Below, one piece after another: positions 1 to 64,000 of a stretch of DNA of 64,000 bases. This DNA is from Kangiella marina (lineage in GTDB: Bacteria > Pseudomonadota > Gammaproteobacteria > Enterobacterales > Kangiellaceae), in contig NZ_BAABFV010000002.1 in NCBI RefSeq assembly GCF_039541235.1, positions 372,001 through 436,000 on the forward strand. Reading direction: 5' to 3'. The first letter of the stretch is position 1. The number at the start of each line of letters is the position of its first letter. The position numbers and the translations under genes are program-made. The notes under the pieces are model-generated. The model had not been told where the DNA came from and made no database searches. It worked only from the letters and a program-made list of their open reading frames with translations.

Positions 1-457
1 TAAGCAGCCCTGCTTGTTGGTTATTTTGAATATCCTCAAAGCGGATAACTTTTTCAAGTAAGTTCCTCAATGGAGTATTATTCAAAAGCGACAACGGTTG
101 CTTTAAGTTTTGTTTGGCACGAATGATATTCCACAGCCAGCGCATTCCATTTTTGGTCAAACTTCTAAGATCAGTTTTATAAACGTGGTCAGGGCTGAAG
201 TTAGCCCAGATTTCTTCCAGTCGTTTGGTGCCGTAATCAAATTGATGATTGTTACTGGCCATAGCCACAGCATTGATAGCTCCTGCTGAGGTGCCTGTAA
301 TAATATTGAAAGGTGAGCGTTTGGGCTGTTCTAAAATTTCGTTGACAGCTTTGAGTACCCCAGCTTGATAAGCTGCGCGAGCACCACCACCGGATAGAAT
401 AAGTCCAGCCGAATTATCATTCAGCTCATCATTAAGAACTTTGCTGTCTTTGGACAT
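1..457 (-). CDS. Patatin-like phospholipase, 3' part beyond the window
   Basis: This is the N-terminal ~152 residues of a patatin-family serine lipase/acyl hydrolase; the rest lies beyond the left edge. The oxyanion-hole motif GGGARAAYQAGVL sits at residues ~23-35 and the nucleophile motif GTSAG at ~55-59 (Ser57). The catalytic Asp would be in the missing part. There is no signal peptide, so a cytoplasmic or membrane-peripheral location is likely. The ATG (complement of 455-457) is 2 bp from the stop codon of the lytic transglycosylase, which lies upstream in transcription, so the two are probably co-transcribed. The substrate cannot be told from sequence. Confidence 0.85.
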   Translation of the reverse strand, partial: MSKDSKVLNDELNDNSAGLILSGGGARAAYQAGVLKAVNEILEQPKRSPFNIITGTSAGAINAVAMASNNHQFDYGTKRLEEIWANFSPDHVYKTDLRSLTKNGMRWLWNIIRAKQNLKQPLSLLNNTPLRNLLEKVIRFEDIQNNQQAGLL

Positions 458-459
458 GA

Positions 460-1026
460 CTAGAGTGCCCAGCGTTTACGGAGTGCAGCGTAGACTTTAT
501 TGGGGTATTTGGCTCGGCCACGTGAACCATTATAGCGACCTAAAGCATAAGTGAGGTTATTCTTTTCTCTATCAATGTAGAGTTTAAGGATATAACAGCC
601 ATAACGGATGTTGGTTTCCATATCAAACAATGAGTCCTCAGGATGACCGATTTCTTTTTTCCAGAATGGCATAATTTGCATTAACCCTCTGGCATTAGCC
701 ACTGATAAGGCGTAGCGGTCAAAGTTACTTTCCACCTCCATGATGGCCAAAACTAACTGTGGATCGACGTTTGCCTCATTAGCGTAACGGTGGACAAGAC
801 TGAGGATTTTTAAACGCTCGTCGGATGGAATATGAGGAGCCCGACGCTTCAGCCGGCCTTCCATATCCTTCATCCAGACGGTTGCATCGTATTTATCGAC
901 AAAGTGATGTTCTTGTTCCATCAAGTTTTTCAACTGATCTGCAAATGCTTGATCGGGACGGTCTTGTGCAAAGAGTGCACCGCCCCAAAGCATGAATATC
1001 AGTAATAGCAGCGTATTGCGTAACAT
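460..1026 (-). CDS. Lytic transglycosylase, SLT domain
   Basis: A 188-residue secreted peptidoglycan lytic transglycosylase, which cleaves the MurNAc-GlcNAc bond in the periplasm. A signal peptide occupies residues 1-20 (ending GGALFA, before QDRP). The SLT domain runs from about 75 to the end, with the catalytic Glu in MEVESNF (Glu99), the GLMQIMP motif at 114-120 and a later ALGRYNGS motif. It is short, essentially one catalytic domain plus a ~50-residue linker, like small SLT proteins and unlike Slt70. It lies 10 bp after proS and 2 bp before the patatin gene, so proS, this gene and the patatin gene form a likely minus-strand operon. Confidence 0.9.
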   Translation of the reverse strand: MLRNTLLLLIFMLWGGALFAQDRPDQAFADQLKNLMEQEHHFVDKYDATVWMKDMEGRLKRRAPHIPSDERLKILSLVHRYANEANVDPQLVLAIMEVESNFDRYALSVANARGLMQIMPFWKKEIGHPEDSLFDMETNIRYGCYILKLYIDREKNNLTYALGRYNGSRGRAKYPNKVYAALRKRWAL

Positions 1027-1036
1027 CCTGTGACGA

Positions 1037-2755
1037 TTAATTGATCGTTAACTTGTCTTGAATATAATCGACAACATTTTCAACTTCAAGATCTGCCTTG
1101 TCGCTGTTGTCACGATTTTTGTATTCAATCGTATTATTTTTTAAACCACGATCACTGACCACTAAACGGTGTGGTATACCCACCAGCTCAGTGTTAGCAA
1201 ACATGACACCAGGACTTTCCTTTTGATCGAGGAATAGCGTTTCTATGCCAAGCGACTCGAGACGCTGGTACAGCGCTTCAGCAACTTGTTGAACGCTTTC
1301 CGATTTATGCATATTCATCGGTATAATCGCGACCTTGAACGGGGCGATAGCTTCCGGCCAGAGAATACCGTTTTCATCATGATTTTGTTCAATGGCGGCG
1401 GCGACAATTCTCGATACGCCAATACCATAACAGCCCATCGATAAATGTTTCGCTTTGCCGTTTTGATCAAGCACCGTGCAGTTCATGGCCTTGGAATATT
1501 TATCGCCAAGCTGGAAGATATGACCCACTTCGATGCCGCGCTTGATTTCTAGCACGCCTTTGCCGTCCGGGCTTTTGTCACCAGCAACAATATTTCTTAA
1601 GTCACAAACGTGAGTATATTCGGCATCACGTTTCCAGTTAACGCCTGTTAAGTGGAACCCTTCTTCGTTAGCGCCGCAAGCGAAGTCACTGAGAACTGCT
1701 GCGTCGCGATCGACAATAATGGGTACGCTTAAACCTTGAGGCCCGCACGAGCCAGGGTTACAGCCAGCAGTGGCTTTTACCGTTTCGTCGTTGACTAGGA
1801 CTAATGGGTCTGCAACCAGTGAGTGTTTGCTCGCTTTGACTTCGTTGAGTTCATGATCGCCGCGCAAACAAAGGGCGACGACAGGTTGCTCTTCGGAAGC
1901 ACCTTGTACAAATAACGTTTTAAGGACTTGGTTCGTGTCGATACCCATCACTGTCGCGGCTTCTTTAACCGTGCGGCAGTTAGGCGTCGCGACTTTTTCA
2001 ACGGTTTGAGTCGGCTCGGCCGCTTCACCTTCAGGAGCCAAGCTTTCTGCTTTTTCGATATTTGCGGCATAATCACTTTCGGTACTGAAGGCAATAGCGT
2101 CTTCGCCAGACTCTGCTAACACATGGAATTCGTGTGAGCCGCTACCACCAATAGCGCCTGTATCAGCGAGAACGGGACGATAGTCGAGTCCAATACGATC
2201 AAACACATTGCAATAAGCCTGGTGCATCTGTTGATAGGTTTCATCCAACGAGGCTTCATCAATGTGGAATGAGTAGGCATCCTTCATAATAAATTCGCGC
2301 GAACGCATGACACCGAAACGTGGGCGAACTTCATCACGGAACTTTGTCTGAATTTGATAAAAGTTAGCCGGTAACTGTTTGTAGCTACTCAGCTCGTCTC
2401 GAATCACTGCGGTAATGATTTCTTCGTGCGTAGGCCCCAAGCAGAAGTCACGCTCATGGCGATCGTGAAAGCGTAACAGCTCAGGTCCAAATTGATCCCA
2501 ACGACCCGATTCTTCCCATAAGTCTGAAGGCTGTACCGATGGCATCAACATTTCAACAGAACCAGCTTTGTTCATTTCCTCTCGAACAATGTTCTCAACT
2601 TTACGCAGGACGCGTAAACCGGTCGGTAACCACGTGTACAACCCTGAAGCTACTTTACGAATCATACCCGCTCGTAACATCAGTTTATGGCTTACCAGTT
2701 CAGCATCGCTTGGATCTTCTTTCAGGGTAGAAAGTAAGTATTGACTACTACGCAT
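1037..2755 (-). CDS. proS: Prolyl-tRNA synthetase
   Basis: Class II aminoacyl-tRNA synthetase charging tRNA-Pro in the cytoplasm. The 572 residues match the usual length of the bacterial ProS that carries the internal editing (INS/YbaK-like) domain, seen here at about residues 230-390. The N terminus ([20 protein letters not shown]) is typical of the family. Motif 2 is visible in the segment [25 protein letters not shown], and the C-terminal anticodon-binding domain follows a [10 protein letters not shown] motif-3 segment. First gene of the minus-strand proS / transglycosylase / patatin set. Confidence 0.97.
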
Positions 2756-2846
2756 TGGAGTCCCTAGTCATTGGTTATAGGTATCATAAATAGTCAGCTA
2801 TTGTAGCAAGGTTTAAATGGGCTACAAAGCTGGTACATAGGATAAG

Positions 2847-2877
2847 TTGAACGATTTTTAAGATTTTTCTGTATAAA
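2847..2877 (+). promoter_or_regulatory. Possible sigma-70 promoter for the small lipoprotein
   Basis: TTGAAC (2847-2852) and TATAAA (2872-2877) are separated by 19 bp, a little long. The start codon of the lipoprotein is ~75 bp further on. A second -10-like TACAAT lies nearby at about 2881-2886, so the exact promoter is uncertain. Confidence 0.35.
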
Positions 2878-2956
2878 TTTTGTACAATGGTGGTGTCGTT
2901 AAGACAAAAGCGTAGTTGTAGAAGTTAGCGTTCCTTGGTTTAGGCGAGGGTAAGTT

Positions 2957-3208
2957 ATGACTATTTTTAAAACGACGTTGGTTACCGCGGTTACTGCCCT
3001 GTTGGTAGTAGGGTGTAGCTCTTCATCACGCTATGCTGTACAGAATGAGTCCGAAGATGAGTATGTTTATATTTTGGACTATGAAAAAATTGCATTCATC
3101 GAAAAGGCTACTCAGTATTCTAATTCAAATTTGGACATGATTTGGGTTAACCCACCCGTAAAACGGATCAAACGAAGTGAGTTAGAGGCTTTGCAAGCTA
3201 AGCAATAA
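2957..3208 (+). CDS. Small predicted lipoprotein
   Basis: An 83-residue protein with a lipoprotein signal: a hydrophobic stretch followed by the lipobox LVVGC (Cys20) and a serine run. The mature part is about 63 residues, acidic at first (NESEDEYVYILDYEK) and basic near the end. I do not recognise the family; the tract VYILDYEKIAFIEKA... suggests a short folded domain and not a spacer. The start is supported by a GAGGG-type site (about 2946-2950) before the ATG. It is transcribed alone, divergent from proS and convergent with the amidohydrolase. Confidence 0.75.
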   Translation: MTIFKTTLVTAVTALLVVGCSSSSRYAVQNESEDEYVYILDYEKIAFIEKATQYSNSNLDMIWVNPPVKRIKRSELEALQAKQ

Positions 3209-3231
3209 GCCAAGCACTTGCTCGGCTTATT
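3204..3231. terminator. Bidirectional hairpin between convergent genes
   Basis: AATAAGCC (3204-3211) pairs perfectly with GGCTTATT (3224-3231), with an inner AGCA/TGCT extension. It overlaps the stop region of the small lipoprotein and lies 17 bp from the end of the convergent amidohydrolase. The A-rich and T-rich flanks suit termination in either direction. Confidence 0.6.
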
Positions 3232-3248
3232 AACAAAGTGAGCAGTTC

Positions 3249-4898
3249 TTAATGGACTCGCTTACCGTCAATCCAAGTTTCCCTAACTTGGATGTTATCG
3301 ATTTTGTCCTTAGAAATGGTAAATATATCGTTATCAATCAGAATGAAATCCGCTTTTTTGCCTTTCTCTAAAGAGCCAATGCTGTCTTCCCAAAAACCAG
3401 CATAAGCAGCATCAATGGTGAAGCTTTTTAAGGCTTCCGCCACGGTGAGCTTTTGTGAAGGAATCCAGCCATCTTCAGGTAAATTATCAGCATCTTGGCG
3501 TGTAACAGCAGCATGCAATCCTAGGAAAGGATTCGCTTTTTCCACTGGAAAGTCGGAACCTGAGGCGATAATGACGTTATTATCCAAGAAAGTTCTCCAA
3601 GCATAAGCGCCTTCCAACCGTTGTTGACCAAGGCGGTCGCCAGCCATGTTCATGTCGCTAGTGGCATGTGTTGGTTGCATCGAAGCGATAACGCCAAGCT
3701 TTGCAAACATTGGTATTTCTTCCGGTACCACGACTTGCGCATGCTCTATGCGGTGACGCAAAGTTTTGGCTGATTGCTCTTTATCAAGCTTTGCAAGCTC
3801 CTGCAAAACCATGTGATTCGCAGCGTCACCAATGGCGTGGATGTTGGTTTGGAATCCGTGTTTAGTGATTAACGCTAAATATTGGCTTAATTTATCGGCT
3901 GTTGTTAAGAGCAAACCTTTATTGTCGGGTTCATCAGAGTAAGGCTCTAACAATGCTGCACCGCGACTGCCCAGCGCACCGTCGGTGTAAAGCTTTACTG
4001 ACTGGATTTTAAGGAAAGGATGATTAACTTTTCCGTATTTCAACATGGCTTCAAGTCTTGGATCTGCGCCGCTTAACATGCCATAGACTCTGAGTGGAAT
4101 GCGATCTTTTCCAGACAGCTCTAACATGAGTCGGTAGGTTTCAAAATCAACGCCAGCATCGTGTACTGATGTAATGCCTAAACGGATCAAGTGATCGAAC
4201 GCTAGTTGCAACGCAGCTTTGCGCTCTTTCTTGTTGAGCGGGGGGATTTTTTGCTCAACTAAGTCCATCGCTGCATCAATCAACACGCCAGTGGCTTCGC
4301 CACTTTGGTCACGAATAATTTTTCCGCCCTCTGGATCGGGCGTGCTTTTATCAATGCCGGCAAGCTCTAAAGCTTTACTGTTGGCCCAGCCTGCATGCCC
4401 ATCAATTCTGCTTAACCAGACTGGACGACCGGCAATTGTTTTGTCTAATGAGGATTTGCTGGGGAACTCTTTATTAAGCCATAACACTTGATTCCAGCCG
4501 CGACCCAGCACCCAACGCGTGTCGGGATTTTTCTTGGCATACTGACCGACAGCGTCAACGGTTTCCCCTTCTGATTGAATGCCCCTGAGGTCGACTCGCA
4601 TCAGGTTTAAGCCTAACCCTAAAAGATGTCCATGAGCATCAATCAAACCTGGCAACAAGGTTTTTCCCTTGCCATCGATTGAAATGTTGAAGCTGTTCAT
4701 TTCAGCCAGCTCTTCTTGAGAACCTGTGGCTAAAATGACGCCATCTTCAAATAAAATGCTATTAAATTGCTTGAGTTCACCGTTTTCGAAGGTGTAACCC
4801 TTAACGTTATGCAATAACGTAGGAAGCGCTTCGGCTGATTGCAAAGCACCTAAGGCAAGGGTTACAACGCTCAAGAGTGTCAGAATTATTTTGCGCAT
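3249..4898 (-). CDS. Secreted amidohydrolase, YtcJ-like
   Basis: A 549-residue amidohydrolase of the YtcJ/amidohydrolase-3 type. A signal peptide (residues 1-24, ending QSAEA) implies export to the periplasm. Metal-site motifs appear in order: DAHGHLLGLG near residue 88, DGALGSRG near 307, NIHAIGDAANH near 352, HRIEHAQ near 387 and SGSDFPVEKANP near 448. Together these make a complete binuclear metal centre of the family. The substrate is unknown; such enzymes act on amides, ureas or cyclic imides. It is a single minus-strand gene, divergent from dapE, with a weak ribosome-binding site. Confidence 0.88.
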   Translation of the reverse strand: MRKIILTLLSVVTLALGALQSAEALPTLLHNVKGYTFENGELKQFNSILFEDGVILATGSQEELAEMNSFNISIDGKGKTLLPGLIDAHGHLLGLGLNLMRVDLRGIQSEGETVDAVGQYAKKNPDTRWVLGRGWNQVLWLNKEFPSKSSLDKTIAGRPVWLSRIDGHAGWANSKALELAGIDKSTPDPEGGKIIRDQSGEATGVLIDAAMDLVEQKIPPLNKKERKAALQLAFDHLIRLGITSVHDAGVDFETYRLMLELSGKDRIPLRVYGMLSGADPRLEAMLKYGKVNHPFLKIQSVKLYTDGALGSRGAALLEPYSDEPDNKGLLLTTADKLSQYLALITKHGFQTNIHAIGDAANHMVLQELAKLDKEQSAKTLRHRIEHAQVVVPEEIPMFAKLGVIASMQPTHATSDMNMAGDRLGQQRLEGAYAWRTFLDNNVIIASGSDFPVEKANPFLGLHAAVTRQDADNLPEDGWIPSQKLTVAEALKSFTIDAAYAGFWEDSIGSLEKGKKADFILIDNDIFTISKDKIDNIQVRETWIDGKRVH

Positions 4899-5076
4899 GC
4901 TGGAATGACTAATTAATGATGAATTGACATACTCTAATACAACTTATTATGAATATAAAGACATGCTTCTCATATATAACCTATTGATTTTAAATAGCTA
5001 ACATTAAACTGTCATCTTTTTGTCCTCTCGCTGTCATGCTCATCGTTTATAAATGGCAAAACGATGGAGGATTAAT

Positions 5077-6288
5077 ATGTTTAAATCATTTAAAGGTTTG
5101 CCGGATTTACCTTATGCGGTAGCGCCGATTGAGCAGGTAAAATACCAGCGCCCGATTATCGAGTTAGCCCAAGAGCTTATCCGCCGTCCATCCATAACGC
5201 CTTCTGACGGTGGTTGCACAGCGATACTGGCTAATAGGTTGGCCGTTGCAGGTTTTACCACTGAGTATGTCAATAAAGGAGCTGTCACCAATCTCTGGGC
5301 GTACCGTGGGGACGACAATAGTCAGCCAAGCGTTGTCTTTTCCGGGCACACGGATGTTGTTCCCCCGGGGCAAAATGCAAAGTGGGAAACCGCGCCTTTT
5401 ATGCCAACAATAAAAGATGGCTTTATCATTGGTCGCGGCGCCTCTGACATGAAAGGTAGCTTGGCAGCGATGATCGTGGCGACTGAGCACTTCGTCAAAA
5501 AGTACCCGAAACATCAAGGTTCGATAGGCTTTATGCTGACCAGTGACGAAGAAGGAGAGGCCATTGATGGTACGCGCCATATTGTCGATTCGCTTAAGCA
5601 GCGCGGCAAAGTCATTGATTATGCGATAGTCGGCGAGCCGACAACTGATAAACAGTTAGGCGATGCAATACGTATCGGACGCCGTGGATCGATCAATGGA
5701 AAGATCAGGATTCAAGGAAAGCAAGGTCATGTAGGATATCCAGAGCAACTCAGTAACCCTATCCATAACTCGTCAAAATTGGTCCATAAACTGGCAACCA
5801 AGCGCTGGGATATGCCCAGTCGCTACTTTCCTTCGACCAGCTTCCAGTTAGTTAAGGTTCACTCAGAAAGTGGCGCCATGAACGTTACGCCAGCAAGTTT
5901 AGAGATGGTGTTTAACTTTCGTTACTCACCTCGTAATTCTTTTGATAAAATTCAATCTTACGTTGAAAAGAAAGCGAAAAAATATGGTCTTGAGGCGACT
6001 TTTGAGTGGGAACATGAAGCTGCTCCTTACATCACTCGCCGCGGTAAACTCAGAAAAACCGTGCAAAAAGTGATCCAACAAGAAAGTCAGCTTAAAACTA
6101 AGTTGACCACTGGTGGAGGCATTTCCGATGGCCGTTACATCAAGCAAATCGCGACCCAAGTGATTGAGCTTGGCCCTAGTAACAAAACGATTCACCAAGC
6201 CAATGAACGCGTCTCGATTAGTGAGCTTAACAAGCTCTGCCACTTATACTTTCGGATTCTAGAAGAACTTCTTATCAAAAGTTCCTAA
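5077..6288 (+). CDS. dapE: Succinyl-diaminopimelate desuccinylase
   Basis: DapE hydrolyses N-succinyl-LL-diaminopimelate in the lysine/meso-DAP pathway. Metal ligands and catalytic residues are visible: GHTDVVPPG (His91), GRGASDMKG (Asp124), TSDEEGEA (catalytic Glu pair near 158) and the C-terminal HQANERV. I start it at ATG 5077 because GGAGG (5066-5070) lies 6 bp upstream; an in-frame ATG at 5053 has no such site. The 403 residues exceed the usual ~375 owing to a ~25-residue N-terminal extension before the conserved IIELAQELIRRPSITP. A TTGACA at 4924-4929 may be part of its promoter. Functionally it belongs with lysAC further along the window. Confidence 0.93.
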   Translation: MFKSFKGLPDLPYAVAPIEQVKYQRPIIELAQELIRRPSITPSDGGCTAILANRLAVAGFTTEYVNKGAVTNLWAYRGDDNSQPSVVFSGHTDVVPPGQNAKWETAPFMPTIKDGFIIGRGASDMKGSLAAMIVATEHFVKKYPKHQGSIGFMLTSDEEGEAIDGTRHIVDSLKQRGKVIDYAIVGEPTTDKQLGDAIRIGRRGSINGKIRIQGKQGHVGYPEQLSNPIHNSSKLVHKLATKRWDMPSRYFPSTSFQLVKVHSESGAMNVTPASLEMVFNFRYSPRNSFDKIQSYVEKKAKKYGLEATFEWEHEAAPYITRRGKLRKTVQKVIQQESQLKTKLTTGGGISDGRYIKQIATQVIELGPSNKTIHQANERVSISELNKLCHLYFRILEELLIKSS

Positions 6289-6377
6289 CGATACTTTGTT
6301 AAAATCAATAGCGCTTTGCTGGAGTTACTTGCTAGCTGGCGCTAAGCTATGACTATGTGATTTTCATAGGAAGTAAC

Positions 6378-6785
6378 ATGCTAGAAATTGCCGCAATCGA
6401 TCATATTGTCCTTCGAACCACAAAGCTCAAAGACATGCTAGCGTTTTATTGCGAGGTCCTTGGCTGCAAACTTGAGCGTGACATGGGGGCTGAGCTAGGC
6501 TTAACTCAGCTTAGAGCGGGTAACGCCTTGATTGACTTGGTTGCTGTCGATAGCAAGCTGGGACGGATGGGTGGAGAAGCACCTTCAACCAGTGGTAACA
6601 ACCTTGATCACTTTTGTCTTCAGCTAAAACCCATCTCAGAGCAAGCTATCAAAGATCATTTAGAGTCTCACGGTATTCAAGCTGGTGAGTTTGATGAGCG
6701 TTACGGGGCCCAAGGTTTCGGGCAGTCAATTTATATTCAGGATCCAGAAGGTAATACGGTTGAATTACGTTCGCAAATCAATTAA
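6378..6785 (+). CDS. VOC-family (glyoxalase/dioxygenase fold) protein
   Basis: A 135-residue single-module vicinal oxygen chelate protein. It begins IDHIVLRTTKLKDMLAFYCEVLGCKLER and ends IQDPEGNTVELR, with His and Glu at positions usual for metal binding (AIDHIVL, LDHFCLQL, NTVELR). ATG 6378 is preceded by AGGAAG at 6368-6373; a longer reading from an upstream non-ATG codon has no support. It follows dapE by 89 bp. The family covers lactoylglutathione lyases, ring-cleavage dioxygenases and antibiotic-resistance proteins, so no substrate can be assigned. Confidence 0.85.
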   Translation: MLEIAAIDHIVLRTTKLKDMLAFYCEVLGCKLERDMGAELGLTQLRAGNALIDLVAVDSKLGRMGGEAPSTSGNNLDHFCLQLKPISEQAIKDHLESHGIQAGEFDERYGAQGFGQSIYIQDPEGNTVELRSQIN

Positions 6786-6808
6786 CCCAGAAGTAAGGCT
6801 GTAGGGAA

Positions 6809-7159
6809 CTATTGATCTGACCAAACCGCTAGTTCATTGCCACTGGGTTCTTGAAAGTGGAAACGTCTACCGCCGGGGAAAGAAAAAATCGGCTTGATAA
6901 TCTCGCCACCATGCTGCTCGACGATCGATACCGAATCTTCTAGAGATTCGGTGTAAAGAACCACCAATGCACTTCCTTTTGCCGTGACAGAACTTAATTC
7001 AGATTGATAGAAACCACCCTCAAGTCCCGACTCGGTAAAGGCGGTGTACTCAGGACCATAATCAGTAAACCTCCAGCCAAACGCTTTTTCAAAGAACTGC
7101 TTTGTAGCAGTTAAATCTTTGGCAGGAAACTCTACATAGTTAATCGGTGTGCCTTTCAT
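6809..7159 (-). CDS. VOC-family protein, second copy type
   Basis: A 116-residue VOC protein starting MKGTPINYVEFPAKDLTATKQFFEKAFGW and ending FHFQEPSGNELAVWSDQ. It looks like the glyoxalase-like enzyme group often annotated as glyoxalase/bleomycin-resistance family. The start at 7159 is supported by AGGAG (complement of 7166-7170). It is convergent with the preceding VOC gene but not closely similar to it, so recent duplication is unlikely. Function unknown. Confidence 0.85.
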   Translation of the reverse strand: MKGTPINYVEFPAKDLTATKQFFEKAFGWRFTDYGPEYTAFTESGLEGGFYQSELSSVTAKGSALVVLYTESLEDSVSIVEQHGGEIIKPIFSFPGGRRFHFQEPSGNELAVWSDQ

Positions 7160-7238
7160 AACAAACTCCTTGTATGCCTCTGATACCAACGTTATATCGT
7201 TAATGGTGATGAAAAGAAAGCTTGAATGATAAAGCTCT

Positions 7239-7282
7239 GGAAAAAGAAAGCCTGCATGGCTGATAGGGAGCTTTGCAGGCTT
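7239..7282 (-). terminator. Intrinsic terminator of the acyltransferase gene
   Basis: Read on the minus strand, AAGCCTGCA (complement of 7274-7282) pairs with TGCAGGCTT (complement of 7248-7256), followed by a T-rich run (complement of 7239-7247). It lies ~55 bp after the stop codon of the 7337-9037 gene. Confidence 0.7.
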
Positions 7283-7336
7283 AACGTTAGCTATAAAATA
7301 CTAGCTACGAGAAGTTTATTGTTATCAATATGATGC

Positions 7337-9037
7337 TTAATCGATATAGCGTTTGCGTTTCTTGTCTTTAAGTTTCAGCATATCAATCCAGACCACACTA
7401 TCAATACAATCACCGAAGTCTGGATCAACGCCGAAGTCATAGAAAGTGACGCCGCCTTCTTCACAAAGATCACTGTATTGCTTAAACAGTGTTGGTACTG
7501 AAACATTCAACTCCGCCAGCTCTTTCTTCAAGACTTTAAAAGCGGCGGGTTGATCCAAGTGATTAAATAAAGCTTCCAACTTTGCTTTTTGCACGGGTTT
7601 AATACGATAAGGATTAAATGAGCGTACCAAGTTAATCTCAGAGCCATAGTATTGGCTAAAGTAGTAAACCAGCATGTCTTTAGCATACGCAGGGTAGTCA
7701 TCACTGAGACTGACCGAACCAAACAGGTAACGAATGTGTGGATTTTGACGAATGTAAGCGCCAATACCAAACCATAAATAATCCAGGCTTCGCTTGCCCC
7801 AGTATTTCGGTTGGATGAAGCTTCGTCCCAACTCCATCGCTGTTGGAAACTTTTTTTGTAAGCTTTCTTCATAGCTAAAGAGTGTTTCCGAATAGAGCGT
7901 TTGCTCGGCATTGAATGTATGAATATCGGCAATTCGGTAGCTTCCGACGACTTCCATATCGTTTTGATCCCACAACACGATGTGCTTGTAGTAATAATCA
8001 AACTTGTCCATATCGCGCCGATTGCCAGTGCCTTCGCCAACGGCTCGAAAAGCAATTTCACGCAAGCGTCCAATTTCTCGCAACAGTGCCGAGTCTGATG
8101 TGTCTTCTAGCAGGTAAATGCTTTTACCATCAGCGGTTTCACCAATTTGTGAGCAGCGGTTGAGCTCTTCAATCAAAACTTTACGGTTTTCTGGGTGCGC
8201 GATAGCACGCTCCGTTTCAAACAGTTCTTCACGCTGGTGCTTGAGTCCATAGACATGTTGCTTAAAGCGGCCAATACTTTCTTTACTACTCGGCAACATA
8301 CCGCTGAAGGATGAAAAAGGTATCAGCTTGCCGACTTTAACCGGCAGTGTTAAAGAAACGTTCTTGAACATTTCACGAACCAAGAATAGGGCGCTCAGTG
8401 GTTTAGCGATCAGCGAAAAGCCGTAGAAAAAACGGGAATTTTTTCCGCCCACATGAATTGGCAGTATTGGTGACTTTGTGTGCTTGGCCATTTTTAAAAA
8501 TCCTGAGCGCCACTTTCCATCACGAATTCCTTTGAAGGATAAGCGCGATACTTCGCCTGCTGGGAAGAAGATAACAGCTTCATCTGCTTCTAGGGCTTGC
8601 TGAATGTTTTGAAGTTTTACTTTGGGGTTTTTTCCTTTAGCTATGTTATTAATCGGCAAAAAGAATTGGCGCAGTGGTGACATGGACCACAGTAACTCAT
8701 TCACCACAATTTTGACGTCCTTCCTGACCGAGTAAATCAAAGACAGTAGAGCAAGGCCATCAAGCGAACCTAGGGGGTGATTCGCGATAATGACCACTCT
8801 ACCTGACACGGGTATGTTTTCTAAGCTTGAGTTAGAAACGGTATAACTGAGACCTAAGCGCTGGTTAACCACTTCTAAGAAGTCAACGTGAGACATGTGC
8901 TTGTGTTGCTCAATAAAGTCGTTAACTTCTTCCTGGTGGAATAGGCGTGCTAGTAGGCGAGTCGCGCCTGATTGAAGCTTGGGTGATTTTTCAAGCTTGG
9001 GTAGATATTGTGCGACAACTTCTTTACTGTCGATCAT
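7337..9037 (-). CDS. Two-domain acyltransferase, OlsF-like (ornithine lipid synthesis candidate)
   Basis: A 566-residue fusion. The N-terminal half is a PlsC-type acyltransferase of the putative-hemolysin group, with NHPLGSLDG at residues 86-94 and FFPAGEVSR near 156. The C-terminal half (~300-530) is a GNAT/OlsB-type N-acyltransferase, shown by LREIAFRAVGEGTGNRRDMDKFDYYYKHIVLW, then EVVGSYRI. This order, O-acyltransferase then N-acyltransferase, is that of OlsF, the bifunctional enzyme making ornithine lipid from ornithine and acyl-ACP. Glycine- or other aminolipid synthesis is an alternative. No transmembrane segment is obvious, so it is probably membrane-peripheral. It is a single gene, divergent from aspS, with its own terminator. 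Confidence 0.8.
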   Translation of the reverse strand: MIDSKEVVAQYLPKLEKSPKLQSGATRLLARLFHQEEVNDFIEQHKHMSHVDFLEVVNQRLGLSYTVSNSSLENIPVSGRVVIIANHPLGSLDGLALLSLIYSVRKDVKIVVNELLWSMSPLRQFFLPINNIAKGKNPKVKLQNIQQALEADEAVIFFPAGEVSRLSFKGIRDGKWRSGFLKMAKHTKSPILPIHVGGKNSRFFYGFSLIAKPLSALFLVREMFKNVSLTLPVKVGKLIPFSSFSGMLPSSKESIGRFKQHVYGLKHQREELFETERAIAHPENRKVLIEELNRCSQIGETADGKSIYLLEDTSDSALLREIGRLREIAFRAVGEGTGNRRDMDKFDYYYKHIVLWDQNDMEVVGSYRIADIHTFNAEQTLYSETLFSYEESLQKKFPTAMELGRSFIQPKYWGKRSLDYLWFGIGAYIRQNPHIRYLFGSVSLSDDYPAYAKDMLVYYFSQYYGSEINLVRSFNPYRIKPVQKAKLEALFNHLDQPAAFKVLKKELAELNVSVPTLFKQYSDLCEEGGVTFYDFGVDPDFGDCIDSVVWIDMLKLKDKKRKRYID

Positions 9038-9197
9038 AGTTTCACCTTCCCGTATTGGTCATCAATGACCGTTTTATGACAATCTCTTTGCACTGGTATC
9101 TTCATGGGTAGCATTATCGAAGCCTAATGTGACAGTCGAATTGCAGGCGTGAGACGCTTTTGTGACAAAATTAATCCATTGCTGGGAGTGTCGTAAC

Positions 9198-9226
9198 TTG
9201 CGACAAACCCTTGTCTCACGTACTAT
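9198..9226 (+). promoter_or_regulatory. Sigma-70-like promoter for aspS
   Basis: TTGCGA (9198-9203) and TACTAT (9221-9226) with a 17-bp spacer. The aspS start codon is ~98 bp downstream, which implies a 5' leader of about 90 nt. Confidence 0.5.
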
Positions 9227-9323
9227 ATGGCGTCATTTCGGACGCTAAGCGGAATAGCGTTCATCAGTGTTTTAAAACAGTTTTGTATTAATCAAACATC
9301 AAGCTCAGGCAGAAATTAGAATT

Positions 9324-11096
9324 ATGGCAACTGAAATGCGTAGCCACTACTGTGGTGAATTATCAAAAAACGAAGAAAATCAATCAGTTACTTTGTCAGG
9401 ATGGGTGCACCGTCGTCGAGACCTAGGTGGCTTAATTTTCTTACAAATAAGAGACCGTTCTGGCATTATCCAGGTCGTGGTTGATCCTGATTTTAAAGAA
9501 CTTTTCAGTTTAGCCGAGCAGCTGCGCAGCGAATTCGTGGTTCAAGTTAAAGGCCAAGTGCGCGCGCGTCCTGATGATATGGTCAATAAAAACATGGCCT
9601 CAGGTGATATCGAAGTGCTGGCCAGCGAGTTAGAAATTCTTAATCGCGCCAAGCCACCAGCGATTCCAATCGATGAAAACCTAGAAGCTTCGGAAGAGCA
9701 GCGCCTGAAGTACCGCTATTTGGATTTGCGTCGTCCAGAAATGGCGAACAACTTAATTTTCCGCCATAAAGTGACGAGTGCGATGCGTCGTTACATGGAT
9801 GAGCACGGTTTTATTGACGTTGAAACGCCAATTTTAACTAAGGCAACGCCGGAAGGTGCGCGTGATTACTTAGTGCCGAGCCGTGTTCACAAAGGTTCTT
9901 TTTACGCTTTGCCACAATCGCCGCAGTTGTTTAAACAGCTGTTGATGATGTCAGGCTTTGATCGTTATTACCAGATCGTCAAATGTTTCCGTGACGAAGA
10001 TTTACGCGCGGATCGCCAGCCAGAATTTACCCAGCTGGATATTGAGACATCTTTCCTGAACCAAGAAGAAATCATGCAGTTGATGGAAGGCCTTGTGCGT
10101 CATCTATTTAACGATCTTAAAGGCATTGAGCTTCCTGAGTTCCCTCGCATGCCATATGCAGAAGCGATGGAGCGTTATGGCTCAGACAAGCCCGATCTTC
10201 GCATGGACACTGAGTTGGTGACGGTTGATGAGCTGGTTAAAGACGTTGAGTTTAAAGTTTTTGCAGGGCCTGCGAATGATGACAAGAGCCGTGTAGCGGC
10301 GTTGCGTGTTCCTGGTGGTGCCCAGTTCAGCCGTAAGCAAATTGATGAATACACCAAGTTTGTCGGTGTCTATGGTGCTAAAGGTTTAGCCTGGATGAAA
10401 ATTAACGGGGCCGGTGCTGAAGGTATTCAAAGTCCAGTGCTGAAATTCTTGGGCGAAGATGTCGCCATGAGCATTATTGAGAAAGTTGGCGCACAAGAGG
10501 GAGATATTATCTTCTTTGGATCTGATACTAAGATGACTGTTGCTGATGCGATGGGCGCACTGCGCTTAAAAACAGCTCAAGATCTGGGCTTGGTAAAAGA
10601 CGAATGGAAACCGTTATGGGTAGTCGACTTCCCGATGTTCGAAGAAGTTGATGGCCAAGTTCATGCATTGCACCATCCGTTTACAGCGCCAAAAGAAAAC
10701 GATGTTGAGGCTGTTAAACAAGACCCAACAGGAACCTTATCCAAGGCCTATGATATGGTTTTAAACGGCTCTGAAGTCGGTGGCGGCTCTGTTCGTATCC
10801 ATGATGAAGCGATGCAAGAAGCGGTCTTCGGTATTCTGGGTATTGATGAAACTGAACAACGTGAAAAATTCGGCTTCTTATTAGATGCCTTAAAATTCGG
10901 CTGTCCTCCTCACGGTGGATTAGCCTTTGGTTTGGATCGTCTAGTGATGTTGATGGTGAATGCAGACTCAATTCGAGACGTTATCGCATTCCCAAAAACC
11001 ACAACAGCCAGTTGCCCATTAACGCAAGCACCAAGTAATATTGAAGACAAGTTACTTGATGAGTTAGGCATCGAAATTAAGAAGAAAGGCGAGTAA
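9324..11096 (+). CDS. aspS: Aspartyl-tRNA synthetase
   Basis: Class IIb synthetase charging tRNA-Asp; 590 residues, the standard bacterial length. The N-terminal OB-fold anticodon-binding domain begins [27 protein letters not shown]. The catalytic core has motif 2 in [20 protein letters not shown] and motif 3 in [12 protein letters not shown]. The bacterial GAD insertion lies between about 280 and 420. It precedes yebC and ruvCA, a common gammaproteobacterial order. Confidence 0.97.
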
Positions 11097-11120
11097 TCAG
11101 TTATTTGTCACCAATTACTT

Positions 11121-11190
11121 GTCACTCCCGCGAAGGCGGGAGTCTGTAGTCAGCTGGTTTAAAAGATTCCGTGTCGTAGCACGGAATGAC
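11121..11190. repeat. MITE-like GTCA...TGAC palindromic repeat, copy 1
   Basis: A 70-bp unit bounded by GTCA and TGAC containing two hairpins: ACTCCCGC/GCGGGAGT, and ATTCCGTG/CACGGAAT, with CTGTAGTC between them. A second copy at 62317-62396 has the same ends and the same CTGTAGTC, but different stem bases. It lies just after aspS. The rest of the 11097-11463 gap holds the element at 11350-11420 and two copies of an AAGTTATAAAGAAA direct repeat (about 11207-11220 and 11288-11301). Confidence 0.7.
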
Positions 11191-11349
11191 AGTTTTATGC
11201 CGTGTAAGTTATAAAGAAAATAAGGTCGCAATTTTATAACGCCCAAAGGAGTAGAACGCTTTGGCTAAACAGTTTAGAAGCATTTAAAGTTATAAAGAAA
11301 GATTAAGTTAGAAAGTTTTAAAGAAAAGAAGGCCTACTAGGCAAAGTTT

Positions 11350-11420
11350 AATCGAGGCGTAAATATTTTTTGAAGCGCAGTTTACGTATTTGTAAATGAG
11401 TACTCAAAAAATGTTTACAA
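11350..11420 (-). repeat. Covarying-stem hairpin element, minus orientation
   Basis: The outer arms at 11359-11373 and 11404-11418 are complementary at 14 of 15 positions. Inside lies AGTTTAC-GTATTT-GTAAATGA, the reverse complement of the inner block shared by the copies at 12232, 30694, 33718 and 47841. The side toward yebC (GTTTACAACAAAG) resembles the reverse complement of the constant ctttGTTAAA block. It is the only copy lying directly upstream of the next gene in opposite orientation. Confidence 0.55.
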
Positions 11421-11463
11421 CAAAGAGTAAACGACGGATAGAGGCCTGAGAGGAAGGTATTTT

Positions 11464-12207
11464 ATGGCGGGTCACAGTAAATGGGCAAACATCAAGCACC
11501 GCAAAGCAGCCCAAGACGCAAAACGTGGAAAAATCTTTACTAAAATTATTCGTGAGCTAGTCGTAGCTGCGCGCGAAGGTGGCGGCGACCCTAATGATAA
11601 TCCTCGTCTACGTGCCGCCATGGATAAAGCGCTTGGCGCTAACATGAAAAAAGACACCATCGAAAAAGCGATTGACCGCGGTACTGGTAACGCCGAAGGT
11701 GATAACTACGAAGAGTTGAACTACGAAGGTTATGGCCCGGGTGGTGTCGCGATTCTTGTTGAATGCATGACTGATAATAAAAACCGTACTGTAGGTGAAG
11801 TTCGCCATGCGTTTACTAAGCATGGTGGCAATTTAGGCACGAGCGGTTCCGTTGCTTACTTGTTTGATAAACGCGGTCAGTTTGTCTTTGGTGATAATTT
11901 TAAAGAAGACGAGCTGATGGAAGCGGCTTTAGAAGCCGGAGCAGAAGATTTTATTGCTCATGATGACGGTTCTTTCGAGGTGTTAACCACACCGGAAGAT
12001 TACTTAGACGTCAAAGATGCGCTTAAACAAGCAGGTTTTGAAGCCGAGAATGCCGAAGTGACTATGTTGCCATCGACTCAAGCTGAGCTAGACGTATCCG
12101 AAGGTGCGAAAGTGATTCGGTTGATTGATCGTCTAGAAGAACTCGACGATACGCAAAATGTGTATACAAACGCTGATATTCCAGCAGAATCCTACGACAA
12201 TTTATAA
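11464..12207 (+). CDS. yebC: YebC/PmpR-family protein
   Basis: A 247-residue YebC/PmpR-family protein. It begins [22 protein letters not shown], the family signature, and continues with [16 protein letters not shown] and the three-domain layout of the family. Members have been described as DNA-binding regulators and, for YebC2-type proteins, as factors helping ribosomes through difficult sequences; which role applies here is open. An AGGAAGG site (11451-11457) precedes the ATG. It lies upstream of ruvC as in many gammaproteobacteria. Confidence 0.95.
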
Positions 12208-12231
12208 AACGTCTATATTCGCTGATACTTT

Positions 12232-12300
12232 GTTAAATTTCCTTTTCCGTTTAATCATTTACTGTTTGTAAACTCATAACCAGAAAAGGAAATTTGCCGC
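12232..12300 (+). repeat. Covarying-stem hairpin element, copy A
   Basis: GTTAAA begins 25 bp after the yebC stop. The outer stem is perfect over 13 bp (12235-12247 with 12283-12295). The inner hairpin is TTTAC (12258-12262), a 5-nt loop and GTAAA (12268-12272), in the context TCATTTAC...GTAAACTC. TTGCC follows at the end. The stem sequence is unlike those of other copies although flanking and inner blocks are shared. Between this and ruvC I see only the palindrome at 12381 and the ruvC leader. Confidence 0.75.
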
Positions 12301-12380
12301 GCCTCACCTGCATCTAATTCATTTCTAATTTCTAGTCCACAAGAAAGGGCGTCTAGCTCTCATGAATGCCTAGTCCATAG

Positions 12381-12408
12381 GATGGGTTAGGTGTAACCGT
12401 AACCCATC
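12381..12408. repeat. REP-like palindrome
   Basis: GATGGGTTA (12381-12389) is perfectly complementary to TAACCCATC (12400-12408). The same arm, preceded by ATAG, recurs at 48042 between guaA and tadA. It belongs to the broad class of GGTGGGTTA/TAACCCACC-type palindromes scattered in many bacterial genomes. Confidence 0.6.
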
Positions 12409-12533
12409 ACAAAGCTAACATTCGATAACCTTTTCCTCTGAATATAAAATCCCAAAGAAATATCTGTTAGTCATGGTATGATATTTTCAATTCATGCTTT
12501 AACAAAGCAGATAGCATTTTATTGGAGTGTTAA

Positions 12534-13064
12534 GTGGCGATAATTCTAGGAATAGACCCCGGCTCGCGCATCACAGGCTTTGGTATTATCGAAGTCGGCG
12601 GTGATATTCCTGCCAACAAACCTAAGTACATTACCAGCGGTTGTATTCGCATTAAAGATGAGTCGCTGGATCTTAAGCTGAAGCAAATCTTTGATAGTGT
12701 GTGTGAACTTATTCTTGAGTTTAAGCCTGATGAATTCGCTATTGAGTCGGTATTTATGTCGAAAAACGCAGACTCGGCGCTAAAGCTCGGGCAGGCTCGT
12801 GGTGCTGCCATTGTCGGGGCATCGCATTACGCCTTGCCTGTTTTTGAGTATCCAGCAAGGAAAGTCAAACAGTCGGTGGTAGGAACGGGCGGAGCCGATA
12901 AAACTCAAGTGCAGCACATGGTTAAAATGCTTCTAAAATTACCTTCAAGCCCACAAGCTGACGCGGCAGATGCGTTAGCAATCGCATTATGTCACGCCAA
13001 TACCAGCCAAGGTTTAGCGCAGTTGAAAGGGGCAAAAACAATAGCAAGAGGACGATTACGTTGA
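12534..13064 (+). CDS. ruvC: Holliday junction endonuclease RuvC
   Basis: Resolves Holliday junctions after RuvAB branch migration. All four catalytic acidic residues are present: Asp8 in ILGIDPGSR, Glu71 in [11 protein letters not shown], and Asp143 and Asp146 in [11 protein letters not shown]. Its 176 residues are normal. The start is GTG 12534 with GGAG at 12524-12527. Its TGA overlaps the TTG start of ruvA (TTGA), so the two are translationally coupled. Confidence 0.97.
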
Positions 13065-13678
13065 TAGGTCGAATTCGTGGAATACTGATAGAAAAAACAC
13101 CGCCATTTATTATTATTGAAACCAGCGCTGGCGTGGGCTATGAAATTCAAGTGCCCATGACGACGTTTTATCAGTTACCAGAAGTGGGGGCTGAAGCAGT
13201 TATTGCGACGCACCTTTCTATCTCGGAAAACCTTCATGCGCTTTATGGTTTTATTAGTAACAAAGATAAAACACTCTTTCGCGAGCTGATTAAAGTCAAC
13301 GGCGTCGGTCCAAAGCTGGCGTTAGCCATTTTATCCGGTATGGAAGCTGATGAATTTGTGATGACAGTGCATGATGGAAATGTCGATAGATTGGTAAAGT
13401 TGCCAGGCGTGGGTAAGAAAACCGCTGAGCGCCTGTTGGTTGAAATGTCAGATCGTTTAAAAGACTGGTCAGTATCAGGGTTGCCGAGTTCAGGCGATAC
13501 CGAGGCACCTGCTACTAGTGCACCTCGCGCTGGTGACGTTACCCAAGAAGCGGTGAGTGCTTTGGTTGCCTTGGGATATAAACCACAGCAAGCGAGTAAA
13601 GCGGTGGCTCAAGTCGATAGCGACGGACTGAAGAGCGAAGAGTTAATTCGTTTAGCGTTAAGACAATTAGCAGGGTGA
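13061..13678 (+). CDS. ruvA: Holliday junction DNA helicase subunit RuvA
   Basis: RuvA binds the four-way junction and loads RuvB. The conserved start [15 protein letters not shown] fixes the initiation codon as TTG 13061, overlapping the ruvC stop; upstream in-frame starts would add unrelated sequence. Domain I is an OB fold (1-65). Domain II has two helix-hairpin-helix motifs ([16 protein letters not shown] and [19 protein letters not shown]). The C-terminal RuvB-contacting domain III ([20 protein letters not shown]) ends the 205-residue protein. RuvB is not adjacent but 9.8 kb downstream, an unusual split. Confidence 0.96.
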
Positions 13679-13682
13679 TTTC

Positions 13683-15164
13683 ATGGGTCTTAAGAGCTTC
13701 CTTTTCTTAACCAGCGCAATGCTTCTGACCGTGGTTCATGCAAACGAGCCGACGGTTGAGATCACTGGCGAAAGAATATCTAAAGAGGAACTTGAGGCAC
13801 TTGAACCTGTTACTGTGATTTCAGCTGAGGATATCGAAGGCGCCGACGGCAGTACAACGGTCGCTGAACTTCTCAAGAACATCACGTTGAAACATGCTTT
13901 CTCACTGACTGATGAAGAGCAATACGATAAAGGCTATGAGTTTTATCAGAATGATGATTACTTTATGGCCTACTCGTTTTTTTACCCTTTAGCAGAAAAG
14001 GGTGACAGTTACGCTCAGTTTTATGTGGCTTACATGAACGATATGGGCCTTGGGCGCGAAGCCAATAAAGTAGAGGCCATACGTTGGTATAAAAAATCCG
14101 CAGATCAAGGAATCGCGACTGCGCAGAATAATCTAGGCAATATGTATCATCACGGCGAAGGTGTTGCGCAAAATCTTGAGAAAGCGGTTCATTGGTACTC
14201 TGAGGCAGTGCTAAATGGGAATGCCCAGGCCCAATTTAATTTAGGCCAGCTTTACGATAGCGGCGAACAAGTTGAGCAGGACTATTTCCGAGCTGCTGAG
14301 TTATATAAGATGGCTGCTGTCCAAGGTCATGCCGATGCCGCTTATTACATGGCGCTCTCCTATAAAGAGGGCGACTTGTTCGAAAAGGACGTTAACCAGT
14401 ATGTGAATTGGCTATTCCGTGCGGCAGATTACGGCCAAATGGAGGCGATGTATGATGTGGGACTGGCCTATTTTGAAGGAAATGGGTTGCCCCAAAATGA
14501 CGAAAAAGCATCGCAATGGTTCCTAAAGTCCGGTGAATCTGGGTTTGCTCAAGGTTTTTATAGCCATGGCTGGATGTTAAGCAACGGAAGAGGTCATGAG
14601 GAAGACTCAGCGCTGGCGCACAGCTTCTTCCTTAAATCAGCGGAGCAAGAATATTTAGAAGCGATGTACCAAGTGGGTGCTAACTACCTTTATGGTTATG
14701 GGATAACGCCAGATTTTAGCCAAGCCTACTCTTGGTTATCAAAGGCCGCTGAACAGGAACATTTAGACGCCATCACTGAGCTCGGGAATATTTATCATCA
14801 AGGGGCCGGTGTTCCCGCCAATATCAGTAAGGCGCGAGAGTTGTGGCTTAAAGCTGCGACAAAAGACAATGTCTATGCGCAATACAACTTGGGGAGCCTT
14901 TATGAAAAAGGTTTTGGTATTCCGCAAAATTTTAAAGAATCTTTTAAATGGTACTTAAAAGCTGCCGAACAAGGTGAGTTAGACGCACAAGTCAAAGTGG
15001 CCAAAATGTATCGCGCTGGTTTAGGAGTAGAGCGCGACCTTGAGAAATATCGCAGTTGGATCTTAGAGGCTGCGGCCAGAGGTTCAGCAGATGCCAAAGA
15101 AGAAGAACGTTCTTGGGAAGAAAAAGAGGCCGACAACAAGGGTTCTCAATCGTCCAATCGATAG
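13683..15164 (+). CDS. Secreted Sel1-repeat protein with TonB-plug-like N terminus
   Basis: A 493-residue protein directly after ruvA (4 bp gap, GGGTGA site inside the ruvA end). A signal peptide covers ~1-20. Residues ~23-70 include VEITGERISKEELE and then PVTVISAEDIEG and STTVAELLKNI, closely resembling the start of a TonB-dependent receptor plug domain. The rest is about ten Sel1-like repeats of ~36 residues (for example NNLGNMYHHGEGVAQNLEKA, and YNLGSLYEKGFGIPQN). Sel1 proteins are usually scaffolds in the periplasm or envelope. A periplasmic scaffold is likely; the partner is unknown. Confidence 0.85.
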   Translation: MGLKSFLFLTSAMLLTVVHANEPTVEITGERISKEELEALEPVTVISAEDIEGADGSTTVAELLKNITLKHAFSLTDEEQYDKGYEFYQNDDYFMAYSFFYPLAEKGDSYAQFYVAYMNDMGLGREANKVEAIRWYKKSADQGIATAQNNLGNMYHHGEGVAQNLEKAVHWYSEAVLNGNAQAQFNLGQLYDSGEQVEQDYFRAAELYKMAAVQGHADAAYYMALSYKEGDLFEKDVNQYVNWLFRAADYGQMEAMYDVGLAYFEGNGLPQNDEKASQWFLKSGESGFAQGFYSHGWMLSNGRGHEEDSALAHSFFLKSAEQEYLEAMYQVGANYLYGYGITPDFSQAYSWLSKAAEQEHLDAITELGNIYHQGAGVPANISKARELWLKAATKDNVYAQYNLGSLYEKGFGIPQNFKESFKWYLKAAEQGELDAQVKVAKMYRAGLGVERDLEKYRSWILEAAARGSADAKEEERSWEEKEADNKGSQSSNR

Positions 15165-15190
15165 TGCGGGCTAATACTTTTCTGCTCCGT

Positions 15191-15955
15191 CTAGAAGTAG
15201 AAAAATAAGATCAACACAGCGAATACGTCATAAAGTCCATGCGCCACAATACAAGCGGTTAGATTCTTGCGCCATAAATACAGTAGTGACATCGATAAGC
15301 CGCCAAAGACCGCGGTATCCAAAATACCGATCCAACCTTGGTAACCATGAAGTAGAGCAAATACGATGGTGGTTATGATGACAGCTAATGCGGTAGCAAC
15401 TTGACTGTTTCCAAAACTGTTACGAAGGCTGGTTAGGAAGAATCCTCTGAAAAATACCTCTTCTGCAATACCACCTCCTAAGATGGCCATCAATAGAAAG
15501 GCAAAAAGCCCTGCGTAGTCTGTCCCAAGCTGCTCTAGGTTAGCCACAATATCCATTCTTTCTGCGCCCCCTGTTGCAGGGATAATCACAAAAAATTGAA
15601 GTAGCGTCCAAGCAGAGGCGACTAACAAACCTATCAGTGCTTCCTTTCCAAAAGCTCGAAAGCTTAGGCCAATATCGCTAAAGTTATAATTCACAAGCTT
15701 AAGGGATAAAAAGACAGCCAAAAGCGTTAATATCAGAAAAACCGGCGCGACATAAGCAAAGGTAAATCCGCTCATAGGCAGGTCTAGGAAAATACTGGGG
15801 TAACTGTGTGAGGCGAAGAGAGCGATTGCGAACAACAAACTACCAAGACCTAATGTCGCAAACCATCTGCTTTTTGATATCGTTTGAATGTTGTTTGGCT
15901 GCACTCTATTCACGGTAACGTCCTGTTTTTTGGCATCAGTTGATGACGCCAGCAT
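15191..15955 (-). CDS. CPBP-family intramembrane metalloprotease
   Basis: A 254-residue polytopic membrane protein with the Rce1/CPBP catalytic motifs: GGGIAEEVFFRGF near residue 163 (the EExxxR motif), VFALLHGYQGW near 208 and VAHGLYDVFAVL near 239. Seven or eight hydrophobic segments are visible. Bacterial CPBP proteins are linked to bacteriocin self-immunity or to maturation of small secreted peptides; no peptide gene is recognisable beside it. Convergent with the Sel1 gene, inside the accessory block. Confidence 0.88.
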   Translation of the reverse strand: MLASSTDAKKQDVTVNRVQPNNIQTISKSRWFATLGLGSLLFAIALFASHSYPSIFLDLPMSGFTFAYVAPVFLILTLLAVFLSLKLVNYNFSDIGLSFRAFGKEALIGLLVASAWTLLQFFVIIPATGGAERMDIVANLEQLGTDYAGLFAFLLMAILGGGIAEEVFFRGFFLTSLRNSFGNSQVATALAVIITTIVFALLHGYQGWIGILDTAVFGGLSMSLLYLWRKNLTACIVAHGLYDVFAVLILFFYF

Positions 15956-16117
15956 AGCACTCTTTAAGTCGGTGGTTGTTTCTTCAGTATTATTGGTTGT
16001 AACAAGGTATGAACGCTTTTAAAGCAAGAAATAGGATATCGTGACTAACAGTTAATGATTGATTTTGTTGAAAAGAATTGACTACACTAGTGCCAATCTA
16101 ACTCAATACAGTGAATT

Positions 16118-16624
16118 ATGACCGCCAAAAACTTCGTGTTTCGTGAAACTCAGTCTGTGATGCCGCCAAAAATGATTGCCGCAATCGTGCTGTTATTGCT
16201 AGTCGTAACGGGATTGTTCGCATACATCTATATATCACAAGAATTTTTTGGACGTCCAGTGGGCGAGCACTCGATAGACAGTCACTGGGCTTTGATAATT
16301 TTCTCGGCTACCGCACTTCTAACCGTCTATGTGTCGCGTCTAAAAATTATCACACGCGTTGATGAAGAAAAACTGACCATGAGTCTTGGTGTTATCGGTA
16401 AGCGCAAATTCCTTCTCGACACCATTCAAGATGCAAAGGTTTACGAGGGTAATGCCGCCGCAGACTTTTTAGGCTATGGATACAGAATTGCTATTAAACA
16501 AACAGGCTACATCGGTAGAGCAGAGAAGGCAGTGACAATAAAGATTAGAGATCATAAGCGTGAGCTAGTGATTACCACTGAGCAGCCCAAAGATCTGCTA
16601 AAAGCATTAAAGCCAGACGAATAA
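16118..16624 (+). CDS. Membrane protein with PH-like domain (hypothetical)
   Basis: A 168-residue protein with two transmembrane segments (about 20-40 and 56-76). A soluble C-terminal domain follows (IITRVDEEKLTMSLGVIGKR, then LDTIQDAKVYEGN and YGYRIAIKQ), with the alternating strand pattern of bacterial PH-like domains. I do not recognise a named family. The gene stands alone and has its own terminator overlapping its end. Confidence 0.75.
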   Translation: MTAKNFVFRETQSVMPPKMIAAIVLLLLVVTGLFAYIYISQEFFGRPVGEHSIDSHWALIIFSATALLTVYVSRLKIITRVDEEKLTMSLGVIGKRKFLLDTIQDAKVYEGNAAADFLGYGYRIAIKQTGYIGRAEKAVTIKIRDHKRELVITTEQPKDLLKALKPDE

Positions 16625-16635
16625 GATCTGGCTTT
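16609..16635 (+). terminator. Intrinsic terminator
   Basis: AAAGCCAGA (16609-16617) pairs perfectly with TCTGGCTTT (16627-16635). The stem overlaps the last codons of the preceding gene. The T-tract is short (TTTAT), so termination may be partial; the hairpin also faces the convergent RRM gene. Confidence 0.6.
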
Positions 16636-16666
16636 ATGAGAAGTAGGCTACTTTTAAAGGCGAGAA

Positions 16667-16915
16667 TTACTCGTCTTTATCTTCCGCTTTCTTTACGCGG
16701 ATTTTATTACCCTCAACATTACGAGCATTTAAGTTCTTAACCGCTACCTTTGCTTCGCCAGGCTTAGGCATCTCTACAAAACCAAAGCCCTTCGACTTTC
16801 CCGTGGCTTTGTCCATAATTAAGTTACACCACTGAACAGTGCCATACTCTTCAAATAACGCTTTAACTTGCTCTTCAGTAGTCGAACGAGCGAGGTTTCT
16901 AACCAATAATTTCAT
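16667..16915 (-). CDS. Small RNA-recognition-motif (RRM) protein
   Basis: An 82-residue protein that is almost entirely one RRM. RNP2 is LLVRNL (residues 3-8) and RNP1 is KGFGFVEM (about 43-50), with the conserved aromatics in place. Similar single-RRM proteins (Rbp type) occur in cyanobacteria and some proteobacteria, where cold or stress roles have been proposed. Presumably cytoplasmic and RNA-binding. It sits with a nucleic-acid-binding VF530 protein ~1.2 kb away. Confidence 0.92.
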   Translation of the reverse strand: MKLLVRNLARSTTEEQVKALFEEYGTVQWCNLIMDKATGKSKGFGFVEMPKPGEAKVAVKNLNARNVEGNKIRVKKAEDKDE

Positions 16916-17000
16916 ATCAAAATCTAATCTACAAAAAGTGTATACCGCATCATACCATTAGACGATGCTGATAGCTGTTGAAATTGCGGGTTTAAGACTC

Positions 17001-17453
17001 TTAAAGAACTTTGCTTGGACAAGATGCTTGTGCTTCTGAATATACCGTGGTTTTAAGGAAAAGCCATTGGCTCGAAGCATCCTCACAAACCCCATAGCTT
17101 CGATTTTCAACGAAGTAGCTATCGTATGTATGTTGACTAACAACTCCCAAGATAAACATCAAAGCAACGCCGCTCACAGCTGATGCCATGATTACCTTAA
17201 TTAACTTTGGATTGTTAACTAATGCCCCGAACTCGTGTGCGATTGATGCAACCAAGAATGCTAGGAGCGTAATACAAGCGCCTAAGCTCATGATAAAGCC
17301 GCGGTTAAAAACGATTACTTCTGGTGGGGTTGTAGAAAAGTGCTTAAAAGCTAGCCCAATTGAGGATATTGCAACATACCCAGAAAGCGAGGATAAAACA
17401 ATGAGCACGACAATACCAAAATAATTAATCAGCTTTTGCTTTAGTGGTGACAT
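17001..17453 (-). CDS. Hypothetical membrane protein
   Basis: A 150-residue protein with three strongly hydrophobic segments (about 13-33, 52-70 and 85-105), followed by a ~45-residue tail with three cysteines (CEDASSQW, then AQASCPSKVL). I recognise no family. The paired cysteines and membrane topology suggest the tail is exported and may form a disulphide. Next gene upstream in transcription: a break of ~85 bp follows before this gene, then the small 16.7 kb RRM gene. Confidence 0.6.
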   Translation of the reverse strand: MSPLKQKLINYFGIVVLIVLSSLSGYVAISSIGLAFKHFSTTPPEVIVFNRGFIMSLGACITLLAFLVASIAHEFGALVNNPKLIKVIMASAVSGVALMFILGVVSQHTYDSYFVENRSYGVCEDASSQWLFLKTTVYSEAQASCPSKVL

Positions 17454-17514
17454 GAAGTTTTCTCAGAGCTAGCTGGCAGCTTTTAATAGTTTGAGCTAGC
17501 AGCTTGGTATCTGA

Positions 17515-17790
17515 TTATCCAAAAATAGAAGTGATTGCTTCGAAAATACCAGAAATTATTTCAATAATCCCGTCAATAAGATCCTCAAAAAAGCCTGCGA
17601 GAATCTCGAAAAAGCCTTCACCAGATGCAACGCTTGGGGCTGCTAAGCCTAGAAAGCCAGCTGCCATCATCGATGTGACGTATAAATTGAAGCCTGCAAT
17701 GAGGACAAATACGATTGAACCTAGCAGCATCAGCGAGGCCACTGAAGACAGCACCCTCATGCGTATAGGTTTATCTTTTCTGTTTCCCAA
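17515..17790 (-). CDS. Hypothetical small membrane protein with acidic amphipathic tail
   Basis: A 91-residue protein: a basic N terminus (MGNRKDKPIRMR), a hydrophobic segment (~15-35), a Met/Ala/Gly-rich segment (~39-53) and a C-terminal ~35 residues with regularly spaced Phe/Ile and acidic residues (FFEILAGFFEDL, then EIISGIFEAITSIFG) and no Lys or Arg. The tail would form a strongly amphipathic, net-negative helix. No family recognised. Codon use and a separate spacing from neighbours suggest a real gene. Confidence 0.6.
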   Translation of the reverse strand: MGNRKDKPIRMRVLSSVASLMLLGSIVFVLIAGFNLYVTSMMAAGFLGLAAPSVASGEGFFEILAGFFEDLIDGIIEIISGIFEAITSIFG

Positions 17791-17871
17791 CGTTGTTTCC
17801 TCCGTATTATTGACCTAGATAGTAAAAATACGTCTTATCTAGATGTAGATGGAATCGAGTGCCAGTCTTTA

Positions 17872-18012
17872 TTAATTGTTATTAGTTGAGCGATTATTTT
17901 GAGCGTCTAGCTCCATCTTTCTCAACTCTTTTGTGTGGTCGAGATAGGCCGCATACATGACGAAAATAACGCCTGCAATGACGCAAATACTTAAAAATCC
18001 CCATAGTCCTAT
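17872..18012 (-). CDS. Possible 46-47 residue membrane peptide with non-canonical start
   Basis: An open frame on the minus strand encodes a hydrophobic helix (GLWGFLSICVIAGVIFVMYA) followed by a charged stretch (YLDHTKELRKMELDAQ) and an Asn-rich end. This looks like the short one-helix membrane proteins common near stress genes. No ATG, GTG or TTG lies before the helix. A GGAG (complement of 18020-18023) precedes ATT (18013-18015) by 4 nt and ATA (18010-18012) by 7 nt, so initiation would be at a rare ATT or ATA codon. An error in the sequence is an alternative. Confidence 0.4.
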   Translation of the reverse strand: MGLWGFLSICVIAGVIFVMYAAYLDHTKELRKMELDAQNNRSTNNN

Positions 18013-18099
18013 AATAAAACTCCGTTTTTATTGATTCGCTATTAACCTTGGGCTGACTAATATCAGAGCATCCTGTATTGCAGTAACGCTATCGAAGAA

Positions 18100-18636
18100 C
18101 TAGTCTTTTGACTTATTTTTCCATTGACCCCAAGGATCGCTGCTATCCGATGAGCTCTTTTTAGAACCACCGCCGGTTCTTTTATTATAGCTACCACCGC
18201 GCGGAGTGCCAGAATTTTTGTTATAGCCAGCGCTTCGCCCAAACTTTTTGCCCCCGCCTTTGTTGTATTCAGCGGCTTTCTTAGCGCGCTTCTCACGTAG
18301 CTTTTCAGCGTCTTCTAAGCTCAACTTAGCCGGCTCTCCCGGTTTTTCTGCGTCGGAAACGATTCGGTCGCGGGGTGGGATATGAAACTGCTCGGACGAT
18401 ACCGGCGGCAAGCTTTTGTATTGATACATATAAAAAGCCTCGACTTTTTCACGCGCCCAGTCGGTTTTCTTAAGGAATTTAACGCTGGATTCAATGCTCG
18501 GATTGGACTTGAAGCAATTTAAGTTTAAGTAAGCGTGAAGGATTTCAAAGCCATAATGCTCGACTAGTTCAGTGACTAAGGCTTTTAAGCCAACGCCATT
18601 TAAAGGATTATTCTTATAATTGACTTCTTCAGACAT
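18100..18636 (-). CDS. VF530-family DNA-binding protein with long basic tail
   Basis: Residues ~7-80 match the VF530 (DUF2132) family: [21 protein letters not shown], then [19 protein letters not shown] and [12 protein letters not shown]. Members are small proteins, structurally characterised as DNA-binding. Here the 178-residue protein has an added tail rich in Gly, Lys, Ser and Arg (from about residue 130), probably disordered and nucleic-acid-binding. The core assignment is secure, but the cellular role of the family is not known. Confidence 0.85.
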
Positions 18637-18743
18637 ACAGGTTTCCAGCAGAGGAGGAGCGATAAAGCACCATTATAGCTGTGATAGCAAGGATAAGCAC
18701 GGAAAGGTAAGAATTACGTAGCCTATTAACAAGTAAAAAGTAG

Positions 18744-18761
18744 GGTGCGTTGTAACGCACC
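18744..18761. repeat. REP-like palindrome GGTGCGTT/AACGCACC
   Basis: GGTGCGTT (18744-18751) and AACGCACC (18754-18761) are perfectly complementary. It is followed by CCAATTCG and a TG(T/C)TG(A/G)T segment that reappear upstream of the next gene at 19450-19470, so the 18844-19389 gene is bracketed by related repeat DNA. Confidence 0.6.
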
Positions 18762-18843
18762 ATTACAGTTAAGCCAATTCGTGCCTGTTGATGCGTCAAG
18801 ACGCTGAGTTTGCCCCCCTTGGAGTACCCTGCTCTCGCTATTT

Positions 18844-19389
18844 TTAGAGAGCATTTTCCTCTGTTATCGGAGTCGCTTCCATATTGCCATTTTCTACTTC
18901 TTGTAGAATATCTCTTGCTTCCAGTATATATTCTTCTGGTATGTCTTTTTGAGATGATTTATCGATTGTGACAGTCGTCATTGTATTCCATTCTGGTATT
19001 CTAGGATCAGTAGACTTAGCTACCCCTAAGTGTATTCCACCTCCCCAAGGCATATTAAACTTTAGATAATATGTCTTTCCAGGCTCCAATTTGCCTTTAG
19101 CAACTCCCCATGATCCTTGAGCATATACCATAAAGGTGTGTATTCCAGGTGCAGCTTCATACTGGAGAAGGTCTCCCGCACTCAGAGTTCCGATAAACTT
19201 ATCCCTATCCCATACCTCTACTTTAACACCATCTCCCATAAAAACGGCTCTTCTAACAATGTTTACTGTGGATTTATCTGGTTTTGCAGTGGTTTGAAAC
19301 TCTACCTCTTTCATGTTGCCCAGACCAGCACAAGCTGTGAGATTAAGGGAAATGACGATTAAGCAAATAGTTCGTAATGATTTAAGCAT
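18844..19389 (-). CDS. DUF2846-like lipoprotein
   Basis: A 181-residue predicted lipoprotein: signal ending in the lipobox LTAC (Cys20). The segment VNIVRRAVFMGDGVKVEVWD, then FIGTLSAGDLLQYEAAPG and HTFMVYA resembles DUF2846 and related lipoproteins that carry one beta-rich domain. It is likely anchored in the outer membrane facing the periplasm. Function unknown. Both flanks carry repeat sequences, hinting at acquisition or turnover as a cassette. Confidence 0.75.
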   Translation of the reverse strand: MLKSLRTICLIVISLNLTACAGLGNMKEVEFQTTAKPDKSTVNIVRRAVFMGDGVKVEVWDRDKFIGTLSAGDLLQYEAAPGIHTFMVYAQGSWGVAKGKLEPGKTYYLKFNMPWGGGIHLGVAKSTDPRIPEWNTMTTVTIDKSSQKDIPEEYILEARDILQEVENGNMEATPITEENAL

Positions 19390-19434
19390 TTTAAAACCTC
19401 TAATTAAATGGGTTATTGTTCTTAGATCGCAAAA

Positions 19435-19503
19435 TAGGGCGCGTTAACCCAATTCGCGTATGCTGGTAAGTCTCGACAGAGGGTCTGCCCCGTGGGGGGG
19501 GGG
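19435..19503. repeat. Degenerate repeat with G10 tract
   Basis: TAGGGCGCGTT, then CCAATTCG (about 19449-19456) parallels the repeat at 18741-18780 on the other side of the lipoprotein gene. It ends in ten consecutive G (19494-19503), a homopolymer prone to slippage or to sequencing error. It lies between the stop of the 19525-20055 gene and the start of the 18844-19389 gene. Confidence 0.5.
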
Positions 19504-19524
19504 AACCCTACAATTGCTAACCAA

Positions 19525-20055
19525 TTAGCTTTCCGTTTCTTCATTTGATAGTAGTTTATTCACTTTAGGTTGCAAGAACCATACACCAATCGGGAAAAAC
19601 CATAGAAGAAAGAAAGGCCCGCAATAATCGACAAAAGATGCATCTTTCTGTTGCTCAAGCTTAATCAGTTGCTTTGCCGTGAATCCGATAGAGTAGAATA
19701 TGGCAACCATTGCTAACAAATGAAATAGAACAATCAGGCTTGGTAGACCATGCTGAGGGTTCATAAAGAAATTGCTTGCGACGACAAGGTATAACGACGC
19801 ATATACTAGCCCAACGTACATTTTAGTTGGAGAGCTTGCTAATTCAGGGGGCAGTCTTTTGAAACATTCAGATGCAATGGAGCCAACCCAGGCAAAAAGT
19901 ATAAGCATCATCATCAGCGTTAAACCAAACACCGTAGTTGTGTTTGGCATTTCGTTGGTTTGGAACGAATTGAATACTAGTAGCTGGGATAGAAACATTG
20001 GTAGCATCAAAAGAATAAATAGTTGCCAATGTTTTGCCGTAATAAAAAATTTCAT
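19525..20055 (-). CDS. Hypothetical four-helix membrane protein
   Basis: A 176-residue protein with about five hydrophobic segments (12-31, 41-60, 79-98, 105-125 and a final one near 150-162). No catalytic or family motif recognised. The last helix contains FFLLWFFPIGVWFLQPKVNKLL, similar to the C-terminal helix of many uncharacterised inner-membrane proteins. It is flanked by repeat elements on both sides. Confidence 0.65.
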   Translation of the reverse strand: MKFFITAKHWQLFILLMLPMFLSQLLVFNSFQTNEMPNTTTVFGLTLMMMLILFAWVGSIASECFKRLPPELASSPTKMYVGLVYASLYLVVASNFFMNPQHGLPSLIVLFHLLAMVAIFYSIGFTAKQLIKLEQQKDASFVDYCGPFFLLWFFPIGVWFLQPKVNKLLSNEETES

Positions 20056-20089
20056 TAAATATCCTTATATTTAAATTGTTAGTATGTAG

Positions 20090-20114
20090 GTTGGGGGCGC
20101 TTGTGAACCCCAAC
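20090..20114. repeat. REP-like palindrome GTTGGGG/CCCCAAC
   Basis: GTTGGGG (20090-20096) and CCCCAAC (20108-20114) are complementary with an 11-bp loop. It separates the 19525-20055 gene from the 20222-20821 gene and belongs to the same general class as the palindromes at 12381, 18744 and 48042. Confidence 0.55.
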
Positions 20115-20221
20115 GGTTGTTAGTTAAAAATGATTGAGGGGCATTCTTGACTCCAGCTTACGGCTGCTAAAAATTTTACTCTTACCCCATTTATTTTTAG
20201 GTGTGTGCCCAAACCTCATGG

Positions 20222-20821
20222 TCACTCTGTTCCTTCGAGGCTACGCTTGCTACATTTATATGGCGTAAGATAGCTATTACCTACTGAGTTAGACATTCGC
20301 ACAAGAGATTTACCTTTGAATAAACACTTTCTATTGACTAGTTTAATATTTTCAACACCTTTTTTGACTAGGTCTTTTTCTACTTCCCCGAAACCAGATT
20401 GTGTTAATTTATGGACCACTGGGCCGCCGCCCTCATCCCATTGGATATCAATGTATACCTTTCCAAGGTTCGTTACTTCTCCTTTTGACACCTCAAATCT
20501 TGCTAGAGTGTTGCTGTATACTCTTTGGTCAATAATAGATATCGTCCACTCAAAAGTCCCTGCGGGTAACTCTAGTAATAGTGGCCGTGGGTCGCCCGTA
20601 TATGGAATTGTGCCATGTCCAATCCCACCTTTTCCATCATAGTAAACTATTGATAATGGCCGCCCCCAAATGGACTCATTTTTATAAGGCCAGCTTGATT
20701 CAAAGGAAATCGATACCATGCCGTATCCTTCCTTCACCTCAGATATAGATTTCAATTGTTTAGCAGGTGAAACGCAGCCTGCTATTATTATTACAAATAG
20801 CGTTGCTAGTAATGTTTTCAT
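20222..20821 (-). CDS. Hypothetical lipoprotein
   Basis: A 199-residue protein with a lipoprotein signal ending IIAGC (Cys16). The mature part is beta-rich: RPLSIVYYDGKGGIGHGTIP, then PLLLELPAGTFEWTISIIDQ and KGEVTNLGKVYIDIQWDEGG. This is like carboxypeptidase-regulatory or DUF2846-type folds, but I cannot name the family. It shares architecture with the 18844-19389 lipoprotein two genes away. Confidence 0.7.
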   Translation of the reverse strand: MKTLLATLFVIIIAGCVSPAKQLKSISEVKEGYGMVSISFESSWPYKNESIWGRPLSIVYYDGKGGIGHGTIPYTGDPRPLLLELPAGTFEWTISIIDQRVYSNTLARFEVSKGEVTNLGKVYIDIQWDEGGGPVVHKLTQSGFGEVEKDLVKKGVENIKLVNRKCLFKGKSLVRMSNSVGNSYLTPYKCSKRSLEGTE

Positions 20822-20837
20822 TTCTTTGTAACCTCAT

Positions 20838-21089
20838 TTATTTATTTCGCTTGCTTTTTATCACCTTGCCGACAAGAAATGTGGCTAAACCTGATAGAGA
20901 CAAAACAATTACCCAGAATGCTGGAGCCGTACGTTCATACTGGGGAATAAAGTCAGAATAAGCTCCTTCACAGGTTAACCCCAAATTGCTCCATAATCCG
21001 CCTGCATCCATACATGCATCGATACTAAAGAATGAGATAAGCAGTAAACAGCTAACTGTGAAGGTGGCGATCAATAGACTTTGCTTCAT
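20838..21089 (-). CDS. Hypothetical two-helix membrane protein
   Basis: An 83-residue protein with an N-terminal hydrophobic segment (6-23), a short loop containing two cysteines (DACMDAGG, then LTCEGAYSD) and a second hydrophobic segment (about 53-74) followed by a basic end (KVIKSKRNK). The two cysteines would face the periplasm. It lies 16 bp upstream of the 20222-20821 lipoprotein gene and is probably co-transcribed with it. Confidence 0.65.
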   Translation of the reverse strand: MKQSLLIATFTVSCLLLISFFSIDACMDAGGLWSNLGLTCEGAYSDFIPQYERTAPAFWVIVLSLSGLATFLVGKVIKSKRNK

Positions 21090-21282
21090 TCTCGTAGAGC
21101 CTTAACTTTTATATAACCGAGCTTTGTCGATAGTCTGTGGATACTTTGTCCTTTTATATGGCTAATACCTAGCAAAGCAGACATCAATGTCGTGTTTGTT
21201 ATTGAGGATATTAGCAAGATCAGTAGGTTATGGAAAGTGATGACTGAGATACCGAGATCTCTGGAACTCTTACCAATTCCAA

Positions 21283-21310
21283 TTGTACTCGCACGACTTC
21301 CCTTTATAAT
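21283..21310 (+). promoter_or_regulatory. Sigma-70-like promoter for yheS
   Basis: TTGTAC (21283-21288) and a perfect TATAAT (21305-21310) with a 16-bp spacer. The yheS ATG is at 21340, giving a leader of about 23 nt. Confidence 0.6.
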
Positions 21311-21339
21311 GTCCTCAACTTTTATCAATCCATAATTCC

Positions 21340-23283
21340 ATGCTGTTTTTCGAGAACATGGCGCTTCGCCGTGGTAAAAAAGTGTTATTTGAAGACGCGA
21401 GTTTTATCATCAACCCGAAAGATAAGGTTGGTGTGACTGGTGCTAATGGCACCGGTAAGTCGTCGTTGTTCGCGTTGATCCGTGGGGAGCTTGAGGAGGA
21501 TTCGGGCAATTTCTCGATGGCGGGGAATGTGACGATTTCGAGCGTGCGTCAGGAGACGCCTGCGGTTGAAACCTCGGCGCTGGAGTATGTGATTGAGGGC
21601 GATGTTGAGCTTGTTGAGATTGAGGCGGCTTTGGCGAAGGCGGAAGCTGAGGAAGACGGTAATGCGATTGGTAAGCTTCACCAGCAGTTAGACACGATTC
21701 AGGGGTATTCGGCACGAGCACGAGCTGGGGCTTTGATGCATGGTCTGGGCTTTACCGCCGAGCAGGAGCAGTTACCAGTATCGAGTTTTTCGGGCGGTTG
21801 GCGGATGCGTTTGAACTTAGCGCAGGCGTTGATGTGTCGTTCGGATTTGTTATTGCTCGATGAGCCGACTAACCACTTGGATTTCGAGGCGGTGGTGTGG
21901 CTGGAAAAGTGGTTAGAATCTTACCAAGGCGCAGTTTTATTGATTTCGCACGATAGGGATTTCCTTGACCGCGTGATTGATCGTGTGGCGCATATCGAGC
22001 AACAGCACATCAAGTTATACAGCGGTAATTATTCGAGCTTTGAGCTCCAGCGCGCAGAGCAGTTGGCGCAGCAGCAAGCGAATTACGAACGCCAGCAGAA
22101 AGAAATTGCGCACATGCAGTCTTACGTGGATCGCTTTAAAGCGAAAGCGAGCAAGGCCAAGCAGGCGCAAAGCCGCGTTAAGGCTTTGGAGCGCATGGAG
22201 AAAATTTCTGCGGCGCATGTCGACTCACCATTTAATTTTAATTTTCCAGAGTTGGGCCATGTGCCGAGCCCTTTATTGCAGCTAAAAGAAGTCAATGCTG
22301 GTTATGAGGTAGAGAGCGATACAGAAGACGGGCAAGTAACGATTCTGAATAAAGTGGGCTTTACTTTACTGCCCAATGATCGAATTGGTCTTTTGGGAAA
22401 AAACGGCGCGGGTAAATCGACTTTAATTAAAGTGTTGGCGGGGGAGCTAGCGATTCAGGCGGGCGAGCGTGTCGAGGCCAAGCATTTAAACATTGGTTAT
22501 TTCGCGCAGCATCAATTGGAACAGTTGCATCCGCAAATGTCACCGATTCAGCACTTACAGCGTGAATATCCAGACGCGACTGAGCAGGAGTTACGCAATT
22601 TTTTAGGTGGCTTTGACTTTAATGGCGACAAAGCGCTAGAGCCAGTGGCACCGTTTTCGGGTGGTGAAAAAGCGCGTTTGGTGTTGGCGTTATTAGTGTA
22701 CTCCAAGCCGAATGTACTGTTGCTTGATGAACCGACTAACCACTTGGACTTGGAAATGCGCCATGCCATGAACGTGGCGTTGCAGGGTTTCGAAGGCGCG
22801 GTGGTGCTGGTGTCGCACGATAAGCACATGCTTCGTACTGTAACCGATGATTTATTTTTAGTCGCTGATGGCGGCGTCAAGCCGTTCGAGGGTGACTTGG
22901 ACGATTATGCCAAATGGGCGCTGGAGCAGTCGTCTCTGGAGCGACGCTCGAATAGAGAAAAAGCAGACAGCATGTCTTCAGAGTCACAACCTGACATGTC
23001 TGGGAAAGAAGTCTCGCGTAAAGAGCAGCGTAGAATTGATGCCGAAAAGCGTAAAGCCTTGCAGCCATTGAAAAACAAGCTGCGAAAAGTTGAGCAGGAA
23101 ATGGATAAGGTACAAAAACGCAAAGCCGAGCTTGATGACCTCATGGCAGATCAAAGCCTGTATGAAGAAGTGAATAAAGGCAAGTTGGCGGAGCTCAGCG
23201 GAGAGTATGGCGAGGTGAACCAACGCTTGGAAACCCTGGAAGAAGATTGGTTGATGTTGAATGAGGAGTTGGAAGGGGCTTAA
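21340..23283 (+). CDS. yheS: ABC-F ATPase YheS
   Basis: A 647-residue soluble protein with two ABC ATPase domains and no membrane segment. Walker A motifs are GANGTGKSS and GKNGAGKST; signature motifs are SGGWRMRL and SGGEKARL; both Walker B are LLLDEPTNHLD. The interdomain linker and the last ~90 residues are highly charged and helical. Overall sequence is clearly E. coli YheS-like (FENMALRRGKKVLF; IQHLQREYP; FGGxKA-type spacing). ABC-F proteins act on the ribosome. It ends the accessory block, co-directional with ruvB 245 bp downstream; that gap shows no gene. Confidence 0.93.
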   Translation: MLFFENMALRRGKKVLFEDASFIINPKDKVGVTGANGTGKSSLFALIRGELEEDSGNFSMAGNVTISSVRQETPAVETSALEYVIEGDVELVEIEAALAKAEAEEDGNAIGKLHQQLDTIQGYSARARAGALMHGLGFTAEQEQLPVSSFSGGWRMRLNLAQALMCRSDLLLLDEPTNHLDFEAVVWLEKWLESYQGAVLLISHDRDFLDRVIDRVAHIEQQHIKLYSGNYSSFELQRAEQLAQQQANYERQQKEIAHMQSYVDRFKAKASKAKQAQSRVKALERMEKISAAHVDSPFNFNFPELGHVPSPLLQLKEVNAGYEVESDTEDGQVTILNKVGFTLLPNDRIGLLGKNGAGKSTLIKVLAGELAIQAGERVEAKHLNIGYFAQHQLEQLHPQMSPIQHLQREYPDATEQELRNFLGGFDFNGDKALEPVAPFSGGEKARLVLALLVYSKPNVLLLDEPTNHLDLEMRHAMNVALQGFEGAVVLVSHDKHMLRTVTDDLFLVADGGVKPFEGDLDDYAKWALEQSSLERRSNREKADSMSSESQPDMSGKEVSRKEQRRIDAEKRKALQPLKNKLRKVEQEMDKVQKRKAELDDLMADQSLYEEVNKGKLAELSGEYGEVNQRLETLEEDWLMLNEELEGA

Positions 23284-23527
23284 TACCTTTTGGTCATTCA
23301 GGATCTTTCTATGCGGATATTGAGCGACCTTTAGCAAGATTCCAAATCTAGTTTGTAATGACACAATCTGAGCGACGTAGCAAATGTTCACCTAACCCCT
23401 TAAATTTCCAAGAAAAAGGCGGATTCTGGCCAATTGTGGAAAAGGATTGGTTTTGGTTCCATCCAAGCCTGAGCCTTGGTAGACTTAACCGCATTAAAGC
23501 TTTTGGTGCTACGAGCACATAAAATCG

Positions 23528-24550
23528 ATGATTGAACATGACAGAATAATAAATCCGACCGAAACCACTGACGAAGAGCAGCTTGATCGCGCTATTCGCC
23601 CGACGACTTTGCAAGATTACGTGGGGCAGGAAAAAGTCCGTGAGCAGATGGAGATTTTCCTTAAAGCGGCTCAGATGCGTAAAGAAGCGTTGGATCATGT
23701 TCTTATCTTCGGCCCTCCTGGCCTCGGTAAAACCACTCTATCTAACATTATTGCTAACGAGATGAATGTGGGTATTAAACATACCTCGGGCCCTGTTTTG
23801 GAAAAAGCGGGCGATCTAGCGGCGATGTTGACCAACCTTGAGCCGAATGACGTTTTATTTATTGATGAAATTCATCGCCTGAGCCCTCATGTTGAAGAGG
23901 TACTTTATCCGGCGATGGAGGATTATCAGCTGGATATCATGATCGGTGAGGGGCCAGCGGCACGTTCGATCAAGGTCGAGTTACCACCGTTTACGTTAGT
24001 TGGCGCGACGACTCGTGCTGGTCTGTTAACCTCCCCACTGCGTGATCGTTTCGGCATTGTGCAGCGACTTGAGTTCTACAATATCAAAGATCTGACCGGC
24101 ATCGTCATGCGCTCGGCGAAGATTTTGGGCTTGCAGATTGAAGAGTCGGGTGCGCTTGAAATCGCACGCCGTTCGCGTGGTACGCCTCGTATCGCCAACC
24201 GTTTACTACGCCGAGTACGTGATTTTGCCGAAATTAAGTCTGATGGCTTGATTACGGATAAGGTGGCGGATCGAGCACTGGATATGCTGGATGTTGATGC
24301 TAAGGGCTTCGACACCATGGATCGAAAGTTACTGTTAACCATTATTGAAAAGTTCAGCGGTGGTCCCGTGGGCTTGGACACATTAGCCGCGGCAATTGGC
24401 GAAGAGCGCGACACGATTGATGACGTGTTAGAGCCATTTTTGATTCAGCAAGGCTTTATTCAGCGGACGCCTAGAGGCCGCGTAGCGACTAAACATGCCT
24501 ATGAGCACTTTGGAATCATCCCTTCTTCGGATGGTTCTTTTGATAAATAA
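23528..24550 (+). CDS. ruvB: Holliday junction helicase motor RuvB
   Basis: AAA+ ATPase driving branch migration with RuvA. Walker A is GPPGLGKT (62-69) and Walker B is LFIDEIH (about 110-116). The sensor region [18 protein letters not shown] and the C-terminal winged-helix ([19 protein letters not shown]) complete the protein at 340 residues. It is separated from ruvCA by the 13.7-23.3 kb block, but retains its usual downstream neighbours ybgC and tolQ. Confidence 0.97.
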
Positions 24551-24676
24551 GTATTGATAAGTCGGCTTTGATACATAAAATTTCGATAAGTAAATTTTCG
24601 TTAAGTAACTGTTTTCGGGATTGCCTTAACACTTTTCCAGAACTGAATCGTTATAATACTCAGGTAAGAAAAATAG

Positions 24677-25120
24677 ATGACACAGCGTGAATTTAATTGG
24701 CCTGTCAGGGTCTATTACGAAGATACAGATGTGGCTGGCGTGGTTTTTTATGCCAACTATTTAAAGTTTTATGAGCGTGGTCGTACGGAATGGTTACGTT
24801 CGTTGGGCTGGGAGCAGGATGTATTAATCGACAAAGGGCTAGCGTTTGCGGTTGCTCATGTTGATGCCAAGTATCTCAGACCGGCTCGTTTTAATGATGA
24901 GTTAGTCGTCAAGACGCGAATTAGCTCCGTTAGAAAAGCGAGTGTAATTTTCGAGCAAGAGATTCATCGGGTTGATGAAAACAGTGATGAATCTAATGAT
25001 AACAAACAACAACTAGTGAATAAGGCAACAATTCGGGTGGCTTGCGTTGATATGGACACCATGACGCCTGCTCCAATGCCACATTATTTACAAGAGGAGA
25101 TTGCACGTGAGTGGTGCTAA
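24677..25120 (+). CDS. ybgC: Acyl-CoA thioesterase YbgC (Tol-Pal associated)
   Basis: A 147-residue hot-dog-fold thioesterase. The catalytic signature is YYEDTDVAGVVFYANYLKFYERGRTEW (Asp in YEDTD), conserved in YbgC/4-HBT enzymes. In E. coli YbgC hydrolyses acyl-CoA and associates with phospholipid-synthesis enzymes. First gene of the tol cluster; its end overlaps tolQ by 14 bp. Confidence 0.94.
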   Translation: MTQREFNWPVRVYYEDTDVAGVVFYANYLKFYERGRTEWLRSLGWEQDVLIDKGLAFAVAHVDAKYLRPARFNDELVVKTRISSVRKASVIFEQEIHRVDENSDESNDNKQQLVNKATIRVACVDMDTMTPAPMPHYLQEEIAREWC

Positions 25121-25787
25121 TGACATGTCCATTGCTGGTCTTATTTTAGAAGCCAGCGTTCCAGTACAGCTGATTATGCTGTTACTTTTGATCATTTCTG
25201 TAATGTCTTGGGCGTTAATTTTTCAACGTTCTGGTGTCTTAAACATAGCGGCAAAAAAGAGTAAGCAGTTCGAGGATAAGTTTTGGTCCGGTATCGATCT
25301 GAGTAAATTATCGGGCGATTTGTCGCAAAGTACGCAAAAGAAACAGGGGCTTGAGTCTTTGTTTTTAGCGGGTTACAAAGAATTTATGCGCTTACGCCAA
25401 CAAAGTGGCGTCAGCCCAGAGGCCGTGATGGACGGCACTCATCGAGCGATGCGCGTGGCGCACAGTCGTGAAGTTGAAAAGCTTGAGCAGAACTTATCGT
25501 TCTTAGCGACTGTCGGTTCGGTTACGCCTTATATTGGTCTATTCGGTACGGTTTGGGGCATCATGACCTCATTTATCGCGCTGGGTAGCGTTAAGCAGGC
25601 TACGCTGGCAATGGTCGCGCCCGGTATCGCTGAGGCTTTGATTGCGACGGCAATGGGTTTGTTCGCGGCGATTCCAGCCGTTATCGCCTATAACCGTTTT
25701 ACTAATCGCTTACAGCGCATTGAAACCCAGTACGAAAACTTTTTAGAGGAGTTTTCGGGTATTTTGCACCGCAAGGCGCACAGCTAA
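25107..25787 (+). CDS. tolQ: Tol-Pal system proton channel subunit TolQ
   Basis: Inner-membrane protein of the ExbB/MotA/TolQ family, forming with TolR the proton-driven stator that energises TolA during outer-membrane constriction. Three transmembrane segments: about 9-30, 127-150 and 160-182, with the conserved VGSVTPYIGLFGTVWGIM and GIAEALIATAMGLFAAIPA. I place the start at GTG 25107, preceded by AGGAG (25095-25099) with 7-nt spacing, within the ybgC end. Length 226 residues, close to E. coli. Confidence 0.95.
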   Translation: MSGANDMSIAGLILEASVPVQLIMLLLLIISVMSWALIFQRSGVLNIAAKKSKQFEDKFWSGIDLSKLSGDLSQSTQKKQGLESLFLAGYKEFMRLRQQSGVSPEAVMDGTHRAMRVAHSREVEKLEQNLSFLATVGSVTPYIGLFGTVWGIMTSFIALGSVKQATLAMVAPGIAEALIATAMGLFAAIPAVIAYNRFTNRLQRIETQYENFLEEFSGILHRKAHS

Positions 25788-25797
25788 GGTCATTATT

Positions 25798-26235
25798 ATG
25801 CCGCAACTTGTACGCAGACAAAGACGCCGACTTAACGCTGAGATCAATGTGGTTCCTTACATTGATGTGATGCTGGTGCTGTTGGTGATTTTTATGATTA
25901 CCGCGCCGCTGATCACCGCGGGTATCCAAGTCGACTTGCCGACTGCTGAAGCTGAGCCGATGTCACCAGAGCAAAGCACGCCGTTTATTGTGTCGATTAA
26001 CTCTGATGGACAGTATTACTTAGAAATTGGCAGTTCTGCTGGGCGTCCAGAGCCTTTGAGCCGTGAGGAGTTGTTGGATACGGTTCTGACTGAGCTTGAA
26101 ACCTCGCCTGAGTCGCCGATTTTGATTAATGGTGATAAGTCAGTACCCTACGGTGATGTGGTTGAATTGATGGATCAGTTGAGACAAGTCGCAGGGATAG
26201 AGAATGTTGGTTTGATGACGCAACAGCCTAACTAG
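25798..26235 (+). CDS. tolR: Tol-Pal system protein TolR
   Basis: A 145-residue ExbD/TolR-family protein with one N-terminal helix (~20-40) carrying the functional Asp in VVPYIDVMLVLLVIFMIT, then a periplasmic domain. It partners TolQ to form the proton pathway. Gap to tolQ is 10 bp and to tolA 7 bp, so they are in one operon. Confidence 0.95.
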   Translation: MPQLVRRQRRRLNAEINVVPYIDVMLVLLVIFMITAPLITAGIQVDLPTAEAEPMSPEQSTPFIVSINSDGQYYLEIGSSAGRPEPLSREELLDTVLTELETSPESPILINGDKSVPYGDVVELMDQLRQVAGIENVGLMTQQPN

Positions 26236-26242
26236 GTGACGA

Positions 26243-27214
26243 ATGCCAAATAAGAAAAAATCTTTACCGATTATTTTATCCGTAGTACTACACTTAGTAC
26301 TAATCGGCGCTATTGTCTGGAAGTTTATTTGGGAGCCCAATATTCCAGAGCACAAGTATGTTGATGCACCGATCCAAGCGCGTATCGCGCAAGCGCCAAA
26401 GACTAATCCACCGCCACCTAGCGATGATCAAGAGAAAAAGCGTGAGCAAGAGCGTTTAAAAAAGCAACAGCAAGAGAAAGAGCGCTTAGAAAAGTTGAAG
26501 CGTGAAAAAGAACTGGCTGAGAAAAAAGCGCAAGAACAAGCTGAGGCGGAGAAGCGAGCTCAAGAGCAGGCGGAGTTAGAGCGTAAGAAAAAGCTTGCCC
26601 TAGAGAAAAAACTCGAAGAAGAGAAACGTGAGAAAGAGCGTCTAGAGGAAGAAAAACGTCAACAAGCGGAAGCTGAGCGTAAGCGTAAAGAAGAGGCTGA
26701 GAAGAAGCGCTTGGCTGAAGAACAGCGTAAAAAAGAAGAAGCTGAGAAAAAGCGTTTAGCGGAAGAAAAGCGTAAGAAGGAAGAAGCTGAGCGTAAAAAA
26801 CGTGAGGAAGCTGAGCGTAAACGCAAAGAAGAAGAACGCAAGCGTCAAGAAGAGCTGGAGCGACTGCAGAAAGAGCTTGAGGCTCAGGAAGGCGAGTTCT
26901 TCGATGCAATGGAAGGGGATGTTAAAAAAGCACAGGCTTTGACTGAGCTGGAAAAGATTAAAGCTCAAATTAGAAGTAAGTTAGTAAGGTTATGGAATAA
27001 GCCATCAGCGTTAGGCTCATGTACGATTACGATAAAAACAGCGCCTGGTGGAGTGGTTTTAGATACGATTATTGTCGGTGGTGACGATATTTATTGTCAG
27101 ACTGGTATTGCTGCAATCAATCGTGCATCACCATTGCCGTACTCAGAAAATCCTGATGTCATCGAGGAACTGAGAACGATAACATTTACTTTTGACCCAA
27201 GTTTAAAAGATTAA
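26243..27214 (+). CDS. tolA: Tol-Pal system protein TolA
   Basis: TolA spans the periplasm linking TolQR to Pal/TolB. One N-terminal transmembrane helix (~9-28), a long Lys/Glu/Arg/Ala helix (about 60-215) built from imperfect units such as EEAEKKRLAEE, and a compact C-terminal domain III (LVRLWNKPSALGSCTITIKTAPGG onward). At 323 residues it is shorter than E. coli TolA (421), mostly through a shorter helix. The repeated codons make the DNA at ~26600-26850 internally repetitive. An AGGTGA site precedes the ATG. Confidence 0.93.
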   Translation: MPNKKKSLPIILSVVLHLVLIGAIVWKFIWEPNIPEHKYVDAPIQARIAQAPKTNPPPPSDDQEKKREQERLKKQQQEKERLEKLKREKELAEKKAQEQAEAEKRAQEQAELERKKKLALEKKLEEEKREKERLEEEKRQQAEAERKRKEEAEKKRLAEEQRKKEEAEKKRLAEEKRKKEEAERKKREEAERKRKEEERKRQEELERLQKELEAQEGEFFDAMEGDVKKAQALTELEKIKAQIRSKLVRLWNKPSALGSCTITIKTAPGGVVLDTIIVGGDDIYCQTGIAAINRASPLPYSENPDVIEELRTITFTFDPSLKD

Positions 27215-27236
27215 ACAAACCGAGAGTAGAGACTCT

Positions 27237-28601
27237 ATGAAACATATTTGTAAAAAACTAGTGGTACTGTGGTTAGGCTTGATGGCCTATGCGGTTAATG
27301 CCGAGGTTCAAATTTATATTACTGAGGGGCGTGATGATGCGCGCCCAGTAGCGGTTGTACCGTTCAAATTTGAAAGTGATTCCGAAGTATCGGTGCAGCC
27401 ACCACACGATTTCGCCAAGATCATTGCTGATGATTTAGCGCGCAGTGGTAAATTTAAACCGGCTGAGGTCGCTGAATTGCCACAAACACCGAGCCAGATT
27501 AATGAAGTGGATATTGAGGCTTGGAAAGAGCTGGGCGTTGACGGTGTGGTATACGGTATCGTTAAAGAGACGGCACCGGGAAAGTATATGGTGTCGTATG
27601 ATCTGATTGACCCATACAATGATAAAGCGGTGATGGAGTCGAGTATTCCATCGGGTAGTTATCCGTTGGTCGATCAGTCGTTCCACTTGATGCTGCTGAA
27701 AACCAAGCTGGTTAACAGTGATAACTTCCGTTGGGGCGCACACATTGCCGCCGACGAGATTTATGAAGCACTGACTGGTGAGCGTGGCGCTTTTGCAACG
27801 CAAATTGCCTATGTTCAGGTTGACCGTCTGGCTGCAAAGCCCTACCACCTAAACGTGGCCGACAGCGACGGTTTCAATCAAACTCAAGTATTTGCGTCAA
27901 AAAGTCCGATTATGTCGCCAACCTGGTCGCCAGATGCAAATAAATTGGCGTATGTTAGCTTCGAGAATGGACGTTCAGAAATCTATATTCAGACAATTTC
28001 AACGGGTCAGCGTGAGCTAATCGCGAGTTATAAAGGGTTTAACAGTGCTCCGGCATGGTCACCTGACGGCACAAAAATGGCAATGGTGCTGTCTAAAGAC
28101 GGCAATCCGGAGCTTTACGTGATGGACTTGGCGAGCAAAAGCTTAACAAGACTGACGCGTCACTATGCAATTGACACCGAACCATCGTGGCATCCAAATG
28201 GTAAAAGTTTGATATTCACCTCAGATCGAGGAGGAAAACCGCAAATTTATAGAGTTTCACTTGCAGGAGGTGATACAGAAAGGGTAACCTTCGAAGGAAG
28301 GTACAATGCTGGTGCAGAGTTTGCGCCAGACGGAAAGACTATTGTGATGGTTCACCAAAACAATGGTAATTTCCATGTAGCCGCACAAGACATTGACACG
28401 GGGAACCTGACTGTTTTGACAAAAACCAGTCTAGATGAGTCTTTGTCAGTTGCTCCAAACAGTAGCATGATTATTTTCTCTACCGTTGACGGGCGACAAA
28501 AAGTTTTAAGTGCGGTATCAATGGATGGACGCTTTAAAGCAAGACTACCGGCTAACGTAGGTGAAGTTAAAGCACCCGCGTGGTCGCCGTTTATTTTGTA
28601 A
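27237..28601 (+). CDS. tolB: Tol-Pal system translocation protein TolB
   Basis: A periplasmic protein of 454 residues. Signal peptide 1-22 (ending VNAEV), an N-terminal alpha/beta domain (to ~165), then a beta-propeller of WD40-like/PD40 repeats (SPTWSPDANKLAYVSFENG, APAWSPDGTKMAMVLSKDG and further copies). TolB alternates between Pal and the TolA/outer-membrane porin partners. 22 bp after tolA, 32 bp before pal. Confidence 0.95.
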   Translation: MKHICKKLVVLWLGLMAYAVNAEVQIYITEGRDDARPVAVVPFKFESDSEVSVQPPHDFAKIIADDLARSGKFKPAEVAELPQTPSQINEVDIEAWKELGVDGVVYGIVKETAPGKYMVSYDLIDPYNDKAVMESSIPSGSYPLVDQSFHLMLLKTKLVNSDNFRWGAHIAADEIYEALTGERGAFATQIAYVQVDRLAAKPYHLNVADSDGFNQTQVFASKSPIMSPTWSPDANKLAYVSFENGRSEIYIQTISTGQRELIASYKGFNSAPAWSPDGTKMAMVLSKDGNPELYVMDLASKSLTRLTRHYAIDTEPSWHPNGKSLIFTSDRGGKPQIYRVSLAGGDTERVTFEGRYNAGAEFAPDGKTIVMVHQNNGNFHVAAQDIDTGNLTVLTKTSLDESLSVAPNSSMIIFSTVDGRQKVLSAVSMDGRFKARLPANVGEVKAPAWSPFIL

Positions 28602-28639
28602 TTAGTAATAAAGTTAAATAACAATCCTGGAGGATGACA

Positions 28640-29158
28640 ATGAAACGTTCGGTACAATTACTATTGGCTTTGGTTGCGGCATTAGCTCTAGCTGCATGTA
28701 GCACAACTGAGCCAGCAGAAGACACTACTGACAACACCGTTCAACAAGACGATGGTTCTGATGCAGAAGCTGAAGCGTTAGCACGTCAACGTGCAGCAGA
28801 AGAAGCTGAAAGACAACGCATCGCTGCATTGTTGGAAAACACAACAATTTACTTCGACTTCGACAGCGACGCTATCCGTAGCGGCGACATGGAGTTGTTA
28901 GAAGTTCATGCAAAGCACATCCAAGCGACTGGCAAGAAAGTTATCCTTGAAGGTCACGCGGACGAGCGCGGTACTCCTGAGTACAACTTGGCTCTAGGTG
29001 AGCGTCGTGCAAAATCAGTGGCTCAGTTAATGAGAACTTATGGTGTTTCTGGTAGTCAAATCGAAGTGATCAGCTTTGGTGAAGAGTCTCCAGCTAACCC
29101 TGGTCACACTGAGCAAGCATGGCAAGAAAACCGTCGTGTTGAAATTAAATATCAATAA
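28640..29158 (+). CDS. pal: Peptidoglycan-associated lipoprotein Pal
   Basis: Outer-membrane lipoprotein with lipobox LAAC (Cys20) and a C-terminal OmpA-like peptidoglycan-binding domain (TIYFDFDSDAIR; GHADERGTPEYNLALGERRA). 172 residues, essentially the E. coli size. GGAGG (28629-28633) favours ATG 28640 at 6 nt; the ATG at 28634 abuts the site and cannot be used. Confidence 0.95.
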   Translation: MKRSVQLLLALVAALALAACSTTEPAEDTTDNTVQQDDGSDAEAEALARQRAAEEAERQRIAALLENTTIYFDFDSDAIRSGDMELLEVHAKHIQATGKKVILEGHADERGTPEYNLALGERRAKSVAQLMRTYGVSGSQIEVISFGEESPANPGHTEQAWQENRRVEIKYQ

Positions 29159-29201
29159 TTTTTGATATTTAGCGTTATAGAAAAGAGTATTATTTTAAAG
29201 A

Positions 29202-29942
29202 ATGAATTATCGTTATTCTAAAATAATCGCACTTTCATTGCTCACAGCATCTGCTGTGGGCAATGCCGCTGCGCCAGTAGTAGATGGCAAAGCCGTTGAT
29301 GCGATACAGCAATATCAAGAAAATGACCAAACTCAACTCGTTGGCGAATTGATGCGCCAAGTCATGCAGCTTCAACAGGAAGTCAGTTACTTGCGTGGCC
29401 AAAGCGAAGAGCAAGGCTATTTGATCCAAAAGCTGCAACGTCAGCAAAAAGAATTATATGCCGATCTTGATCGTCGCTTAACTGAAGCGAGTCAAGGTGG
29501 TTTGTCTGGTGAAGGTCTATCCACGGTCGGTGGCTCTGAATCAGGTCAAGGCTCTGATGATCAAAATTTAAGTGAAGCCCAAAAAAGCTATAACAAGGCT
29601 TTTTCGCAGTTCAGCAATAAAGAGTATGCCTTCGCTAAAGATTCCTTTAAGAGCTTTCTCAAAGAACACCCCAAACATCCTTTGGCTGCCAACGCGCACT
29701 ATATTCTTGGGCAATTACATGTTAATGACAAAGAATATAAGCAAGCAACCTTTGAGTTTGAGGCTGTGTATAGCCAGTTTCCAGATGCAGAGATTAAAGA
29801 CAGAGCGATGCTAAAATTAGCCCAGACGCACGAGCTAAATGGCAATAAGGGTGAAGCTAAGAAAACCTATCAAGCTCTGGCTAAGGCTTTCCCGAATACT
29901 ACTGCAGGAAAGCTGGCTAAGGTCAAACTAAGCTCCATGTAA
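29202..29942 (+). CDS. cpoB: Cell division coordinator CpoB (YbgF)
   Basis: A periplasmic protein with signal peptide (1-23), a short coiled coil (~45-90; LVGELMRQVMQLQQEVSYLRG) that trimerises in homologues, a Gly/Ser linker, and TPR repeats (YNKAFSQFSNKEYAFAKDSF; AHYILGQLHVNDKEYKQ). In E. coli it coordinates PBP1B and Tol during septation. Last gene of the tol cluster; a strong terminator follows. Confidence 0.93.
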   Translation: MNYRYSKIIALSLLTASAVGNAAAPVVDGKAVDAIQQYQENDQTQLVGELMRQVMQLQQEVSYLRGQSEEQGYLIQKLQRQQKELYADLDRRLTEASQGGLSGEGLSTVGGSESGQGSDDQNLSEAQKSYNKAFSQFSNKEYAFAKDSFKSFLKEHPKHPLAANAHYILGQLHVNDKEYKQATFEFEAVYSQFPDAEIKDRAMLKLAQTHELNGNKGEAKKTYQALAKAFPNTTAGKLAKVKLSSM

Positions 29943-29967
29943 GCGCTTCTAAGCTTTCAATCATTCG

Positions 29968-29995
29968 AAAAGCTGTCTATTTAGGCAGCTTTTTT
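29968..29995 (+). terminator. Intrinsic terminator of the tol-pal operon
   Basis: AAAAGCTGTC (29968-29977), a TATTTA loop and GGCAGCTTTT (29984-29993), continuing into a T-run to 29995. The 10-bp stem has one G-T wobble. Confidence 0.85.
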
Positions 29996-30043
29996 GTTAC
30001 AATTCGCACAATTCCTAATCTTTTCCCTGTTTTTAGGTTCATT

Positions 30044-30685
30044 TTGAGCAAATTAAGAATCACCGAGATCTTCCACTCCTTGCAAGGCGAAAGCTTAACG
30101 GTCGGCCTGCCGACAGTATTCGTGCGCCTCACTGGCTGCCCTTTACGTTGTACCTATTGCGATACGGACTACGCCTTTGGTGGGGGCGAGTGGATGAGTT
30201 ATGAAGCAATTCTTGCTGAAATCGAGCAGTATCAATGTGAACATATTTGCATGACCGGAGGGGAGCCGCTGGCACAAAAGCGTGCTTATGAGTTTTATCA
30301 TCTGTTGTGTGAAAAAGGGTATAAAGTGTCGACGGAAACCGGTGGCGCACATGACATATCCGTGCTCGACAAGCGGGTCATGGTGGTGATGGATCTTAAA
30401 ACGCCTGATTCTGGTGAGATGGCGCGCAATCTGTACGAGAATATTGAGCACTTAAAAGCCACCGATCAGGTTAAGTTTGTCATCTGCAGCCGTAAAGATT
30501 ACGACTGGTGTAAAATGACGATTGATAAATACCATCTCACGGATAAATGTGAAGTGTTGTTTTCACCAAGCTATGGCCAGGTAGAGTATGCGGATCTGGC
30601 TGAATGGATTTTGAAAGATCGTTTGAAGGTTAGGATGCAGGTGCAGCTGCATAAGGTCATATGGGGTGAGAGACAAGGCGTTTGA
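30044..30685 (+). CDS. queE: 7-carboxy-7-deazaguanine synthase
   Basis: Radical SAM enzyme making CDG for queuosine. The cluster motif is CPLRCTYC (Cys32, 36, 39), near the N terminus, followed by GGEPLAQ. N-terminal FHSLQGESLTVGLPTVFVRLTGC is family-typical. The start is TTG 30044 (SKLRITEIF); no ATG is possible upstream without losing alignment, and the ribosome-binding site is weak. 213 residues. It lies behind the tol terminator, with queC 480 bp on. Confidence 0.94.
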   Translation: MSKLRITEIFHSLQGESLTVGLPTVFVRLTGCPLRCTYCDTDYAFGGGEWMSYEAILAEIEQYQCEHICMTGGEPLAQKRAYEFYHLLCEKGYKVSTETGGAHDISVLDKRVMVVMDLKTPDSGEMARNLYENIEHLKATDQVKFVICSRKDYDWCKMTIDKYHLTDKCEVLFSPSYGQVEYADLAEWILKDRLKVRMQVQLHKVIWGERQGV

Positions 30686-30693
30686 TTGGAATT

Positions 30694-30802
30694 GTTAAAA
30701 TACTCATCTGCTTTGTTATTCTAATCAATTCAAAATACTCACTTACCTAAGTAAGCTCCGTGTTTGAATTGATTGAATGCCTCGCAGACTGAGCATTTTT
30801 CC
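30694..30802 (+). repeat. Covarying-stem hairpin element, copy F (nested, ending in T-run)
   Basis: GTTAAA starts 8 bp after the queE stop. Three nested stems: an outer arm 30697-30711 with 30784-30799 (one bulge, one mismatch), a perfect middle stem AATCAATTCAAA/TTTGAATTGATT (30723-30734 with 30763-30774) and an inner CTTAC-CTAA-GTAAG (30742-30755). The inner stem has C-G where other copies have T-A, a compensatory change. ATTTTTCC closes it, so it may also terminate queE transcription. Confidence 0.7.
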
Positions 30803-30917
30803 GGCTTCCAATCTAGCGTTAATATCTACGGTTTTATTTGAGCCTAAATTCAGAGTAAAGGTCGTGAAGCAGCGCTTAGTCCCTTATGTTGGGCTGAGTT
30901 GGCTTAAAAGTATAGCA

Positions 30918-31082
30918 ATCAAAATCTGGATGATTTTGATAGGAGTTTACAGCACAAGGAAGTGCTGTAAACTCAGGTGCGTTAAATACTTTTCAGACGA
31001 CTCAGGTAGTCATTATTAAATGACCCCAACATTAGGGTGGCTTTCTTTTGGTTCCTTTTCTTGGCCACACAAGAAAAGGAAC
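30918..31082. repeat. Multi-hairpin intergenic element, copy 1
   Basis: Three clear hairpins: ATCAAAATC/GATTTTGAT (30918-30940, loop TGGAT); a perfect 13-bp stem at 30943-30955 with 30962-30974, loop AAGGAA; and a perfect 13-bp terminal stem GTTCCTTTTCTTG/CAAGAAAAGGAAC (31051-31063 with 31070-31082). The related element at 33899-34056 has an AAGGAA-type loop and the same terminal CTTTTGGTTC-type hairpin with changed bases. This fills most of the 30686-31165 gap, and no gene is evident there. Confidence 0.65.
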
Positions 31083-31165
31083 TCGCTATCAAGCGAAATC
31101 CAGTAAAAAAAAAGAACTGAATAGTTAATCAGTAGTGGTACTCGAACAAGAGTGGGCATAACTTA

Positions 31166-31849
31166 ATGAAAAAACGAGCGGTTATATTACTTTCTGGTGG
31201 TTTGGACTCAACAACGGCTTTAGCTATGGCTCAGGAGCGTGGTTTTGAGTGTTACACCATGAGCTTTAATTATGGTCAGCGAACCGTTGCTGAGCTCAAA
31301 GCTGCGAAGATGGTGTCGGCTCAATTTGGCGCGGCAAAGCATATCGAGGTTAATCTAGACATGTCTGAAATCGGTGGATCAGCCTTAACCGATCATTCGA
31401 TTGATGTGCCCACTGGTGATGCTATCACCACTGAAGAGGCGATCCCTGTGACTTATGTCCCTGCGCGAAATACAGTGTTTCTTTCTATTGCCTTAGGCTG
31501 GGCGGAAGTCTTGAAGGCACAACATATCTTTGTCGGCGTTAATGCTGTCGACTATTCTGGCTATCCTGATTGTCGGCCTGAATTTATACAAGCCTTTGAG
31601 GGTATGGCTAATTTAGCAACCAAAGCAGGCGTAGAAGGGCACAAGACGGTGATTGAGGCGCCGCTTATCGATATGACCAAAGTTCAAATTATTGCCGAAG
31701 GCATCAAGCTGGGTGTTGATTATGCTAAGACCGTTTCCTGTTACAAGGCAGATGAAGCGGGCCGTGCTTGCGGTGAGTGTGATTCATGTATTTTGCGCAA
31801 ACAAGGTTTCGAAACCCAAGGCTTTACTGATCCCACGCTTTATCAGTAG
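31166..31849 (+). CDS. queC: 7-cyano-7-deazaguanine synthase
   Basis: ATP-dependent conversion of CDG to preQ0. The PP-loop [10 protein letters not shown] is at residues 8-17. The C-terminal zinc site is [17 protein letters not shown]. 227 residues, full length. Next step after QueE in the same pathway; the other queuosine genes are not in this window. Confidence 0.95.
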
Positions 31850-32056
31850 CTTCCAACCATTTTTATACTGTCACTAAAACTTCATAAGTTACTGAGTTTT
31901 CAATAGTATTTGCTAAATCACTGTATTATCTAGGATTTATATTTAGATAAGTCAGTCTGTCATATTTGTCAAAATTTGTTCACTGGCGTCTGCTCTTGTT
32001 TTGGAAATAATTGGTCTCGCATTTAGCAAAACACCATATTATTTTTAGGAGCTACC

Positions 32057-33037
32057 ATGAATACTTTTAGTAAAATTACTGTCGCAGTATCAACACTCAT
32101 CGCTGGCGTCGCTGCTTCGGCAGACAGCTATCTTATGGCTTCACCAGGCGACTATCGCAGCTTTAAAAGTTCACATGACAACACGCTTAGTGTGAGTCTC
32201 ATTAATACCATGGGCGGAAACTGGAAGCAGTACTCCAGCTTTTTTGGACAGAAGAATCAATGGTTGTGGCTATCCAGTGATGGGCAGGAAATATACTGGT
32301 TAAGTGAGTCACAAAAGGCTGAATTATTATTCAATGCTGATGACCCTGTCGGAACTGAGTATCGGGTGCAGATTGATGGTTGTACTGAACGTGCTAAGTT
32401 AGCCAGCAAAAGCGATGCAGTAAAAGTCGGGGCAGGTATGTTTGAGCAGAGTGTGCGACTGGATTTTTCAGGCTACTGTTATGATGAGGGGCTTGAAAGT
32501 GCTTGGTTTGCTCCTGGCGTTGGCTTGGTTAAGTGGTCGAAAGACTCAGTGTTGGGCTCGGTTGTATTTGAACTAGAGCATGCTAAGGTGGGTAACATGA
32601 CATTACCTAATCAAGACGGCATCGAACTTTCTGCGCAATTTCCAGCAGAAACGGTGATGCTGAATAATCAAAAGTCGGTCGAAGCTTCGATTACGCTAAT
32701 CAACCACAGCGATGAGGCTATCACGCTTGACTTTACCTCTGGTCAAACCTTTGACATATACCTGTACGATGATAGCGGTGAGTTGGTGAGTCTGTGGTCA
32801 TCTGAAATGATGTTCACGCAAGCGCTGCACTCGAAGACAATAAAGCCAGGTGAGGCGGAACGCTTCGGTGGAGAGCTACAGTTGGTTGATCTAGGAGGGA
32901 ATCAACTTGAGATTGGAAGCTACAAAATTAAGATTGAGATTAAGGGAAGTTTTGCCCCTGAGGCCAGTAGCTTTAGCCATATTCCACTAAGCGCCGAGTC
33001 GGCCCTGCATATCGATACTACGATGGGGCATTATTAA
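32057..33037 (+). CDS. Secreted protein with BsuPI-like domain
   Basis: A 326-residue protein with signal peptide (1-23, ending GVAASA). The C-terminal ~110 residues match the BsuPI intracellular-proteinase-inhibitor-type domain: ASITLINHSDEAITLDFTSG, then YDDSGELVSLWSSEMMFTQ and TIKPGEAERF. The N-terminal ~190 residues (LMASPGDYRSFKSSHDN, WKQYSSFFGQ...) are not recognised. Periplasmic or extracellular location is likely; whether it inhibits a protease is unproven. Good GGAG site (32049-32052). Single gene. Confidence 0.75.
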   Translation: MNTFSKITVAVSTLIAGVAASADSYLMASPGDYRSFKSSHDNTLSVSLINTMGGNWKQYSSFFGQKNQWLWLSSDGQEIYWLSESQKAELLFNADDPVGTEYRVQIDGCTERAKLASKSDAVKVGAGMFEQSVRLDFSGYCYDEGLESAWFAPGVGLVKWSKDSVLGSVVFELEHAKVGNMTLPNQDGIELSAQFPAETVMLNNQKSVEASITLINHSDEAITLDFTSGQTFDIYLYDDSGELVSLWSSEMMFTQALHSKTIKPGEAERFGGELQLVDLGGNQLEIGSYKIKIEIKGSFAPEASSFSHIPLSAESALHIDTTMGHY

Positions 33038-33058
33038 GCGTTAGGCTCGAGGCAAGCA

Positions 33059-33087
33059 TTGCCCAAATAATACACATTCAGTATAAT
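33059..33087 (+). promoter_or_regulatory. Strong sigma-70-like promoter
   Basis: TTGCCC (33059-33064) and a perfect TATAAT (33082-33087) with a 17-bp spacer. A terminator hairpin begins only 13 bp downstream, so it either drives a very short RNA or serves ndk with early attenuation. Confidence 0.6.
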
Positions 33088-33100
33088 ACGCGCGATTTTA

Positions 33101-33130
33101 AAGGGGTTAGCTAAGGCTATCCCCTTTTTT
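33101..33130 (+). terminator. Intrinsic terminator between promoter and ndk
   Basis: AAGGGGTTAGC (33101-33111), loop TAAG, GCTATCCCCTT (33116-33126), one T-T mismatch, followed by T to 33130. It ends the 32057-33037 transcript but also lies directly after the TATAAT box at 33082. Confidence 0.8.
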
Positions 33131-33259
33131 AACACTGGTTATGGGTCCCGTAATCACAGTGACACGAATTTCAAACTCACCAAGTGGTGGGTTTTGTTGA
33201 GTTGAAAAGCTCAGCAATCTATTGATTTTATTAATTTTTAACTATTATTGGAGTCTAAA

Positions 33260-33691
33260 ATGGCTGTTGAACGTACTTTTTCTATCGTAAAACCTGACGC
33301 AGTAGCGAAAAACGTTATTGGTGAAATTTACTCACGTTTCGAGCGCGCGGGTCTTCGCATCGTTGCTTCTAAAATGATTCACTTGTCTCGTGAAAAAGCA
33401 GAAGGCTTCTATGCTGAGCACAAAGAACGTCCTTTCTTCGGCGCATTGGTTGACTTTATGACATCTGGTCCAGTGATGGTTCAAGTGCTAGAAGGCGAAA
33501 ACGCAATCAAAGCAAACCGTGAAATCATGGGTGCTACAAACCCTGCAGAAGCGCTACGTGGTACGATTCGTGCTGACTACGCGGTATCTGTGGACGAAAA
33601 CGCAGCACATGGCTCAGATAGCCCTGAATCAGCTGAGCGCGAAATCAGCTACTTCTTTTCTACGGAAGAGATTTGTCCTCGCACTCGCTAA
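33260..33691 (+). CDS. ndk: Nucleoside diphosphate kinase
   Basis: Transfers the terminal phosphate of ATP to NDPs through a phosphohistidine. Active-site His117 is in ENAAHGSDS. 143 residues, the standard size. ATG 33260 with GGAG (33250-33253) is used; the extra TTG at 33248 would add four residues absent from the family. A second hairpin (AAACTCACC/GGTGGGTTT, about 33172-33193) lies in its leader. Confidence 0.96.
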
Positions 33692-33717
33692 GAGCTGCTA
33701 TTTTACTTTATTTCTTT

Positions 33718-33785
33718 GTTAAAGCCTTTTGTTCGAGTTTCATTAACGACTTGTTAACTCCAAGTCTCACAAAAGGCTTTGCCTC
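33718..33785 (+). repeat. Covarying-stem hairpin element, copy C
   Basis: GTTAAA begins 27 bp after the ndk stop. A perfect 12-bp outer stem (33721-33732 with 33769-33780) encloses TTAAC-GACTT-GTTAA (33743-33757) in the context TCATTAAC...GTTAACTC; TTGCC follows. Relative to copies A and B the inner stem has T-to-A and A-to-T changes that preserve pairing. Confidence 0.75.
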
Positions 33786-33821
33786 TAACTAAAGCAAAAC
33801 CCCTAACTCTTAGTGGCTTTT

Positions 33822-33856
33822 AAAAAGACTTTTCGCTTAGGTGAAAAGTCTTTTTT
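33822..33856. terminator. Strong bidirectional terminator after ndk
   Basis: A 13-bp perfect stem AAAAAGACTTTTC (33822-33834) with GAAAAGTCTTTTT (33843-33855), flanked by A- and T-rich runs on both sides. Confidence 0.85.
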
Positions 33857-33898
33857 GTTTCCCTTAGAGCTAGCCGAAAAGAATCAAAGTTATAGCGT

Positions 33899-34056
33899 AA
33901 ATTGGGCAAGGAAAGCCCAATTTAGCAAAAACGAAACAGGGATGTTTCGTTTTGCGACGCGTGATAAGTTTGATGAATGAGGGAAGTGCGAAGCACCTAG
34001 CGACGGGGCGTCTTTTCTTTTGGTTCGTTTTCTTTAGACGAGTAAAGAAAATGAAC
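33899..34056. repeat. Multi-hairpin intergenic element, copy 2
   Basis: Hairpins in order: AAATTGGGC/GCCCAATTT (33899-33907 with 33915-33923, loop AAGGAAA); a 13-bp stem with one bulged base and GGGA loop (33925-33938 with 33943-33955); GTGC-GAA-GCAC near 33987-33997; and a terminal 14-bp stem (34023-34036 with 34043-34056, one wobble). It parallels 30918-31082. A 62-codon frame across it on the minus strand has no gene features. The rest of the 33692-34225 gap holds copy C, the terminator and the rlmN leader. Confidence 0.65.
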
Positions 34057-34225
34057 AAGTAAATCTGAGTCTTTCTATCACAAATAGCGTTAGTGTCGTT
34101 TAGTTTAGACTTTGTAAAGCAAATTGGCAGTAACTTTGCTATTGGTGGTATAAAAGCCTAAAATACAATCAATTTTCTGATTGTGTCAGAAACTATTTCA
34201 AAAACATTGTGTAAAGGTATTCCTA

Positions 34226-35362
34226 ATGAGTAACTCTCAACCGGTTAACGAAAAAACCAACCTACTCAACCTGACGCGCGATGAAATGGTCGAGTTCTTT
34301 GTTGAACTTGGTGAAAAGCCATTTCGTGCTCAACAGGTCATGAAGTGGATTCATCAGTTTGGTGTCGATAATTTCGACGATATGACCAATATCAGTAAGG
34401 CGTGCCGCCAAAAACTAGCTGACGTAGCTGTGATCGAAGGCCCTGAAGTGTTAAATATTCAGGAGTCGAGCGATGGCACTATTAAGTGGGCGCTGAAAAT
34501 TCCGGGCGGACAAGCCATTGAAACCGTATTTATTCCTGAGCGTCATCGCGGGACCTTGTGTGTTTCGTCGCAGGTCGGCTGTGCGCTTGAGTGTAGTTTT
34601 TGCTCAACGGGCTACCAAGGCTTTAACCGTAATTTGACCACGGCTGAGATCATCGGTCAGGTTTGGCATGCGGCGCGCTACTTAAATGGTAAGCACAAAA
34701 GTGATGACCGCGCAGTAACCAATGTGGTAATGATGGGCATGGGCGAGCCTTTGGCGAACTATCAGCCTGTAATCAACTCTATGCAACTGATGCTGGATGA
34801 TTTTGCTTATGGGCTATCTAAGCGTCGTGTGACGCTCAGCACGTCTGGCATGGTGCCGCAGCTGGATCGCATGGGGGATGATATTGATGTGGCTTTGGCT
34901 ATTTCTTTACATGCGCCAAATGATGAACTGCGTGATATATTGGTACCCATCAATAAGAAGTATCCGATTAAAGAGTTTATGGCGAGCGTGCATCGTTACA
35001 TGGAGAAATCCAACGCGGCGCGTAAAGTAACGATTGAGTATGTGATGCTGAAAGATGTTAACGACAGCATAGAACATGCGAAACAGTTAGCTAAGCTATT
35101 GAAAAATACGCCTTGTAAGATTAATCTTATTCCGTTCAACCCGTTTCCGCAGACGCATTACGAGACGTCAACGCCACAAGCTATCGATAAGTTTAGTGAT
35201 TATTTACATCGTAACGGCTTTGTTGTTGTGGTTCGCCGTACACGTGGTGATGATATCGATGCGGCATGTGGTCAATTGGCGGGTAAAATTAATGATAAAA
35301 CAAAGCGCCAACAAAGACGTACCCAATACTCTGGAGATATCGACGTTAGAGCGCTAGTATAA
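34226..35362 (+). CDS. rlmN: Dual-specificity RNA methyltransferase RlmN
   Basis: Radical SAM enzyme methylating C2 of A2503 in 23S rRNA and A37 of some tRNAs. Cluster motif CALECSFC (Cys119, 123, 126 with this start), GMGEPLANY downstream, and the C-terminal catalytic Cys in [13 protein letters not shown] use ATG 34226 ([10 protein letters not shown]) after AAGG; a longer frame from 34181 adds 15 residues without a ribosome site. 378 residues. Confidence 0.96.
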
Positions 35363-35399
35363 GATGAGATTGGCATAAATAAAAAACAGGTAGGTATCA

Positions 35400-36191
35400 A
35401 TGAAATATGTTAACTGGATTGTGCTAGGTGCAGTTGTGGCTGTAAGCGGTTGCCAGACAACCTCGAGAACGACAACAAAAGCTGCAACCAATGATCGTAT
35501 TGAAGTTACAGAGTCAGATTATAATGCAACTAAAGCGGCACAATCTCGATTGGCATTGGGTTTAAAATACATTGAAACCGGTTATATGGAGCGTGCTAAG
35601 CAGAACCTTGTCAAAGCTTACGAGCACAACCCCGACTTACCCGATGTTTTATATGGTTTGGGTTATTACTATCAGTCAGTATATGAGTTTGATAAGGCCG
35701 ATAGTTATTACCGTCGAGCATTGCGCAAAGCTCCCGACAACCCGGATTACTTAAATGCTTACGGCGCTTTTCTTTGTGAATCAAAAAAAGAATATGGAGA
35801 GGGTGTTAAGTACTTCTTAAAAGCCATTGAGCAGCCTGACTATACATCGGTCGGAGAGGCTTATGAAAATGCAGGTTTTTGCAGCTTAAATGCGAAACAG
35901 TTCACGCAAGCAGAAGAATATTTTGAAAAAGCACTGACTCTTAACCCAAATTTAGACAAATCATTGTATGGTCTAGCAAGTGTGCATTTCCAAAAAGGAA
36001 ATCCTAAGCGTGCTTCGGATTACTTATATCGCTTTGAAGGGCGCACGAAGCCAACGGCTGACTCTTTGCTACTTGGCTATAAAGTCGCTCGTGAAACTGG
36101 CCATCGAGTCAGTATGAAAAGCTACGGTGAAAAATTGATGCAGCTATTTCCGAACACAAGACAAGCCACTGAATATCTAAGCATTCGATAA
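35400..36191 (+). CDS. pilW: Type IV pilus biogenesis lipoprotein PilW/PilF
   Basis: A TPR lipoprotein that pilots the secretin to the outer membrane. Lipobox AVSGC (Cys18), then about five TPRs (LGLKYIETGYMERAKQNLVKA; YGLGYYYQSVYEFDKADSYY). 263 residues. Its position between rlmN and rodZ is conserved in gammaproteobacteria with type IV pili. RodZ begins 3 bp after its stop. Confidence 0.93.
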   Translation: MKYVNWIVLGAVVAVSGCQTTSRTTTKAATNDRIEVTESDYNATKAAQSRLALGLKYIETGYMERAKQNLVKAYEHNPDLPDVLYGLGYYYQSVYEFDKADSYYRRALRKAPDNPDYLNAYGAFLCESKKEYGEGVKYFLKAIEQPDYTSVGEAYENAGFCSLNAKQFTQAEEYFEKALTLNPNLDKSLYGLASVHFQKGNPKRASDYLYRFEGRTKPTADSLLLGYKVARETGHRVSMKSYGEKLMQLFPNTRQATEYLSIR

Positions 36192-36194
36192 CTT

Positions 36195-37139
36195 ATGACT
36201 GATGATACTGAGCAAACATCGCAGGAGCATGAATTTGGTCCTGGCGCCTTATTGAAGCAAACTCGTGAAGAGCAAGGGCTTTCACTCGAGGAGGTTTCTA
36301 CTCGGCTTAAGCTAACGCTAACGGTTTTGAAAAAAATTGAAAGTGACGATTATGAAGGGGACTTACCGGTAACCTTCTATCGCGGTTATTTGAAAAATTA
36401 TGCCGAGTTGCTTGGACTTGATGAAGTGGATGTTAACGCTAACTTCAGCCAGTACTGTCAGAAAAACAATTTATTCAATCAGCCGCCGCCCAAGCTAGAA
36501 GGGTTTGAATTAGAGAAACCCTTTAACTCCAGTAACTGGGTTTTTAAAGTGATTACCTCCATTATTATCCTGGCTCTTTTATTTGCCATTTATTATGTGG
36601 TTGTTGAAAAAGAGTTGTGGAAAAAATTTGCTCCCGATAATGAGCAAGAGCAAAGTTTGGACATTGACGATACTGGATTACAGATCGAGCAAAGTAACCA
36701 GTCAGATACTCCATTAGAAACGGATGATCCCGTGAGTAATGACGACGCTTCTTCTGAATTGCTTATTGAAGAGGAGGAGCCGGAGGTTGAAGACAACAAG
36801 TCTGCTGATGACCTAAGAGAATCTTCGGGTGAACTTAGCTTAGAAAGCAATGCGCAAAATTCTCAAGAAACACCTCAGCCTAGTGCTGTTTCTGGTGGCA
36901 TTTTGGGCTTGAACTTTAGTGATGACTGCTGGGTGCGTATCGAAGATGGTGCTGGTAAAGTGTTAGCTCTTGGAATTAAGTCTGCCGGTTCTAGCTTGCA
37001 ACTATCCGGAGAAACCCCATATCACTTGACCTTGGGTAAGGCGTCAGCGGTACAATTAACTTATCAAGGCGAGTCTATCGATTTATCGGGCTATCCTGAC
37101 ACTCGTGCTGCTAAGCTAACACTAGGTAATGATGTTTAA
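36195..37139 (+). CDS. rodZ: Cytoskeleton protein RodZ
   Basis: Links MreB to the cell-wall elongation machine. Cytoplasmic N-terminal HTH (~14-80; LKQTREEQGLSLEEVSTRLKL), one transmembrane helix (~113-134), an acidic Ser/Asp/Glu linker (about 150-230) and the C-terminal DUF4115 beta-domain (LNFSDDCWVRIEDGAGK; TPYHLTLGKASAVQLTYQG). 314 residues. Confidence 0.94.
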   Translation: MTDDTEQTSQEHEFGPGALLKQTREEQGLSLEEVSTRLKLTLTVLKKIESDDYEGDLPVTFYRGYLKNYAELLGLDEVDVNANFSQYCQKNNLFNQPPPKLEGFELEKPFNSSNWVFKVITSIIILALLFAIYYVVVEKELWKKFAPDNEQEQSLDIDDTGLQIEQSNQSDTPLETDDPVSNDDASSELLIEEEEPEVEDNKSADDLRESSGELSLESNAQNSQETPQPSAVSGGILGLNFSDDCWVRIEDGAGKVLALGIKSAGSSLQLSGETPYHLTLGKASAVQLTYQGESIDLSGYPDTRAAKLTLGNDV

Positions 37140-37220
37140 TCGGTAACGTCTAACCCCCTAATAGTATGTTTAAATCAATTTCTTAGCCACTTAGTTGGTG
37201 GCAAGTGAGAACCTAGTAAT

Positions 37221-38363
37221 ATGAATAACCCTTCTTGGATTCAACGTCGACAATCACGTCAAATTATGGTGGGTAATGTGCCTGTGGGCGGCGATGCTCC
37301 TATCGCTGTGCAGAGTATGACCAATACTGATACTTGTGATGTTGATGCGACTGTTGGACAAATTCAAGCATTGGCAAATACGGGGGCCGATATCGTTCGA
37401 GTTTCCGTGCCCACGATGAAAGCGGCAGAAGCCTTTAAAGAGATTAAGAAGCGCTCTCCAGTCCCATTGGTGGCCGATATTCATTTCGATTACCGTATAG
37501 CGCTAAAAGTCGCCGAGTATGGCGTCGATTGCTTGCGGATTAATCCTGGCAATATCGGTGCGGAAGAGCGTGTTAAAGCGGTGATCGATGCAGCAAAAGC
37601 GCACAATATACCAATCCGTATTGGCGTCAATGCCGGATCGCTTGAGAAAGATCTTCAGGAAAAATACGGTGAGCCGACTCCTGAGGCTTTAGTTGAGTCT
37701 GCTTATCGACATATTGATATTCTTGAGCGCCATAACTTTAAAGATTACAAGATCAGCTTAAAAGCCTCTGATGTTTACATGACAGTTGCGGCTTATCGAA
37801 TTTTAGCGAAAGAAATCGATAATCCACTGCATTTAGGGATTACTGAAGCTGGAAGTTTCCGCTCGGGAACGGTTAAGTCATCAGTTGGACTTGGCATGTT
37901 ATTAGCTGAAGGTATTGGTGACACCATTCGTATCTCGCTGGCGGCCGATCCGGTTGAAGAAGTAAAAGTGGGCTATGACATCCTCAAAAGCTTAGGTCTG
38001 CGCCAGCGAGGCATTAATTTGATTGCTTGTCCTTCATGCTCTCGTCAGCAGTTTGACGTGATCAAAACGGTCAATGCCTTAGAGGAGCGCCTTGAAGACG
38101 TTAATGAGCATTTAGATGTCGCTGTTATTGGTTGTGTTGTTAATGGTCCAGGTGAAGCTAAGGAAGTCTCAGTGGGGCTAACGGGCGGTTTTAAGAAAAG
38201 CATGCTGTATCAGGATGGTGAGAAGAGCCATAAAGTGGCTAATGAAGACTTGGTGGATGAGTTGGAAGCTCGCATCAGGGCACAAATTGCCGCTAAAAAA
38301 GCACAAACCGACGCAAAAACCAAAGGTGCTCAGCAGTTACCTATCGAAGAAGTGAAGTCTTAA
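37221..38363 (+). CDS. ispG: 4-hydroxy-3-methylbut-2-en-1-yl diphosphate synthase
   Basis: [4Fe-4S] enzyme of the MEP isoprenoid pathway. N-terminal TIM-barrel ([18 protein letters not shown]) and cluster-binding cysteines in CPSCSRQ and [12 protein letters not shown]. 380 residues with a short Ala/Lys-rich C-terminal extension compared with E. coli (372). Confidence 0.97.
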
Positions 38364-38491
38364 TTCCTTAAAGATTGGCTAATAACCTTATAATTTCTGA
38401 ATTTTCGGCGAAATAACTACTGTTTTTCGCCAAATTCGCTATAATTTCGCACTTTCATAAAAAATATCACCAGAACGAATCGGGATAGATT

Positions 38492-39766
38492 TTGGCGCAG
38501 AAAATTCAAGCAATTCGCGGCATGAATGACATTTTGCCGGAACAGACTCCATACTGGCACACATTAGAGGCGATCTTGCGCCGTCTAATGGATAGCTATG
38601 GCTATTCAGAGATACGCATGCCAATCGTCGAGAAGACTCAGCTGTTTAAACGAGCAGTCGGTGAAGTGACTGATATCGTTGAAAAAGAAATGTACACCTT
38701 TGAGGACCGTAACGGCGATAGCTTGAGCTTACGTCCAGAAGGAACGGCGAGTTGTGTCCGTGCAGGAATTGAACATGGCTTGTTGTATAACCAAGAGCAA
38801 CGGTTGTGGTATATGGGGCCCATGTTTCGCCATGAGCGCCCACAAAAAGGTCGCTATCGTCAGTTTCACCAGCTAGGCGTCGAAACTTTTGGTATCGCAA
38901 CGGCGGATGTCGATGCGGAGCTGATTCTAATGACAGCCCGTTTGTGGAAAGAATTGGGTTTAGCTGACTCAGTGCGATTAGAAATAAACTCGCTGGGGTC
39001 TAATGAGGCTCGAGCAGCTTATCGTGATAAGTTAGTGGCGTTTTTAGAGCCGATCAAAGATCAGCTGGACGAAGACAGTCAGCGCCGACTAACCACGAAT
39101 CCACTGCGTATTCTGGATAGCAAAAATCCAGAGGTTCAGGCGTTGGTCAAAGATGCACCAAAGCTGTCTGATCACTTGGACGCAGAATCCGAAGAGCACT
39201 TTAAGCAATTACGCAGAATGCTGGATGCCAATGGTATTCAATACGATATCAACACCAACTTGGTTCGTGGATTGGATTACTACAACCGCACGGTGTTTGA
39301 GTGGATCACCGATAAACTGGGAGCGCAAGGCACGATTTGTGCCGGTGGCCGCTATGATGGTTTAACCGAGCAGCTGGGTGGTCATGCGACGACAGCAAGC
39401 GGCTTTGCCATGGGTATCGAACGCATTGTTGCTTTGATGGAAGAGCTTGCGCCAATCGAGCCAACTTTAGCCGATATTTATATGGTGGCACTTGGTGATG
39501 CGGCTGAAATTAACTCAATCCAGCTTGCAGAAAAAATCCGCAATGAATTACCTCACGTCCGTGTCCGTAGTAATTTCGGTGGTGGGAACTTTAAGAAACA
39601 GTTTAAACGTGCTGACAAGAGTGGTGCTGGAATAGCGTTGGTTCTTGGTGAGCAAGAGGTGCAAGAGCAGACTATTGGTGTTAAGTTCTTGCGTGAACAA
39701 AAAGAGCAATTACAGTTGTCCCAGGCCGATTTGGTTGAGCAGCTGAAATCATTAATTAAACAGTAA
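38492..39766 (+). CDS. hisS: Histidyl-tRNA synthetase
   Basis: Class II synthetase, 424 residues as in E. coli. Motifs: [21 protein letters not shown] (motif 2), [15 protein letters not shown] (histidine-specific), GGRYDGL, and GFAMGIERI (motif 3). The start is TTG 38492, giving [17 protein letters not shown] hairpin GGCGAAA/TTTCGCC and a TATAAT (38440-38445) lie in the 128-bp gap after ispG, but no clear -35 accompanies it. Confidence 0.96.
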
Positions 39767-39783
39767 GAGTTAGGAGACCAGCG

Positions 39784-40416
39784 ATGGCTCAGTATGAAAC
39801 AGAAGAACAACAGGTCGAAGCGATCAAAACATTTTGGAAAGAAAACGGTAAAGCCATCATTTTAGGTGCGATTATCGGTTTCGGGGGTATTTTTGGTTGG
39901 GATTACTATAAAGACCACCAACAAACTCAAAGCGAACAAGCTTCAGCTCAGTATGCAGAAGCGGTGGATAGCATCGTTGCGGGTAGTAACGATCAGGCTC
40001 AATTCGTTGAAAAAGCGGAAGCGATCAAGCAAAACTTCAGCACTTCAAGCTACGCAGCTTTGGCAGCGATGAAATTGGCTGAACTAGAAGTTTCAAACGA
40101 GAATTTAGACGCTGCTGTGGAACAATTGCGCTGGGTTGTTGACCAAGGTAATGAGACCTTTACTCCAGTAGCACAGGTTCGTTTGGCTCGAGTTCTGTTG
40201 GCACAAGAAAAATACGATGCCGCGATTAGTCAGGCTGACTCAGTGACTGCGGAAGCATACCAGTCGAGTGCTTTATTGGTAAAAGGTGAAGCTCAACTCG
40301 CTAAAGGTAATCGTGAAGCGGCTAAGAATGCCTTCATAGAAGCACGTGATGCTTCAGCGGCTGCGGTTCACCCTTTGTTGGCGCTTCGCTTATCTGAGTT
40401 TGGGATCGAAAAATAA
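39784..40416 (+). CDS. yfgM: YfgM-family ancillary protein of the Sec/BAM region
   Basis: A 210-residue single-pass inner-membrane protein (UPF0070). Helix about 21-39 (AIILGAIIGFGGIFGWDYY), then periplasmic TPR-like repeats. E. coli YfgM associates with the SecYEG translocon and PpiD, and the gene sits between hisS and bamB just as here. Confidence 0.93.
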   Translation: MAQYETEEQQVEAIKTFWKENGKAIILGAIIGFGGIFGWDYYKDHQQTQSEQASAQYAEAVDSIVAGSNDQAQFVEKAEAIKQNFSTSSYAALAAMKLAELEVSNENLDAAVEQLRWVVDQGNETFTPVAQVRLARVLLAQEKYDAAISQADSVTAEAYQSSALLVKGEAQLAKGNREAAKNAFIEARDASAAAVHPLLALRLSEFGIEK

Positions 40417-40467
40417 TTAATACGATAATTCGTTTAGCGACGACTATTCTTCAACACAGGATACAGT

Positions 40468-41631
40468 ATGACATTTAATGTTAAATCAAAATTATTAACT
40501 TCATTAGCGGCGTGCGTATTACTAGCTGCTTGCTCTGACGAAATCGTGAATGAGCCGACTGAGCTTGATGATGTCGAGTCACAGTTTGAGATCGACGTCC
40601 GTTGGTCTGAGTCTGTGGGCGAAGGAGCCGATGATAAGTTTAATGATTTAACACCAGCGGTTTGGAATAACTACATTATCACTGCTGATATTGAGGGACT
40701 GGTCACTGCATTTGATCGTGAGTCTGGTGATATTCAGTGGGAAGTGCAGTTAAACGAGCCTTTGTCAGGCGGAATTAGTGCGAATGCGGGCTTAGTCGCT
40801 ATTGGCTCTAAAAAAGCAAAAGTTATTGTGCTTAACGTTGAAGATGGTAGTGAGTTATGGCGTGCTGATGTTTCTAGTGAGGTTTTAGCCAAGCCAGCTA
40901 TCGAAGGCACCAAAGTTATCGTCAGAACTGCGGATGGTCGTATTTTCGCATTAGATAGCACCGACGGTGACCAAGAGTGGTTCTATGACCGTGTTATCCC
41001 AAGCCTAACGATTCGTGGTACCTCAGCACCTTTAGCCACAAACGGTATTGTGCTGACAGGCTTTGCTAACGGTAAGTTAGCGGCTTTTAATATTGATTCT
41101 GGTGATCTGTTGTGGGAACAGCGCGTATCGTCGCCTCGTGGTAGCTCGGATATTTCGCGTATTGTTGATGTGGACACCACACCGGTTCTGTACGGAAACA
41201 CACTGTATGGAGCGGGCTATAATGGCTTCGCTATCGCCATGGATTTAACCAATGGTCGTTATTTATGGCGTGAAGAATTATCAACGGTAAAAGACTTGCT
41301 GGTTGATACGCTGCGAGTGTATGCAGTGACTACCGACGGTACTGTGGTTGCGATTAATCGTACGACAGGTGATGTTGCTTGGAAACAAGAAGGTCTAAAA
41401 TACCGTAGTCCGACAGCGGCCGCCGAACTGGGTGATAATCTGGTCGTTGGTGACTTTGAAGGTTATGTCCACTTTTTAGATAAGTCTTCGGGCGAGTTTG
41501 TGGCGCGTGATCATTTAGATGATTACGGCTTTGCGCACAAACCTATTGTTACTGATGATGAAGTGATTCTGACCAGTCGTTTTGGTTTTATGTATGTCTT
41601 CAACAAAGTTGAAGAAGATTCTGACGAGTAA
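40468..41631 (+). CDS. bamB: Outer-membrane assembly factor BamB
   Basis: Lipoprotein (lipobox LAAC, Cys22) with an eight-bladed PQQ-type propeller (repeats such as [39 protein letters not shown]). Part of the BAM complex inserting beta-barrels. 387 residues; der follows 5 bp later. Confidence 0.96.
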
Positions 41632-41636
41632 TTTTT

Positions 41637-43052
41637 ATGCTTCCTGTTATCGCGCTCGTTGGTCGTCCCAACGTTGGCAAATCTACGCTATTCAATCGAC
41701 TGACCAAGTCGCGCGATGCCCTTGTAGCTAACCTTCCAGGCTTAACTCGTGATCGTCAATACGGTCAGGCGAAGTTAAATGGACAGCCCTTTATCGTCGT
41801 TGATACTGGTGGTATCGCTGGTGACGAAGAGGGGATTGATGACTTAATGGCGAAACAATCGCTACAAGCGGTTGAAGAAGCTGACATCGTTTTGTTCATG
41901 GTTGACGCCAGAACTGGTATGACGGCGGCTGATGAGTATGTTGCTGAGCAATTACGTCGTGAGCAAAAACCTGTAATTTTAGTGGTCAATAAGATTGATG
42001 GTGTGCATGCGGATGCTGCATTAGCCGACTACTATAGTTTTGGTTACAGCAATATTTTAGGCATAGCAGCCGAGCATGGTCGTGGCGTTTCGGCGCTGAT
42101 AGATAATGTTCTCGACAGCCTTGAATTAGAGCCAGTCAACGAAGAAGAGCAAACCATTGAAGAGCTTGAAGCTCGTGGCTTGAAACTTGCCGTAGTTGGG
42201 CGTCCGAATGTTGGTAAATCAACCCTGATTAATCGTTTTCTCGGTGAAGAGCGAGTGGTGGTTTTCGATATGCCGGGAACCACTCGTGACAGTATTTACA
42301 TTGAGATGGAGCGACGAGGCAAACCTTATACCTTGATTGATACCGCTGGTGTTCGACGCCGCGGCAAGGTCAAAGAAACCGTCGAAAAGTTTTCCGTGCT
42401 TAAAACGTTGCAAGCTATTGGTGATGCAAACGTTGTGGTCATGGTCATGGACGCTCGCGAGCCGATTACGGATCAAGATTTAAGTCTTGTCAGCCACATT
42501 ATTGATGCTGGCCGCTCGATGGTGATAGCGATTAACAAATGGGATGGCATGACCGAAGAGCAGCGCGATGACGTTAAGCTAGAAATCGATCGACGTTTAG
42601 GCTTTGTAGACTTCGCCCGAATTCACTTTATTTCAGCGTTGCATGGCTCTAACGTTGGCCACTTGTGGGAATCCGTTGATGAGGCGTGGGAAAGCGCTTT
42701 AATTGAAATGTCGGCATCTCAATTAACTCGCTTGTTAGAGCAGGCTTATGAACGTCATCAGCCCCCAGCAATTAAAGGCCGACGGATAAAGCTTCGCTAT
42801 GCGCATCCGGGTGGGCACAATCCACCATTGATCGTTATTCATGGTAAGCAAGTGAGTAAGTTACCGGAAAGCTATAAACGTTACTTGGTGAACTTCTACC
42901 GCAAAAAACTTAACCTAATTGGCACGCCTATCCGGCTTGAGACTAAAGAAGGGGATAACCCTTTCGCAGACAAAACCAACAAAAGTCGTGAGCTTTCCCG
43001 CCGTCAGCGCTTGAAGAAAAAGCGCGCCATTAAAAAGTTCGGGAAGAAATAA
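41637..43052 (+). CDS. der: Ribosome-assembly GTPase Der (EngA)
   Basis: Two consecutive GTPase domains, each with GRPNVGKST (G1), DTGG or DTAG (G3) and NKID or NKWD (G4), plus the C-terminal KH-like domain ([21 protein letters not shown]). Needed for 50S subunit assembly. 471 residues, ending in a Lys/Arg-rich tail. Confidence 0.97.
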
Positions 43053-43058
43053 TACTAC

Positions 43059-43089
43059 AAGAAGTAAGTCTTATTCAGGCTTACTTCTT
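43059..43089. terminator. Bidirectional terminator between der and xseA
   Basis: AAGAAGTAAG (43059-43068) pairs perfectly with CTTACTTCTT (43080-43089). It overlaps the last codons of xseA and lies 7 bp after the der stop. Confidence 0.65.
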
Positions 43090-44420
43090 ACCTCCCCATC
43101 ACTAAATTTGGTCACTAAAGCCTTTGCTTTCTTAGCTGCTTTAGCACTCCTTAAAGCCTTTCCATCCTCGTCAGTGGTAATCGTATAGCCTCGTTCAAGT
43201 GTTGCTAATGGGCTGATATCGTGAAGTTTTTGTGCGCTCAGTGCGAAGTGCTGCTTAAACTCTTTAAGTTGTTGATTCATGGCTTGATGTAATTGTTTGT
43301 GCCACGAGCTCAGTTTGTCTTGGGAGTCCTGTAAATGCTTTTGTGGCTTGTAACTGTTTAGCCTCGTTATTGAGTTTTTCAGGACGGTTTTTTGGTTTTC
43401 GAGGTAGCGCGCTTGGGCACTGATAAGCTGCTTAATAAGGCGCTCAAGATCCGTTTGGCTTTGAGCCAGCCGTTGTTTGGGGTGAACAATTCTTGAGGTC
43501 AGTTTATCCAGCTTGGCTTGTTCGATCTGCAGCTTATGCTGAAACTCATTGGTCAAGCGACGCTCAAACGTTTGAAACTTATGGATGATATCAACGCGGT
43601 TAGGAACGAGTAGCTCGGCGGCTGCTGATGGGGTCGGTGCTCTTAAATCTGCCACTAAGTCACTGATCGAAGTATCGACTTCATGACCTACTGCTGAAAC
43701 CACTGGAGTCGCGCTGCTTCGGATAGCTCGAGCAAGCTTTTCATCATTAAAACACCACATATCCTCTAAGGAACCCCCGCCACGGGTAACCAACAATACG
43801 TCACACTCAGCCCGCTCATTGGCAATATTAAGTTGCTCAATAATGGTTTTTGCGGCTTTTTCTCCTTGGACCTGAGTCGGGTAGATCATTACCGGAACCT
43901 GAGGCATGCGGCGTTTTAGTACGGTTAATACATCACGTATGGCAGCACCTGTGGGTGAGGTAATGATGCCGATTTTATTGGGTAGTGTTGGGATAGGTCG
44001 CTTTAGCTCTTCGGCAAATAACCCTTCGTTGTTGAGCTTTTCCTTGAGGCGGTTAAAGGCAATTTGTAAGGCGCCTTCGCCTGCAGGCTCCATGTATTCG
44101 CCAATCAGTTGTAAGTCACCTCGTGGCTCATACAAGCTGATTTTGGCGCGCATTAGCACTTGTTGTCCGTCTTCGGGAGTAAACCTGACACTACGGTTTC
44201 GATTCTTGAACATGGCGCAACGCAGCTGTGAGTCAGCATCCTTTAGCGTGAAGTACCAGTGACCAGAGCGTGGCGTGGCTAAGTTTGAAATTTCACCCGT
44301 GATCCAGATTTGACCAATCTCGCTTTCGAGTTGGCGACGGACGTTTAGCGCCAATTCTGTGACACTATAGACTTTGCGTTGTTCGGTTGGTTCTTGCGGC
44401 TGTAATATTGGTTGTATCAT
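43071..44420 (-). CDS. xseA: Exodeoxyribonuclease VII large subunit
   Basis: Degrades single-stranded DNA with XseB. N-terminal OB fold (YSVTELALNVRRQLESEIGQ; GEISNLATPRSGHWYFTLKD), catalytic core (GIITSPTGAAIRDVLTVLKRR; LVTRGGGSLEDMWCFNDE; VGHEVDTSISDLVADLRAPTPSAAAE), then a long coiled coil. 449 residues. Divergent from guaB as in E. coli; the small subunit is not in this window. Confidence 0.96.
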   Translation of the reverse strand: MIQPILQPQEPTEQRKVYSVTELALNVRRQLESEIGQIWITGEISNLATPRSGHWYFTLKDADSQLRCAMFKNRNRSVRFTPEDGQQVLMRAKISLYEPRGDLQLIGEYMEPAGEGALQIAFNRLKEKLNNEGLFAEELKRPIPTLPNKIGIITSPTGAAIRDVLTVLKRRMPQVPVMIYPTQVQGEKAAKTIIEQLNIANERAECDVLLVTRGGGSLEDMWCFNDEKLARAIRSSATPVVSAVGHEVDTSISDLVADLRAPTPSAAAELLVPNRVDIIHKFQTFERRLTNEFQHKLQIEQAKLDKLTSRIVHPKQRLAQSQTDLERLIKQLISAQARYLENQKTVLKNSITRLNSYKPQKHLQDSQDKLSSWHKQLHQAMNQQLKEFKQHFALSAQKLHDISPLATLERGYTITTDEDGKALRSAKAAKKAKALVTKFSDGEVRSKPE

Positions 44421-44444
44421 GCTGAAAATCGCGTGAATTAGTTA

Positions 44445-44474
44445 TTTACCTTAATGGTGGAGACACGTTATAAT
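44445..44474 (+). promoter_or_regulatory. Probable guaB promoter
   Basis: TTTACC (44445-44450) and a perfect TATAAT (44469-44474) with an 18-bp spacer. A small hairpin GTCAGC/GCTGAC (about 44490-44510) lies in the resulting ~55-nt leader. Confidence 0.5.
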
Positions 44475-44534
44475 AACGCGCTTCATCTAGTCAGCGCCTG
44501 TCGTGCTGACGCTAAATAATACGTGGTACACCCT

Positions 44535-45995
44535 ATGCGTATTATAGAGGAAGCTCTAACCTTTGACGATGTTTTATTAGTACCAGGACATTCTACCGTC
44601 CTTCCAGCCGATGCTGACCTGCGTACTAAAATCACCCGTGAGTTCGCTCTAAATATTCCACTTGTTTCCGCTGCGATGGATACTGTGACAGAATCAAGTC
44701 TTGCTATTGCGTTGGCGCAAGAAGGTGGGATGGGCTTCATTCACAAGAATATGTCTATCGAGCAGCAAGCTGAACATGTTCGCCGCGTGAAAAAATTCGA
44801 AAGCGGTATCGTTAGCGATCCGATTACTGTTACTCCTGATACAACTATTGGCCAGTTAAAGCAAATGACGGCTCAACATGGTATTTCAGGGATGCCGGTA
44901 GTAGAAGGTGATCAGCTGGTCGGTATCGTGACCAACCGTGATATTCGATTTGAAACTCGTGATGGACAGCCTGTATCGTCGGTTATGACGCCAAAAGAGC
45001 GCCTTGTAACTGTACAGGAAGGCGCCAGCCAGGAAGAAATCCTAGACAAGTTACACAGCAACCGAATCGAGAAGCTTTTGGTCGTTAACGACAACTTTGA
45101 CCTTAAAGGCTTAATCACCGTTAAAGATATTAATAACGCTGAAACCAAGCCAAATGCTTGCAAAGACCGCTATGGTCATTTACGTGTTGGTGCCGCTGTC
45201 GGTACTGGCGCAGAAACGCCAGATCGAGTGTCAGCGATCATTGAAGCAGGTGTAGACATCATTTTGGTTGATACCTCTCATGGTCATTCACAAGGCGTAT
45301 TGGATCGCGTTAAGTGGGTTAAAGAAAATTACCCAGACAAACAAGTGATTGGTGGAAACGTTGCCACTGGTGCTGGCGCTCGTGCGTTAGTTGATGCTGG
45401 TGCTGATGGCGTTAAGGTCGGTATTGGCCCAGGCTCAATTTGTACCACGCGTATCGTGACTGGCGTTGGTGTTCCACAAATCTCAGCCATTTCAAGCGTG
45501 GCGAAAGAGCTTGAAGGTACTGGGATTCCATTTATCGCAGACGGCGGTATCCGCTTCTCTGGTGATATGTGTAAAGCTATCGCTGCTGGTGCTTACAGTG
45601 TGATGGTTGGCTCGATGCTAGCCGGTACAGAAGAAGCTCCGGGCGAAGTTGAGTTATATCAGGGACGTTCTTACAAGTCATACCGCGGTATGGGCTCTTT
45701 AGGTGCGATGTCACAAAAGAATAGCTCAGCGGATCGTTATTTCCAAAGCTCAAATGCAGCGGATAAATTAGTGCCAGAAGGTATCGAAGGTCGTGTGCCT
45801 TACAAAGGTTATATGACATCAATCGTTCATCAGATGATGGGTGGTTTACGTTCAAGTATGGGCCTAACCGGCTGTAAAACGATTGAAGACGTTCGTACTA
45901 AAGCGCAGTTTGTTCGAGTAACGAGTGCGGGCATGAGTGAGAGTCATGTGCATGATGTTTCGATTACTAAAGAGGCGCCAAACTATCAAGTCTAA
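44535..45995 (+). CDS. guaB: IMP dehydrogenase
   Basis: NAD-dependent oxidation of IMP to XMP, the committed step to GMP. N-terminal [15 protein letters not shown], two CBS domains (~92-205), catalytic Cys303 in [18 protein letters not shown], and the flap [14 protein letters not shown] start at ATG 44535 ([12 protein letters not shown]) by comparison with the family; GTG 44523 would add four residues. 486 residues. guaA follows after a structured 242-bp gap. Confidence 0.97.
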
Positions 45996-45998
45996 CTT

Positions 45999-46105
45999 GT
46001 TAAAGTGTTCAATCTCGTTGTTAAATCAATTTGAATGTTTGCTCATTTGTAAAAACACAAACTTCGCAAATTACAATTGATTTAACTCGACCTTGAACAT
46101 TTTTC
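45999..46105 (+). repeat. Covarying-stem hairpin element, copy E (nested, ending in T-run)
   Basis: GTTAAA starts 3 bp after the guaB stop. Outer arms 46002-46012 with 46093-46103 (one wobble). A perfect 12-bp middle stem GTTAAATCAATT/AATTGATTTAAC (46020-46031 with 46075-46086). An inner TTTGT/ACAAA (46046-46050 with 46057-46061) preceded by TCA and followed by CTTC. It ends ATTTTTCC exactly like copy F after queE. Confidence 0.7.
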
Positions 46106-46146
46106 CTGAGTTATACATAGAGTGACTGTTAGAAGTCGGATAAGCC

Positions 46147-46208
46147 AAGCCGCAGATTATAACTGCGGCTTTTTGATTTTTTTCAACTGTGGGAAGTCGT
46201 CCCGCAGT
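46147..46208 (+). terminator. Terminator and second hairpin ahead of guaA
   Basis: AAGCCGCAG (46147-46155) with CTGCGGCTT (46163-46171) and a T-rich tail form an intrinsic terminator. A second stem ACTGTGGGA/TCCCGCAGT (46186-46194 with 46200-46208, one wobble) follows, ~30 bp before the guaA ATG. The arms can also cross-pair (CTGCGG with the later CCGCAG). Confidence 0.65.
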
Positions 46209-46237
46209 GTGAGTAGCTAACCTAGAAAGGTAAGAAG

Positions 46238-47815
46238 ATGCAAACAGATATTCATGATCATCGTATATTGATTTTGGACTTTGGTTCTCAGTACACACAA
46301 CTGATTGCACGACGTGTTCGTGAAATTGGCGTTTACTGTGAGTTGGTGCCTTTCGATGTTAGCGACGACTATATTCGTGAGTTTAATCCTCAAGGTATCA
46401 TCTTGTCAGGTAGTCCCGAATCGGTTTCTGGCGAGGGCACACCGCGAGCACCAGAACTTGTTTTTGAGCTAGGCATTCCAGTACTGGGTATTTGCTATGG
46501 CATGCAAACCATGGCGTATCAGTTTGGTGGCAAAGTAGGTGGTTCTGAAAAGCGTGAGTTCGGTTACGCAGAAGTTTTTATCAATACCCCGAATAAATTA
46601 TTGGATGGTATCGAGGATCGGTTCAATACAGAAGGTAAGGCGTTGCTCGACGTTTGGATGAGTCACGGCGACAAGGTTCTTGAAGTTCCAGAAAGTTTTG
46701 AAGTCATCGCTTCTAGTGAAAATGCACCTATCGCGGCAATAGCTCATAAAGAAAAACCGTTCTATGGCATCCAATTCCACGCAGAAGTGACTCACACCAA
46801 GCAGGGCGGACGCATGTTGGAGCGCTTTGTCACAGAAATTTGTGGCTGTGAGCGTTTATGGACGGCGGAAAATATCATTGACGACGCTATTGAGCAAATC
46901 AAAGAACAGGTCGGTGATGATGAAGTTGTTTTAGGTTTATCCGGCGGCGTTGACTCATCAGTGACAGCCATGCTTTTGCACCGAGCAATCGGTAAAAATT
47001 TGACCTGTGTTTTTGTTGATAATGGTCTATTACGTTTAAACGAAGCTGATCAAGTGATGGCGATGTTTGGTGACAACTTTGGTTTAAACATTATTCGCAT
47101 TGATGCTGAAGATCGTTTCTTAAATGAGCTAAAAGGCATCGATGAACCAGAAGCTAAACGCAAAATTATCGGCAAAGTGTTCGTTGATATTTTTGACGAA
47201 GAATCTAAGAAGTTAACCAATGCTAAGTGGTTGGCCCAAGGCACGATTTATCCTGACGTTATTGAGTCAGCAGGCGCCAAAACAGGCAAAGCTCATGTCA
47301 TCAAGTCGCACCACAACGTCGGCGGCTTACCAGAAACCATGGAACTTAAGCTTGTTGAGCCTTTGCGTGAACTCTTCAAGGACGAAGTGCGCAAAATTGG
47401 TCTAGAGCTAGGCTTACCCTACGACATGCTATACCGCCACCCATTCCCAGGGCCCGGTCTAGGCGTTCGTATTCTCGGTGAAGTTAAGAAAGAGTACGCG
47501 GACTTATTACGTCGTGCGGACGCGATTTTTATCGAAGAATTGTACAAGCATGACTTGTACCATAAAACCAGTCAGTCGTTTACCGTATTCTTGCCAGTAC
47601 GTTCTGTAGGCGTGATGGGTGATGGTCGTAAATATGACTATGTTGTCGCATTGCGAGCCGTAGAGACTATCGACTTTATGACTGCTCGTTGGGCTCACTT
47701 GCCGTATGAGTTCTTGGAGCATGTCTCCGGTCGTATTATTAACGAAGTTGATGGGATTTCACGAGTTACTTATGATATTTCGTCGAAGCCACCAGCTACT
47801 ATTGAGTGGGAGTAA
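46238..47815 (+). CDS. guaA: GMP synthase (glutamine-hydrolysing)
   Basis: XMP to GMP. N-terminal class I glutamine amidotransferase with Cys86 in GICYGMQ and the His/Glu of [11 protein letters not shown] pyrophosphatase domain with LSGGVDSSV near residue 232; C-terminal dimerisation domain. 525 residues, the E. coli length. AAAGG site before the ATG. Confidence 0.97.
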
Positions 47816-47840
47816 ATTTATCTTTTTGGAATAATACTTC

Positions 47841-47907
47841 GTTAAAAGAGTGCTCGCTCGGTCATTTACTTTTTGTAAACTCCCTTCGCTGTGCGCTCTT
47901 TTGCCTT
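47841..47907 (+). repeat. Covarying-stem hairpin element, copy B
   Basis: GTTAAA begins 26 bp after the guaA stop. Outer stem AAAAGAGTGC/GCGCTCTTTT (47844-47853 with 47893-47902, one wobble). Inner TTTAC-TTTTT-GTAAA (47865-47879) in the same TCATTTAC...GTAAACTC context as copy A. TTGCC follows. Confidence 0.75.
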
Positions 47908-48041
47908 GTCTTCTACCAAAAATCTTAAATTTACAGATTTGCTTGCTAACAAATTCTTTCCATAATATATAACATTAAAATTGAAGGCAAAGTTGGTTCC
48001 CCTTTGGAGTTTGCCGAGAACGATAAAATTATAGGATATAG

Positions 48042-48069
48042 GATGGGTTAGCGACTAGCGTAATCCATC
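48042..48069. repeat. REP-like palindrome upstream of tadA
   Basis: GATGGGTTA (48042-48050) and TAATCCATC (48061-48069) pair with one wobble. The left arm and preceding ATAG are identical to those at 12377-12389. It ends 10 bp before the tadA start. Confidence 0.6.
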
Positions 48070-48079
48070 GCTTTAAATC

Positions 48080-48559
48080 ATGATTGACTTCACTGATAAA
48101 GATCATCAATTTATGCAGCGAGCCTTTGAGTTAGCCGAAATGGCTAAGGAGAAGGGCGAGGTGCCTGTCGGTGCTGTTTTAGTGAAGGGTGATACAGTCA
48201 TTGGAGAGGGCTTTAACCAGCCCATTTTGAGCAATGATCCGACGGCGCATGCTGAAGTGGTGGCTCTGCGCGAAGCTGGAAAAGTATTAGAGAATTATCG
48301 CCTGGTTGATACCACTTTGTATGTGACGCTTGAGCCTTGCGCTATGTGCGCCATGGCTTTGGTTCATGCTAGAGTGGCTCGCATCGTTTATGCTACAGAT
48401 GATCCTCGCACTGGCGCTGGTGGGAGTGTGCTGAACATTCTTGAGCATGAGTCCTTCAATCATCATTGTGAGGTCGAGACTGGCTTGTTAAAAGAGCAAT
48501 GTTCTGAGCAGTTAAAGGCTTTCTTTAAGGCTAAACGCGATAAAAAGCGCAGCAAATAA
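48080..48559 (+). CDS. tadA: tRNA-specific adenosine deaminase
   Basis: Makes inosine at position 34 of tRNA-Arg(ACG). Zinc deaminase signature HAEVVALREAG (His57, catalytic Glu59) and PCAMCAMAL (Cys87, Cys90). 159 residues with the usual basic C-terminal end (KAKRDKKRSK). Follows guaA, as in relatives, after the 264-bp repeat-bearing gap. Confidence 0.95.
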   Translation: MIDFTDKDHQFMQRAFELAEMAKEKGEVPVGAVLVKGDTVIGEGFNQPILSNDPTAHAEVVALREAGKVLENYRLVDTTLYVTLEPCAMCAMALVHARVARIVYATDDPRTGAGGSVLNILEHESFNHHCEVETGLLKEQCSEQLKAFFKAKRDKKRSK

Positions 48560-48570
48560 CCAAATTATAT

Positions 48571-48598
48571 TTGACAAACTTTCGATTTTTACTATATT
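48571..48598 (+). promoter_or_regulatory. Promoter of the lysAC leader
   Basis: A perfect TTGACA (48571-48576) and TATATT (48593-48598) with a 16-bp spacer. The expected start of transcription, 5-8 bp after the -10, falls at about 48604-48606, that is at or next to the ATG of the leader peptide. Confidence 0.75.
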
Positions 48599-48605
48599 CA
48601 AACAC

Positions 48606-48680
48606 ATGAGAACATTATTAATCGTTAAAAAACACAGCAAGAAGGCGCTAAAAAAACGCGTCCTATTATGCTGTGGGTGA
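48606..48680 (+). CDS. Lysine-rich leader peptide of lysAC (24 aa)
   Basis: ATG 48606 to TGA 48678-48680 encodes a 24-residue peptide: MRTLLIV, then KKHSKKALKK, then RVLLCCG. Six of 24 codons are Lys, in three pairs (48627-48632, 48639-48644, 48651-48656). No Shine-Dalgarno precedes it, and the predicted transcript begins at the ATG, so it may be leaderless. Its role would be to report charged tRNA-Lys to the attenuator that follows, not to make a functional protein. Such short biosynthetic leaders are known for his, trp, phe, leu, ilv and thr operons. Confidence 0.75.
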   Translation: MRTLLIVKKHSKKALKKRVLLCCG

Positions 48681-48742
48681 ATGAAACGATAGTAATTACG
48701 AATCAATGAAACCCGCACAGGACATCCTTTGCGGGTTTTTTT
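48633..48742 (+). promoter_or_regulatory. Transcription attenuator upstream of lysAC
   Basis: Four segments: 1, CACAGCA (48633-48639), inside the Lys codons; 2, TGCTGTGGGT (48669-48678), overlapping the leader stop; 3, AAACCCGCACAG (48709-48720); 4, TGCGGGTTT (48730-48738) followed by a T-run to 48742. 1:2 pairs over 7 bp. 2:3 pairs as TGTGGGT with ACCCGCA (7 bp, one wobble) or through CTGTG with CACAG. 3:4 is a 9-bp terminator stem with an inner AGG/CCT. A ribosome stalled at Lys codons would mask 1 and favour 2:3; a ribosome reaching the stop would mask 2 and allow 3:4. Confidence 0.75.
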
Positions 48743-48780
48743 ATGCCTAATGAAAACATTACATATTGAGGAATAGGAGA

Positions 48781-51339
48781 ATGGCAACAAACAACTCTTG
48801 GCATTTGCTTAAGTTTGGGGGAACGAGCGTTTCCACTCGCCAAAACTGGGATAATATTGCGAGCATTATTAAGCGCAAACGTGCTAAAGGTAAGAAGGTG
48901 TTTGTTGTGCACTCGGCTGTCAGCACCGTTTCAAACCGACTTGAGGCATTGATCGAGCTGGCGCGACTGGGTGAATACCATACGGCTTATGAGGAGTTGA
49001 TCAATCTTCATCAGCGTCTACTTGCTGAGATGGAGTTACCAAACGATTTACTGAATGATCGTTACAGTTATCTCAAACGATTAATAGATGGTATTCACTT
49101 GCTGGGTGAGGTTAGCGACAGAGTCCGAGCCCTAGTAATGGCACAGGGTGAGCTTTGGTCTACTACTATTGGGCAGACTTATCTTGGCAAGGTGTTTGAC
49201 GAGTCGGTTGCTTGGCTTGATGCGCGGGACTACTTGTATGCTCGTGAAAGTCGAAATCTGGATTACCTCTGTGCGAGCTGTCATTTTGAGCCTGATCAAT
49301 CATTGCTTGAAGCCGTTGAGCAGAACCCTGTAGTGATTACTCAAGGCTTTATAGCGAATACTCGTGATGATGAAACTGTTTTGCTAGGGCGGGGCGGGTC
49401 TGACACTTCAGCGGCTTATTTCGCGGCGAAAGTTGAAGCAGAGCGGTTAGAAATTTGGACTGATGTTCCAGGAATCTTCACGGCGAATCCAAACCAAGTT
49501 GCGAGCGCACGCTTGCTTAAACAGCTTAACTATGAAGAAGCCCAAGAGATGGCGTCAGCCGGCGCTAAGGTTTTGCATCCACGAGCTATCCGACCGGCTC
49601 AAATTAGCCAAATTCCAATTTATATTCGTTCCACCATAGACCCTGACATTGATGGTACCGTGATTAGCGGCATCGAAAATAGTTGGGGCATGGTCAAAGC
49701 GATTACGGCGAAAGAACAAATCACTTTAATTTCGATGGAAAGTCAGGGAATGTGGCAGCAAGCCGGGTTTTTGGCTGATATCTTTGCCATTTTTAAGCAA
49801 CATAATGTATCGGTGGATTTGGTCTCAACGTCAGAAACCAATATTACAGTCAGCTTAGACAGCTTGACGCAAGTGGTGAATGATAGGCAGTTAAAAGGTT
49901 TGATTGAAGAGCTATCCGACATGTGTCGCGTTAAAGTGATGCAGAATTGTTCAGCTGTTTCTATTGTGGGTAAAAATGTACGTGCAATATTACATAAAAT
50001 CGCGCCAGCATTTTCAATTTTTGAAACCTATAAAGTCTACCTATTGTCACAAGCTGCTTCTGATTTAAACCTAACCTTTGTGATTGATGATGAGCATAGT
50101 AGCAAAGTTATATCGGCGTTACATGAACTGTTAATCACCAATAATCCAAACAGTGAAATATTAGGGCCGACGGCCAAAGAATTAAAGCAAACCGACAGCT
50201 CGGTTGAGACTAGGAAGTGGTGGCTGGACAAACGAGACACGATAGAGATGTGCCTGTCAGAGCGTGATAGTGCTTATATCTATCACTTAGACTCGATTAA
50301 AGACAATATTCAAAACTTACAAAGTATCAGCGCTATTGATCGTATTTTCTTTGCCGTTAAGTCCAATAATAATCGAGATGTATTACAGACCGCTTATAAC
50401 GCTGGAATCGGCTTTGAGACCGTTTCAAGCGGTGAGGTGAATCATATATTGGAGTTATTTCCCAGTATTGATAAATCACGAATATTCTTTACACCAAATT
50501 TTGCCGATAAGCGAGAGTACGATGAAATATTGCAAAAAGGGATTCGTCTGACACTAGATAGTACTTACCCGTTAAAACACTGGCCAGAAATTTTTGAAGG
50601 GAAAGAAATCTTTTTACGGGTCGATCCAAATATCGGTAAGGGCCACCATGAAAACGTTAGAACGGCTGGAGCAACGTCTAAATTCGGGATTCCCATCTAC
50701 GAGCTAGAAGAGCTTGCCCCCATTATTGAGCACCATAATATCGATATTGTTGGACTGCATGCTCACGCAGGAAGTGGCATTTTAACCAATGAGCACTGGG
50801 CAGAGCATGCTCGATTATTAGCTGAGACGGCTTCTCTTTTTCCACGAGTGAAGTATTTAAACTTGGGGGGTGGCTTTGGCATTAAAGAACGCGCACAACA
50901 AACCGAGTTAACCATGGGGCAAATTGACCAAAGTTTACAGGTTGTTAAAGCTGAGTTTCCACAGTATCAACTTTGGATTGAACCAGGTCGTTATATTTCG
51001 GCGAATACGGGTGTGTTGGTTTCAAAGGTTACTCAAGTGAAGCAGAAACAAAACTACTATTATGTTGGTTTGAACACGGGTATGAACTCGCTCATGCGTC
51101 CAGCGCTTTATGGTTCGTTCCACAACATCGTTAATCTTACTCGCTTGGATGCTGAAAAAGAACATTTAGCGACCATTGTCGGGCCGATTTGTGAGAGTAC
51201 GGATAAGCTGGGTGTTGAAATTCCCTTCCCTGAAACCTTTGAAGGGGACTTGATACTGATTGAAAATGCTGGCGCTTACGGACGTGTGATGGCGACTCAA
51301 TATAATATGCGTCAGCCAGCAGAAGAGGTGTGTATTTAA
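48781..51339 (+). CDS. lysAC: Bifunctional aspartate kinase / diaminopimelate decarboxylase
   Basis: First and last enzymes of lysine synthesis in one 852-residue chain. N-terminal aspartokinase: KFGGTSVS at ~11, GRGGSDTSAAYFAAK near 206, EIWTDVPGIFTANP, then regulatory ACT-like domains (~310-455). C-terminal LysA: PLP lysine in FFAVKSNNN (Lys527), HAHAGSGI, GGGFGIKE, EPGRYIS and GPICESTD (Cys804). ATG 48781 follows AGGAG closely and GAGG a little further up; an upstream in-frame start at 48766 is unlikely. Similar fusions are known in Xanthomonas-type bacteria. Regulation is by the attenuator just upstream. Confidence 0.94.
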   Translation: MATNNSWHLLKFGGTSVSTRQNWDNIASIIKRKRAKGKKVFVVHSAVSTVSNRLEALIELARLGEYHTAYEELINLHQRLLAEMELPNDLLNDRYSYLKRLIDGIHLLGEVSDRVRALVMAQGELWSTTIGQTYLGKVFDESVAWLDARDYLYARESRNLDYLCASCHFEPDQSLLEAVEQNPVVITQGFIANTRDDETVLLGRGGSDTSAAYFAAKVEAERLEIWTDVPGIFTANPNQVASARLLKQLNYEEAQEMASAGAKVLHPRAIRPAQISQIPIYIRSTIDPDIDGTVISGIENSWGMVKAITAKEQITLISMESQGMWQQAGFLADIFAIFKQHNVSVDLVSTSETNITVSLDSLTQVVNDRQLKGLIEELSDMCRVKVMQNCSAVSIVGKNVRAILHKIAPAFSIFETYKVYLLSQAASDLNLTFVIDDEHSSKVISALHELLITNNPNSEILGPTAKELKQTDSSVETRKWWLDKRDTIEMCLSERDSAYIYHLDSIKDNIQNLQSISAIDRIFFAVKSNNNRDVLQTAYNAGIGFETVSSGEVNHILELFPSIDKSRIFFTPNFADKREYDEILQKGIRLTLDSTYPLKHWPEIFEGKEIFLRVDPNIGKGHHENVRTAGATSKFGIPIYELEELAPIIEHHNIDIVGLHAHAGSGILTNEHWAEHARLLAETASLFPRVKYLNLGGGFGIKERAQQTELTMGQIDQSLQVVKAEFPQYQLWIEPGRYISANTGVLVSKVTQVKQKQNYYYVGLNTGMNSLMRPALYGSFHNIVNLTRLDAEKEHLATIVGPICESTDKLGVEIPFPETFEGDLILIENAGAYGRVMATQYNMRQPAEEVCI

Positions 51340-51355
51340 GTTAAGTCTGTAATAG

Positions 51356-51380
51356 AGCCATTCCGCGTTTGGGAATGGCT
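51356..51380. terminator. Hairpin between lysAC and a convergent gene
   Basis: AGCCATTCC (51356-51364) and GGAATGGCT (51372-51380), a perfect 9-bp stem. No strong T-run on either strand, so termination is likely but not certain. Confidence 0.5.
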
Positions 51381-51389
51381 ACTAACACA

Positions 51390-51749
51390 TTACAGAATGT
51401 GGTACTTCACTTTAATTTTTGAAGCGTCCTGATTTAAACCTTTCCACATTAAACAGTAGGTTTGCTTAATGGGAGCTTCAAAAGATTGTTTTATAGAGGA
51501 TACGTTGTGAGGCTCAATGGGGTAGCTGACTTTTTCTCCTTCATGGAAATGAAGGTTAAACTCCACGTCATGGTTTGATTGAAAATCAAAGCTTAAGGTT
51601 TGCCCAGCGTCCATTTCTGGGCAAATCTCTCCAATCTCATTCTGATGAGTCGTCACGAGGATAAAATGCTTGTTACTTGAGTCATCGGCTACTAACGGTA
51701 ATGAGCTTGCCAATAGAGTGAGACTGCCTAAAAATAGTGTTTTCATCAT
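51390..51749 (-). CDS. Hypothetical periplasmic protein
   Basis: A 119-residue protein with a signal peptide (1-21, ending LPLVA). The mature part has two cysteines (GEICPEMD and QTYCLMWKG) likely to form a disulphide. The pattern FNLHFHEGEKVSY, then VSSIKQSFEAPIKQTYCLMW looks like a small beta-sandwich with GOLD-like spacing, but I cannot name a family. Downstream of valS in the transcript (25-bp gap) and convergent with lysAC. Confidence 0.7.
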   Translation of the reverse strand: MMKTLFLGSLTLLASSLPLVADDSSNKHFILVTTHQNEIGEICPEMDAGQTLSFDFQSNHDVEFNLHFHEGEKVSYPIEPHNVSSIKQSFEAPIKQTYCLMWKGLNQDASKIKVKYHIL

Positions 51750-51774
51750 ATCCCCATTTCAGTTTAGTTTTGTC

Positions 51775-54558
51775 TTACAGTGATTTAAGCTGTTGACGTT
51801 GTTCCTCAACTTTTTTCAAGGTTGATTCAACTTCGGCAAGCTTCCCTCGCTCCTTTTCAACAACTGCCTCTGGAGCTTTATCGGTAAAGTTAGGGTTGTT
51901 TAGTTTACCCGCAATGCGCTGTAATTCTTTTTCCAACTTATCGGCTTCTTTATCCAGTCGAGCAAGTTCTTGTTCAACGTCAATAAGTCCAGCCATTGGA
52001 ATCAAAATTTCCATGTCACCCGCCAAAGCAGTCGCTGACATTGGGGCTTCATCTCCGGCCTCTAACCACTGAATAGATTCCAACTTGGCGAGTTTTGACA
52101 AGAAAGTTTTGTTGTCATTGAGGCGCGTTTTGTCTTGGTCGGAGCCATTTCTAAACAATACGCTAAGCGGCTTACCCGGCGCTATGTTCATTTCGCCACG
52201 GATATTACGAACGCCAACGATGACTTTTTTCAGCCATTCAATATCTTGCTCTGAATTTGTGTCTATCTGGCTTGCGTCAGCTTGTGGGAAGTCTTGGAGC
52301 ATGATGCTAGGTCGATCTTCAGTTTTTGTGCCAGCCAGCTGAGACACTTTCTGCCAGATTTCTTCAGTAATAAAGGGCATGAAAGGGTGTAACAAGCGCA
52401 TCAGCGATTCAAGCACGGTAACCAGTGTATGGCGAGTACCACGCTTTGCTGCTTCTGAATATTCGTCACTATAAAGTACTGGCTTAGAAAGCTCTAAATA
52501 CCAGTCACAGTAAGTGTTCCAAGTGAATTCATAGAGGGCATTAGATGCTAAGTCAAAACGATAAGTCTCAACGGCTTTTTCAAACTCCGTAATGGTTTTT
52601 TGAAACTCGCTCTTAATCCAGCGATCGGCGAGACTAAGCTCCATGTCGTTATTGTTTAGCCCCGTGTCCTGATCTTCCGTGTTCATTAGGACGTAGCGTG
52701 CTGCATTCCAAATTTTGTTACAGAAGTTTCGGTAGCCCTCAACACGATTTAAATCGAAGTTAATGTCACGGGATGTAGAAGCCATGGCGCAGAAAGTAAA
52801 GCGCATCGCATCCGTACCATAGGCTTCGATACCGTCAGGGAATTGCTTGCGCGTACGCTTCGCAATTTTCTCGGCAGCTTTCGGGTTCATCATGCCGGTC
52901 GTACGTTTTTCGACTAAGGCGTCTAGCTCGATGCCATCAATAATGTCGATTGGATCGAGAACGTTACCTTTCGACTTAGACATTTTTTGACCTTGTTCGT
53001 CACGAATGAGGCCTGTAATGTAAATCTCTTTGAAAGGAATCTTGCCAGTAAACTTTAAGCCCATCATGATCATTCTGGCGACCCAGAAGAAAATAATGTC
53101 AAAACCGGTTACTAGAACACTGGTCGGTAAAAAGGTTTCTAGTTCTGGTGTTTTCTCGGGCCAGCCTAATGTCGCAAAAGGCCAAAGCGCTGAAGAGAAC
53201 CAGGTGTCCAAAACATCTTCATCACGACGTAATTCAATGTCGCCCAAGTTGTACTTTTCACGAACCTCTTCTTCAGTGCGGCCGACATAAACGTCGCCTT
53301 TGTTGTCGTACCATGCTGGAATTTGATGTCCCCACCAAAGCTGGCGGCTAATACACCAGTCTTGAATGTTTTCCATCCAGTGATAGTAAGTATTTGACCA
53401 GTTTTCTGGCACGAATTTTATGTCGCCATCTTTTACTGCTTTTAACGCTGGCTCAGCCAGTGGCGCAATTTTTACATACCATTGAGGCGTAAGATACGGT
53501 TCGATAACAACGCCACTACGGTCACCCTTAGGAACTTTAAGCTTATGAGGTTCAATTTTTTCCATTAAGCCCAACGCTTCAAAGTCTTCAATGATTTTCT
53601 TACGGGCTTCATAGCGATCTAAGCCACGATAAGCTTCAGGAGCATTGTCATTGATGTGGGCTGTTGGCGTTAAAATATTGATCAGTTCTAAGTCATGACG
53701 TTGACCCATTTCGTAGTCATTAAAGTCATGGGCGGGAGTGATTTTAACGCAGCCACTACCAAAATCTTTTTCGACGTAATCATCAGCGATGATAGGGATT
53801 TGGCGACCAGTCAAGGGTAAGTCGATGGTCTTGCCAATTAAACCTTGATAGCGCTCATCTTCAGGGTGTACGGCAACCGCGCTGTCTCCCAGCATGGTTT
53901 CTGGACGAGTGGTGGCGATAATCACATGGCCAGAGCCATCGCTCAGCGGATAGCGCATGTGCCATAAGTGACCATCTTCTTCATGCGACTCAACTTCGAG
54001 ATCCGATACCGCTGTTAGAAGTTTAGGGTCCCAGTTGACCAGTCGGTCACCACGATAAATGAGGCCTTCATCATAAAGTTGGACAAAGGTTTCTAACACG
54101 GCTTCGGATAAATCATCATCCATGGTAAAAGCTTCGCGTGACCAGTCACAAGAATCGCCCATGCGGCGCATTTGCTTGGTGATGGTGCCGCCAGAATGTT
54201 CTTTCCACTCCCAAACCTTATCAACAAAGGCTTCTCGCCCAAGGTCGTGTCGGCTCTTACCTTCGCGATCGAGTAAGCGTTCAACCACCATCTGGGTGGC
54301 GATACCGGCATGGTCTGAGCCTGGCTGCCAAAGAGTATTCTCACCCTTCATCCGGTGGTAACGAGTCAAAGCATCCATGATCGTATGCTGAAAAGCGTGC
54401 CCCATGTGCAAACTACCGGTGACATTCGGCGGTGGGATCATGATGCAGTAACTGTCATCATTGCCTTCTGCTCCGCCTTTTGGTGAGAAATAGTCGTTAT
54501 CTTCCCACTTCTTGTAGGTTTCTTGCTCGATTGCTTGCGGGTTATATGCTTTATCCAT
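51775..54558 (-). CDS. valS: Valyl-tRNA synthetase
   Basis: Class I synthetase, 927 residues. HIGH motif as HMGH (51-54) in [20 protein letters not shown] in [13 protein letters not shown] near 525; CP1 editing domain between them; C-terminal coiled coil ([18 protein letters not shown]). It lies downstream of pepA-holC as in E. coli, but with two extra genes between holC and valS. Confidence 0.97.
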
Positions 54559-54737
54559 GGTTATGTCGTGGTTTCTGCAGTTTTAGTAACAAAGCCTTGA
54601 ATTATAACGCTTGTGAGCGAGATATCTATATTTCGAGGATATTTATTCTTTAAACAGTGCTACAAAACACCGTTACTCGTATCGGTAGTCCCTTTTGATT
54701 GAAAGTGAGCGCTGTAAGTTACTGATTAACAATAACT

Positions 54738-55292
54738 TTAAACCGTTTCTTTTTGTTCGGGCTTTTTTCCAGTGTAAACGAAGGAGGGCGGTAGGTTTAG
54801 CGGTACCCAGTTAGTTTTTAGGTGGGGAAAGTATTCTTTAATCAGCGACTTGTCGCTCAACCAATATTGGTACTGTAAAAATACCCCATTTGGCTTAAGT
54901 ACCGAGCGGATATGCGTTAAAAGTTCATGCTTCATTTCAAGCGGGAATAAGGCGAGCGGAAGGCAAGAAACGAGGCAGTCAACGCTGTTAATTGCAAAGT
55001 CTTCGACAATATCGAGAGCCGAGCTGTGCTTGAGGCTGAACCTTGGGTGCTCAATTTTATTGAGTAAAGGCAATAGCTCTTCTGAAATCTCATAGGCTGT
55101 GAGGTGCGCCTTTTGCGGCATATATTTCAACAATTCTTTGGTAATAATGCCATCTCCAGCACCCAGTTCAATGATGGTTTGGGCATCTGATGGAATTTGC
55201 TTTGCTAGGTTGCGAGCCAAGAATTTAGAGCTACGGGCTATGCTGCCTGTACTTTTTAAGTTTTTTAATGCGTAGCGGGTAAAGCCCTTCAT
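54738..55292 (-). CDS. Class I SAM methyltransferase, phospholipid N-methyltransferase-like
   Basis: A 184-residue Rossmann methyltransferase. SAM-binding motif IIELGAGDGIITKELL (~40-55). The N-terminal KSTGSIARSSKFLARNLAK and the SCLPLALFPLEMK motif resemble the PmtA-type phospholipid methyltransferases and related rRNA-dimethylase-like proteins. A lipid substrate is plausible but not proven. Inserted between holC and valS with the DUF6498 gene. Confidence 0.75.
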   Translation of the reverse strand: MKGFTRYALKNLKSTGSIARSSKFLARNLAKQIPSDAQTIIELGAGDGIITKELLKYMPQKAHLTAYEISEELLPLLNKIEHPRFSLKHSSALDIVEDFAINSVDCLVSCLPLALFPLEMKHELLTHIRSVLKPNGVFLQYQYWLSDKSLIKEYFPHLKTNWVPLNLPPSFVYTGKKPEQKETV

Positions 55293-55397
55293 GCGGTTCC
55301 TAGTAGTAAATAGTGAGTCGTAATATGTTATGTAGTGTGACGTTTTTATGATCTTATTACCATAAGAAATATCACTCTTAATCGATTATTACAAACC

Positions 55398-56315
55398 TTA
55401 TGTTGTCTTTATTTCTTTTGGTTCTTTAGCCGCGAGTGACTCTCGTTCATTTTTTATGCACTCGTTAATGACTTCTTCATACAGAACGAGATGTTTCTTG
55501 GGCAGTAACCAGCGAAGCCATTTGGAATGTTTTTGGTAGAGATCTGAGTTAACCATCTCTTCAACGCTATCGAACTGATGGGTTTCGCCATTAATTTTAA
55601 TTTCAGGTTTGAGTAAGCTTTGTCTGATTTTTTCTTTCGCTTCTTCATCGCTGATATTCGTATCAAAGAGTTTGCCTTTGTGTTTTTCTTTCAGCTTACT
55701 GAAACTGTTTGGCCTTAAGTCAAAATAGATCTTAAGCGCAATCATAACCAAGGCGACGCCGAGCGTATTTTCGAACAGGGTTGCGATAAAACCACCAGCG
55801 ATGATCGCGATATGCAGCACAATGATTCGCTTGTAAGGCCTAAACATTTCAGCCGGAATAGAATCGAACTCACGATTTCGGTAAGCCAGGATAAACTCGA
55901 CGAGGTGCGCAATCAGCATCGCAAAGATGGTCAGTTGAATCCCTTGCTGCGACAGCATAAAGCCTGTGACGTTAAAAATATTGCCGCTCATGGCAGCGTT
56001 AGCGCCTAGGAGTTGTTCATCGAAGAAGCTGGCTACAAAGCTACCGTGGCCGAAAGTAAAAAAGCCATAGTGAACACAGAAAAAAGCTGCCATGAAAAGC
56101 CCGCCAAACCGAAACATAGGCGGTGTATCAGGACGAATGGTCATACGGCAAAAAGTAAAAATACCAATAATGATATTCTCAAACCAGTAAAGGAAGATGA
56201 TATCGAATGCGCTCCAGTAACCCAGCAAAACGCCAATCAGTGGAACAATGTTTGCTAAAGCAACCGCAATTTTGCCTTTACTGAGTTTAGCGTTGTTACT
56301 TTGCTCTAGCTCCAT
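55398..56315 (-). CDS. DUF6498-type membrane protein
   Basis: A 305-residue protein: about seven hydrophobic segments in the first ~200 residues (VALANIVPLIGVLLGYWSAF, then IFLYWFENIIIGIF, and others), then a charged cytoplasmic region (KLKEKHKGKLFDTNISDEEAKEK). The YWFENIIIGIF motif is typical of DUF6498 membrane proteins. Function unknown. Its start is 2 bp from the holC stop, so it joins the pepA-holC transcript. Confidence 0.7.
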   Translation of the reverse strand: MELEQSNNAKLSKGKIAVALANIVPLIGVLLGYWSAFDIIFLYWFENIIIGIFTFCRMTIRPDTPPMFRFGGLFMAAFFCVHYGFFTFGHGSFVASFFDEQLLGANAAMSGNIFNVTGFMLSQQGIQLTIFAMLIAHLVEFILAYRNREFDSIPAEMFRPYKRIIVLHIAIIAGGFIATLFENTLGVALVMIALKIYFDLRPNSFSKLKEKHKGKLFDTNISDEEAKEKIRQSLLKPEIKINGETHQFDSVEEMVNSDLYQKHSKWLRWLLPKKHLVLYEEVINECIKNERESLAAKEPKEIKTT

Positions 56316-56317
56316 GC

Positions 56318-56758
56318 TTAGTACTTTTTATGATCGAGAGGATAGCCTCTTCCACGATAGAACTTATAGCGTTCGCGTGCAGACGCTTTATCGGCTTCTT
56401 CATTCGGCACAATTTCGAAGCATTTAAGGAAGTAGCTAAAGAACGGCTGTACCTCGCCACTTAAATTGATTAAGCAGTCATGCTGATTTTCAGGAGGCTT
56501 TTGCTCAGAAGTGGCGTAGCCGATTTGAACCGGCGGGGGTCTGTTAGGCCCTTCTCCAACAATGTTATGAGGAACAAAGTCATCAAGTTCTTGCGTCCAT
56601 AACCATTCGTCAACAGCATGCGCCTGCTCTTCATCTTTAGCGTGGATGTAGACTTTACGTCCTTGTTTGTACAAACTCTGGACGCATTTACCAATCAGGC
56701 GCAGATAAGCTTCTACGCCTGATTGACTTTCCAGTAAGTGAAAACCTACTTGGGTCAT
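56318..56758 (-). CDS. holC: DNA polymerase III chi subunit
   Basis: HolC links the clamp loader to SSB. 146 residues with VGFHLLESQSGVEAYLRLIGK at the start and CLINLSGEVQPFFSYFLKCFEIV near 95. Follows pepA by 10 bp as in E. coli. Confidence 0.94.
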   Translation of the reverse strand: MTQVGFHLLESQSGVEAYLRLIGKCVQSLYKQGRKVYIHAKDEEQAHAVDEWLWTQELDDFVPHNIVGEGPNRPPPVQIGYATSEQKPPENQHDCLINLSGEVQPFFSYFLKCFEIVPNEEADKASARERYKFYRGRGYPLDHKKY

Positions 56759-56768
56759 GAGCTTAACC

Positions 56769-58259
56769 TTACTTAGAACGGTTAATCACGATTTGTGATA
56801 GCAATGGTACTGGGCGGCCCGTTGCACCTTTTTCAGCGCCAGACTTCCAAGCCGTACCTGCGATATCGATATGTGCCCAGCGGTATTTCTTAGTGAACTT
56901 CGACAGGAAGCAACCCGCGGTAATACTGCCAGCTGGCATGCCACCAAGGTTGGTGAAGTCGGCAACGTTACTCTTAAGTTGCTCGTGATACTCGTCCCAA
57001 ATGGGTAAACGCCAAACGCGGTCAGTTGCCATCTCGCTAGCGGTTTCAATTTCGTTCGCCAAGGCATTGTTGTTGCTCATGACGCCAGAAGCTTCGTGAC
57101 CCAGTGCGACGATAACAGCACCGGTTAAGGTTGCTACGTCAATCACAATCTCAGGATCGTACTTATCGATGTAAGTTAAAGCATCACAAAGTACTAAACG
57201 GCCTTCGGCATCGGTGTTTAAGATTTCGATGGTTTGACCTGATAAAGACGTTACCACATCACCCGGACGACTGGCTTTTCCACTAGGCATATTTTCAGCT
57301 GCAGCAACGACACCAATGACATTGATCGGTAAGCCCATTTCAGCAACCGATTTGATTAGGCCAAACACCGAGGCTGCACCGCCCATGTCGAACTTCATTT
57401 CGTCCATCTTGGCGCCAGGTTTTAAAGAGATACCGCCCGTATCGAAGGTAATACCTTTGCCCACGAATACGAGAGGCTTATCACCTTTTGTACCGCCGTT
57501 GTATTCCATGCAAATTAATTTGCCAGGTTCATCCGAGCCTTGTGAAACCGAGACAAATGCGCCGGCGCCCATCTCTTTTAATTCAGACTCATCAAGGATG
57601 TTTGTAGTGATGCTCGAATATTCTTTCGCCAACTCTTCAGCCTTATTCGCCAAGTAAGTTGGGTTACAGATGTTACCCGGTAGGTTCGCTAGATCACGCG
57701 TTAGGGCTTGGCCTGCTGTAATCGAGCATGCATGCTTAATCGCTTTTTCACCTTCCGGTAAATCCCCGCGAGACTCAATGAACAGGGTCATCTTGCGCAG
57801 TGGACGACGCGTTTCAGGCTTTTCACTTTTCAGTTGATCGAAAACGTATAAACTATCATTCGCTGCTTCTACCGCGAAGCGCACTTTCGAGTAAAGTTCT
57901 TGGCCTTTAACATTTAATAGAGGTAGTGAGTTGATCGCATCAGTCGCGCCCGTTTCGTTAAGTAACTTGATGACCTTACCGCAAATTTTCTTATATTTGA
58001 TGGCATCAAACTCGCGTTCTTTACCACAGCCAACCAACAAAACTCGGTCACAGCTTGTGCCTGGAACGCTATGAAGTAACAAAGTTTGTCCGAACTTACC
58101 TTCCATATCGCCACGCTTGACGATAGCGTTGATATAGCCTTCGCTAATGTCATCAATCTGCTGTGCTGGAGCAGACAGTTTACGAGATTCAAATACACCT
58201 ACGATTAAGCAACCTGTTTTTTGTTTTTCTGGGCTACCACTCTTTACAAAGAATTCCAT
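56769..58259 (-). CDS. pepA: Cytosol leucyl aminopeptidase PepA
   Basis: M17 aminopeptidase, also a Xer-site accessory DNA-binding protein in E. coli. Signature NTDAEGRLVL (~350), two-metal site in VGKGITFDTGGISLKPG and MKFDMGGAASVFG. 496 residues. First gene of the minus-strand pepA-holC set, divergent from lptFG with ~120 bp between. Confidence 0.96.
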   Translation of the reverse strand: MEFFVKSGSPEKQKTGCLIVGVFESRKLSAPAQQIDDISEGYINAIVKRGDMEGKFGQTLLLHSVPGTSCDRVLLVGCGKEREFDAIKYKKICGKVIKLLNETGATDAINSLPLLNVKGQELYSKVRFAVEAANDSLYVFDQLKSEKPETRRPLRKMTLFIESRGDLPEGEKAIKHACSITAGQALTRDLANLPGNICNPTYLANKAEELAKEYSSITTNILDESELKEMGAGAFVSVSQGSDEPGKLICMEYNGGTKGDKPLVFVGKGITFDTGGISLKPGAKMDEMKFDMGGAASVFGLIKSVAEMGLPINVIGVVAAAENMPSGKASRPGDVVTSLSGQTIEILNTDAEGRLVLCDALTYIDKYDPEIVIDVATLTGAVIVALGHEASGVMSNNNALANEIETASEMATDRVWRLPIWDEYHEQLKSNVADFTNLGGMPAGSITAGCFLSKFTKKYRWAHIDIAGTAWKSGAEKGATGRPVPLLSQIVINRSK

Positions 58260-58380
58260 AGATCACCTGCAAATTGTTAATTTTCGTTTATAATGCCGGT
58301 ATTGGCATAAACCGTGCCCATAGTTTAACTGATATTGCCATAAATACCAGTTTCTGGGCAGTCAACAGACTGAGAAAACC

Positions 58381-59490
58381 TTGATACTAAGTCGTTACTT
58401 AAACCGCGAAGTCTTTACCAGTACGCTCGCCATTTTGGGCGTGTTATTTGCTATTTTTATTAGCCAGCGCATTGTTAAGTATTTAGCCCAAGCGGCATCT
58501 GGCGACATTACGGGCACCATGGTTTGGCAAATGGTTTTGTTGTATTCACCAGTACTGCTTGGTTTTTTGTTGCCTCTCGCTTTTTTCTTAGGCTGCCTAC
58601 TGGCCTTTAGTCGCTTGTATGTGGATAGCGAAATGGCGGTGCTGCGCTCAGTGGGTGTCAGTGAGCGAAAGTTAATCAGTTTGTTAATTCCTATTGCCGT
58701 TATTGTGTCGCTTATCGGTGGTGCTGTAGCGTTGTGGTTGGCGCCAGTAGCGAATGAAACCACCTATCAAATACGAGACGAACACGCGAGTAAGCTAGAG
58801 CTGAGCATGCTTGAACCGGGTCGCTTTCAAATTTTTCAGGAAGGCGAAGGCGTGGTTTATGCGGACTCATCAGACAGCCCGAGTCATTTGGGTAATTTCT
58901 TCTTAGCGGAGTTGCCAGCAGAAAACAGCCCTTACACGCGAATCATTTCAGCTAAATCTGCTGAGCGTTACTATGATGAAGCTTTGGATAAAAACTTTCT
59001 TCAGCTCAATGATGGCCTGGTGTATGAACTGGATGCTGATAAAAATGTTCGTAAGATTACCGAGTTTGAACATTATTACGCGAGATTGGAAGCTGAGCGC
59101 TCGATTACGTCCCGTCGCAAAATCTCTGCAACACCGACCATGGAGTTGATTGAAACGGCTGACGGAAGCAGTTGGGCAGAACTTCATTGGCGACTGGCTG
59201 TACCTTTATCAGTGCCATTCTTATTATTCTTAGCGATTCCTTTGAGTCGGGTTAGGCCTCGAGAGGGCAAGTTTGCAAAAATGCTGCCTGCGCTGATGGT
59301 ATATATTGGTTACATCGTTCTGATTGTTGTGTTTAGGAAATGGGTAGAGGCTGAAAAAATCCCTGGCTGGCTTGGATTTATTCCTATTTATATTGTGATG
59401 GGGCTGCTCGCCGCTCGCCTCCTTTATGCGCATGGCCGTGCAAACACTAAAAATACTGGCACACCTTCTGCCGAAGGCGGTGACTCATGA
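58381..59490 (+). CDS. lptF: LPS export permease LptF
   Basis: Inner-membrane permease of the LptB2FGC extractor. Six helices in the 3+3 pattern (first three within ~1-125, last three from ~270) around a periplasmic jellyroll. Start TTG 58381 (ILSRYLNREVFTSTL), with a weak ribosome site. 369 residues. Its TGA overlaps the lptG start (ATGA at 59487). Confidence 0.94.
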   Translation: MILSRYLNREVFTSTLAILGVLFAIFISQRIVKYLAQAASGDITGTMVWQMVLLYSPVLLGFLLPLAFFLGCLLAFSRLYVDSEMAVLRSVGVSERKLISLLIPIAVIVSLIGGAVALWLAPVANETTYQIRDEHASKLELSMLEPGRFQIFQEGEGVVYADSSDSPSHLGNFFLAELPAENSPYTRIISAKSAERYYDEALDKNFLQLNDGLVYELDADKNVRKITEFEHYYARLEAERSITSRRKISATPTMELIETADGSSWAELHWRLAVPLSVPFLLFLAIPLSRVRPREGKFAKMLPALMVYIGYIVLIVVFRKWVEAEKIPGWLGFIPIYIVMGLLAARLLYAHGRANTKNTGTPSAEGGDS

Positions 59491-60596
59491 ATATCTTAAA
59501 GTTTTATATTGGCAAAACCATCTTAGCGACGTCTTTGATGACGTTGTTAACTTTGGCGGTTATTCGTGTACTGTTTGCGTTGATTGATGAGAGTGGGGAT
59601 TTCGATAAAGGGACTTACGCCTTTATCGATGGCTTGTCGTATTCGTTATTGCTGTCGCCACAGTATATTTATGAATTTTTCCCGATGGCGATTTTAATTG
59701 GTTCGATCGCTGGCTTAGGTATTTTAGCTTCTCGAAGCGAGCTGACGGTGATGCGAGCAGCCGGAAAAACCACTTGGCAAATTATTGGTGCAGCCTTGTC
59801 TTATGGTTTAATTCTGATCACATTCTCGGTTTTTCTCGGAGAATACGTTGCGCCTAAAACCACATTAATGGCGGAAAATCTTCGCAATAGAGCCTTGTAT
59901 GGTGAGCAGTTCGTCGATAGTAATCAAGGTTTGTGGCTCAAAGATGGCGCGAATATGGTGCATGTGGGTGAGGTCATAGGCGCCTCTCGCTTGAGTGATG
60001 TTACCGTGTATGAATTCAATCGAGATAATGAGCTGACAAAAATGATTCATGCCAAGTCAGCGGAACTGATTGGCAATTCTTGGTCGTTGAGACAAGGTAT
60101 CGTGACGCAGCTCGGAGCTACTCCGAGTGAAACGAATATTGGGAATAATAGTGACCAGCGTTTTGATAAAGTTGAGCGCTTACCGTTTACGGAAAAAGAG
60201 TGGCAAACCGGTATTAGTCTGGATAATTTGTCGGCCCTCAGCGTTGACCCAGAAAACATGAATATCGTTAATCTTTATCAATATCGTAGCTATTTGGCGA
60301 GCAATGGACTTGATACCAAAAATTACGACTTGGCATTTTGGCAGAAGGTGATTCAACCGATTAGTACCGCAGTCATGATTATTTTGGCAGCGTCCTTTAT
60401 CTTCGGACCAATGAGAAGCGTATCGATGGGCGCGAGGGTGTTGGTTGGTGTGCTGACCGGTATGGTTTACTTCTTTGCCGTACGATCGTTTGGCCCAGTC
60501 AGCCTTGTCGCGGGGGTCCCCGCATTTTTAGGAGCTTTAATGCCGCCACTGATTTTTGCAGTCGCGGCATGGTATCTACTCAGAAGGGCGGGATAG
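59487..60596 (+). CDS. lptG: LPS export permease LptG
   Basis: Partner of LptF, same 3+3 helices with a periplasmic domain. Begins NILKFYIGKTILATSLMTLL and ends FLGALMPPLIFAVAAWYLL. 369 residues. The translational overlap with lptF assures stoichiometric synthesis. A hairpin terminator overlaps its stop. Confidence 0.95.
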   Translation: MNILKFYIGKTILATSLMTLLTLAVIRVLFALIDESGDFDKGTYAFIDGLSYSLLLSPQYIYEFFPMAILIGSIAGLGILASRSELTVMRAAGKTTWQIIGAALSYGLILITFSVFLGEYVAPKTTLMAENLRNRALYGEQFVDSNQGLWLKDGANMVHVGEVIGASRLSDVTVYEFNRDNELTKMIHAKSAELIGNSWSLRQGIVTQLGATPSETNIGNNSDQRFDKVERLPFTEKEWQTGISLDNLSALSVDPENMNIVNLYQYRSYLASNGLDTKNYDLAFWQKVIQPISTAVMIILAASFIFGPMRSVSMGARVLVGVLTGMVYFFAVRSFGPVSLVAGVPAFLGALMPPLIFAVAAWYLLRRAG

Positions 60597-60612
60597 GGTT
60601 CTATCCCTTCTT
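60582..60612. terminator. Terminator after lptG
   Basis: GGGATAG (60590-60596), loop GGTT, CTATCCC (60601-60607), then TTCTT; the outer AGAAGGG can extend the stem. It covers the lptG stop and faces a convergent gene at 60630. Confidence 0.6.
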
Positions 60613-60629
60613 GAGGCTGGATATAATTA

Positions 60630-61778
60630 TTAGCTTGGTGGAGTATATTGTTGCGAATTATCTTCAACTAGCAATTCAAAACTGTTCTCAGCATGCCCTT
60701 TAAGTTTGCTGGTTGCTGCTGTAACTGATACTTCTTTTAGGAAACTTTTATATCTACTGTTTTGGCTTTTGGCCAGAACTTTACATAGCCAAGCTGCCCC
60801 GTCCGCCATATAACTTTTTTCAGTATTTCTCTCTTCCCATACTTTATCAGCTACCAAGTCTAATGATTCCTGAGATAATTCATCAACTTGATTATAAAGT
60901 TTTTCTGCTATATCCCTTATCGTTCGTCCATTTTTCACACTCAGTAACTTTTCCACTTCTGCTGGGGAGAAGCTACCCTTATCAAGGGAAGGAATAACTC
61001 TATATAAATATAAGCTACCTCCAGCTCCTTTAATAAGTTGTAATTCCCCAAGGCTCCCATAAAAATAAGTGGTATAGGGCTTTCTTCTAGACCAAAAGCT
61101 ATATGCTGTTTCCTTAACTGAGTCTGGTTCTCCTAGCTTTCCTTTAATTAGGCTAGCGCTTTCTCCTTCAGAGAGGTTAAGAAACTTTTCTTGCTTAGAT
61201 AATTCTTCGTCAGAATCAGTACTACTGATAGCTGCTTTTTGTGAGGGTGCTAGTTGCTTTCGATATTGCTCTACGTCGACACCAGCTTCATACTCTTCAT
61301 AGAGCTCAGTTTGTTTGTTCCCCATAGAATCTTCAAGCCATAACGCTGTGTATTCTTCTGAGAGGAAACCTTTTACTAGATAGTTCTGCTTTGGCTTTGG
61401 GGAAAACGTAATCGTCTTTTCAATGCTAAAGTCATCTCCAAACATGGCTTGTACAGGAGCAGCATAAACCACTCTAGCAACCAGCTTTAAGGTGACTTCG
61501 TTAGCAGGAACTTCACGCTGAAAACCTCGGGTTATCAAATTAGAACCTTGACCGTAGGTAGCTCCACGTGTGGCAGTAATAGTGTTCTCTACCTCTTGTC
61601 CGTTCACTTCCTCTACCGCATACATAAAAGCCTTGCTAATTGACTGTCTCTCTGAGGTATCAACTATTATGGCTGAGTCTCCAGAATAGCCCCCGAAATA
61701 ACTCTCTTTTTTAGCGTATTGTGGTGCGCATGATGCTAAAAGAAATGCTGAAATAAGTAAGATTATCGTTTTTCTCAT
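60630..61778 (-). CDS. Hypothetical lipoprotein with BamE/SmpA-like segment
   Basis: A 382-residue predicted lipoprotein, lipobox LLASC (Cys17). I start at ATG 61778 after GAGGG; the ATG at 61790 lies upstream of this site. Two regions: a beta-rich N-terminal half (IIVDTSERQSISKAF, RATYGQGSNLI) and a segment FLNLSEGESASLIKGKLGEP, then SVKETAYSFW, like the SmpA/OmlA fold that includes BamE. No named family. Convergent with lptG. Confidence 0.65.
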   Translation of the reverse strand: MRKTIILLISAFLLASCAPQYAKKESYFGGYSGDSAIIVDTSERQSISKAFMYAVEEVNGQEVENTITATRGATYGQGSNLITRGFQREVPANEVTLKLVARVVYAAPVQAMFGDDFSIEKTITFSPKPKQNYLVKGFLSEEYTALWLEDSMGNKQTELYEEYEAGVDVEQYRKQLAPSQKAAISSTDSDEELSKQEKFLNLSEGESASLIKGKLGEPDSVKETAYSFWSRRKPYTTYFYGSLGELQLIKGAGGSLYLYRVIPSLDKGSFSPAEVEKLLSVKNGRTIRDIAEKLYNQVDELSQESLDLVADKVWEERNTEKSYMADGAAWLCKVLAKSQNSRYKSFLKEVSVTAATSKLKGHAENSFELLVEDNSQQYTPPS

Positions 61779-61805
61779 GTGATCCCTCATTATTATAATG
61801 AATGT

Positions 61806-62297
61806 TTATTTAATTTTGTCAGTTCCAGGTTTAGCTTTTTCAGGTAAAGCAACCACTCGTGTATTGGTCAAAATATCGTGCCAGCCAAGTCTTTTCTTAG
61901 TGAATGGACTGATAATCATGCCAAGGCCAAGTACCGAAGTAATGGCTCTAAACAACGCGGCTCCAAAGGTAACTGGTTTGCCGTTATCTTGAACCAGCAT
62001 AATTTTCCAAGCACTCATCCCTACCGTCTGGCCGTAGCGGACGTGCGAGCCGACAAAGTATAGTAGCAATAGTAGCGTCGGGAACAATGAATAGATTTGG
62101 TAGGTTAGAGAGTCCTGCCAACCCGTTTCAATATTCATATCTTCAACGCCTAGCATCCAGTGAATCAGTGGGAACGTGAATAACCCCCACAAGAACCATA
62201 TTGCGATGCTGATTAAAATATCATACAACCAAGCGCCCAGTTTTTTGGTAATCGGTGCTGGTGTGGTTATAAGTGATTGTGCTGTATTTTTTGTCAT
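61806..62297 (-). CDS. RDD-family membrane protein
   Basis: A 163-residue protein with four hydrophobic segments and the RDD-type features (GAWLYDILISIAIWFLWGL; YGQTVGMSAWKIMLVQDNG; RRLGWHDILTNTRVV-like C terminus). RDD proteins are small membrane proteins of uncertain role, some involved in ion transport. 27 bp upstream of the lipoprotein gene; the two may be co-transcribed. Confidence 0.82.
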   Translation of the reverse strand: MTKNTAQSLITTPAPITKKLGAWLYDILISIAIWFLWGLFTFPLIHWMLGVEDMNIETGWQDSLTYQIYSLFPTLLLLLYFVGSHVRYGQTVGMSAWKIMLVQDNGKPVTFGAALFRAITSVLGLGMIISPFTKKRLGWHDILTNTRVVALPEKAKPGTDKIK

Positions 62298-62316
62298 GGC
62301 TAAAGGCAGTTATGTC

Positions 62317-62396
62317 GTCATTCCCGCGAAGGCGGGAATCTTATAATAAATAAAGTGGATCTGTAGTCGTTAGATTCCCACCTTTGCGGGAATGAC
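62317..62396. repeat. MITE-like GTCA...TGAC palindromic repeat, copy 2
   Basis: Bounded by GTCATTCCCGC and GCGGGAATGAC. Two hairpins, TTCCCGC/GCGGGAA (loop GAAG) and a second with TTCCC/GGGAA, separated by a spacer with CTGTAGTC as in the copy at 11121. It lies in the 239-bp gap between divergent genes. Confidence 0.7.
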
Positions 62397-62536
62397 AGAA
62401 TAAGGGCGCTAGTCTAGCAAAACAGGGCTCTGTAGACTAGCTGAAACACTCTTTTACAGCATTTCAATCGCACCGCTTTCATCAATAAGTTATTCCTGAT
62501 ATAAAAGGTGCATTGTTTGCTGAGTAGGTTTGAATA

Positions 62537-64000
62537 ATGACATTAACAAAAACATTAATGGTTTCCGGCGCTTTATTGGCCAGTAGTATCACCGCGGTAG
62601 CCGGTGAGGATCATAGCCAATGGCTAGATGATTTCTTTCAAGAGGTGCAGGAGTATCGTCAGTCGCAAAACCCTGTATGGGCAGCTCGTGAGGGTGATGA
62701 GAGTGCGAAAGGAAAATTACGCGACGTCAGTCCTGAGGCATATGCTGATCGTAAAGTGAAGTTATTAGAACTTATCAAGGAACTAGAGAGTATCAAGCGT
62801 GACAATCTGCTCCAAGACGAGCAGATTAGTTACGACATGATGATGACCCAGTTGAAACAAGACGTGGCTGAGGTAGATTTTAAAGCGTACCAAATGCCGC
62901 TAACGTCAGAGTATGGCTTCCATGCACAGACAACTAATCTAGCCAATGCTTTCCGCTTTAGAACCGCGGACGATTATCAGGATTACATCGCCTTGTTGGA
63001 AGCGATACCGACGTTTTTCCAGCAAAATGTGTCCAACATGCGCAATGGAATAAAGCGTGGTTTTACAGTACCAAGAGCAGTACTAGATGGTTACAGCGAT
63101 AGTATTAGCGTGTATATCAAAGATGATCCTAAAGAAACGGTTTGGTACCGACCTTTTAATAATATGCCGGATACCTTAAGTACGGAAGATCAGGCTGTTT
63201 TGCAGAAAAAAGCAGCTAAGGTGATTTCTAATAAGGTTTTACCACAATACCAAGCGTATCTGACATTCTTTGAAGATGAATACCTTCCTGCGGCGAAAAA
63301 GAGTATTGCCGCATATGACTTCCCAGATGGAAAGGCTTACTACCAAAATCAGATTAAACATTACACAACCTTGGATTTATCGCCAGATGAGATTCATGAG
63401 ATTGGTCTAAAAGAAGTTGCCAGAATCCGCAAAGAAATGGAGGAGGTCATTGAGACCACGGGCTTTGAGGGTTCTTTCGAGGAGTTTTTGCACTTCTTAC
63501 GAACTGATGAGCAGTTTTATGCAAAAACACCTGAGGAGCTGTTAAAAGAAGCAGCTTACATGTCAAAAAAGATGGATCATCAGCTTCCTAAGTTTTTCGG
63601 CAAATTACCGCGCCAACCCTACGGCGTTGTGCCTGTACCAGAGGAGATTGCACCGAAGTACACGACTGGTCGTTACTCAGGGGCTCCTATCGATAGTGAT
63701 CGTGCAGGAGAGTACTGGGTGAATACCTATGCCTTAGAGAAGCGTCCATTGTACAATTTAGAAGCCCTCACCTTACACGAGGCGGTTCCGGGTCACCATT
63801 TACAGACCGCTTTGGCCCAAGAGCTAACGCACTTACCCAAGTTCCGTCAAAACACTTATATTTCAGCATTTGGTGAAGGGTGGGGGTTATACAGCGAGAA
63901 GCTGGGGCTAGAAGCCGGCTTTTATGAGGATCCCTACAGTAATTTCGGCCGATTAACTTATGAAATGTGGCGCGCTATGCGACTGGTTGTGGATACAGGC
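62537..64000 (+). CDS. DUF885-family protein, 3' end beyond the window
   Basis: The first 488 residues of a DUF885 protein; the frame is open to the right edge. Signal peptide 1-22 (ending TAVAG) implies periplasmic export. The metallopeptidase-like motif HEAVPGHHLQ starts at residue 414 and GEGWGLYSEKLG at 446, both conserved in DUF885. Members resemble carboxypeptidase-Taq-like gluzincins and are thought to be peptidases. Total length of homologues is near 600, so about 100 residues are missing. Confidence 0.88.
   Translation, partial: MTLTKTLMVSGALLASSITAVAGEDHSQWLDDFFQEVQEYRQSQNPVWAAREGDESAKGKLRDVSPEAYADRKVKLLELIKELESIKRDNLLQDEQISYDMMMTQLKQDVAEVDFKAYQMPLTSEYGFHAQTTNLANAFRFRTADDYQDYIALLEAIPTFFQQNVSNMRNGIKRGFTVPRAVLDGYSDSISVYIKDDPKETVWYRPFNNMPDTLSTEDQAVLQKKAAKVISNKVLPQYQAYLTFFEDEYLPAAKKSIAAYDFPDGKAYYQNQIKHYTTLDLSPDEIHEIGLKEVARIRKEMEEVIETTGFEGSFEEFLHFLRTDEQFYAKTPEELLKEAAYMSKKMDHQLPKFFGKLPRQPYGVVPVPEEIAPKYTTGRYSGAPIDSDRAGEYWVNTYALEKRPLYNLEALTLHEAVPGHHLQTALAQELTHLPKFRQNTYISAFGEGWGLYSEKLGLEAGFYEDPYSNFGRLTYEMWRAMRLVVDTG

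Follow-up and report, generated by a model that had tools for sequence, protein, structure and literature searches.

Leader-peptide attenuation is a known class of regulatory mechanism. The His, Leu, Thr and Trp attenuators of proteobacteria (RF00514, RF00512, RF00506 and RF00513) have in common a promoter, a short ORF rich in codons for the end product, 1:2, 2:3 and 3:4 pairings that exclude one another, and an intrinsic terminator upstream of the biosynthetic gene. Lysine synthesis is commonly described as monitored by a riboswitch that binds free lysine; in many gammaproteobacteria this L-box (RF00168) controls the first and final steps of the pathway through early termination. The main survey of proteobacterial attenuators, that of Vitreschak et al. 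(2004), reportedly lists no lysine case. In the open literature, supplements aside, and as far as the available text of the sources extends (including PMC10117765, PMC4117421, PMC2965389, PMC1262725, PMC2659441, PMC12925634, PMC9413887 and PMC2258182), we found no lysine leader-peptide attenuator described; the L-box is named as the RNA control of lysine genes in the available part of PMC1262725. According to the available text of PMC10117765, the attenuator leader peptide of peTrpL/rnTrpL in Sinorhizobium meliloti is translated from a leaderless mRNA beginning at AUG, and SEP5 of Sinorhizobium is proposed as a possible leader peptide; this small ORF lies in the 5' UTR of an aspartate-pathway gene and contains three Lys codons.

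Here we analysed a stretch of 64,000 nucleotides from Kangiella marina (contig NZ_BAABFV010000002.1, positions 372,001 to 436,000), referred to as the window. One region in it had been read, from the letters of the DNA, as a lysine-codon leader peptide and attenuator controlling lysAC (the original prediction), a reading that our comparisons and models support. We consider the region very probably a transcription attenuator of the ribosome-mediated kind, with charged tRNA-Lys as its signal and lysAC as its target. It shows the features of leader-peptide attenuators that sequence and model can address, its proposed function resting on comparison and modelling. The likeness to the His, Leu, Thr and Trp attenuators covers all the parts listed above, and the differences are that the Kangiella leader uses Lys codons, scores below the Rfam gathering scores and leaves no room for a Shine-Dalgarno site. 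The L-box, in contrast, binds free lysine and needs no ribosome. Unlike peTrpL/rnTrpL, which responds to tryptophan in an alphaproteobacterium and whose leaderless start has been shown experimentally (PMC10117765, available text), the Kangiella leader would respond to lysine, its leaderless start being deduced. SEP5 differs in that it has mostly Thr codons (six) and its gene is annotated as aspartate dehydrogenase, the available part of PMC10117765 describing no attenuator structure for it. Lysine as the amino acid, together with the likely leaderless start, sets the Kangiella element apart from the attenuators known to us.

Layout of the leader region in Kangiella marina

On the plus strand, tadA is followed by the promoter, the leader ORF, the terminator and lysAC (Table 1), the last encoding a fused aspartate kinase/diaminopimelate decarboxylase and being the gene presumed to be under control of the leader. 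The upstream promoter, the 24-codon ORF with three Lys-Lys pairs and the competing 1:2, 2:3 and 3:4 pairings of the original prediction were all recovered, the pairings at the places given for them. Lys takes up six of the 24 codons, and a run of seven A lies within them. The terminator had been described as a 9-bp stem with a tail of seven T; the seven T are present, but in place of a plain 9-bp stem the fold has 8 bp plus an inner 3 bp. It ends 38 nt before lysAC. Segment 1, predicted to lie within the Lys codons, needs a more precise wording, as its outer part corresponds to the His-Ser-Lys codons between the first and second Lys pairs, while the placing of segment 2 at the stop codon was correct.

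Table 1. Positions of the parts of the leader region and of the flanking genes in the window
Feature	Position	Strand	Description
tadA	48080-48559		upstream of leader region; NF008113
Promoter	48571..48598	+	-35 TTGACA 48571-48576, 16-nt spacer, -10 TATATT 48593-48598; 11 of 12 consensus letters
Leader ORF	48606..48680	+	MRTLLIVKKHSKKALKKRVLLCCG*; 24 codons; Lys at codons 8, 9, 12, 13, 16 and 17
Segment 1 (CACAGCA)	48633..48639	+	partner TGCTGTG 48669-48675; from folds and cross-clade energies
Inner hairpin of the 1:2 structure	48644..48662	+	loop holding Lys codons 16 and 17; from covariation over 18 loci
Segment 2	48669..48678	+	48669-48675 is the partner of segment 1; TGTGGGT 48672-48678, which extends into the stop codon, is the partner of segment 3
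Segment 3 (ACCCGCA)	48711..48717	+	pairs with segment 2 as antiterminator, also forms the terminator's 5' arm; from folds
Terminator (3:4)	48710..48742	+	stem 48710-48737, seven T 48736-48742; -16.6 kcal/mol
lysAC	48781..51339	+	NF006515, 1227 bits against a cut-off of 802; Pfam domains

The combination is rare by composition. Among the 470 ATG-started ORFs of 15-40 amino acids in the window, two contain three KK pairs and one, the leader ORF, also has a terminator no more than 130 nt downstream; 30 shuffled windows together held 19,300 such ORFs, of which one carried three KK pairs and none carried three KK pairs together with a terminator. The leader folds at -43.9 kcal/mol, compared with -24.3 (sd 2.9) for 200 shuffles, none of which was as low (z -6.8). 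Between 48000 and 49000, the only promoter-like site on the plus strand is the one ahead of the leader, and across the genus loci 23-82 positions separate the end of the T-run from the beginning of the lysAC match; transcription of lysAC must therefore mostly cross the terminator. The leader ORF has no protein family match, and no Rfam family scored over its cut-off anywhere in the window, the His, Leu, Thr and Trp leaders staying below their gathering scores there. The sub-cut-off scores at the site were 24.5 of 100 bits for SQ2397, 22.3 of 49 for His_leader and 18.3 of 50 for Leu_leader.

Conservation and start of the leader within Kangiella

The gene lysAC was found in 19 of 20 genomes of the genus, and the same 19 match the leader sequence model. 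In the remaining genome (G017), neither lysAC nor the leader was found; what did turn up was a lysC-like kinase and, at 25% identity, a distant decarboxylase. One leader is split over two contigs (G011) and was excluded from the counts, which refer to the 18 loci with an intact leader. All 18 repeat the layout of leader, stop position and terminator. The upstream regions of related lysAC genes, to which the original prediction had pointed as a source of evidence, thus still show, in every intact genus locus, the pairings and a leader ORF containing Lys codons.

Nine related leaders, all 24 codons long, allow a gap-free comparison; their pN/pS is 0.37 in the coding frame, and the two other frames give 1.68 and 0.89. 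For all 18 loci, codons were aligned by anchoring at the hairpin, which leaves codons 8-19 free of gaps. Lys is present in all 18 at codons 13 and 16, in 17 at codon 12, in 16 at codon 8, in 15 at codon 9 and in 14 at codon 17. As had been expected of a conserved Lys-rich ORF, the nucleotides change while Lys is retained, AAA and AAG being interchanged at codons 8, 12, 13 and 16. Lys accounts for 10-29% of residues in the leaders, compared with 5-8% in LysAC, and the non-Lys part of the peptide drifts between three clades. Taken as sequence comparison, these data indicate that the leader ORF is under coding selection and that its regulatory Lys codons are kept.

One leader (L020, genome G015) is an outlier, with three Lys, no KK pair and five Met counting the start. 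Its relatives have 5-8 Lys; in this leader, Lys sensing could be decaying, or Met could be sensed as well.

A point absent from the original prediction concerns the start of the leader. In the window the ATG stands just 7 nt past the -10 box, so there is no room for a Shine-Dalgarno site. The -10 box (of promoters with 10 or 11 of 12 letters) ends 6-8 nt before the ATG in 15 of the 18 loci, which puts the usual start point of transcription at the AUG; the spacing suggests that the leader mRNA is probably leaderless and starts at AUG. A Shine-Dalgarno site before the leader ORF is usual for attenuators but not defining, and at these 15 loci the spacing leaves the leader without one. The three loci outside the count are L016, L017 and L018, the first of which, by eye, apparently has a longer 5' stretch.

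Inspection by eye also turned up other leaders. In the same genome as the window, a Thr/Ile leader ORF, MIISRTTTTTTTIILTEVGG*, with a terminator precedes a thrA-type aspartokinase (L098; G000:C2:126000-127800, minus strand), and its ATG lies 7 nt past a -10-like TAATCT. A Trp leader in genome G003 has the 7-nt spacing too, and leaderless leaders may be a habit of the genus Kangiella. Genome G003 also carries two consecutive Trp-rich leader ORFs, MNINIAQNIWWWHVA and MTIDAQQHTFLTASWWWFQ, each with its own terminator downstream (L064 and L094; G003:C310:4300-8000). They precede an apparent DAHP synthase gene and a trpE-like gene (names assigned by eye) and are possible tandem trp attenuators.

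RNA pairing, ribosome position and competing explanations

A terminator follows the ORF and precedes lysAC in all 18 loci (-10.5 to -17.2 kcal/mol), and in all of them the fold of the RNA past the last Lys codon pairs the stop-codon region with the 5' arm of that terminator, at -8.9 to -15.9 kcal/mol. When this stretch was shuffled for comparison, the energy of the 2:3 pairing reached the 5% level in nine of the 18 loci. In the window it is unexceptional, with 14% of 300 shuffles folding as well, and the weight of the pairing there comes from its conservation. Compared with synonymous recodings, leader folding was better at the 5% level for 10 of the 18 loci, and no excess was seen for L009 (234 of 500 recodings); the mean z was -1.96.

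Covariation was assessed on 18 sequences, 11 of them distinct. The hairpin within codons 13-19 shows double-sided changes in six of six pairs across the 18 loci, with 89.4% of cells paired against 75.7% in shuffles. Its covariation value is 0.739, compared with 0.409 when shuffled and at most 0.252 with the partners slid; none of 500 shuffles was as high, a count that is not a probability because the rows are related. The sixth pair is unformed in seven of the 11 distinct sequences, that of the window among them. To compare pairings between clades, the loci were divided into three groups by their C-terminal codons. The outer 1:2 pairing is spelled differently in each group, and own-pair mean energies of -10.2, -12.1 and -12.4 compare with cross-group values of -6.0 to -9.2. 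The 2:3 pairing showed no group specificity (own -14.3, -14.8 and -13.8; cross -6.2 to -14.7), because segment 3 hardly varies. The compensatory changes envisaged in the original prediction are found in the leader hairpin. The 1:2 pairing has better energies with partners of its own clade, and the 2:3 helix shows no clade-specific co-adaptation.

To model ribosome position, RNA was hidden up to a point 12 nt beyond the first base in the A site and equilibrium folds were computed; attenuation itself, unlike such folds, depends on timing. Since the scored 2:3 helix was itself taken from a masked fold, the result is a contrast between ribosome positions and not evidence that the helix exists. In all 18 loci, the mean probability of the 2:3 helix over the Lys codons was 0.82-0.99, and it was 0.00 with the ribosome at the stop codon, although single early Lys codons can score low (0.01 at codon 2 of L006). 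With no ribosome the probability was at most 0.27 in 13 of 18 loci; it was 0.43 in L018, 0.58 in L021, 0.80 in L004, 0.82 in L020 and 0.92 in L019, five loci where the 1:2 structure is thus not predicted to hold 2:3 under 0.4. When the RNA behind the ribosome was also left free, in five of the 18 loci, Lys codons before the last pair gave 0.8-1.0 and the stop codon 0.01-0.30, and late Lys codons dropped to 0.20-0.25 (L016), 0.53 (L010) and 0.31-0.52 (L017). The model suggests that antiterminator and terminator exclude each other and that ribosome position would choose between them, late Lys codons excepted in some loci.

Other explanations of the region were weighed against these data. The peptide is strongly basic, and the seven-A run in the window's Lys codons could slow ribosomes; an arrest peptide, or general slowing at basic residues or A-runs, would sense a free ligand such as lysine or a polyamine, or the translation rate, rather than charged tRNA-Lys, and ligand-sensing leader peptides (TnaC, SpeF) do exist. 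An arrest motif, however, would not be expected to drift as the non-Lys sequence does among the three clades, AAG replaces AAA at four positions and interrupts the A-runs, and the conserved C-terminal Cys and Gly codons overlap segment 2, so that RNA pairing accounts for them. We regard this explanation as very improbable. Because terminators after genes are common and the ORF matches no family, one might instead see a plain tadA terminator with an unrelated promoter, the small ORF being a chance occurrence or encoding a functional basic peptide and lysAC not being attenuated here. Yet the promoter sits between tadA and the terminator, there is scant room for a further promoter ahead of lysAC, and the window holds a single such ORF-terminator pair, its 30 shuffled versions none. 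With leader, stop position and terminator also retained at all 18 loci, this account appears highly improbable.

Control by an L-box or another metabolite-binding RNA would not be surprising in this order, where 34 of 99 searched genomes have an L-box. The original prediction had named an L-box as a finding that would speak against it. None was found in the window, in the whole genome or in 39 other genomes of the family (40 of 40 without it, under stricter filters), and the 34 cases are among the 59 other searched genomes of the order (same filters); 16 further genomes, 15 of them with lysAC, also gave none. Together with the lack of any Rfam match over cut-off in the window, this makes a riboswitch here extremely improbable.

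The lysine attenuator would operate as follows. Transcription would begin at or beside the leader AUG. With ample lysine, the ribosome would reach the stop codon and hide segment 2, and the 3:4 terminator would halt transcription ahead of lysAC. Under lysine shortage, the ribosome would wait on a Lys codon and hide segment 1, so that 2:3 could form in place of the terminator and lysAC would be transcribed; if the leader were not translated, the 1:2 structure would tend to hold segment 2, leading to termination. The parts, their conservation, the Lys coding constraint and the compensatory RNA changes in this scheme come from sequence and comparison, the structure at each ribosome position is modelled, and we infer that the ORF is translated, that its mRNA is leaderless, that ribosomes stall on it and that the system responds to lysine. 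With its conserved and covarying Lys leader, the scheme would mean that lineages without an L-box watch the lysine pathway via charged tRNA-Lys read by the ribosome, making two sensor types on one pathway directly comparable in related bacteria. If the leaderless start is real, this would be a gammaproteobacterial attenuator working without a Shine-Dalgarno site.

Lysine-rich leaders outside Kangiella

In other genera of the family, five lysAC loci (L022, L024, L026, L027 and L030; the partial loci L025 and L031 were left out) have no such leader, and neither do three lysAC loci from another family (L023, L028 and L029). No terminator was found in the 13 stretches scanned, of 15 in the family, before lysC, lysA or similar decarboxylases (L086 and L093 were left out). 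Outside the genus, the leader model matched in five of 79 genomes at 23-27 bits; the three matches inspected (G094, G074 and G080, leaving G050 and G093) are terminators without such a leader.

Class-wide, lysAC was present in 14 of 369 genomes, and one of 13 lysAC loci outside Kangiella, in genome G384, has a Lys-rich leader with a terminator. Among 398 genomes drawn from the phylum, five further lysAC loci yielded no terminator in the four scanned (L138 was left out). G384 and two relatives of the same genus (G464 and G465; loci L130, L131 and L132), from another gammaproteobacterial family, carry the leaders MRSMTSKCKRVKQEADSKKLFPAR, MRFISKCKPAIKEAGSDVLFIAR and MIGMCAKRKVEKKEVSKKLGSAR*, with five, three and six Lys, and a terminator upstream of lysAC; here the antiterminator uses sequence past the stop codon. 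In the masking model of these loci, the 5' arm of the terminator pairs upstream with a probability of 0.6-1.0 at every position up to the last codon, 0.21-0.35 with the ribosome at the stop and 0.59-0.93 without a ribosome. The model there can thus tell a ribosome at the stop codon from a stalled one, but it does not distinguish Lys from other codons, or stalling from absence of translation. The leaders of this genus differ from those of Kangiella in letters and layout, which points to a likely independent origin of the two. We lean slightly towards the view that Lys attenuators arose more than once in gammaproteobacteria without an L-box, always upstream of the lysAC fusion gene. In Kangiella, where the leader ORF seems to open the mRNA, attenuation would then depend on leaderless initiation instead of a Shine-Dalgarno site.

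A further family, that of G264, was considered and rejected as a carrier of Lys attenuators, since its leaders have only 1-4 Lys and the Lys codons do not consistently favour the antiterminator. Masking of seven loci gave low antiterminator values at Lys codons in L127, L141, L144, L147 and mostly in L152, and high ones in L149 and in L146, the latter run starting from a too early ATG. Among the 18 lysAC loci of this family (L127 and L140-L156), 17 have a terminator and 14 a conserved leader ORF with ARQR, ending ARQRC-like. In 13 of the 18, a promoter of the form TTGA(C/T)N-17-T(N)TACT lies 6 nt before the start codon (gaps of 4-10 being the ones allowed).
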